Origin: an uncultured Opitutia bacterium
GTDB lineage: Bacteria; Verrucomicrobiota; Verrucomicrobiia; Opitutales; CAJWYM01
Assembly: GCA_913049555.1 (NCBI GenBank)
Contig: CAJWYM010000041.1
Location: 1-33,910, forward strand
DNA length: 33,910 bases
Direction: 5' to 3'
The notes beneath the pieces were generated by a model that did no database searches, had not been told where the DNA came from, and saw only the letters and a list, made by a program, of their open reading frames with translations. Positions 1 through 33,910 of the stretch are shown here, in pieces (position 1 is the stretch's first letter; every line of letters starts with the position of its first letter). The position numbers and the translations under genes are program-made.

Positions 1-273
1 TACCCGTTCAAATAGACTCTGAAGGTTCTCCGAGGAAATCAAATCCTGACCATAAATCACTTCATTTTCAGCGCTAATTGCCAAAATCATGCTACTGCTA
101 ATGAGTGGTTCTTGGATGATTGTTTTTACTCGATTAATTTTTTTGAAAGGTTCTTCTACAAAAACAGAGGCTACGATAAAAAAAATCAAAAGAATAAAGA
201 TCATATCAATCAAAGGGGATAAATTGACTTCATTCTCCCCAATCCCTAATTGTAGTGAACGTCCCTTTCTCAT
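1..273 (-). CDS. exbD: ExbD/TolR biopolymer transport protein (partial, 3' end outside window)
   Basis: The frame is open from an ATG at 273 to the window edge, giving 91 N-terminal codons. A short cytoplasmic tail is followed by one membrane segment (about residues 19-38) that begins NLSPLIDMIF. The Asp at about residue 23 is the proton-path aspartate conserved in ExbD and TolR. The periplasmic domain then starts and is cut off. The family works with ExbB/TolQ as a proton-driven motor that energises TonB-dependent outer-membrane uptake or Tol function. The start overlaps the exbB stop in an ATGA, so translation is probably coupled. ExbD and TolR cannot be told apart from this fragment. Confidence 0.88.
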   Translation of the reverse strand, partial: MRKGRSLQLGIGENEVNLSPLIDMIFILLIFFIVASVFVEEPFKKINRVKTIIQEPLISSSMILAISAENEVIYGQDLISSENLQSLFERV

Positions 274-866
274 CGATCATACTTTCTCAACAAAGCGCAC
301 TCCATCAAACAAAAAAAAGAAATCCACTCATTTCTTTTCCGATATATAAGAAAGAGCAATGCATAGGCTGGAATAGCAATCAACAATCCAGTCTGGGTCG
401 TAATCAATGCCTCTGAAATCCCTTTTGCTACAAAATCAATCGATCTCCCAGCTTGAACAGAAAGGCCTTTAAATGTTAGGAACATTCCATTAACAGTTCC
501 TAACAATCCCATCAAAGGAGCTGTGGATACAAGAACTCCCAAAAACACCAAACGTCGATCCACATAAGGCATATAATTACTGCGAACCTCTTTCATGCGT
601 TCGCGAATATCAAACTCATCGGGATTCTGACCCGAGGAAACATAGTCCATCAGCTCTCTTGCCTCATAGGGCGGTTGCTCTTGATCAACTACCCATTTTT
701 CAACAAGCTCCCGACTGGTGACAGAAAAGGGCTTTTCATTCATGTAAAGAAATAATTCCCAAATTGTAAAATAGATCAAGAAACACAAGACTGCAATTGG
801 GAGCATCATACCCCCACCCGATTCCCAAAAATCCTCGATTCGTTGCATCCATAAATAAGCGCTCAT
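270..866 (-). CDS. exbB: MotA/TolQ/ExbB-family proton channel
   Basis: This 198-residue protein has three hydrophobic segments, at about residues 20-41, 105-130 and 150-176. The stretch APLMGLLGTVNGMF, followed by GISEALITTQTGLLIAIPA, is the signature of the ExbB/TolQ/MotA channel domain. It is an inner-membrane protein that forms the proton-conducting pentamer around ExbD and powers TonB. It overlaps exbD by 4 bp (ATGA). It begins 18 bp after the AraC-type regulator on the same strand, so read-through from the regulator is likely. No Shine-Dalgarno sequence precedes the ATG. The length is typical of compact ExbB proteins. TolQ is the main alternative, because no tonB or tolA is in view to decide. 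Confidence 0.88.
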   Translation of the reverse strand: MSAYLWMQRIEDFWESGGGMMLPIAVLCFLIYFTIWELFLYMNEKPFSVTSRELVEKWVVDQEQPPYEARELMDYVSSGQNPDEFDIRERMKEVRSNYMPYVDRRLVFLGVLVSTAPLMGLLGTVNGMFLTFKGLSVQAGRSIDFVAKGISEALITTQTGLLIAIPAYALLFLIYRKRNEWISFFCLMECALLRKYDR

Positions 867-884
867 TTTAAATAATTAAGTTTT

Positions 885-1733
885 CTACAAAGACCAATCG
901 GAGTCAAGAATTGGATCCGATTGCCTGAAATTCTTGGGAGACTTTTTGTAAATCTGTTTGAATTGTTTGCTAAAGGTGAACACATCGGCATAGCCTAATT
1001 GCTCAGCAACATCACTCACCCTAAAATCTCCATCGGACAACATAGATAGGGCCAAGTCCATTCTTTTTATCAATCGATACTGCCCAGGACTGAAACCAGT
1101 TTTTTCTTTAAAAATAAGTCTTGCCCTAGAATAACTGAGCCCTAAATCCCTCAAAATAATATCCATAGCAAATTGATTGGTCAAATTCTGTTGAATTCGA
1201 TCTTTCATTTTTTCTATTAGATTAGGTTTTTTTTCTTTCTTGTTTTCAGCTATTTTTAATTCATTCAAAAAATTCAATACATAAAGTTCTAATTCTTGAG
1301 GTTCCCCCTCTTTAATTTCAGAGGCAAAATTATATAAATCAAAAAAACGTTGAATTGTATCAATAAAAGACCATGGAGATTTGAAACAGCATCCAGAATT
1401 CCATAATTTAAAGTGTTGAATAAGAGGCATAAAGTGAACTCCTACCGATAAAAAACACTCAGCCCATTCTTGTTTTCGTTCTCCAAAAAGGCCATGCTTT
1501 TCACCTGGAAATCGAATAAAAAAATCCCCTGCTTCTAACTTTGTTCGCTCATTTTGGTGATTGGTATGGTGGGCTTCTCCTTTAACAATAAATTGCAATA
1601 CGTATCTTGAGTGACATTCGTAAGGAATGATTTCTTTACCCACCCAATAATTAGAACGAGTGGACACAACAACTCCAAATCGATCTCTCCCCCCTCGCGG
1701 ATCTGAAACATAAAGATATTGATCTTCAATCAT
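885..1733 (-). CDS. AraC-family transcriptional regulator with N-terminal cupin
   Basis: The C-terminal ~95 residues contain two helix-turn-helix units of the AraC/XylS type (DIILRDLGLSYSRARLIFKE and VAEQLGYADVFTFSKQFKQI) ending in SPKNFRQ. The N-terminal half looks like an AraC-type cupin sensor, with a short His-containing strand and LEAGDFFIRFPGEKHG. The frame reaches an ATG at 1808, which would overlap the divergent sulfatase start. I prefer the ATG at 1733 (283 residues), where homology-like sequence (DQYLYVSDPRGG) begins and which leaves 73 bp for a divergent promoter. Regulators like this usually sense a sugar, so control of the adjacent sulfatase is a reasonable inference. The inducer is unknown. 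exbB follows after 18 bp. Confidence 0.85.
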   Translation of the reverse strand: MIEDQYLYVSDPRGGRDRFGVVVSTRSNYWVGKEIIPYECHSRYVLQFIVKGEAHHTNHQNERTKLEAGDFFIRFPGEKHGLFGERKQEWAECFLSVGVHFMPLIQHFKLWNSGCCFKSPWSFIDTIQRFFDLYNFASEIKEGEPQELELYVLNFLNELKIAENKKEKKPNLIEKMKDRIQQNLTNQFAMDIILRDLGLSYSRARLIFKEKTGFSPGQYRLIKRMDLALSMLSDGDFRVSDVAEQLGYADVFTFSKQFKQIYKKSPKNFRQSDPILDSDWSL

Positions 1734-1806
1734 ACAATCAAATATAACATATTTTAAATCAAATTTGCCATTTTTAATATCATTAAAAACATATATAGTG
1801 ATATTC
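1734..1806. promoter_or_regulatory. Divergent intergenic region between the AraC regulator and the sulfatase
   Basis: This 73-bp, strongly AT-rich spacer lies between the preferred starts of two divergent genes, so both promoters and any AraC operator should sit here or just inside the genes. A TATATA at about 1793-1798 lies so close to the sulfatase ATG that a leaderless or very short-leader transcript is possible. I see no convincing -35 partner and no clear operator repeat. The assignment rests on gene arrangement. Confidence 0.4.
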
Positions 1807-3327
1807 ATGAATATATTGCTTATTACATCCGACCAACAGCACTGGGATACAATTGGTGCTTTTAACCCTCAAGTAAAAACCCCTAATTTAGATAAACTTG
1901 TAAAAAAGGGCACTTTATTTTCAAGAGCTTATTGCCCTAATCCTACCTGTACCCCCACTCGAGCCTCTATCATAACAGGAATGTATCCAAGTCAACATGG
2001 TGCCTACAGTTTGGGAACTAAATTGATGGAAAATGTGCCGACTATTGGAAGCACTTTGCAAAATAACAATATTGATTGTTCTTTAATTGGGAAAGCTCAC
2101 TTTCAACAATTAATCAGCACCGATGAATATCCTTCTGAAGAATCCTATCCTAAATTAAAAGATTTAGAGTATTGGAAACAGTACGACCAAGATTTTTATG
2201 GATTCAACCACGTGGAGCTTGCAAGAAATCATGCCGATGAAACTCATGTAGGTCAGCATTATGCAATTTGGATGGAAGACAACGGGCTCAAAGACTGGCA
2301 AAAACACTTTCAAAACACCTGGCAGAATTATCAATTTGGGGACAAAGTAAATCACCCCCAAGAGCATTCTTGGAGTTTACCCGATGAGTTTCATTATAAT
2401 AAGTGGATTGCAGACCGCTCGATTGCCAGAATTTCTGATTGTAAAGAAGCAGGAAAAAATTTCTTTCTTTGGTCCAGCTTTTTTGACCCACATCCACCCT
2501 ACTTAATTCCTGAGCCTTGGGCTTCGATGTACGATCCAAATGATATTAAAGTTCCTGAAATCACCTATGGAGAGCATGACAAAAACCCTCCGCACTTCTC
2601 TATGACTCAAGAGGAAAAACCTGATTTTTCAAGTTATCAAGAAGAAGGAGGCAATGGCATGCATGGAATGCAATGCCACTTGCACGACCGAGAAAAAATG
2701 GCAAAAAATATAGCAATTTACTATGGCATGATTAGCGCAATGGATAAATATATAGGGGACATTTTAGATAAAGTCGAAGCAGAAGGAATGACCGAAGAAA
2801 CTTTGATTGTATTTACTTCTGACCATGGTCACTTTTTCGGACAGCACGGTCTTATGGCAAAGGGGCCCTTCCACTATGAAGATGTCATTAAAGTTCCTTT
2901 CATTGTCAGTTGTCCAGGGACTGTTAATGAAGAAAAAGTTTCTGATGCTCTACAAAGTCTGGTAGATTTAGCACCTACATTTTTAGATTTTCTAGAAATT
3001 CAAAAGCCAACGAGTATGACAGGCATCTCTCAAAAACAAGTTTGGAGTGGAAATGCAGATTCAGCTAGGGATCATGTTATTATTGAAAACAGGCATCAAC
3101 CCACAACGATCCATCTAAAAACTTATATCGATCAGCGCTATAAACTCACTACCTATTACAATCAAAATTATGGTGAATTGTTCGATTTAGAAAAAGACCC
3201 TGGTGAAATCAACAATCTATGGGAAGATGAGAATTCCAAAGATTTGAAGGCTCAGTTGATACAAAAATTACTTTTTGCAGAAATGGGTAATGAACCGATG
3301 CCAATGCCTCGAGTTTCTCCAGCTTGA
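1807..3327 (+). CDS. S1-family (formylglycine-dependent) sulfatase
   Basis: The preferred product has 506 residues. It opens with MNILLITSDQQHWD, the metal-binding Asp/Gln strand of S1 sulfatases. CTPTRAS at residues 48-54 is the C-x-P-x-R signature whose Cys is oxidised to formylglycine. A second metal site is visible in TSDHGHFFGQHG, and ELFDLEKDPGEINNL near the C terminus is typical of the family. It removes sulfate esters from small molecules or polysaccharides; the substrate cannot be read from sequence. The start at 1807 is preferred over 1765 because family homology begins there. No signal peptide is evident, so a cytoplasmic location is likely. It diverges from an AraC regulator that probably controls it. 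Confidence 0.92.
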   Translation: MNILLITSDQQHWDTIGAFNPQVKTPNLDKLVKKGTLFSRAYCPNPTCTPTRASIITGMYPSQHGAYSLGTKLMENVPTIGSTLQNNNIDCSLIGKAHFQQLISTDEYPSEESYPKLKDLEYWKQYDQDFYGFNHVELARNHADETHVGQHYAIWMEDNGLKDWQKHFQNTWQNYQFGDKVNHPQEHSWSLPDEFHYNKWIADRSIARISDCKEAGKNFFLWSSFFDPHPPYLIPEPWASMYDPNDIKVPEITYGEHDKNPPHFSMTQEEKPDFSSYQEEGGNGMHGMQCHLHDREKMAKNIAIYYGMISAMDKYIGDILDKVEAEGMTEETLIVFTSDHGHFFGQHGLMAKGPFHYEDVIKVPFIVSCPGTVNEEKVSDALQSLVDLAPTFLDFLEIQKPTSMTGISQKQVWSGNADSARDHVIIENRHQPTTIHLKTYIDQRYKLTTYYNQNYGELFDLEKDPGEINNLWEDENSKDLKAQLIQKLLFAEMGNEPMPMPRVSPA

Positions 3328-3834
3328 CCAAAATTTGGAACAGACAATTAGACGCTTCGAGTGATTTAGCTGTAAATTCTTCAACCTGAAGGATGCATTA
3401 GATAATGAGTTTCAAGAAAAAGAGATTGAAATAAAATAAGTTATTAAATTCTGATAAGAACCTTTTGGTTCTTTAAAGGTTTTCATAAATCATTGCAGCC
3501 AAATCTGTGAAGCTTAAAATCGAAATTCTAATGAAAAATTCAGGTCAATTAGAACGTTTCCTATCTATTGGAAAAGGATCGCTCGCTATAGATTTAAGTG
3601 AATTGGTTTTAGAAAGTTAACAGGATATCCATCACGAATTTTGTTAAATTTCTGAAGCTAGGTAGGTCGTAATGTTAAAACTTTTAATTAAAAAAGAGTC
3701 TATTTCATTCGTGCACCCTTACCATTTCTAATTTTTCTACATGTAAAAGCAAAGAATGGAATCCGAAGCTCCTAATAACCATATCATTTCTCTGGGGATA
3801 GGTCCGAACTGCTTATCACGAAAAAAAATAGAAA
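3328..3834. other. Gene-poor intergenic region between sulfatase and gspF
   Basis: These 507 bp contain no supported gene. They hold a small hairpin (3456-3473) and an ATG micro-ORF at 3531-3620 coding 29 residues, which has no Shine-Dalgarno sequence and no recognisable family. A second short open stretch ends in a TAA near 3439 but has no start codon. The 3' ends of two convergent genes face each other across the region. It could be a decayed gene or hold a small RNA. I see no tRNA, riboswitch or repeat array. Confidence 0.5.
3456..3473 (+). terminator. Possible hairpin terminator downstream of the sulfatase
   Basis: AAGAACC and GGTTCTT form a perfect 7-bp stem around a TTTT loop, about 130 bp after the sulfatase stop. 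Only a broken T-rich stretch (TAAAGGTTTT) follows, so intrinsic termination would be weak. It may simply be a chance palindrome. Confidence 0.3.
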
Positions 3835-5130
3835 CTACATTTTGATACTCCGACTGACTTGAAAAATACTAGTTACAATTCCTAAAGCGATCAGCGCGAC
3901 TAAAGAAAATGCAAAAAACAATGCAAAGGAGGAAATTAGAGTCGTTGCAAATTGTAATTTATCTGTCAAGCGATTCCTAAATTGATTGGCAATTTTAGTC
4001 AAAGCATTCACTAAACTCCCAGTTTCCTCCCCAACCCTCAAAATATCAATATTTATTGGGGGTAATATTTGGTTGCGCTCAAAAGCATTTGAAAATGAAG
4101 CACCCTCTACGACCATCTTTCTTGCATTTGAAAACTGTTCCCTAAGTTCTAAATTAGTCAATGTTTTTTCAGCCATTTTTAAACATTCAGTAGTATGAAT
4201 TTTATTTTCTAAAAGGGTCGTTATTAAGTGAATTGTCTGATACAGGCTCCGATAATAAAGGATAGAACCCAAGAGGGGAACTCGAAGCATCCAACGATCT
4301 ATAAAATCTTTCCCATTTCCTGTTTTAATCCAAGCCATGAGGCTGGCAAAAATCAAAAATATTAAGCCAACCAAATAAGGAAAAATAACAATCCCAAACT
4401 CGGAGCCATCAAGTAGAAGCTTAGCACTCCAAGACATTTCTCCACCTAGAGAATCCAACATCCCTCGAATTTGAGGAAGAAGATAAAAAACAAAGAATAG
4501 AACGACACCCCCAGCCATAAAACAAATGAAGGCAGGATAGGAAAGACTGCTTGTAATCTTTTTTTTGATCTCTGCTTGTTCCTCTAGATATTCAATAATT
4601 CTCTTTAAAATTGGAATCACACTTCCAGTAGAGGCAGAAGCTTCGATTACCTTTACAAGCGAAAGATCAAATAATTCTGGATACTTCATCAAAGATTGAG
4701 CCAATGAATTTCCGGAACTCAAAGCATCCCAAATTTCTCCATACAGTTTTTTAAGAACTGGATCGCTTGTCCTTTTATTTAAAATCCTAATAGCATCCGC
4801 AACGGGCAATCCACTTTCATGAAGTTCCATCAATTGTTTATAAAATTCAAGACCAACCCTCTTAGAGTATTTTCTTTTTTTTGAATTGAAAAAGGACCAT
4901 GGATAACTGAAATTCTTCGCTCTTTTTACGGTCTTTTCAAATTGTGGATTCTTTTTGTCATGGATTTTTGAAGCTTTGAGGTTCATTGTTTCTTTGGGCT
5001 CGCTGATTTTAATAAGCTTAATCCCTAAGAATTTTATTTTTAAAATGGCCTCTTTTCTTGAATTTGCATCCGTCGATCCGCAAACCTTATTGCCAGAAGG
5101 ATCGATCCCAATATATTTAAAGTCAGGCAT
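3835..5130 (-). CDS. gspF: Type II secretion / type IV pilus inner-membrane platform protein (GspF/PilC)
   Basis: This 431-residue protein opens with the short beta-rich domain typical of GspF (FKYIGIDPSGNKV). Two T2SF domains follow: one at about residues 90-215 (FYKQLMELHESGLPVADAI) and a second at about 290-420 (LYQTIHLITTLLENKIHTTE). Membrane segments lie at about 200-220, 246-268 and 399-422. It is the polytopic core of the inner-membrane platform that couples the GspE ATPase to pseudopilus assembly. Its start overlaps gspE by 8 bp and it is the last gene of the operon. The linker between the N-terminal domain and the first T2SF domain (about 45-90) is long and lysine-rich. PilC of a pilus system is the alternative, but gspK upstream favours type II secretion. 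Confidence 0.92.
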   Translation of the reverse strand: MPDFKYIGIDPSGNKVCGSTDANSRKEAILKIKFLGIKLIKISEPKETMNLKASKIHDKKNPQFEKTVKRAKNFSYPWSFFNSKKRKYSKRVGLEFYKQLMELHESGLPVADAIRILNKRTSDPVLKKLYGEIWDALSSGNSLAQSLMKYPELFDLSLVKVIEASASTGSVIPILKRIIEYLEEQAEIKKKITSSLSYPAFICFMAGGVVLFFVFYLLPQIRGMLDSLGGEMSWSAKLLLDGSEFGIVIFPYLVGLIFLIFASLMAWIKTGNGKDFIDRWMLRVPLLGSILYYRSLYQTIHLITTLLENKIHTTECLKMAEKTLTNLELREQFSNARKMVVEGASFSNAFERNQILPPINIDILRVGEETGSLVNALTKIANQFRNRLTDKLQFATTLISSFALFFAFSLVALIALGIVTSIFQVSRSIKM

Positions 5131-6826
5131 CCAATTTTTCGTCAGAATTTTCTTCTAGATTTAATTTAAGATCTAACTTCATCAATTCTTCCATGCTGGT
5201 ATTCCCTAATTTTACCTGTTCCCAAGAACAACTTTGCAAAGTTCTCATTCCATTTTTAATAGCTTCGTTATGAATATCTTTTGCAGATGCATTTTGAACA
5301 ATCATCTCTTTGACTCTCTCATTGGGAATCAGAATTTCATAAACGCCTAAGCGACCTTTGTAGCCAGAATTTCGGCATTGATCGCAACCTTTATGAGCGA
5401 AAATGCTAGAGACTTCAAAAGAATCTTGAATCCCAATTGAATCCAAACAGGTGCGAACATAAGCTTCAGAAAATCCAGCGACTTCGGCACAGCTTTTACA
5501 CAATCGACGTATCAATCTTTGTGCAATTACCATCTCAATTGAGGACGCAATTAAAAAAGGCTCAATTTCCATATCAATGAGGCGGTTGATTGCTCCAGAG
5601 GCATCATTCGTATGGAGAGTGCTTAAAACCAAGTGCCCTGTTAATGAGGCGCGAATCGCAATTTCTGCTGTTTCTTGATCCCGGATTTCACCAACCATTA
5701 TAACGTCTGGATCTTGTCTCAAGATGTGTCGTAAAGCACTCGCAAAAGAAAGCCCAATATCAGGATTCACCTGAGTTTGATTGATCTTCGAGATTTCATA
5801 CTCGATTGGATCCTCAATGGTCATAATCCTTTTGTGGGGTTGATTGATCTTTCGCATAAAAGCACTCAGGGTAGTTGATTTTCCGGAACCGGTAGGACCC
5901 GTGGTTAATAAAATACCATGAGGTTTTAACAATGCGGAAACGCAACTGATTTCATCCTGAGGCAACATCCCTAAATCTCGGATACTCAGGGGTTGCGTTT
6001 TTTGATTCAAAATTCTCAAACTAATACTTTCCCCATAAAGGGTTGGAAAAGTGGAAATTCGAACATCAAAATCGGCATCGCGAGTTTTGAAGTTGATTCT
6101 TCCATCTTGAGGACGACGCTTTTCCGAAATATTGAGTTTGGCCATAATCTTTATACGAGAAACTATGGCCTCTTTAAACTGAACAAGATTCAAAGGAAGA
6201 CTTATCGGAACCAAATCTCCATCGATTCGGTATCTAATTTGGATTCCATTTTCTTCAGGCTCAAAATGGATATCGGTTGCGCTATCAATCACGGCTCGCT
6301 GAACCACTTCGTTGACAAAACGAATGACAGCAGCATCCTCGTTTTCAAAATCATCCAACTCCTCCTCTAGAGAGTCCAATGAATCCTCTTCAATACTTTC
6401 TTCAAGACTTCCAGACCCAACACCAAACTCTTTATTTATCGCATCTTGAATCAAGCTTGATTTGGATATAAACCAAACCACACGCCTCTGATTTATAGAG
6501 AAAATCCATCGGTCCATTGCCTTGTTCGGAGGCCAAGAAGTGATTAAGTTTAATGTCTCCCCTTTTCCTTCGATTGGCAAACATTGGTATTCTAACATAA
6601 CTCTCAGAGGAAGAATCGTCTTTGGATTCTCTTGTATTTCAAAATTGTCCAATGGAATCAAATCATACTGTTTTCTGAGCAGATCTAGTAGTACTGGTTC
6701 TTTGATTTTTGAATACTCGCACAATAAATGTAATTTCCTCTCTCGAGGCGTGGCCTCAATCTCTAAAAATTGTTCCTTGGTCACTAAATTTTGCCAATGA
6801 CTTGGAGGTTTTGTCATGAGATCCAT
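5123..6826 (-). CDS. gspE: Type II secretion traffic ATPase GspE (PilB/GspE family)
   Basis: This 567-residue protein has an N-terminal T2SSE_N-like domain (about 1-130), an acidic linker (about 140-165) and the hexameric ATPase domain. Visible motifs are Walker A GPTGSGKST (310-318), the Asp box TIEDPIEY (336-343), Walker B DPDVIMVGEIRD (372-383) and the His box LVLSTLHTND. Two CxxC pairs (C443/C446 and C481/C484) form the zinc-binding element typical of GspE and PilB and absent from PilT retraction motors. It is a cytoplasmic motor that docks on GspL and GspF to extrude the pseudopilus. It overlaps the gspM-like gene by 1 bp (TGATG) and gspF by 8 bp, indicating coupled translation. Confidence 0.95.
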   Translation of the reverse strand: MDLMTKPPSHWQNLVTKEQFLEIEATPRERKLHLLCEYSKIKEPVLLDLLRKQYDLIPLDNFEIQENPKTILPLRVMLEYQCLPIEGKGETLNLITSWPPNKAMDRWIFSINQRRVVWFISKSSLIQDAINKEFGVGSGSLEESIEEDSLDSLEEELDDFENEDAAVIRFVNEVVQRAVIDSATDIHFEPEENGIQIRYRIDGDLVPISLPLNLVQFKEAIVSRIKIMAKLNISEKRRPQDGRINFKTRDADFDVRISTFPTLYGESISLRILNQKTQPLSIRDLGMLPQDEISCVSALLKPHGILLTTGPTGSGKSTTLSAFMRKINQPHKRIMTIEDPIEYEISKINQTQVNPDIGLSFASALRHILRQDPDVIMVGEIRDQETAEIAIRASLTGHLVLSTLHTNDASGAINRLIDMEIEPFLIASSIEMVIAQRLIRRLCKSCAEVAGFSEAYVRTCLDSIGIQDSFEVSSIFAHKGCDQCRNSGYKGRLGVYEILIPNERVKEMIVQNASAKDIHNEAIKNGMRTLQSCSWEQVKLGNTSMEELMKLDLKLNLEENSDEKLDA

Positions 6827-7371
6827 CAGCGAATATCCTTGTTTAACTCAAAGGAGCGAAGAACCAGATTGACGTTTAATAATTCTGGATTTTTTGTATT
6901 CGAAGATACTTGGAAATTTTTTAGAGTAATGTAAGGATTCAACGATTTTAGCTGGCTGTAAAATTCAATGAGTTCATCCATCCTCAGCGAGTTAAAAGAA
7001 ACTTGTTGAGTGTGAATATTGAAATTATTTCCCTCCTTACTTCTAGGGCTTGGTAAAGTTGGCTTCGAATCAATACTCTTGGTAAGCTCATCCATTTTAC
7101 TTACTAATTGAACTGCGGAAAAAGTTTTATCAGCTTCGTACATTAGAATGCGATCTGCTAAATTTTGATCAATTGTAGCTTCGTTTTCTTTCCATAAATT
7201 TTGACTTTCTAAATCTACAACTACTTGTTCAAAATTTTTTGCCTTCAGTTGGAAATCTTTAAATTGCTCTTTAGTCCAAATAAAGAGGCATGTGAATATT
7301 AATAATAAACAAAGTCGTTGCTCCCGAATAGAAAGCATAAAGAAGAGGGATTTCAGTGCGTTTTTGATCAT
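6826..7371 (-). CDS. GspM/PilO-like type II secretion assembly protein
   Basis: This 181-residue bitopic protein has a short cytoplasmic N terminus, one membrane helix at about residues 18-33, a coiled-coil-like stretch (about 35-60), and a periplasmic C-terminal alpha/beta region (about 110-175). This is the layout of GspM and PilO, whose sequences are poorly conserved. The call depends mainly on its position between the gspL-like and gspE genes. It overlaps the gspL-like stop by ATGA and the gspE start by one base. In the family, GspM pairs with GspL to stabilise the platform and position GspE. No catalytic motif is expected or seen. Confidence 0.65.
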   Translation of the reverse strand: MIKNALKSLFFMLSIREQRLCLLLIFTCLFIWTKEQFKDFQLKAKNFEQVVVDLESQNLWKENEATIDQNLADRILMYEADKTFSAVQLVSKMDELTKSIDSKPTLPSPRSKEGNNFNIHTQQVSFNSLRMDELIEFYSQLKSLNPYITLKNFQVSSNTKNPELLNVNLVLRSFELNKDIR

Positions 7372-8513
7372 TTAATAACCTTAGCAGTCACCGAAAAATC
7401 CTCTAAAGAAATGATCTCTAAAGTAAAAAATGTCTTCCCATTTCTAGTATTAATACTTTTTAGTTTCAACTGACTTGAGGGATACACCCTTTTTAACTTC
7501 TCGTTAAAGTTTGTGATTGTAGTTGCATTCACAGCCTCGCCACGAACTAAAGTTACATTGTCTTCGTCCGTGACGAGTTGCTTAAAATGGATCTCTAAAG
7601 GCCTTTCTTTATTAATTATAGAAAGGGTCTGCAAAGGGGTTATTTGTTGGCTGGTCGCTTTTTCTAACTCCTGATAGAGTTCATGCTTGTTCATGATCAA
7701 TTGAACGGAACTTTGATTGTCACTTAATTGGGTAGCTCGATCCTCTATATAAAAGCCCCAACCTAGCAAAATGAATTGAAATAATAAAAGAATCGCGCAC
7801 ACCGATGCAGAATATTGAATCCATTTCCAATAATGACTCTGTTTCGTTCTAATCGCTTTTTTTTCTAACAAAAAATTACGATCCCTAATGTCTGAAGTGA
7901 GACCAGCATCTGGATCCAAAACTAACTTTTTTAGACAAGCAATTTCATTTTCCAATTGAATCGTAAGATGAGAATCCTCATTACAATTTGTGTTTACATG
8001 CATCTCAATAGGTCCGATTAACGAGGAATCATCATTAACAGAATCTGAGAAAGAGGAAACTTCATCGATAAAACAATATTCTAAGGAACTGGCAAATTCA
8101 GAATCTTTCAAATACTTGGCAAGAATCGCGAACTTTCCCGCATGATAAACGACAGAGGTCGGATTGACAACGGATGCTTTGCAAACGGATAGAAAATCAG
8201 GAACAACATATTGGTAAGAATCGATTTCTTTATGGCCCTCTTTTTCTAAGGAATCCATCCGGGTTGCATAAAGGATTGCTTCTAAGTTATTAGAAGATAA
8301 AAGATACCCCCACATTAACTTTTCGATGGGGAATGGGCTGAATTCCTCCAGCCTCATAATCAGAAAGTCATTGATTTCATCCAAATCAACGGCGCTGTCT
8401 ATTCTTACAGTTTCAATATAAAAACAATGTCCAGGAACCAATAAAACCTTCTCCTCGACTTGTCTATCGAGTAGTTGTTCGATCGTTTCTCCCCAAATTT
8501 TCCAATGACTCAT
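7368..8513 (-). CDS. GspL-like (PilM/PilN-like) type II secretion platform protein
   Basis: The protein has 381 residues. The N-terminal ~200 form a cytoplasmic region that includes DEINDFLIMRLEEFSPFPIE, a stretch like the actin-fold PilM/GspL domain. One membrane helix lies at about 231-255, followed by a coiled segment and a small ferredoxin-like periplasmic domain, as in GspL and PilN. GspL recruits GspE to the inner membrane. The sequence is divergent and the cytoplasmic domain is shorter than usual, so the call combines architecture with position. It follows gspK by 20 bp and overlaps the gspM-like gene by 4 bp. A purine-rich AGAGAG sits directly before the ATG, too close to be a standard ribosome binding site. 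Confidence 0.68.
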   Translation of the reverse strand: MSHWKIWGETIEQLLDRQVEEKVLLVPGHCFYIETVRIDSAVDLDEINDFLIMRLEEFSPFPIEKLMWGYLLSSNNLEAILYATRMDSLEKEGHKEIDSYQYVVPDFLSVCKASVVNPTSVVYHAGKFAILAKYLKDSEFASSLEYCFIDEVSSFSDSVNDDSSLIGPIEMHVNTNCNEDSHLTIQLENEIACLKKLVLDPDAGLTSDIRDRNFLLEKKAIRTKQSHYWKWIQYSASVCAILLLFQFILLGWGFYIEDRATQLSDNQSSVQLIMNKHELYQELEKATSQQITPLQTLSIINKERPLEIHFKQLVTDEDNVTLVRGEAVNATTITNFNEKLKRVYPSSQLKLKSINTRNGKTFFTLEIISLEDFSVTAKVIK

Positions 8514-8533
8514 TCTCTCTACAAACGAACCTA

Positions 8534-9538
8534 CTATATTTTTAAGTTTTCCACTAGCTTAATAATTTTGAAGCTACCAATTGGATCGGTCCATTCTTCT
8601 CGCTTGTTTTTTCCATCCTTCAATGAACATACACAAACAATTGTAAAATTATTCTCTCCCCTCTTTACAGTGATTTGAATCTTGAAAACTTCAGGGTTTA
8701 AAGAAAATACAAGCTTAGGATTTTTACCCCAATCTGATAATTCTGGATCTGATAAGTCGTTAAAATATCTGTCATCTTCAGTTCCTCGAATTCCATCCTC
8801 TCCGCACAGAAAATTCAAAATTCTAGTAGAATCCAAAAGATTCCTACGAGCAAATGCCTCAATAGCAATCTCACTTGCAGTGTTGATATTTAAGGACCCA
8901 TCATGATAAAGGGAAACTAAGGAGGTAAAATCCTTATAAAAGCGACTCCTATTTTTCATCATTGAAGCAAACCCTTGAATCGACATAATTTCACCATAAC
9001 TCACTGGAGGAGAATTGCTAATTAAAACAGGATCTTCCAATGATTCATAATAGTTTCTTTCAGCCCCATTCAATCGCTCTAAATCATCCGCGTCTATCCA
9101 ATCGAGCAAAGAATCTGTAAGTTGTTGTCTCTCTGAAAAAGGGACCTCTAATACTGCAAAAATATGATCCCACAATTCAGAATCTCCATGATTGATTGGA
9201 AATTTGGAACTTTCGTCTTCGATCAAAATTTCGACCGGATCTTCGAGATCCTCAAGTTCCATATATTCAATGGGGTTGCCCCAAGCCTGTAAAGGACTGT
9301 ATAAATTCCCTTCCAACTCTTTGTATTCGCTCATTACACCCAAAGTTGCATGTAAATAAGAATAACACTCCATTTTTAAAGAACTCTCCATATTTTGTAG
9401 ATTTTTTCGCTCGATTTCATCCACAGTAACCCTCAAAAACTTGGTTATTATTATAGACATCAAAGCAACAAGCGCTAAGACGAATATAAGAATACTTCCC
9501 CTTTTTTTACGGATCTTATTTCGACTGCAGAATTTCAT
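8534..9538 (-). CDS. gspK: Type II secretion minor pseudopilin GspK
   Basis: This 334-residue protein starts with a basic leader and a prepilin-peptidase-type site (KKRG followed by SILIFVLALVALMS, cleavage expected after Gly14). The usual Glu at mature position 5 is absent, as is typical of GspK. The globular region carries LLDWIDADD at about 144-152, a strong GspK signature, and a later NINTAS helix-hairpin-helix-like stretch (SLNINTASEIAIEAF). GspK caps the pseudopilus tip with GspI and GspJ, neither of which is in the window. It is the first gene of the gspK-L-M-E-F operon and diverges from a glycosyltransferase across about 110 bp. Confidence 0.9.
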   Translation of the reverse strand: MKFCSRNKIRKKRGSILIFVLALVALMSIIITKFLRVTVDEIERKNLQNMESSLKMECYSYLHATLGVMSEYKELEGNLYSPLQAWGNPIEYMELEDLEDPVEILIEDESSKFPINHGDSELWDHIFAVLEVPFSERQQLTDSLLDWIDADDLERLNGAERNYYESLEDPVLISNSPPVSYGEIMSIQGFASMMKNRSRFYKDFTSLVSLYHDGSLNINTASEIAIEAFARRNLLDSTRILNFLCGEDGIRGTEDDRYFNDLSDPELSDWGKNPKLVFSLNPEVFKIQITVKRGENNFTIVCVCSLKDGKNKREEWTDPIGSFKIIKLVENLKI

Positions 9539-9647
9539 TCCGCAAAATTATGTCTAGATTCAAAGTACCTATCCAGATTAATAAGTGATAGAATCTCAAT
9601 TTTAATACTTTACCTTATCAAGATTGAAATACAGTCTGGACAATATT

Positions 9648-10802
9648 ATGGGTAAAGTAGGAATTAGTTGGCAAATAGGAAGTGGATTTGGATGGGGAGT
9701 GTTAGGCATTAACTTCGCACTTGAACTCATTAGGACATGGAACGCTCGTCCAGTTTTATTTGAAGCCAGCGGAGACTTAAATTTAAAAGCGAAAGACCGC
9801 TCTGATATAAAAAAATGCTTGAATGGTTATGGTTTTTTGGAAAAACAAAGGAAAAACAATCCAGAAAACCCCCCAGTGGTAGACTTTCCTGTTTTTTACT
9901 GTGGCGGCAATCAATTCCAACACAATATTCAAGTTTTAAGTAGCAAAGACAGGCGCAGTATTGTTTTTTTTGAGAATACTCATTTTGATAAGAAAATGAC
10001 TGAGGCAGGAAAGCTTTTTACTCGTATTTACGCTGGATCCAAATGGAATGCTGAAATCCTTAGATCCCGTGGTTTTGAAAGGGTAATTCCATGGGCTCAG
10101 GGGATTGATTTAGAAATGTTCAGCCCACATGGGACAATTCTTCCAAGATCGGACAAATTTCGCATTTACTCTGGGGGAAAACTCGAATTTCGAAAAGGAC
10201 AAGATATTACCCTGGAAGCTTTCAAAAAATTTCATCAGAAGTATCCCGATAGTGAATTGATCGTTGCTTGGGATAGTCCATGGCCAATCATTGCTATGTC
10301 CATGGCTCGTTCAAAATATGTAAAGGCACCTGCCTTGGATTTAAACCAGAAATACAATTTAGAGAAATGGATGTTCTCAGAAGGAATGCCTGAGAATTCA
10401 TTCCAAAATATAGGATCACTCCCAAACTACAAAATGCCTGAACTGATGAGAAGTTGCGACGTTGGACTTTTTCCTAATAGAGCTGAAGGCGGAACAAACT
10501 TAGTTGCCATGGAATCCATTGCCTGTGGACTTCCTTGTATTTTATCAAACAATACTGGCCACAAAGATTTGCTCGAGGAAGTTGACTGTTATTCTCTTGA
10601 AGAGCAGAAAAAAGTATCTCCTTTAAATGAAAAAGACGGCACTGAGGGTTGGGGAGAATCTTCCATAGAGGAAATATTCAGTCAACTAGAATTTGCTTAT
10701 AACAACAGAGATCTCAATAAACAAAAAGGTTTGAATGCCGCAAAAAAAATCCAGAGATGGTCATGGTTTAACAAAGTTGGGGAACTAGTAAACGACTTAT
10801 AA
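9648..10802 (+). CDS. Family GT4-type glycosyltransferase
   Basis: This 384-residue protein has the two-domain GT-B layout. The N-terminal domain contains a Gly-rich loop (GSGFGWGVLG). The C-terminal domain has RIYSGGKLEFRKGQDITLEA and the donor-binding region AEGGTNLVAMESIACGLP, characteristic of GT4 retaining transferases. The substrate is unknown; surface polysaccharide or lipid glycosylation is plausible but not shown. The frame extends to a TTG at 9624. The ATG at 9648 is preferred because GISWQIGSGFGWG is where the domain begins. It stands alone, divergent from gspK and convergent with the Nudix gene. No signal peptide or membrane helix is seen, so it is probably cytoplasmic. Confidence 0.85.
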   Translation: MGKVGISWQIGSGFGWGVLGINFALELIRTWNARPVLFEASGDLNLKAKDRSDIKKCLNGYGFLEKQRKNNPENPPVVDFPVFYCGGNQFQHNIQVLSSKDRRSIVFFENTHFDKKMTEAGKLFTRIYAGSKWNAEILRSRGFERVIPWAQGIDLEMFSPHGTILPRSDKFRIYSGGKLEFRKGQDITLEAFKKFHQKYPDSELIVAWDSPWPIIAMSMARSKYVKAPALDLNQKYNLEKWMFSEGMPENSFQNIGSLPNYKMPELMRSCDVGLFPNRAEGGTNLVAMESIACGLPCILSNNTGHKDLLEEVDCYSLEEQKKVSPLNEKDGTEGWGESSIEEIFSQLEFAYNNRDLNKQKGLNAAKKIQRWSWFNKVGELVNDL

Positions 10803-10857
10803 ATCTGAATACTTTTAAACTTTAATAACCTGAGCAAATAAGCTAAAGAAATCTGAA

Positions 10858-11319
10858 TCAATTGACATCCCCCAAATAGGCAGGAATTTGATCCAAGTTT
10901 TTATTAAAAATAGCTTCTTTTAAAAACGAAGGGTACAGGGGATACTGATTCACCTCTGCAACTGGAATCCACTGAACCCCCACTTGTAGGTTGTCTGGCG
11001 ATTCTCCCATTTCTTTGACTTTTCCTAATTCTACTTTGCAGCAAAATACAACCTCTAATTGGTGGAAATCATAGTGGAATTTGTGGAAGTTGTGGTGCTT
11101 TCCTATATAATCTCTACAATAAACCATCGCTCCAATTTCTACTTCTACGCCAATCTCTTCTCTACATTCACGCTGCAAACCCTCTTTTAAAGATTCACCG
11201 TGCTTTTGGCCTCCCCCGGGCAGCACATAAAACACTCCAGAAGGCCCCTTCATCTTAATGGTTAGAACTTTATCTTGTTGGAGAATCAATGCTCTTGCAG
11301 CAGTTCGAACAGTTTTCAT
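10858..11319 (-). CDS. Nudix hydrolase
   Basis: This 153-residue protein carries a complete Nudix box: Gly36, then GQKHGE ending at Glu42, then RECREEIGV at residues 50-58. This matches G-x5-E-x7-R-E-U-x-E-E-x-G-U, with Cys at the first hydrophobic position. The catalytic Glu residues that bind Mg2+ are intact. The family hydrolyses nucleoside diphosphates linked to other groups (house-cleaning, mutagenic or signalling nucleotides); the substrate cannot be assigned. The gene begins 8 bp after the exported coiled-coil gene on the same strand and probably shares its transcript. Confidence 0.9.
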   Translation of the reverse strand: MKTVRTAARALILQQDKVLTIKMKGPSGVFYVLPGGGQKHGESLKEGLQRECREEIGVEVEIGAMVYCRDYIGKHHNFHKFHYDFHQLEVVFCCKVELGKVKEMGESPDNLQVGVQWIPVAEVNQYPLYPSFLKEAIFNKNLDQIPAYLGDVN

Positions 11320-11327
11320 AATTTATG

Positions 11328-11834
11328 CTACTTTGAAAGATGTTCTTTTACAAACTTATTGATTTCTTTGCGAATAATCACAGCAGTTTTGATCTGATTG
11401 AGTCTAGTGTAGCTAGACTCCAAAGATCTAAGTTCTAGCAAAAACTGATGGTTGTGATTCTCCAGTTCTAATTGGTATTCTCTTAAAATCTTGGAAGACT
11501 CCTTGGAATAAATCCTATTTAGCTTCTTAACTTGTTCCAAGTAATTAAAAGTGACTGGGGACTTGTAATTTTTGCCTTTTAGGGCAGACAATTCCCGGTC
11601 AATTGAGAGTATCCCATCTAAATTCCCTTCGATTATGTAAGAATCTCGTTTTTGCTTTAAGGTGTGCAAATACTTTTCTTTTAAATCTCTCAAAGAAGAC
11701 TTTTTTGTGATCTCGAAAGGCTTGATGTTGTTGACATACCACTCTTTAAGATTTTCTAAATCCTCGACAGTCTCACCAGCACCAAAACACGGAACTGTCA
11801 AAAGTATCATGAGAACCCAACGAAATTTAAACAT
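11328..11834 (-). CDS. Exported coiled-coil protein of unknown function
   Basis: I do not recognise a family. The 168-residue protein starts with a likely signal peptide (about residues 1-19, ending CFGAG) and is otherwise almost wholly charged and helical, rich in Lys, Glu and Leu with heptad-like spacing. It is probably a periplasmic or secreted coiled coil. Small proteins of this type are common in Verrucomicrobiota-like and Planctomycetes-like genomes, but I cannot name one. It is followed after 8 bp by the Nudix gene and diverges from the TolC-like gene across 87 bp. Its coupling to the Nudix gene may be incidental. Confidence 0.72.
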   Translation of the reverse strand: MFKFRWVLMILLTVPCFGAGETVEDLENLKEWYVNNIKPFEITKKSSLRDLKEKYLHTLKQKRDSYIIEGNLDGILSIDRELSALKGKNYKSPVTFNYLEQVKKLNRIYSKESSKILREYQLELENHNHQFLLELRSLESSYTRLNQIKTAVIIRKEINKFVKEHLSK

Positions 11835-11921
11835 AAACTACCTTATCATTTCTATTAGAATCGTTCAACAGATAATCTTGTCCTGATTGAATAAGCAGAT
11901 AAGATATTCATTGATAGAATC

Positions 11922-13262
11922 ATGATTTTATATTTTAAGAACTACTTCTGCTTTTTAGCCTGGATGATTGTAATAAATTTCCTGCTATTAAATGCAAATG
12001 CAGCTAAAAAATTGAGCACGGAGGATTGCATTTTTTATGCTTGGAAGCATTCTCCTTTGCTTAAAAAAGAGCAGATCGATGCTGAAAATAATATCCTTGA
12101 TGAACTCATTGCAAAATCAAAATTAGCTTTTGAAGTGGATCTTTCCAGCTCCTACTCAATCAAAGCCAAAGAACAAAAAAATGAACTTCATTTTTCTAAA
12201 TCACTCATCAATGGCACTCAAATTCGATTGAGTGGTAATTTAGATCCATTATCAAACGCTCAAAATATAGATTCGTCTATTTCTGCTGTAATTTCTCACA
12301 GGATTTTAGGAGGAGACCAAATGGGAGAAACTAGGAATTTAATTGAAAAGGTTCTCATAGATAAAACCATCCTTCTCAACCGCATTTATAAAAAAAAGCG
12401 TGAACTTGCCTACCAAATTCAAAGATCCTTTTATCTTATCATTAGAGATTATCAATCTGTCAGCATTCAAGAGCGAAGAGTGCAAAGAGCTAAAAAGAAT
12501 CTTCAACACGCACTTGAAAGAGAAAAGCCCCAAGACATTATTACTGCAAAGATTGATGTCCCTAAAAATGAAATGGAGCTGATCCGTGCAAACAGAGGTA
12601 TAGAGCAGAGATTAGATGATTTAAAGGGGCTTATGGGCATGCCAATCCAAGAAAAACTAGAGATTAAAACAGATTTTGAATATCTAGTTTACAAAACAGA
12701 CTTAGAAAAAGATATTCAATTTGCTTTCAAATACGGGGAGGACTTCCTCAACAATCGTCTTGAATTGAAAAAACTGAATGCAGACAATCACCTTTATCAA
12801 AGGAAGCTATCTCCCGAAGTATCCCTATCTGCGAAACACACGAATTTAAATTCTACTTCGGGATACAACCAAGAAAAAGAAGAACAAATATTGTCATTAG
12901 ATTTAAGTTGGCAAATTGGTAGAAAAAAAGAGATTGCTGAGTTCAGGAAAAGCTTGAATAGGATCCGTAAAAATGAGACGGACCTATTCCTATTGAAACA
13001 AGATAAAACTAAAAGTTTATACGACTTACATCGTCGATTAGTGGAAACCGAGCAATCCATTCATTTGCAGGATCAAAGAATTGGCTTAATTGGAAAGCAA
13101 GTAGTTCTTTTCCAAGATCGATGGGCAAATGGTGAAATTGATATTTTAGAGCTTGTGAGAAGTCAAAATAGCCTTGAAGATGCAAATGTGAACTTAATCA
13201 ATCTCAAAGCAGAATACCTAGAACTTGTAGCAGAGTACAAATTTCAAGTGGGTCGTGGATAA
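11922..13262 (+). CDS. TolC-like outer membrane efflux protein
   Basis: This 446-residue protein has a signal peptide (about 1-28, ending NANA). Its repeated long helices and short beta segments fit the outer-membrane efflux (OEP) fold. One strand-like stretch is VSLSAKHTNLNS, and the last helix includes WANGEIDILELVRSQNSL, a conserved place in TolC-family proteins. The family forms trimeric outer-membrane and periplasmic tunnels that join an inner-membrane pump through an adaptor. No adaptor or pump gene is adjacent; the next genes are a MazG-like enzyme (8-bp overlap) and a flavoprotein. It is therefore an orphan tunnel that must find its partners elsewhere, or it has another role. Confidence 0.82.
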   Translation: MILYFKNYFCFLAWMIVINFLLLNANAAKKLSTEDCIFYAWKHSPLLKKEQIDAENNILDELIAKSKLAFEVDLSSSYSIKAKEQKNELHFSKSLINGTQIRLSGNLDPLSNAQNIDSSISAVISHRILGGDQMGETRNLIEKVLIDKTILLNRIYKKKRELAYQIQRSFYLIIRDYQSVSIQERRVQRAKKNLQHALEREKPQDIITAKIDVPKNEMELIRANRGIEQRLDDLKGLMGMPIQEKLEIKTDFEYLVYKTDLEKDIQFAFKYGEDFLNNRLELKKLNADNHLYQRKLSPEVSLSAKHTNLNSTSGYNQEKEEQILSLDLSWQIGRKKEIAEFRKSLNRIRKNETDLFLLKQDKTKSLYDLHRRLVETEQSIHLQDQRIGLIGKQVVLFQDRWANGEIDILELVRSQNSLEDANVNLINLKAEYLELVAEYKFQVGRG

Positions 13263-13629
13263 GGAGACATCCATAGAAGAGCTTCAAGCTCTGATTAAGG
13301 AATTTGCTCAAAGACGTGATTGGGAAATTTTCCATTCCCCTAAAAACCTTTCCATGGCAATTTCAGCAGAGACCGCAGAGTTGATGGAACATTTTCTTTG
13401 GTGCGATTCGGAGGAATCCCATCGTATTTTGAAGAACCCAAAACAAAAACAAGAAATCGCCTCAGAACTCGCTGATATATTAATGTATTCCCTACAATTT
13501 GCAAACCAGACAGGAATTCCTTTAGCAAAGGCAATCAAGCAGAAATTAAAAAACAATGAAACTCGATTTCCTGTAGATCAATACAAAGGAGTCTCCTCAA
13601 AAAAATTTAAAAAACTTGAGGAATCATGA
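13255..13629 (+). CDS. MazG-like nucleotide pyrophosphohydrolase (dCTPase-like)
   Basis: This 124-residue protein has a compact MazG/dUTPase all-alpha fold. ISAETAELMEHFLW and IASELADILMYSLQF supply the two E-x-x-E/D pairs that bind Mg2+. It resembles the small dCTP pyrophosphatase-like (RS21-C6/DCTPP1) group, which hydrolyses dNTPs to dNMP and pyrophosphate and cleans the nucleotide pool. The exact nucleotide is an inference. The start is a GTG at 13255, inside the end of the TolC-like gene (8-bp overlap), because no ATG lies upstream of the first conserved helix. It ends in an ATGA overlap with the HI0933-type gene. Confidence 0.88.
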   Translation: MDKETSIEELQALIKEFAQRRDWEIFHSPKNLSMAISAETAELMEHFLWCDSEESHRILKNPKQKQEIASELADILMYSLQFANQTGIPLAKAIKQKLKNNETRFPVDQYKGVSSKKFKKLEES

Positions 13630-14870
13630 ATTTAAATGAGTCCACTAAGATTGCAATTATAGGTGCCGGCGCCTCAGGAATCTTTACAGCCATTCAAATA
13701 AAAGAATTGGACCCCTCGATCTCAGTTTGTATCTATGAGGAAGGATCTAGACCTCTCAAAAAAGTAAAAATTTCTGGGGGCGGAAGATGCAACGTCACTC
13801 ACCACCAATTTGACACTCAAGTCCTTTCGGAAAAATATCCCCGTGGCCATAAAGAATTGCGAGGACCCTTTACCCAGTTTCAACCCCTTGACATGGTGGC
13901 TTGGTTAAAAAAGCATGGAGTAGATACAAAATTTGAATCTGACGGTAGAATTTTTCCAGTAACTAATTCCTCTGAAAGTATCATTGAATGTTTTCTGCAT
14001 GAAATTAAAAAACATAGAATTCTCATTCATTATCATCATCCAGTAGAAAATATTTCCTACTCCAAATCGGATCACGAATTTAAGATTGAATTCAATGGCA
14101 AAAATCCGCAAACATGCTCGCATTTAGTATTATCCACTGGCAGCTCCAAAACAGGCCATCGCTTAGCTAAAGCATTGGGCCATAAAATTACTGAGTTGGC
14201 ACCCTCTCTATTTACATTTAAGGTAAGCGATCCACGTCTTCAAGACCTTGCTGGCATTTCTTTTCAGGATGTAGGACTTCAGTTAGAAATTCAGAAAAAA
14301 AAATTCACTGAAAGAGGCCCTTTATTAATCACTCATTGGGGTTTGAGCGGCCCTGCTTTGATTCGATTGTCTGCCTGGGCTGCTCGAGAACTTCAAGATA
14401 ACCAATATCAAGCCAATTTAAAAATTAATTTTTTTCCCGATTATAAAGAGGATGCTCTCTTTAATTATTTGTTAGAATATAAAAAAGAGAATGCTAAGAA
14501 AAAATTAAGCAAATTGACTTTCACCAAAACGATGAGCAAAAGATACTGGCTTCAATTGTTAGAGCACTTGCAAATCTCATCCAACAAACTCTGGTCAGAA
14601 CTTTCAAAAAAGGAGATTTACAAACTCATTGCTGATTGCAACCAGGCCAGCTTTAGAGTGCAAGGAAAGGGTATCTTTAAGGAGGAATTTGTGACTTGTG
14701 GAGGGATTTCCAGAAAGGAAATTGACTTTAAAACAATGATGAGTAAAAAACAAAAAAAACTCTTCGCAACAGGTGAACTCCTAGACATTGATGGAATTAC
14801 AGGAGGCTTTAATTTCCAAAACGCCTGGACAAGCGCTTATTTGGTAGCACATGCCATCCAATCCAAATGA
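13626..14870 (+). CDS. HI0933-family FAD-dependent oxidoreductase
   Basis: This 414-residue protein has an N-terminal Rossmann FAD-binding site (IAIIGAGASGIFTAIQI) followed by SGGGRCNVTHH, the signature of the HI0933/YhiN family. A central substrate domain includes GPLLITHWGLSGPALIRLS. The C terminus (GELLDIDGITGGFNFQNAW) closes the FAD site. Members bind FAD and are annotated as NAD(P)/FAD-dependent oxidoreductases; the physiological substrate is not established. It overlaps the MazG-like gene by 4 bp (ATGA). It is the last gene of a plus-strand operon that faces the SDR gene across about 90 bp. Confidence 0.93.
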   Translation: MNLNESTKIAIIGAGASGIFTAIQIKELDPSISVCIYEEGSRPLKKVKISGGGRCNVTHHQFDTQVLSEKYPRGHKELRGPFTQFQPLDMVAWLKKHGVDTKFESDGRIFPVTNSSESIIECFLHEIKKHRILIHYHHPVENISYSKSDHEFKIEFNGKNPQTCSHLVLSTGSSKTGHRLAKALGHKITELAPSLFTFKVSDPRLQDLAGISFQDVGLQLEIQKKKFTERGPLLITHWGLSGPALIRLSAWAARELQDNQYQANLKINFFPDYKEDALFNYLLEYKKENAKKKLSKLTFTKTMSKRYWLQLLEHLQISSNKLWSELSKKEIYKLIADCNQASFRVQGKGIFKEEFVTCGGISRKEIDFKTMMSKKQKKLFATGELLDIDGITGGFNFQNAWTSAYLVAHAIQSK

Positions 14871-14961
14871 CCCGTTTTTAATAACAACTTCATAGGTTGG
14901 ACTGACCAAAATGGAAGAATTCATCGGATCAGTTGGTAGTCTTTCATTTCATTTTTCTAAA

Positions 14962-15753
14962 CTAAATTTTATAATAAAGTCTTAGAAACCATTGTATCAA
15001 AGCTTCAGGTGCTAATTTATAAAAAAGAGGTCCCAATTTCGCTTGAAAAAAATCTCCGCTGTAAAAAATCCCAGATCGTCCAAGACGAATCGCTTTCAGA
15101 AGATCTCTAGAAGCTAGACTCACATCGGGTGATTGATCCAAATGCTTCTCAAGAAGACACCAAACCCTGTCTAATTTCTCATTCGAATCCAAAGATTTGT
15201 TTAAAACTTTATTGAAACGTGTTTTAAAGTCTCCAGGTCGAAAATCAATAATTTGCAACTCTTGATCTGAATACTCCAACATCAAAGAACGAGAAAAAGC
15301 TCCGAGTCCAGCTTTGGCGGAATTATAAACTGACATGTAAGGCAATGGGAACTGAGCTGCCAAAGAACTCACATTAACAATACAAGCGCCTTCCTTTAAA
15401 GCCATAGAACTTGCAAAGTATTTGCAGAGAAAAATTGGAGATTGCAACATAACCGACAACTGTATTTCGATTTCTTGCTTCGGAAAGTCGATAATTTGAA
15501 AATAAGCCCCATAGCCGGCATTGTTAATTAATAAATCAGGAGTCCCAAATTTATCCTTAAAATTGGATACCCAGCTTTTTATCTTACCAGAATCTCCCAA
15601 TTCTAAATCTAAGTAAACAACCCCTTTGATAGGATTTAAAATTCCAGATGCGTTGCGAGAAGTTGCGAAGACTTGGTAACCCTCTTCATTCAAATGAGAA
15701 ACAAATGAAGCTCCCAAGCCTGTGCTACCCCCAGTGATTAAAGCCTTTTTCAT
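14962..15753 (-). CDS. Short-chain dehydrogenase/reductase
   Basis: This 263-residue classical SDR has TGGSTGLG at residues 8-15 (cofactor loop), NNAGYGAYF, an active-site Ser in NVSSLAAQ, and the YNSAK catalytic motif. The C-terminal region is longer than in minimal FabG and hydrophobic near its end (FYKLAPEALIQWFLRLYY), possibly a membrane or lipid contact. It lies 34 bp after the ketoacyl synthase gene. A ketoreductase step on a beta-ketoacyl product is a reasonable inference; a generic acyl or sterol-type dehydrogenase is the alternative. It is the last gene of its operon. Confidence 0.9.
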   Translation of the reverse strand: MKKALITGGSTGLGASFVSHLNEEGYQVFATSRNASGILNPIKGVVYLDLELGDSGKIKSWVSNFKDKFGTPDLLINNAGYGAYFQIIDFPKQEIEIQLSVMLQSPIFLCKYFASSMALKEGACIVNVSSLAAQFPLPYMSVYNSAKAGLGAFSRSLMLEYSDQELQIIDFRPGDFKTRFNKVLNKSLDSNEKLDRVWCLLEKHLDQSPDVSLASRDLLKAIRLGRSGIFYSGDFFQAKLGPLFYKLAPEALIQWFLRLYYKI

Positions 15754-15787
15754 GGGACTACAATAAAAAATACTGGGGATGGATCCA

Positions 15788-17053
15788 TTATTCTTTCTCG
15801 AATAAAAGGGCTACATTCGCACCCCCAAAACCACTACTGTTAGATAGAATCATTTTAGGATCTGAAGGGACATTTTCTGAAATAATATTTAAATTCTCAG
15901 CAACTGGATCTAAACTTTGGATATTTGCAGAACCCGGACAAAATCCGTTTTCCATGGCTAACAAACTCAACCCTGCTTCCAATGCACTCGCCAAAGATAA
16001 ACCATGGCCAGTAAGAGATTTTGTGCTGCTAACTGCAGGACAGGAACCCTTGGCAAAGATCGACTTCAATGCCGTCATCTCAGCTCGATCTCCAATCTGA
16101 GTGGAGGGCGCATGAGCATTGATGTAATCCACTTGATCCGATCGAACTCCAGCCGATTTCAGAGCATTTAAAATTGCTCTTTCTAGACCATTCCCCGTGG
16201 GTTCAGGAAGCACCGTGTTGTAACCATCCGAGGACATCCCCCATCCCTTAAAAGATGCATAAATTTTGGCATTCCTAGCCTCCGCAACCGACCGCCTCTC
16301 TAAAATCAGAGTAACCGCTCCACCAGTTCCAACAAATCCATCTCGATTTATATCAAAGGGTCTAGAGCCAGAATGGGGGTCTGGATTAGTCGTTAGGGCC
16401 CGCATAGATGTAAAGGGAAGAATACAGTCTCCGTTTCCATCTTCTGCTCCAATCACAAACATTCGGTCCTGTCTGCCCATCTTTATCTCATCACAAGCCA
16501 TGCCTAGAGCATGCCCAGAGGAGGCACATGCAGAGGCAAAACCACAGGAAGAACCCAATATTTTAAAAATAGAGACTAAGTTAAAATTGATCGTTCCAGT
16601 TACAGAAGATACCACTCCTTTAGGGCTTGATTTATCCGGCCCCAAAGCATGCAGTCGATTCACATTTTTAGTCAAAGTAGAACTAGAGCCAGCGGACGCA
16701 GAAAAAAGACCTGTGTTGACGTTTGAAATTTCATCCGAAGAGAGACCCGCATCCTCGATCGCTTGAGCCATAGAACAATAACTGTAAAGCACATGAGGGG
16801 AGAGACCTCTTAGAATAGATCTGCCTAATTTGTATTTTGACGGATAGTTCCAATCCTCCGGATCTGCAGAAAGGGTATCAAAGTCTTTGACTGCACCCAG
16901 TAAACTGACTGACACTAAAGGGTTCTCTTTGAAGGGAGGATAAATATCAATTCCTGATTTCATCTCCTGCAAACTCTTTAACACGGATCTCTTATCACTG
17001 CCTAAGCAAGTGATAAATCCTAAACCTGTTACTACTACCTCTAAATCGGACAT
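15788..17053 (-). CDS. Beta-ketoacyl-ACP synthase family protein (FabF-like)
   Basis: This 421-residue thiolase-fold condensing enzyme has the full catalytic triad: Cys176 in ASACASSGHALG, His314 in INAHAPSTQIGD and His350 in SSTKSLTGHGLS, with the supporting Lys345. Normally such enzymes join malonyl-ACP to an acyl chain. The sequence departs from housekeeping FabF (NAHA rather than NAHG; a longer N-terminal region). No ACP, fabD or fabG gene adjoins it. Together with the SDR 34 bp downstream it may act in a specialised lipid or polyketide-like pathway, or simply be a fatty-acid elongation paralogue. A possible terminator of the preceding gene lies upstream. Confidence 0.9.
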   Translation of the reverse strand: MSDLEVVVTGLGFITCLGSDKRSVLKSLQEMKSGIDIYPPFKENPLVSVSLLGAVKDFDTLSADPEDWNYPSKYKLGRSILRGLSPHVLYSYCSMAQAIEDAGLSSDEISNVNTGLFSASAGSSSTLTKNVNRLHALGPDKSSPKGVVSSVTGTINFNLVSIFKILGSSCGFASACASSGHALGMACDEIKMGRQDRMFVIGAEDGNGDCILPFTSMRALTTNPDPHSGSRPFDINRDGFVGTGGAVTLILERRSVAEARNAKIYASFKGWGMSSDGYNTVLPEPTGNGLERAILNALKSAGVRSDQVDYINAHAPSTQIGDRAEMTALKSIFAKGSCPAVSSTKSLTGHGLSLASALEAGLSLLAMENGFCPGSANIQSLDPVAENLNIISENVPSDPKMILSNSSGFGGANVALLFEKE

Positions 17054-17088
17054 TGTAATTTCATTTAAAATAATAAAAGTAATTTACT

Positions 17089-17125
17089 AAAAAAGCGGAA
17101 CCCATGAAATAAGTCTAGGCTTTTT
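17089..17125 (-). terminator. Possible intrinsic terminator after the Gfo/Idh/MocA gene
   Basis: On the minus strand an AAAAAGC arm pairs with GCTTTTTT across a 22-base loop, just after the stop of the oxidoreductase gene. The second arm is itself the T-run, as in some AT-rich intrinsic terminators. The stem has only two G:C pairs, so efficiency is doubtful. It would separate the ferritin-to-oxidoreductase run from the ketoacyl synthase/SDR pair. Confidence 0.35.
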
Positions 17126-17139
17126 AATAAATAGAATAT

Positions 17140-18075
17140 TTAAAAATCAGGGGAACTTCTAATTTGCTCTGTTATTTTTAGAGCAACTTCCAATGCATTG
17201 CGCCCAAATTCTCCCCCAACCTTTGGAGTACTTTCCGAATCCCTTAGGCATTCCGTAAAGTGTAGCAATTCCAAAGCCAATGGCTCGCCTTTGTTGATGG
17301 GTATCTCCTCTTTTTTAATTTGCTGCCCTTCGGTTGATAGAAAATGGCCTTTTTGATTGTTGAAATCAAGGGACAGATAGCCTCCTTGTTGAAAAACGCG
17401 AACTTCTCTGACCTTTTTCAAACTGACTCGACTGGTGTTGAGATTGGCCACACAACCATTGCTGAAAGTAATCCTGGCATTGGCAATATCTTCAGTGGAG
17501 GATAATACTCGAACACCGACCGACTCAATTTTTTCAATAGGTGAAGGGTTTAATTGCAATATAATTCCAATATCATGAATCATTAAGTCTAAAACAACTC
17601 CCACCTCGGTTCCTCTAGGATTAAAGGGTGCCAAGCGGTCTGCTGTTATAAAGCGAGGTTTATTGACCATATCCTCTAGAAATTCCATAACTGGATTGAA
17701 ATGCTCAATATGTCCCACCTGAACAACACAATTATTTTTTCTAGCTGCCTCTAAAATTTTCTGAGCCTCTTCTAAATCCTCGCACAAAGGTTTTTCAATG
17801 AGTAAGTGAACTCTTTTCTCCAATAAAGGCACAGCCACTTCACAATGTTTATCCGTGGGAACAACCACGCTTATTGCATCACAAGATTCTGCAATCGAAT
17901 CTAAAGAATCAAAGATTTTACAATTGTATTGATCTGAAATTTCTTTGGCACGTGTTGCATTCAGCTCAAAAATCCCAACTAATTCGCACCCGTCGAGCTC
18001 ATTGTAAATCCTAGCATGATGCTGACCCAAATAACCCAAACCTACAACCCCACATTTGATTTTCCTCATATCCAT
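17140..18075 (-). CDS. Gfo/Idh/MocA-family oxidoreductase
   Basis: This 311-residue protein has an N-terminal Rossmann NAD(P) site (CGVVGLGYLGQHHARIY) and the family EKP motif in LLIEKPLCEDLEEA. The alpha/beta C-terminal domain contains GHIEHFNPV and VGVVLDLMIHDIGI, whose His and Asp sit where the active site lies. Members oxidise or reduce sugars and sugar nucleotides. The HIEHFNP motif suggests a nucleotide-sugar dehydrogenase subgroup of envelope or lipid A biosynthesis, but that is an inference. Two start codons (18075 and 18069) are possible. It follows the TPR gene by 4 bp, so they are co-transcribed. Confidence 0.9.
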   Translation of the reverse strand: MDMRKIKCGVVGLGYLGQHHARIYNELDGCELVGIFELNATRAKEISDQYNCKIFDSLDSIAESCDAISVVVPTDKHCEVAVPLLEKRVHLLIEKPLCEDLEEAQKILEAARKNNCVVQVGHIEHFNPVMEFLEDMVNKPRFITADRLAPFNPRGTEVGVVLDLMIHDIGIILQLNPSPIEKIESVGVRVLSSTEDIANARITFSNGCVANLNTSRVSLKKVREVRVFQQGGYLSLDFNNQKGHFLSTEGQQIKKEEIPINKGEPLALELLHFTECLRDSESTPKVGGEFGRNALEVALKITEQIRSSPDF

Positions 18076-18079
18076 TCGC

Positions 18080-19447
18080 TTAAAAACCCTGCAATCGTTC
18101 TATTGTTTTCATAAAATTTTGTAATCCTGCAAATTCTGAACGATTTGAGATCGCATCTAAAAAGGATAAAGCACTTTTCCAATCTCTGCGATTTGCATAA
18201 ATTCTACCCATCTCTAAGAGAGCTCGATCCCGAACTTCCTGAATATTCGTGGCTCGCTCGAAGTAAATCAAAGAGGTGGCAATCTCTTCTGACTTCATTA
18301 ACTCTCCCATTAAAAGCAAAGAGTCCCCATGCATCGGTTCAAATTCTAAAACAGAATTCAACGTAGCTTTTGCATCCTCCTTTTTTCCTTGTGCTAATTG
18401 AGCTTTGGCTTGAGCCCAGAACAAAGAGAGACTCTCTTTGTTATTCAGGTATTCGCCATACTCATTCAGCACCATCGTGGCTAAATTGTTGGCTTTTTGG
18501 TAATAACCAAGACTCGCCAAACGATTGATAGAACGGATTGCATACTTTGGTTCTACTCCCCCTTCATTCAATAAAGCTTTCCTATAAAAAGAATAGGCTT
18601 TTCTAGGAACCTTAAGAGTTAAGAACAAATCTCCAATGCGAAGGAAATCCATAGGCCCAGCACCGAGTCCTCGACGTAAAATTTCGTAAGAAACAGCCAT
18701 CTCCTCTTTTTCTGCCATTCCATCGTATGCCGCAATATATGAAAGCCAATAACCTTTCTGATCGGGATGATCCGATGCGACCTCATCGATAAATGAAATT
18801 GCTTCCAAATATCGATTTTGAGAAATCAGACAGGTAATAATTCCATTGCGTATATCGATTGAATTAGGGGACAAAATTAAGGCCTGACGGTATACATTTT
18901 CAGAAGATGCCACTTTACCTACTTGTAGATAACAAAACCCAAGTGCCGAGTAAGTAAGGCTATCGATATCTCCCAGCTCCAATGCTTTTTTTAGATGAGA
19001 TTGCGCCAACAAGTAGTGGCCATCCTGCAAATAAGCAATTCCGAGATTTTTGTGTGCACGCATAAACGGAGGGAAAACTTTGATAGCTAGTTCCAAAGCA
19101 TGAATTGCTTCTGAAACATTACCATTCTGCAACTCTAAAGTCCCAATCACAAAATTTACTGGTGCCGATGGGTTTCTTTTAGCATAAGAGCTGAGGATTT
19201 CAACCGCCAAATCTGGATCTGATAGTAAAAATGATGAGATCTGATCCAATATGTCTTGATCCTCTGAATCGATATTCGGCTCAATCTTTGGATGAACTCC
19301 ATAAGTCCCCAAAAGAGAATCCTTAAAGTTTGTTAAATCCAAAATAGAGGAATTTCCATAAAGGGATGATAGACAGTGAAGTGAAAACAAAAATAAGTAA
19401 AAGAATCCTCTACTAATTATATTTGCAAAAAGCGTCATCAAATCCAA
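18080..19447 (-). CDS. Exported tetratricopeptide-repeat protein
   Basis: This 455-residue protein has a probable signal peptide or membrane anchor (about residues 8-32) followed by a long array of TPR-like helical pairs. AIHALELAIKVFPPFMRAH, SHLKKALELGDIDSL and VYRQALILSPNSIDI show typical A-x3-Y/F-x3-L-x-L-P spacing, and further repeats run to the C terminus. It should lie in the periplasm or on the inner-membrane outer face as a protein-interaction scaffold. No enzyme motif is present and the partner is unknown. It lies 13 bp after sufT and 4 bp before the oxidoreductase gene, so it is part of one transcript. The start could also be the Met at residue 4. Confidence 0.85.
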   Translation of the reverse strand: MDLMTLFANIISRGFFYLFLFSLHCLSSLYGNSSILDLTNFKDSLLGTYGVHPKIEPNIDSEDQDILDQISSFLLSDPDLAVEILSSYAKRNPSAPVNFVIGTLELQNGNVSEAIHALELAIKVFPPFMRAHKNLGIAYLQDGHYLLAQSHLKKALELGDIDSLTYSALGFCYLQVGKVASSENVYRQALILSPNSIDIRNGIITCLISQNRYLEAISFIDEVASDHPDQKGYWLSYIAAYDGMAEKEEMAVSYEILRRGLGAGPMDFLRIGDLFLTLKVPRKAYSFYRKALLNEGGVEPKYAIRSINRLASLGYYQKANNLATMVLNEYGEYLNNKESLSLFWAQAKAQLAQGKKEDAKATLNSVLEFEPMHGDSLLLMGELMKSEEIATSLIYFERATNIQEVRDRALLEMGRIYANRRDWKSALSFLDAISNRSEFAGLQNFMKTIERLQGF

Positions 19448-19460
19448 TTAAATTGCGGAA

Positions 19461-20015
19461 TCACTCCTCATTCATACCCAGTTTTTCTCGACCGGCCTCC
19501 GAAATCATACTTGGAGACCAAATTGGATCCCAAACAATATTGACTGCAGCATCTGAGACCCAAGAAAGTGCTAAAATTTTTTGTTTAGCGTCTTCAGCAA
19601 TCGTAGGGCCCATTCCGCACCCAGGAGCAGTTAGAGTCATAGATACATGCACCTTGGATTTTCCATCCTCCTCACAACTCAAACGGATTTCATAAACAAG
19701 CCCTAAGTCCACAATGTTAATTGGTATTTCTGGATCGAAACAAGTCTTCAATTGGTCCAAAACTGCATCCTCATTTTCCTCTTCACTTAGAGAATCACTC
19801 GAAGATACTCTTTTTTTTCCCAAAGCATCCGCATCTAATCCTGAGATTCGGAATAACCCTGCTTGTTGAGGCAATACAACAGTGTAAGATCCACCAAGCG
19901 ATTGGGTGATCACAACCGAATTTCCAGCATGCATTGTGATCTTGGTACCGCTGGGAATTTGAACTGCCTCTACGTCCCTTTTTAAGACTATCCCTGGTTT
20001 ATTGATATCACTCAT
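19461..20015 (-). CDS. sufT: Putative Fe-S cluster assembly protein SufT (DUF59/MIP18 family)
   Basis: This 184-residue protein has a SufT-specific N-terminal region (about 1-70, with ITMHAGNSVVITQSLGGSYTV) joined to a MIP18/DUF59 domain. FDPEIPINIVDLGLVYEI at about 93-110 and TAPGCGMG with Cys133 are the conserved motifs. SufT helps maturation of iron-sulfur proteins, usually near sufBCDSU; no suf operon is in this window. It lies 28 bp after the ferritin gene on the same strand, so iron storage and Fe-S assembly are linked by gene order. No Shine-Dalgarno sequence is seen; the leader is a run of A and T. Confidence 0.92.
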   Translation of the reverse strand: MSDINKPGIVLKRDVEAVQIPSGTKITMHAGNSVVITQSLGGSYTVVLPQQAGLFRISGLDADALGKKRVSSSDSLSEEENEDAVLDQLKTCFDPEIPINIVDLGLVYEIRLSCEEDGKSKVHVSMTLTAPGCGMGPTIAEDAKQKILALSWVSDAAVNIVWDPIWSPSMISEAGREKLGMNEE

Positions 20016-20043
20016 ATAAATTTTAAAAATTAAAAATCCATTA

Positions 20044-20553
20044 CTAAGCCTGCTGCTCAGAACGCGGGGATCTCGCTAGATACTCCTCAACATGAAGCAG
20101 TCCACCCTCACCGGCCCGTTGAATAATTTTTAGCAAATCTTCCATAGAAGAGACCTCCTCCAGTTGCTCTTTAACAAACCACTGTAAAAACTGCATTGTA
20201 ATATAATTATTATTTTTTGTAGCCAATCCAACCAAATCATTGATTTGATTCGTTACAATCCACTCACTTTCTAATGACAATTTGACAGCATCCTCTGCAA
20301 ATTGAAAGTGATGGGTTGGCGAGGGGATGGAAGGAATCTTAACCTCTCCTCCTGCATCTAAAATAAATTGCATAAACTTGAGGGCATGGGTTCTTTCCTC
20401 GTCTGCCTGTTCGTAAAAAAACTTTGCCAATTCCGGCAAAGTTTCTTTTTCAAAATAGGCACCTATGGCTAAATATTGCATAGAAGCTTTGAATTCATTC
20501 CCAATCTGAGAATTAATAGAATCGATCAATTGCGGATCACTTAACATTATCAA
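20044..20553 (-). CDS. ftnA: Bacterial non-heme ferritin
   Basis: This 169-residue four-helix-bundle protein has a ferroxidase centre visible in GNEFKASMQYLAIGAYFE (first helix Glu) and DEERTHALKFMQFI (E-x-x-H). Later helices include VTNQINDLVGLATKNNNY and FVKEQLEEVSSMEDLL. It stores iron as a 24-mer ferric-mineral shell in the cytoplasm. The start could be the Met at 20553 or 20547; the latter matches MLSDPQLIDSIN. It heads a run with sufT, the TPR protein and the oxidoreductase. The 340 bp upstream carry direct and inverted repeats but no clear Fur box. Confidence 0.93.
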   Translation of the reverse strand: MIMLSDPQLIDSINSQIGNEFKASMQYLAIGAYFEKETLPELAKFFYEQADEERTHALKFMQFILDAGGEVKIPSIPSPTHHFQFAEDAVKLSLESEWIVTNQINDLVGLATKNNNYITMQFLQWFVKEQLEEVSSMEDLLKIIQRAGEGGLLHVEEYLARSPRSEQQA

Positions 20554-20893
20554 CCTGTTTCATAGGATAACTTTATCGGTTCAATACAACAAAAAGCAAG
20601 CCACTAACTGAATTCTTTTATTAAAGCAAGTCGGCAAGGATCCTCTTTTAGTGGATCTTTCAATTTAAGAACAACAATCTTCTATGACTTCAACACTTAT
20701 TCAAGGGACGTACAACTTCACTCCTTATAAACAAGTTAGCTTAAAAAAAATAAAGATTGTAGAATAAGATTCAATTTCCAAGCTATTAAAAATCTCAAAG
20801 GAGGTCATTGAGTTTTCAAAGCTTTGCATTGAATGAAACACAAGATATTCAAAAAATTGAGAAAGAGTTTCGCTTTGATAATTTGTTTAAATT
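20554..20893. other. Intergenic region between glmS and ferritin, with repeats and an orphan ribosome-binding-like sequence
   Basis: These 340 bp hold no supported gene. An octamer AAAGCAAG occurs twice 30 bp apart (about 20593-20600 and 20623-20630). An imperfect inverted repeat, AAGGATCC and GGATCTTT with one G:U pair, spans 20636-20660. The plus-strand AAAGGAGGT at 20797-20805 is a near-perfect anti-Shine-Dalgarno complement with no well-spaced start codon after it. The ferritin promoter and the 3' end of the glmS transcript must lie here. I see no strong terminator after glmS. Confidence 0.5.
20636..20660 (+). repeat. Imperfect inverted repeat upstream of ferritin
   Basis: AAGGATCC and GGATCTTT flank a 9-base spacer about 85-105 bp upstream of the ferritin start. 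On the plus strand the arms pair with one G:U. It could be a regulator site for ferritin or a weak hairpin. Nothing in the sequence decides. Confidence 0.35.
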
Positions 20894-22744
20894 CTATTCC
20901 ACGGTTACAGACTTTGCCAAATTTCTGGGTTTATCTACATCACATCCTCGTTCAACAGCGATATAATAGCTCAACAGTTGAAGAGGAATCGTCGCTAGAA
21001 TTGGGTGGATCGCTTCGTGACACCTCGGAATAAAAATAACATCATCTGCACATTCTTTTGGAACTTCTGTTCCCTCAGGAACGATGGATATTACTTTTCC
21101 ATTTCTAGCTTTAACTTCCTGCATATTCGCAAGGGTTTTCTTCATGATTCTACCGGAAGTAGCCAGAAAAACACTGGGACAATCTTCACTAATCAGAGCA
21201 ATAGGACCATGCTTCATCTCAGCCGCCGGATAACCCTCAGCATGAATATAAGAAATTTCTTTTAATTTTAAAGCGCCTTCCAAAGCAATCGGAAACATAG
21301 CTTGACGTCCCATAAATAGAAAATCATTAAACTTTGAATATCTTACAGCAATCTCGCGAATTGAATCTGCTTGTTTAAGAATACGATCCACCATCTCCGG
21401 ACAAGACTTCAAAGCATCCACATAATTCGTGCCATCCCCTAAACTCATGTCTCTAAGTCTTCCCATATACAAAGCAATCATAGAGGATAACAATACTTGA
21501 GAGGTAAAAGCCTTTGTAGATGCTACTCCAATTTCAGGCCCCACATGTTGATAAATCCCACCTCCATTAGTTTGTCGGGCGATACTAGATCCAACTACAT
21601 TTGTAATCGCCAAAGTTCTAAAGCCTTTGCGATTGGATTCCCGCATAGCTGCCAAAGTATCTATTGTCTCTCCCGACTGACTGAATGCAAAGATTAAAGA
21701 ATCATCACTTATCGGGGCATTCCTGTAACGAAACTCTGAGGCATATTCCACCTCTACAGGGATACGAGCAAATCTCTCGATTAAATACTCTGCAGCCAAA
21801 CATGCATGCCACGTCGTGCCACATCCAAACATGACAAATCGATCTACAGATCTTAACTCACGAGGACTAAGATCGATTCCACCTAACTTGGCGGTGCTGT
21901 TATCGTCGCTGAAGCGACCCCTCATCGAATTCTCTAGTGCTTGCGGTTGCTCAAAAATTTCCTTTTCCATGAAGTGGGTGTAATTCCCAAGCTCTGACTC
22001 CTCAATATCCCAATCCAATGACTCAACAATTGCTGATACATTCCTTGAGTCTATTGTGGTTATATCATACTTGTCGCTGTGAAGATGAACGATGTCTCCT
22101 TCATTTAAATAAACCACATCTTTTGATCTGGAGGCAAATGCCGATACATCGCTTGCTAAAAAGTTTTCATCTTTACCCAAACCCAAAATGAGGGGGGATC
22201 CATTTCGTGCACCCACCATTTCATTGGGACAATCGACACACAAAACTGCGATTCCGTAAGTTCCCTCGAGATGAATCAAAGCCTTTCTTACTGCAGAGGT
22301 GAATCGATCTTCAGTATTATCAGGTTCTTTTCTGTAATGATAAGCAATTAAATTTACAATGGCTTCAGTATCCGTCTCAGATTTAAAATCAAATCCTTTT
22401 TCCTCTAAATACTTTCTTAAAGATTGGTAATTCTCAATGACTCCATTGTGAACCAAAACAAACTTTCCATCGCTACTAATATGAGGATGAGTATTGGCTT
22501 CAGTAACTCCTCCATGAGTTGCCCAGCGAGTATGCCCGATGCCAACACCTCCTTTAAGATTTGCTTGATGGACTTCTGCCTCAACATTTGCAACACGACC
22601 CGTTTTTTTGACCGATTTAATATCGGTAGCCTCCCGCACAGCAATCCCTGCTGAATCATAACCTCTATACTCTAAATTCTTAAGAGCATTGATTAAAATT
22701 TTAGATGCTTTTTGTTTTCCGATGTAACCAATAATTCCACACAT
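20894..22744 (-). CDS. glmS: Glutamine-fructose-6-phosphate aminotransferase (isomerising)
   Basis: This 616-residue protein is full length. The N-terminal class II glutamine amidotransferase domain starts MCGIIGYIG with nucleophile Cys2 and includes YRGYDSAGIAV and HTRWATHG. Two SIS sugar-isomerase domains follow (SQSGETIDTLAAM and LMGRQAMFPIALEGALKLKE). The C terminus is the invariant DKPRNLAKSVTVE. It converts fructose-6-phosphate and glutamine to glucosamine-6-phosphate, the first step to UDP-GlcNAc for peptidoglycan and lipid A. It diverges from glgC. I see no glmS ribozyme in the 130-bp leader interval, and none is expected outside Firmicutes-like groups. Confidence 0.97.
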   Translation of the reverse strand: MCGIIGYIGKQKASKILINALKNLEYRGYDSAGIAVREATDIKSVKKTGRVANVEAEVHQANLKGGVGIGHTRWATHGGVTEANTHPHISSDGKFVLVHNGVIENYQSLRKYLEEKGFDFKSETDTEAIVNLIAYHYRKEPDNTEDRFTSAVRKALIHLEGTYGIAVLCVDCPNEMVGARNGSPLILGLGKDENFLASDVSAFASRSKDVVYLNEGDIVHLHSDKYDITTIDSRNVSAIVESLDWDIEESELGNYTHFMEKEIFEQPQALENSMRGRFSDDNSTAKLGGIDLSPRELRSVDRFVMFGCGTTWHACLAAEYLIERFARIPVEVEYASEFRYRNAPISDDSLIFAFSQSGETIDTLAAMRESNRKGFRTLAITNVVGSSIARQTNGGGIYQHVGPEIGVASTKAFTSQVLLSSMIALYMGRLRDMSLGDGTNYVDALKSCPEMVDRILKQADSIREIAVRYSKFNDFLFMGRQAMFPIALEGALKLKEISYIHAEGYPAAEMKHGPIALISEDCPSVFLATSGRIMKKTLANMQEVKARNGKVISIVPEGTEVPKECADDVIFIPRCHEAIHPILATIPLQLLSYYIAVERGCDVDKPRNLAKSVTVE

Positions 22745-22874
22745 AATACTTGCCTAATTGATGGTTAATATCTTAGGCTTAATATAGCAAGCACATTCAT
22801 TAGTGTAGCCCACCAATGAGCAAATTTTAATTCCAATCTACTCCAATCATAAGGTCTATCACATTAATCCAAAT
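22745..22874. promoter_or_regulatory. Divergent glmS/glgC promoter region
   Basis: The 130-bp AT-rich spacer separates two divergent genes that draw on the hexose-phosphate pool, so both promoters should lie here. On the minus strand a TATATT box is visible about 40 bases before glmS but lacks a convincing -35 partner. Neither start has a clear Shine-Dalgarno sequence. Confidence 0.4.
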
Positions 22875-24167
22875 ATGAAACGTAAAATCCATAGTGTTAT
22901 AATGGGAGGGGGCCGAGGCACTCGACTTCATCCTCTGACAAAACTTCGCTGTAAGCCAGCGGTACCTTTAGCAGGAAAATTCCGTCTGATTGATATACCC
23001 ATAAGCAACTGTATCAATTCAAATATCAACCAAATTTACATTTTAACTCAATTCCACACGGCATCTTTACACAAACACATTCAGGATGCCTACAAGTTTG
23101 ATAACTTTGGAGGTGGATTTGTTGAAATTTTATCTGCGGAGCAGAAAGAGGGAAGTGAAGCTTGGTATCAGGGAACTGCGGATGCTGTTCGTCAAAACCT
23201 TTTGCACTTCGGAGCCAACGATGACGATTTGTTTGTGATTTTGTCTGGAGATCAACTCTACAGTATGGATATTCAAAAAATGATTGATGACCATGACAGA
23301 ACAGGAGCGGACATTACGATTGCAGCCAAACCTATGGAGAAATCCACTTTGAATGCATTTGGTTTAATTCGCGTAAATGAGGATCAGAGCATCGCTGAAT
23401 TCGTTGAAAAGCCCGAAGATCCTGCAGTCATTGAAAGCCTACTTATAGGCGAAGAGCTTAAAAAAGCAGGTGGCATTAAAGACACTACCCAAGAATACGG
23501 CTTAGCCTCTATGGGGATTTACATATTCAATGCTAAGGTTCTTAAAGATGCCCTTCAAAATGACGACACTGATTTTGGTAAGGAAGTCATTCCCGCACTT
23601 TTAGGTAAAAAAAGACTCACCGCTCATATTTTTGAAGGCTATTGGGAGGACATTGGAACTGTTAAATCTTTTTTCGAAGCAAACATTGATTTAACTGGGG
23701 ACAACCCTGAATTTGATTTTTATGACTCTAAAAGAGTCATTTACACGAGAGCCCGAAATCTACCCGCTTCTAAAATTTACAAATGCGATTTTGATCATAC
23801 AATTGTTTCCGGGGGTTGCTTTATCAAAAATGCTAAAATCAATCGCTCTATTATTGGAATCCGTGCTTCGATCGATGAAGGTTCAATTTTAGAGAAGGTT
23901 GTTCTCATGGGGTCCGACTTCTATCAATCGAATGAAGAAAAAGACAACAATGCAAATTCAAAAACCCCAAACATTGGCGTTGGTAAAAACACTAGAATCA
24001 AAAACGCAATTATTGATAAAAATGCCCGCATAGGGAACAATGTTACGCTTTCTCCAGAAGGACTCGAAGAGGGAACTGCAATCGAAGGGGTAGTTATTAG
24101 AGATGGTATTTTGGTAGTTGTCAAAGACTCCGTCGTTCCTGATGGAACTACCCTAGGGAAGTTCTAG
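22875..24167 (+). CDS. glgC: Glucose-1-phosphate adenylyltransferase (ADP-glucose pyrophosphorylase)
   Basis: This 430-residue protein has an N-terminal nucleotidyltransferase domain. It opens with GGGRGTRLHPLTK and then KPAVPLAGKFRLIDIPISN, both diagnostic for GlgC. WYQGTADAVRQN and YGLASMGIYIF form the sugar-phosphate site. The C-terminal left-handed beta-helix (SIIGIRASIDEGSILEKVV onward) is the regulatory domain. It makes ADP-glucose from ATP and glucose-1-phosphate for glycogen synthesis. Its length and insertions (NEEKDNNANSK) resemble plant and cyanobacterial-type GlgC. It is monocistronic: a strong intrinsic terminator follows 28 bp after the stop. Confidence 0.96.
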   Translation: MKRKIHSVIMGGGRGTRLHPLTKLRCKPAVPLAGKFRLIDIPISNCINSNINQIYILTQFHTASLHKHIQDAYKFDNFGGGFVEILSAEQKEGSEAWYQGTADAVRQNLLHFGANDDDLFVILSGDQLYSMDIQKMIDDHDRTGADITIAAKPMEKSTLNAFGLIRVNEDQSIAEFVEKPEDPAVIESLLIGEELKKAGGIKDTTQEYGLASMGIYIFNAKVLKDALQNDDTDFGKEVIPALLGKKRLTAHIFEGYWEDIGTVKSFFEANIDLTGDNPEFDFYDSKRVIYTRARNLPASKIYKCDFDHTIVSGGCFIKNAKINRSIIGIRASIDEGSILEKVVLMGSDFYQSNEEKDNNANSKTPNIGVGKNTRIKNAIIDKNARIGNNVTLSPEGLEEGTAIEGVVIRDGILVVVKDSVVPDGTTLGKF

Positions 24168-24195
24168 CAGTTTTTTTTGATTGATTTTCATCTTG

Positions 24196-24231
24196 GTTGG
24201 GGCTTCTCATAGAAGTCCCAACTTTGTTTTT
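24196..24231 (+). terminator. Intrinsic terminator of glgC
   Basis: A 12-bp stem (GTTGGGGCTTCT with AGAAGTCCCAAC, one G:U pair) closes a CAT loop. TTTGTTTTT follows directly. It starts 28 bp after the glgC stop, which is the textbook layout of a rho-independent terminator. It also insulates hemJ, whose promoter should lie in the next 90 bp. Confidence 0.9.
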
Positions 24232-24320
24232 AGAATCTAACGCTTCCATATAAGTAAATTCCCAAAACATCTGGGCACCCTTAATATACTTGAATCCAAT
24301 CCTTAGGTGCGTCTGACAAA

Positions 24321-24758
24321 ATGGAAAACTACGAATTATACAATTGGCTGAAAGCATTTCATATAATTTTCGTTGTTACTTGGTTTGCAGGATTGTTTTA
24401 TTTGCCCAGATTGTTTGTCTATCATGCAATGACATCTGATAGAATCAGTCTAGATCGCTTCAAAGTGATGGAAAGAAAACTTTTTATAGGGATCATGACC
24501 CCAGGTGGATTGCTGTCTACATTTTCCGGACTATGGTTGCTGGTTGAAAACAAGGCTCTTTTACAGTTGGGGTCGATGCAAGTTAAAATAGGATTAATTC
24601 TGATTCTTTGGATCTATCACATTTATTGCGGAAAGCTTTTAGCTACCTTTAAAAAAGACAAAAACACTCGATCCCATGTTTTTTATCGATGGGTCAATGA
24701 AATTCCAACGGTAATTTTGATTTCAGTGGTCATTCTCATCGTTGTGAAACCTTTCTAA
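24321..24758 (+). CDS. hemJ: HemJ-family protoporphyrinogen IX oxidase
   Basis: This 145-residue membrane protein has four hydrophobic helices. WLKAFHIIFVVTWFAGLFYL is the first, with the His conserved in HemJ (UPF0093). MTPGGLLSTFSGLWLL follows, then KIGLILILWIYHIYCG with a second conserved His and Lys. HemJ oxidises protoporphyrinogen IX to protoporphyrin IX in the last steps of heme synthesis in bacteria lacking HemG and HemY. The start ATG at 24321 fits the first conserved segment. yidD follows after 14 bp in the same direction. Confidence 0.9.
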   Translation: MENYELYNWLKAFHIIFVVTWFAGLFYLPRLFVYHAMTSDRISLDRFKVMERKLFIGIMTPGGLLSTFSGLWLLVENKALLQLGSMQVKIGLILILWIYHIYCGKLLATFKKDKNTRSHVFYRWVNEIPTVILISVVILIVVKPF

Positions 24759-24772
24759 GATCCCAATAATTT

Positions 24773-25042
24773 ATGAGCAAAATTATTAATAAATGTATCA
24801 TCTCTATGATTGCCATTTATCAACTCTTCTTTTCATCGCTCAAAATCTTTCTCACAGGAAACCCTTCTAGCTGTAGATTTCACCCTACTTGTTCAGAATA
24901 TTGCAAACAATGTTTTGTAAACCACACACCCGTGCGTGCATTCTACTTCTCTTTGAAAAGAATTTTATCTTGCCATCCCTTTAGCAAAGGGGGGTACGAC
25001 CCGATTCCTAAAAATCAAACTCCAACTGACGATCGCAAGTAA
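24773..25042 (+). CDS. yidD: Membrane protein insertion efficiency factor YidD
   Basis: This 89-residue protein has the YidD pattern: a hydrophobic N-terminal segment (ISMIAIYQLFFSSLKIFL), then CRFHPTCSEYCKQ, then LKRILSCHPFSKGGYDPIPK. The family is a small membrane-surface helper of the YidC/Sec insertion route. It usually neighbours rnpA and yidC; here it follows hemJ instead. Its last 35 bp overlap the 3' end of the convergent rnhB gene. Confidence 0.94.
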   Translation: MSKIINKCIISMIAIYQLFFSSLKIFLTGNPSSCRFHPTCSEYCKQCFVNHTPVRAFYFSLKRILSCHPFSKGGYDPIPKNQTPTDDRK

Positions 25043-25730
25043 TAATCTTGTTTAGGAAACGAGGTCGATGAATCCCTTCAACAACACCCTTTTCCCTCAA
25101 TGCCCTCAGATGTTGAGGAGTTCCATAGCCTTTATGCTGACAAAATCCATAATCCGGATATAATTTTGAAAGTTCAACCATCGTCTGATCTCTATAAACT
25201 TTCGCCAAAATAGAGGCCATTGCAATCACGAGTGATTTCCCATCCCCTTTTACAACCCCATCATGCTGAGTTGATAACCTTTTCATAGGACGGCCATCAA
25301 CAATCACTTTTAGATCTTCAGGTTTATAACCATCAATGAGTTTGTCCAGACACCTCTGCATTGCTAAAGACGTAGCACCCACGATATTTAAGTTTTCGAT
25401 TTCAGAAACATTCGATGCAGCCAGTTGAAAACGACAATCTCCCTCTTGCTGAAGAGAGCGAATGACAGAATCCATCTTTTGACGTTTACTAAAATCGATT
25501 TGCTTTGAATCTACAATTCCTAAACAAATCTTTTGGAATTCTTTTTTTTCATAAAAGGATCTTGGAACCATAACCGCAGCAGCCACGACATCCCCTGCCA
25601 AACAACCTCTACCGACCTCATCCACTCCAATTAAAAATTCGTTTTTATCTATTTGTTTCTTGTCAAAATCCCACAATGCCAACGACCGATCTGCCACCCT
25701 CTTTTTTAAATTATTATTATTCCTGACCAT
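25008..25730 (-). CDS. rnhB: Ribonuclease HII
   Basis: This 240-residue protein has the RNase HII signature GVDEVGRGCLAGDVVAAAV (Asp37 and Glu38 metal ligands), a further Asp in LKVIVDGRPMK, and YGFCQHKGYGT in the C-terminal part. It removes RNA primers and misincorporated ribonucleotides from RNA-DNA hybrids. It is slightly longer at the N terminus (about 30 residues) than minimal family members. The start overlaps the upstream TPR gene by 14 bp, so a downstream start cannot be excluded, although no Met occurs before the DEVGRG motif. It ends a long co-directional run from the division cluster. Confidence 0.95.
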   Translation of the reverse strand: MVRNNNNLKKRVADRSLALWDFDKKQIDKNEFLIGVDEVGRGCLAGDVVAAAVMVPRSFYEKKEFQKICLGIVDSKQIDFSKRQKMDSVIRSLQQEGDCRFQLAASNVSEIENLNIVGATSLAMQRCLDKLIDGYKPEDLKVIVDGRPMKRLSTQHDGVVKGDGKSLVIAMASILAKVYRDQTMVELSKLYPDYGFCQHKGYGTPQHLRALREKGVVEGIHRPRFLNKIITCDRQLEFDF

Positions 25731-26451
25731 GGAACTTTAAAATTTTCTGAAGTTCTAAAATTCGATTATAAACCGAGGATTTTAAAGCAGTAGGATCGTC
25801 CGGATTCAAGGAATTGTGATGTTCCATATAATAACCTAAAGCCCCTTCAGTATTCCCTAATCTAAACAAAGTTTCCGCATACACCCGATGAACGATATTT
25901 GGGCAATTTGGTAGCTCTGTTACTTTCTTGTAGTAATGAACCGCTCTTTCTTCATCCATTAAAGATTGCATGCATACTTGAGCTTGCTCTAGTGGAATTC
26001 TGTAATTATCAGGAAAAAGAATGGCTGCCTGATCTAACAAACGAAGCGCCTCCTCAACTTGCTCCTTTTTAATCTTCTCAATGATACTTTCAGGCAATGG
26101 ACCTCTTTTATCATATAAACTCTTCAATCTCCAATCAGGCATATCAAATGCTATGGAACGAGCCCCATGGATCCAGAAATGAACATTTCTAGGATTGATC
26201 TGAATGGCCATCTCCATTGCGATCATCGTTGGGTTCCATTCCCTCTTTTCCCAATGGGATTCTCTCTGAATCCAAAAAAAATTGGCGACCAAAACCTGAA
26301 GTCCCCCGAGTGATTTTCTGAGAATCGCCCCGGGTATAGAATCATCAATCATCCGATCAATATTTTCAAATTGATGCAATGGTTTTCCCATAAAATAAGA
26401 GGCAATGAAACCCATCAATAAAATTGAAAATGCAGGAAGTAAATACTTCAT
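25717..26451 (-). CDS. Membrane-anchored TPR-like protein linked to an ABC exporter
   Basis: I do not recognise a named family. The preferred 244-residue protein begins MKYLLPAFSILLMGFIASYF, one N-terminal membrane anchor. A soluble region follows with VANFFWIQRESHWEKREW and two or three TPR-like units (ALRLLDQAAILFPDNYRIP, AVHYYKKVTELPNCP, ALGYYMEHHNSLNPDD). The frame is open upstream to 26556, but the ATG at 26451 overlaps the permease stop as ATGA, so I choose it. The gene directly follows an ABC-2 permease and probably acts with it, for example as an accessory or scaffold. It overlaps rnhB by 14 bp. Confidence 0.75.
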   Translation of the reverse strand: MKYLLPAFSILLMGFIASYFMGKPLHQFENIDRMIDDSIPGAILRKSLGGLQVLVANFFWIQRESHWEKREWNPTMIAMEMAIQINPRNVHFWIHGARSIAFDMPDWRLKSLYDKRGPLPESIIEKIKKEQVEEALRLLDQAAILFPDNYRIPLEQAQVCMQSLMDEERAVHYYKKVTELPNCPNIVHRVYAETLFRLGNTEGALGYYMEHHNSLNPDDPTALKSSVYNRILELQKILKFHGQE

Positions 26452-27260
26452 TGCTGGATGACTTGTTTTTTTCGAAAGATCAATAAAGCCGCTGTTAAAT
26501 ATCCAATTATATACAGGATAGAATACCCAAGGAAATAGAGAAATTTTTGATTCCAATTCTCCTCTCCGAAAATTCTCATAAAATTATAATCTAAAACTTG
26601 ATAACTCGGGATTATGATGCTCACAAGACCTGAAAACCAACCAAAAGGAAAAAAGGCCATTTCCAGAAAAGAATCTCTTGCCACAAATTGAAACATACAA
26701 ATCAATAAAAGTACGAAAGAAACCAAAGTAGAGAACAAAGAGGAAGAACCAATCACACTTACCATCAATACAATGCTGGTAATAACTAATAATTTTAGAG
26801 ACAAAGCTAATAACTGAGTCATGTAAGGAATGAATAAAAAGTTGAGGGCATCCAAGCCAAATCCTCGAACGATAAAATTCCAGAATACAATAGAAACAAA
26901 AGAGATCATCCCCAGTAGAAAAGTGAATGAAACTACCAAAAAAAAACAACCCATCCATTTTCCCAGTAAATATTCTAATCTTGAAACAGGTCTAGCAAGA
27001 ATTGTCAGTATTGTCCTATTTTGAATTTCTGAAAACCATAAATGAACAACTAATATGATTGATATTAACAATCCAAAGAAGGAGAGAGTCCCAATTGAAA
27101 ATGAAAATAAGAAATCTACATCCGTAGACCCAAAGTCAAACCTTAAAAAAAAACTTCCAGTTGCAAGCATCAAAAATGAAAGAATAAAAACAAAATTAAA
27201 AAAGCGATCTCTAACTGCCTCCAAAAATGTAATACGACCAATAGTAATGACTTTGTTCAT
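26448..27260 (-). CDS. ABC-2-type transporter permease
   Basis: This 270-residue inner-membrane protein has about six hydrophobic helices (for example at residues 20-40, 52-75, 105-130, 140-165, 170-190 and 243-262). The cytoplasmic segment SEIQNRTILTILARPVSRLEYLLGK, between helices 2 and 3, is typical of ABC-2 permeases of the NatB/GldF/CcmB-like class. It pairs with the ATPase encoded 5' on the same strand (ATGA overlap, 27257-27260). The substrate is unknown: ions, lipid, polysaccharide or a gliding-type envelope complex are all possible. Confidence 0.9.
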   Translation of the reverse strand: MNKVITIGRITFLEAVRDRFFNFVFILSFLMLATGSFFLRFDFGSTDVDFLFSFSIGTLSFFGLLISIILVVHLWFSEIQNRTILTILARPVSRLEYLLGKWMGCFFLVVSFTFLLGMISFVSIVFWNFIVRGFGLDALNFLFIPYMTQLLALSLKLLVITSIVLMVSVIGSSSLFSTLVSFVLLLICMFQFVARDSFLEMAFFPFGWFSGLVSIIIPSYQVLDYNFMRIFGEENWNQKFLYFLGYSILYIIGYLTAALLIFRKKQVIQQ

Positions 27261-28093
27261 TTTATAAGATCGGTGTAAAAATCTTGTAAAGAGATCCTCT
27301 TCTTCTCAGAGCAGGCCTGAATTCCATTTTCATCAAAAAACTCATTCAATTTTGCTAACTTAGCGACATCTTTTGTTCGCAGTGTAATCTGCGATTCCGT
27401 TTCCGATCGCAACAACTCATGGACGGCACCCATCTTTACGATCTTTCCGTGATTCATAATTATAATCCGATCACAGATCTCTTCTACTTCAGTCAGAAGG
27501 TGGGAGCACAAAAACACTGTTTTTCCAGACTTCTTAAGATCTTTTATTATAACTGATATCTCTTCAGAGCCCGTCGGGTCGACTCCTGCAGTGGGCTCAT
27601 CCAATATAAGTAAATCAGGTTCATGCACTAAAGCTTGTGCCAGACCGATTCTCTGCAACATCCCTTTTGAATAGGTTCCGATTTTACGACTTGCAGCCTG
27701 ATCCATTTTAACGAGTTTAAGGACTTTATCACATTGATCTGCCAAAATATCCTTATTTACATCACACAAAATTCCTGCAGTTTTTACAACCTCTAAACCT
27801 GTCATAAATTTTTGAAAATAAGGGGCTTCTGGTAAATACCCAATCTTTTTCCGAATGCCCACATTTTCAGGGGATTCGCCGAATACGGAACAGGAACCGG
27901 AATCCGATTCAAGCAGCCCTAAAATCATTTTCATCACCGTACTCTTACCACAACCATTAGGACCTAAAAGACCTACAATCTCGTTTTTTTCTAAACTAAA
28001 ACTAACATTATCAACAGCCCTGACTTTAAATCCCCGCAGACCCGAATAAAAATCTCGTTTGATATTTATCAATTCAATAACAGGAGAAGACAT
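27257..28093 (-). CDS. ABC transporter ATP-binding protein (ABC-2 exporter type)
   Basis: This 278-residue ATPase has Walker A GPNGCGKST (44-52), the Q-loop region, the signature YSKGMLQRIGLAQAL, Walker B LLILDEPTAGVDP (about 161-173) and the H-loop LCSHLLTEVEEI. A short C-terminal extension follows, typical of CcmA/NatA-type ATPases. It drives the permease encoded immediately downstream. The ftsZ stop and this start are adjacent (TAGATG), so it is very likely translated from the same message as the division genes. Confidence 0.95.
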   Translation of the reverse strand: MSSPVIELINIKRDFYSGLRGFKVRAVDNVSFSLEKNEIVGLLGPNGCGKSTVMKMILGLLESDSGSCSVFGESPENVGIRKKIGYLPEAPYFQKFMTGLEVVKTAGILCDVNKDILADQCDKVLKLVKMDQAASRKIGTYSKGMLQRIGLAQALVHEPDLLILDEPTAGVDPTGSEEISVIIKDLKKSGKTVFLCSHLLTEVEEICDRIIIMNHGKIVKMGAVHELLRSETESQITLRTKDVAKLAKLNEFFDENGIQACSEKKRISLQDFYTDLIK

Positions 28094-29350
28094 CTATATT
28101 ACTATCTGAATATTTCGCCTATGATAAGTTGGAATATCTAAATCTTGATCCTTGTAATAATTTTTTTCCGCTTGATGAAAATAACCGGTATCATCCAAGT
28201 CGAACTGAAATTCTCCTTGACGAGTTTCTTCCTCAGATTCCTTTTTTTTCGAATCATGAACAGGCTTTGTAAAGAGCTCGTTTTCAAAAGATTCATCTTC
28301 AAATCTTTTAGATTCAAGACTGGTCACGGAGGCCACAGCTTTCCCACTATCAAGATCAGTAGTTCCAAGCACTAAAATATGGACCTCATCCTCAAAAGAT
28401 TCATTAAAAGTGGCTCCAAAAATAGTATCATCCATGGAGCAGAACCGATCGGTCACCGTTCTCATGATATGATTGATCGATGGCATCTTAAGCCCTCGCC
28501 CTCCTTGAATATTGACTAATAAATGATCTGCCGCCCGAGATTGTTCTGAGATATGAAGCAATGGACACTGGATTAAATTATTGAGCGCATCTTGCACTCC
28601 ATTTTCTCCCTGACCCCTACCGATAGCAAACAATGTCCTCCCACCCTTGTGGGCAAATACTTTTCGTAAGTGAGGAAATTCAACATTGATAAGGCCTGTT
28701 TTCAGCAAAAGAGCGCAAATAGAATAAATTGCTTCTTCAATCCACTGATTGCCCTCCTTGAAAGCATCTATGACGTTGACATCCTCCCTTCCCTGCTGAA
28801 TCAAAATGTCATTTGGAAGAGGAATTACCGCATCCGCCAGTTGCCTCAATTCCAATAAACTATTTTCAGCAATTTCAGAGCGATTTCGACCTTGAAAACT
28901 AAAAGGCATAGCAACAAAATTAATTACCAAAGCCCCTAAATCAGAGGCTATTTTCGTAACAATTGGTGCAACCCCACTGCCTGTTCCACCCCCGAGTCCA
29001 GTAAAAACAAACACAAGATCATCTCCTTGTATTAACTTCGTAATTCTATCTTTCTCGCTTTGGGCGGATACTCTTCCTAAATCAACATCTCCACCAGTTC
29101 CTAAACCTCGAGTTTGGGACAAACCAATTTGAATGTTCCTATCGATCTGAAGGTTTTTAAGGTTGTTGAGATCCGTATCTATAACTGACAATCGAACCTC
29201 CCCCTCGATCTCTTTCAAGGAGATATCACGGATTAAATTACTGCCTGCACAACCAATCCCAATCAAATGAATCGACAGGCGAGAATTAAAAATTTTAGCG
29301 GAGTGCTTTTCATTTTCTGAATATTTGGAATGATCGTCAAGGGTATCCAT
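28094..29350 (-). CDS. ftsZ: Cell division protein FtsZ (divergent)
   Basis: This 418-residue tubulin-like GTPase has the tubulin signature GLGGGTGSG (118-126) and the strand LGALVINFVAMPFSFQG with the nucleotide-contact region. NDILI around Asn180 and TRGLGTGGDVDLGR are also conserved. The C-terminal tail ends DIPTYHRR plus a hydrophobic NIQIVI, matching the conserved peptide that binds FtsA. It polymerises into the Z ring. The synergy T7 loop reads NVEFPH (222-227), whereas E. coli has NVDFAD, so both loop aspartates are replaced. The G1 loop (GIGCAGSN) also departs from the usual glycine-rich form. Residues 330-395 are a charged, variable linker. It lies 4 bp after ftsA. Confidence 0.95.
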   Translation of the reverse strand: MDTLDDHSKYSENEKHSAKIFNSRLSIHLIGIGCAGSNLIRDISLKEIEGEVRLSVIDTDLNNLKNLQIDRNIQIGLSQTRGLGTGGDVDLGRVSAQSEKDRITKLIQGDDLVFVFTGLGGGTGSGVAPIVTKIASDLGALVINFVAMPFSFQGRNRSEIAENSLLELRQLADAVIPLPNDILIQQGREDVNVIDAFKEGNQWIEEAIYSICALLLKTGLINVEFPHLRKVFAHKGGRTLFAIGRGQGENGVQDALNNLIQCPLLHISEQSRAADHLLVNIQGGRGLKMPSINHIMRTVTDRFCSMDDTIFGATFNESFEDEVHILVLGTTDLDSGKAVASVTSLESKRFEDESFENELFTKPVHDSKKKESEEETRQGEFQFDLDDTGYFHQAEKNYYKDQDLDIPTYHRRNIQIVI

Positions 29351-29354
29351 GGAA

Positions 29355-30569
29355 TCAAAAACTTAAGATTGTAGAGAGTTTACCCATTAGGCTCTTTTTC
29401 TTGCCTCGGGTTTTACCTTCATTAGGATGCTTGAGTGCATAAGTAAGCAATCCAACCACCGTACTGTTTTCTGGTGAGTTAATGGGGTCTGCAGAGGAAG
29501 AAATTGGAGTTTTAGTAGCTACCAAGCCTAAACAAGATCCAGCAACTTTTTCAATTCCATTCAACCGAGAACTGCCTCCTGTTAAAATCAATCCAGCACC
29601 AATATGTTTCGGATCTAAAAACCCTCCTAATTCATCTTGAATTATAGTAAATAATTCATCCACTCTAGCATTAACAATTTGGTAAATTCCCCTCTTTCTA
29701 ATCTGCCGGTCTCCAATGGTCAAACCCCCTTCTGGATCTGTTCTTAGCCAAATTTTCTCATCATAATCGGAGGGATCAATGATCGCTTTGCCATAAGTTT
29801 TCTTAATCATTTCTGCATTCTCATGATCTACTCGAAGGCCAAATCTCAAGTCATTTGTAATGTGATCCCCACCGATAGGAACCGCACCCGTTTTGACAAT
29901 ATACCCATCCCTGTAGAGAACATAATCGGTGGTTCCCGAACCAATATCAATAACAAGAACCCCCATTTTCTTATCGGAGTCATCGGCAACAGAAGCACCG
30001 GAGGCGACGCTTGCTACAATCATATCCTCAACATGCAAGCCAATGCCGTTAATCACGTGAATATGATCTTTAATGGTTCGTTCATCCCCATGAATAGATA
30101 AATAACCCACCTCTAAACGATCTCCCTGGCAATCAAAGGGATCTTCAACCCGAGCCCCATCTAAATAAAAAGGATTTTGAACGTAATGAATATAAACTCG
30201 ATTCACATGCAACTGCTTGCTTTTTGCATCAGAGATCGCTCGTTTCATATCTTCTTTAGTCACTCGATTGTCAGAAGAACGAACGAGCGTAGAGCCTTTG
30301 TTAAAGTTGGAAACCAAATGAGCCCCTGTCTGGGAAAGAAAAACAAAGTTTACTTTAACCCCAGCAGCAGCTTCTGCCTCCAATATGGCAGTATGAGTGC
30401 AATGGCTTGCGGCACGAAAATCTACAATTTTTCCTTTTCGAACCCCCTTTGACTTTTGAACTCCCACTCCTAATAAATTCAAAGTTTTACCATCCAGAAT
30501 TTCGCCAATCAAAACGACCACTTTAGAGGTTCCAATTTCAATAGCCGCATAGGTGCTAACAGTAGACAT
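29355..30569 (-). CDS. ftsA: Cell division protein FtsA
   Basis: This 404-residue actin-like ATPase has IEIGTSKVVVLIGE (phosphate 1 site), VLVIDIGSGTTDYVLYRDG (phosphate 2), GGDHITNDLRFGL and LTGGSSRLNGIEKVAG (adenosine motif). The C terminus ends in a short amphipathic basic helix (KKKSLMGKLSTILSF), the membrane-targeting sequence that tethers FtsZ polymers to the inner membrane. It sits between ftsQ and ftsZ in the usual order. It ends 4 bp before ftsZ. No ribosome-binding sequence precedes its ATG. Confidence 0.96.
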   Translation of the reverse strand: MSTVSTYAAIEIGTSKVVVLIGEILDGKTLNLLGVGVQKSKGVRKGKIVDFRAASHCTHTAILEAEAAAGVKVNFVFLSQTGAHLVSNFNKGSTLVRSSDNRVTKEDMKRAISDAKSKQLHVNRVYIHYVQNPFYLDGARVEDPFDCQGDRLEVGYLSIHGDERTIKDHIHVINGIGLHVEDMIVASVASGASVADDSDKKMGVLVIDIGSGTTDYVLYRDGYIVKTGAVPIGGDHITNDLRFGLRVDHENAEMIKKTYGKAIIDPSDYDEKIWLRTDPEGGLTIGDRQIRKRGIYQIVNARVDELFTIIQDELGGFLDPKHIGAGLILTGGSSRLNGIEKVAGSCLGLVATKTPISSSADPINSPENSTVVGLLTYALKHPNEGKTRGKKKSLMGKLSTILSF

Positions 30570-30578
30570 AGCTGATAA

Positions 30579-31478
30579 TTATCGACTCGCAAGCTCAAGG
30601 ATTGCGGTATTTTTAAGAGACAAATCAACCACGCCCAAATAATTGATACCACTTTCAATTGTGGTTTTAAGAGCAACCGACAATCGACTCATCTGCACTT
30701 TATAATCTAAAGGTCGAAAGATAATCTTATCTACAATCGAGGAACGAACGTAGACAAATGCACCGATACCCAAATCTGTTTCCGCTAAATTTTTGTAAGA
30801 AATCACCCTCCAAGTTGAATAAATTTTAGAATAATTCCGTTTAGCATGTTCAATCAAAGGGTAAATTTGCTGAATCTCTTTAATGTTTTGATACTGATTC
30901 CCTTCTTTAACAAGGGAATCAGTTGCTAAAAAAGGAAGTTTACTTAGGAAGGATTTAGGATAATCGAACCCATTGAATATTTGTCCCTCGGAGGCAATTA
31001 AAAGATCCTGAAAACCAGAACCACGAGAAAGTCTAACTCTCATGACAGGTTCCAGTTCCTTAATAGTCACTTTTAAAGTGGAGGGAAAATGTCTCTGAAC
31101 TTCCGCCTGATCTACCTGCCCAAAACTCTCCAACTTTCTTTTTAATGAAAAAATATCCACATCCATTAGAGAAGCTCCTCTCTGAATCCCATGAACATTT
31201 TTCAACCATTCTGGACTCAAAACTCCGTCAGAATGGAAACGAATCGATTGAATCGGCTCTACAGGACCCGATAAATTAACATCGATAGGGTGACCTCGAA
31301 CATAATAAAAACCAGATACTAGAAAAGTAAAAAATCCAGCAATAAGAGCTAAAATGATACCAAACTTACAGCTCTTAAAGATCTTTCGTCTAAAAGCGGC
31401 AAAAGTGATTGGTTTGCGACCAACATCTTGCTTGATATTAGACCAATGTTTTTCCTTAACCTTATTTAGACGCCTCAT
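30579..31478 (-). CDS. ftsQ: Cell division protein FtsQ
   Basis: This 299-residue bitopic protein has a basic cytoplasmic tail, one membrane helix at about residues 38-60, a POTRA-like domain (about 75-143, with VDIFSLKRKLESFGQVDQAEV and FPSTLKVTIKELEPV), and a beta domain to the end. It scaffolds FtsB and FtsL in the divisome on the periplasmic side. FtsQ is poorly conserved, so the call draws on both this architecture and its place between ddl and ftsA. It ends 9 bp before ftsA. Confidence 0.9.
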   Translation of the reverse strand: MRRLNKVKEKHWSNIKQDVGRKPITFAAFRRKIFKSCKFGIILALIAGFFTFLVSGFYYVRGHPIDVNLSGPVEPIQSIRFHSDGVLSPEWLKNVHGIQRGASLMDVDIFSLKRKLESFGQVDQAEVQRHFPSTLKVTIKELEPVMRVRLSRGSGFQDLLIASEGQIFNGFDYPKSFLSKLPFLATDSLVKEGNQYQNIKEIQQIYPLIEHAKRNYSKIYSTWRVISYKNLAETDLGIGAFVYVRSSIVDKIIFRPLDYKVQMSRLSVALKTTIESGINYLGVVDLSLKNTAILELASR

Positions 31479-31498
31479 TATGTTCTTGGAGTATAAAA

Positions 31499-32398
31499 CT
31501 ATAATAAACGGTTTATTGAAGGGGTGACAAGCTTGATAACCAATTCATCAAAAGATATCCCATTGACCGAGGCAGATTTAGGTAAAAGACTGGTTTCTGT
31601 CATTCCCGGCAAAGTGTTTGCCTCTAAGAAATAAATTTCCCCTTGATTCGAAATCATAAAATCAATTCGTGCAAAATCTCTACATTTTAATTCATTGTAA
31701 GACTTTTCCGCAAAGGCTTGAACTTTTAAAATGAAATGGCTTTTCAGCTTCGCAGGCACCTCATAATTGGTCATGCCAGGTGTGTATTTATGTTTGTAAT
31801 CATAAAAACCACTTGCAGGTCTAACACCAATGACTCCCTGAGAAATTCCATCCAACAAACCAACCGTCAAATCAAAACCTTCAATCTTATGCTCAAAGAT
31901 CCAACGTCCTTTTAAAGAAGAATATTCCTTCAATAAATCTTCACCTTTCAATTCAGCGAGACCTACACTGCTCCCTTGACAAACTGGCTTAATGACATAA
32001 TCGATGGAGGGATTTATCCAGTTAGAAAAATCTTTTGGTTTTGAGCAATCCCATTCAACTCCATGAGCAGTTGGAATTCCAACAGAATCCATTGTCATTT
32101 TAGCCGCCACTTTATCAAAACAGAGTGCACTGCTGGTCGAATCAGAACCCACATATTCAATAGATCGGTCCTCCAATTCGGTTTGCAACGATCCATCCTC
32201 CCCCCATTCTCCGTGGAGAGCAGGAAAAACAATCCACTGAGAATCAGCCAATCCCTCTGGTACTTTGTGCTGGTCTAAGATGAAAAGTTCCGCATCCCAA
32301 TTTTTTTTGATAGACTCATAGACAGCAGCTCCAGTTTTTAAAGAAACCGTGCGTTCCTCACTTCTACCCCCACAAAAGATCGCAAATTTTGGACTCAC
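31499..32398 (-). CDS. ddl: D-alanine--D-alanine ligase
   Basis: This 299-residue ATP-grasp ligase opens with FAIFCGGRSEERTVSLKTG, the first D-Ala site. YVIKPVCQGSSVGLAEL is the ATP-grasp loop, and FARIDFMISNQGEIYFLEAN with TLPGMTETS forms the Mg2+ and second D-Ala site. It makes the D-Ala-D-Ala dipeptide for the peptidoglycan stem. The length is at the short end for Ddl. It starts in an ATGA overlap with the murC-murB fusion, so production is translationally coupled. ftsQ follows after 20 bp. Confidence 0.95.
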   Translation of the reverse strand: MSPKFAIFCGGRSEERTVSLKTGAAVYESIKKNWDAELFILDQHKVPEGLADSQWIVFPALHGEWGEDGSLQTELEDRSIEYVGSDSTSSALCFDKVAAKMTMDSVGIPTAHGVEWDCSKPKDFSNWINPSIDYVIKPVCQGSSVGLAELKGEDLLKEYSSLKGRWIFEHKIEGFDLTVGLLDGISQGVIGVRPASGFYDYKHKYTPGMTNYEVPAKLKSHFILKVQAFAEKSYNELKCRDFARIDFMISNQGEIYFLEANTLPGMTETSLLPKSASVNGISFDELVIKLVTPSINRLL

Positions 32399-33910
32399 AG
32401 TATTGATTCCCAGCTATCTCCAATCAATAAGGCCTCGGGCTCCAATTCAATACCCCGCATTTCTAAAATATGATCTCGAACTTTCTTAACAAGTTTGAGC
32501 ACATCCTCACTGCTTGCATTTCCATTGTTAATAATGAAATTTCCATGGGTATTTGATATCTCTGCACCTCCAACTGAGGTCCCTTTTAATCCAAGCTCAT
32601 CGATCAATTTACCTGCATGTCCGTTCGGCGGATTTTTAAATATGCAGCCGGCGCTTGGTTCCTTGGGCTGTGAGGACTTTCTATGGAATGACAACTTTGT
32701 CATCTGATCCCGAATGCCGTTGGGATCTCCAAATCCCGTTGATTTTAAAACAGCTCCTAATGCAATCCCATCAACAAGTTCTTTGCACTTTCGATATTCA
32801 ACATTGAAAAGTTTATGATCTAATACTCTTGTTTTACCCTCTGAATCTAAAAAGTAAACCGTCTTTACAATATCAAAGATCCAAAAACCCATAGCTCCTG
32901 CATTCATACGAAGGGATCCCCCTAAAGATCCTGGAATTCCCTCCAAAAACTCAAAACCTTCCAACCCAAATTGGGCGGCTTTTGCGCACAATTCTTTCAA
33001 TCGAACTCCTGCACCAGCAAAGACCTTATCTTTTCCAACCCTAGAGATTGAATTCCACTCCCCTTTGTTCAATCGAATGACTACTCCATCAAAACCTAAA
33101 TCGGATACGATTAAATTGGACCCTCTTCCAAACATAAAAACAGGATATTTAAAAAATTTGGAAACCTGCAATACCCACTTTAGGTCGTGCAAACTTTTAG
33201 GTTCAATATAAAAACGAGCATTTCCACCCACTCTGAGGGTTGTTTTTTTTGCCATCGAAAAATTTCCCTGAACTACGGCATCCAAAGAAAGTTCAGATTT
33301 AATGTATTGCTCCCATAATGTTTCATTCCCTTCCTGTTTCTTTAAAGACAGCAGAAAAATTCTAGCCCAATGCTCAATATCCCCAGCCCCAAGAAACAAA
33401 ATTGTCTTTTTATTTGAATCCTCCTTCAATGATTGGGACAAATCATGGACTAATTCCTCCACACAATCTGGGCATTTGGGCAGTTCTTTACAATTCGAGA
33501 AAGCCCTTTGAAATTCATGATCGACTTCTTGACCTTGTAATTCCTCATTAGCCCCATAAACAGGCAACAGATAAACTTGAGAATAAGAGGATAAAACTGA
33601 AACAAATTCTTCCTTGAAAGCCATTGTTCTTGAGTAACGATGCGGTTGAAAAACAATCCACAAGTCTTGAGAGGGTCTAAATCCTTGTAAAAAGGCAGCC
33701 AGCTCTTTTGGGTGATGCGCATAATCTTCAATTACTTGAATTTTCTCATTATCAAAAAGGACTGAATTTCTTCTTTTAACTCCTATAAAATCCAAAAGAA
33801 TTTCAGAATTTAAATCCAAATTAAAGAGGGAATTACAGACTTTTAAAGCTACAATTCGGTTTGTTTCTTGATAGGAGATTTCTGAATCAGAAAAATAGAT
33901 AAATTCTCTG
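32395..33910 (-). CDS. MurC-MurB fusion (partial; N-terminal MurC portion outside window)
   Basis: One continuous frame runs off the right edge and joins two enzymes. The visible ~185 N-terminal residues are the C-terminal part of MurC (UDP-MurNAc-L-Ala ligase): FIGVKRRNSVL, VIEDYAHHPKELAAFL and WIVFQPHRYSRTMAF. The remaining ~290 residues are a complete MurB (UDP-MurNAc reductase): FGRGSNLIVSDLGFDG, GIPGSLGGSLRMNAGAMG, AGCIFKNP and NTHGNFIINNG. Both act on the same UDP-sugar, so fusing them would channel the intermediate. In the MurB catalytic stretch the Ser of the usual AGS-FKNP is Cys (SAGCIFKNP). A TTG at 33819 is in frame, but the frame is open to the edge, so I do not treat it as the start. 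Confidence 0.92.
   Translation of the reverse strand, partial: REFIYFSDSEISYQETNRIVALKVCNSLFNLDLNSEILLDFIGVKRRNSVLFDNEKIQVIEDYAHHPKELAAFLQGFRPSQDLWIVFQPHRYSRTMAFKEEFVSVLSSYSQVYLLPVYGANEELQGQEVDHEFQRAFSNCKELPKCPDCVEELVHDLSQSLKEDSNKKTILFLGAGDIEHWARIFLLSLKKQEGNETLWEQYIKSELSLDAVVQGNFSMAKKTTLRVGGNARFYIEPKSLHDLKWVLQVSKFFKYPVFMFGRGSNLIVSDLGFDGVVIRLNKGEWNSISRVGKDKVFAGAGVRLKELCAKAAQFGLEGFEFLEGIPGSLGGSLRMNAGAMGFWIFDIVKTVYFLDSEGKTRVLDHKLFNVEYRKCKELVDGIALGAVLKSTGFGDPNGIRDQMTKLSFHRKSSQPKEPSAGCIFKNPPNGHAGKLIDELGLKGTSVGGAEISNTHGNFIINNGNASSEDVLKLVKKVRDHILEMRGIELEPEALLIGDSWESIL

Follow-up and report, generated by a model that had tools for sequence, protein, structure and literature searches.

The ftsZ gene in the window, as we call the whole 33,910-nt stretch of Opitutales DNA analysed here, raises the question of how a division FtsZ operates when its synergy loop lacks the usual pair of aspartates. 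In ordinary FtsZ, the attacking water above the GTP of the neighbour is held by both T7 aspartates of the upper subunit. In S. aureus filaments, these are Asp210 (209 in E. coli) and Asp213 (212 in E. coli) (PMC8936486). Asp210 swings toward the transition state and positions the water, while Asp213 stays put, supplies the environment and is water-bridged to Arg143 of the lower subunit (PMC8936486). D210N and D213N each abolish assembly, and D46, Q48, R143, N208, D210 and D213 are termed 'all conserved across species' (PMC8936486). Three of these six differ in the window FtsZ.

The gene occupies 28094–29350 on the minus strand and encodes 418 residues plus a stop. The T7 loop and the start of helix H8, TGLINVEFPHLRK (residues 218–230; 28661–28699, minus strand), are placed by sequence and alignments and fall in a well-modelled part of the protein (AlphaFold2 mean pLDDT 93–94 for residues 211–230). 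The motif is N222-V-E224-F-P-H227, as against N207-V-D209-F-A-D212 in E. coli. Of the canonical NxDxxD pattern, the Asn at 207 is present as N222, while 209 is E224 (codon GAA, 28679–28681, minus strand) and 212 is H227 (codon CAC, 28670–28672, minus strand). These two residues are equated with E. coli D209 and D212, or S. aureus D210 and D213, because the loop aligns with no gaps, both pairwise with the B. subtilis and M. tuberculosis proteins and jointly with E. coli FtsZ and 153 relatives.

The first-pass annotation had contrasted the loop with E. coli MNVDFADVRT and read Asp209 as Glu and Asp212 as His, and the codons and ungapped alignments bear this out. An acid restoring the loop by a nearby shift was considered and rejected, since residues 225–233 contain none and no gap is needed, so the T7 change stands. 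That both catalytic aspartates are lost is right inasmuch as neither is Asp, but the 209 position is still acidic because Glu retains the carboxylate.

The loop could instead reflect a sequencing or assembly error, as a single base change would turn either GAA or CAC into an Asp codon and the locus comes from a single assembly. The frame error named beforehand as a possible refutation is absent, however, the open reading frame running from end to end with no internal stop or frame change. The Glu/His pair also occurs in another family (L031), and the 212 acid is missing from nearly the whole order. With a loss almost order-wide, chance or error explains the loop as a whole poorly, and we regard an error as highly improbable, a private one at one of the two codons being the form that keeps a small probability.

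In other respects, the gene looks like a working division FtsZ. A possible second ftsZ had been raised, and the PF00091 (tubulin/FtsZ) search of the genome, which is 95.3% complete, returned this one match and no other. The protein matches PF00091 (1.5e-34) and PF12327 (1.3e-13), both over the cut-off, and carries the tubulin signature GGGTGSG (T4) at residues 120–126. It falls below the cut-off of the TIGR00065 ftsZ equivalog (244.7 versus 295.2 bits), but that cut-off is too strict for this phylum, since no more than 29 of the 141 genomes from the class pass it, and 11 of the 115 in the phylum sample.

The C-terminal conserved peptide, LDIPTYHRRNIQIVI with the stop (28094–28141, minus strand), is the FtsA-binding tail, and its DLDIPTYHRR fits the DLDxPTxxRR pattern conserved through Opitutales. 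Upstream, the dcw order is usual with a murC-murB fusion, ddl, ftsQ (30579–31478, minus strand; PF08478) and ftsA (29355–30569, minus strand; PF14450 at 1.1e-29, and PF02491). Spot checks of the divisome also found FtsW/RodA-type genes in this genome, which is about 3.1 Mb and not reduced. The murC and murB genes are fused in one reading frame at 32395–33910 on the minus strand (Mur_ligase_C, then FAD_binding_4 and MurB_C), a fusion known from Verrucomicrobium spinosum (PMC12283558).

The loop had been framed as an odd one-off, and this did not survive the survey of 55 Opitutales FtsZ and 98 from other orders of the class. An alignment-based search added 80 named loci, where a single-protein query had found none. 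The acid at 212 is absent in 131 of 135 Opitutales FtsZ, that is, in 51 of the 55 from the genome survey and all 80 named loci, whose rank, where given, is mostly Opitutales or Opitutae. The nearest relatives of the window FtsZ belong to the same order and are mostly 35–45% identical to it. For bacteria more widely, the T7 baseline is drawn from published work and a small number of solved structures.

The 209/212 pairs in the 55 surveyed proteins are D/T in 26, D/S in 10, D/A in 7, D/D in 3, D/H in 3 and E/H in 2 with four singletons, and those in the 80 named loci are D/T in 59, D/S in 10, D/A in 9 and D/M in 2. Hence D209 is almost invariant across the order. Most of the Opitutales loops among those listed have no acid shifted in from an adjacent position. 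Some of the named loci come from cultured strains, and strain-titled records without the 212 acid include Cerasicoccus maritimus NBRC 105382 and C. arenae KCTC 12870 (LDFAML), Opitutaceae bacterium EW11 (LDFSTL) and Opi.OSU.00C (VDFSTL). Two Cerasicoccus proteins (L168 and L179) have Met at 212 and His in place of the catalytic Arg142.

Neither residue of the window pair is unique. Families f1, f6, f9, f39 and f59 also show Glu at 209, and His at 212 is found in several families, although the two occur together only in the window and L031. The annotation had proposed either a His/Glu chemistry or slow turnover. Each is a natural inference, but a dedicated His/Glu chemistry is superfluous for the lineage, as His212 recurs and stands where the order otherwise mostly has Thr, Ser or Ala.

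The other orders mirror this pattern. Among their 98 FtsZ, 212 is Asp or Glu in 85 and 209 in 33, and where 209 carries no acid, Gly, Thr or Ser usually stands there. By column variability, 209 ranks within the 7% of core columns that vary least in Opitutales and 212 at the 65th percentile, whereas in the other orders 209 lies at the 57th percentile and 212 at the 17th. The constraint is complementary at the two positions and has moved between Opitutales and the other orders.

Other loop variants were seen outside Opitutales. Where 209 is Gly, as in L110, L095 and L047 of other orders, a new acid often stands at 211 (GLDDL or GLDEL), and such loops are a second, different rebuilding of the synergy loop. 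The FtsZ of L275, L276, L278 and L279, from other classes of the phylum, has Arg at 212, basic as in β-tubulin. Family f35 (e.g. L157–L161) is very divergent, with TIGR00065 E-values of 1e-6 to 1e-22 and an uncertain alignment of the T7 loop.

The history of the two positions was traced on trees. On the Opitutales tree, built with columns 209 and 212 left out, the Opitutales FtsZ form a single clade with 100/100 support, and the D/D family f24 branches at its base, where the branching order is not fixed. The 212 acid requires a minimum of four changes on this tree, of which one falls in the outgroup. This fits one loss of D212 after the f24 split with later regains or variants (L020 and L023). 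The tree is compatible with either shared descent or separate origin of the Glu/His pair in the window and L031.

Across 170 FtsZ on a tree of the class and phylum, both acids are present in 41, only that at 209 in 57, only that at 212 in 67 and neither in 5. On a FastTree phylogeny with the most divergent families left out, a model of dependent evolution fits better than one of independence (LR 18.45, nominal p 0.001), with the loss of the second acid 7–10 times slower than that of the first. In 104 simulations that assumed independence this ratio was never reached, and the dependence persists without Opitutales (LR 13.6) and without f30, f36 and f52 (LR 16.1).

The count of proteins with neither acid is not extreme alone in the simulation (P = 0.148), and dependence is better supported by the likelihood-ratio test. 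The independent-pairs test had too few informative pairs or well supported contrasts for a sign test. Dependent evolution of 209 and 212 is supported, while the supported branches give too few contrasts to confirm it. The pattern suggests that FtsZ in this phylum manages with one acid where the textbook FtsZ has two.

The retained acid bears on whether hydrolysis is needed at all. The window FtsZ could be a GTPase-dead or nearly dead scaffold, which forms GTP filaments with little hydrolysis and no treadmilling and recruits the septal wall machinery that constricts. Tubulin offers a parallel, since its position 254 matches FtsZ 212. There, α E254 versus β K254 separates the catalytic from the non-catalytic T7 loop (PMC13394414). 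E. coli D212A is cited in PMC8142252 as having about 7% of the GTPase left. PMC4383033 cites the GTPase-deficient FtsZ(D212G) as functional in E. coli division. Cells with extra D212A plus FtsA also divide. Constriction in S. aureus can run independently of treadmilling, according to another report (PMC10994846).

On the other hand, at least one T7 carboxylate is kept in 165 of the 170 proteins and 209 is strongly constrained within the order, which would be unexpected if hydrolysis were dispensable. Position 209 may be kept for assembly instead of catalysis, an assembly role being possible in that D210N blocks assembly too. On balance, we consider the scaffold rather unlikely. Against the single-carboxylate loop preferred below, a single loss is not harmless in a canonical background, as the effects of S. 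aureus D210N and D213N and of E. coli D212G indicate, the last failing to complement unless a suppressor is present (PMC5405962).

The rest of the protein had been described as intact, which holds for GGGTGSG and the FtsA-binding tail but not for the nucleotide surroundings. Four further substitutions lie there: N43D in loop T2 (D58; 29177–29179), Q47N (N62; 29165–29167), E138Q (Q153; 28892–28894) and G20C (C34), the first three placed by alignment or comparison on the minus strand. Position 43 corresponds to S. aureus N44, a residue that holds waters bound to Mg2+ beside the γ-phosphate, and 47 to Q48, which locks K+ into the neighbour's T7 loop. E138Q is very rare, 138 being Glu in all other Opitutales compared.

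The catalytic Arg is kept as R157 (E. coli R142, S. aureus R143; 28880–28882, minus strand, by alignment), as are N222, the T2 Asp D60 and the T3 Gly G86. The AlphaFold2 model has a core pLDDT mostly above 90, with 93–94 for the blocks 211–220 and 221–230, and aligns with solved FtsZ chains across the whole core (Z 36–38.5 over about 300 residues). The best superposition reaches Z 38.5, and the filament 7ohk with GDP-BeF3-Mg gives Z 36.7 over 304 residues.

These changes invite the idea that hydrolysis runs at full rate because another interface residue near Mg2+ replaces D212, for example Asp43 in T2. The window does have N43D, at a position where S. aureus N44 touches the Mg2+-bound waters. 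However, Asp43 was ruled out as a tracker of the 212 loss, since it occurs in 19 of the 55 surveyed Opitutales and 32 of the 98 FtsZ from other orders. T162P, M217F and A312G alone cleanly split Opitutales from the D/D families, and none of them is acidic. Compensation of this kind is therefore quite unlikely in our estimate.

Alternatively, selection might have relaxed in the window lineage, with FtsZ losing importance and the Glu/His pair, E138Q and the other changes drifting toward loss. The window branch is long, 0.96 against a median of 0.33, with a position within the order that the tree does not fix, and several otherwise fixed pocket positions hold odd residues. Six small-genome Opitutales also gave no FtsZ match. 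Yet the reading frame, the FtsA-binding tail, ftsA and ftsQ are all intact, N222, R157, D60, G86 and GGGTGSG are kept and the genome is of about 3.1 Mb, so we see only a slim prospect for relaxation.

These six genomes (G006, G024, G028, G033, G042 and G043) are of the same order, 0.8–1.0 Mb in size and 90–95% complete, and have no PF00091 match. Their PF14450 matches are weak, at most about 49 bits with none in one genome, and perhaps belong to MreB, and each genome has two FtsW/RodA genes. From gene content, these bacteria may divide without FtsZ and FtsA, like Chlamydiota. G017 (4.1 Mb), G035 (2.7 Mb) and G178 (1.3 Mb), 95–98% complete, also lack a match to FtsZ, which may reflect an assembly gap or real absence. 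In G155, G159 and G172 (f52), FtsZ is accompanied by one or two weak FtsZ/tubulin matches each, covering only about positions 97–218, and these may be the bacterial tubulins BtubA/B.

The explanation we prefer, at an even chance, is a working but slow single-copy FtsZ with a synergy loop remodelled to use a single carboxylate where ordinary FtsZ has two. Asp212 would have been lost early in Opitutales, probably after the f24 split, and the order would continue on D209 alone. The choice of 209 as the kept acid fits the S. aureus structures, where D210 moves to place the water and D213 is static. In the window lineage, D209 would then have changed to Glu, keeping the mobile carboxylate that places the water, and 212 to His, which may hydrogen-bond the water shell as a stand-in other than the usual acid.

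R157 and the Mg2+/K+ shell would remain unchanged in kind. On these grounds, hydrolysis would persist with E224 performing it, at a slow rate. The protein would be expected to form GTP-dependent filaments, to hydrolyse and turn over slowly and to recruit the divisome via its intact FtsA-binding tail. Its activity may even be below that of its relatives, given the long branch together with E138Q, N43D and Q47N.

A broader generalization is that the order divides with a one-acid synergy loop, that the T7 acids are individually but not jointly dispensable across the phylum and that the Glu/His pair of the window is a further step. We hold this whole statement tentatively, at somewhat under an even chance. 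If it is true, FtsZ hydrolysis would not require the paired aspartates found in the FtsZ proteins that have been studied in detail.

D209 and D212 have been regarded as invariant elements of the FtsZ active site. Opitutales with 212 lost almost throughout, beside orders with 209 lost, are a natural experiment on which acid serves hydrolysis and which serves assembly. The same contrast bears on whether division requires treadmilling, and the finding bears on the origin of the FtsZ-less phyla in the same superphylum. Culturable Opitutales exist, so direct testing is possible. That verrucomicrobial FtsZ is generally divergent was already known (PMC9871819; PMC1845146). The open-access literature, a scope outside which Pilhofer et al. 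2008 (J. Bacteriol., on verrucomicrobial division genes) falls, yielded no description of T7 aspartate loss in Verrucomicrobiota.

Among known systems, the FtsZ of Ca. Thiosymbion oneisti (PMC8953583) and Spiroplasma eriocheiris (PMC11987601) have naturally low GTPase, as would be expected for the window protein, but both reportedly retain conserved catalytic residues, unlike the protein here. FtsZ2 and the E. coli D212G and D212A mutants share the loss of the 212 acid, and their polymers hydrolyse slowly. The E. coli mutations each alter one residue of an otherwise canonical protein and do harm, whereas the Opitutales loss is old and fixed across the order.

β-Tubulin, with Lys254 at the non-hydrolysing α/β site, lacks the acid at the same loop position, and hydrolysis is switched off there. 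Tubulin alternates this subunit with an acid-bearing partner, while the window protein keeps the preceding acid (209, or 251 in tubulin). As the only FtsZ copy, it would make every interface of the altered kind.

With the canonical NxDxxD FtsZ of E. coli, B. subtilis and S. aureus, the window FtsZ shares the core fold, GGGTGSG, the equivalents of N207, R142, D45 and G71, the C-terminal tail, the dcw position and the single copy. It differs by Glu for D209, His for D212, N43D, Q47N, E138Q and G20C. With the other Opitutales FtsZ, to which it is about 40–45% identical, it shares the missing 212 acid, the 209 carboxylate and the DLDxPTxxRR tail. Those relatives nearly always have Asp209 with Thr, Ser or Ala at 212, Asn43 (86%) and Glu138 (100%), where the window FtsZ has Glu with His, Asp and Gln.
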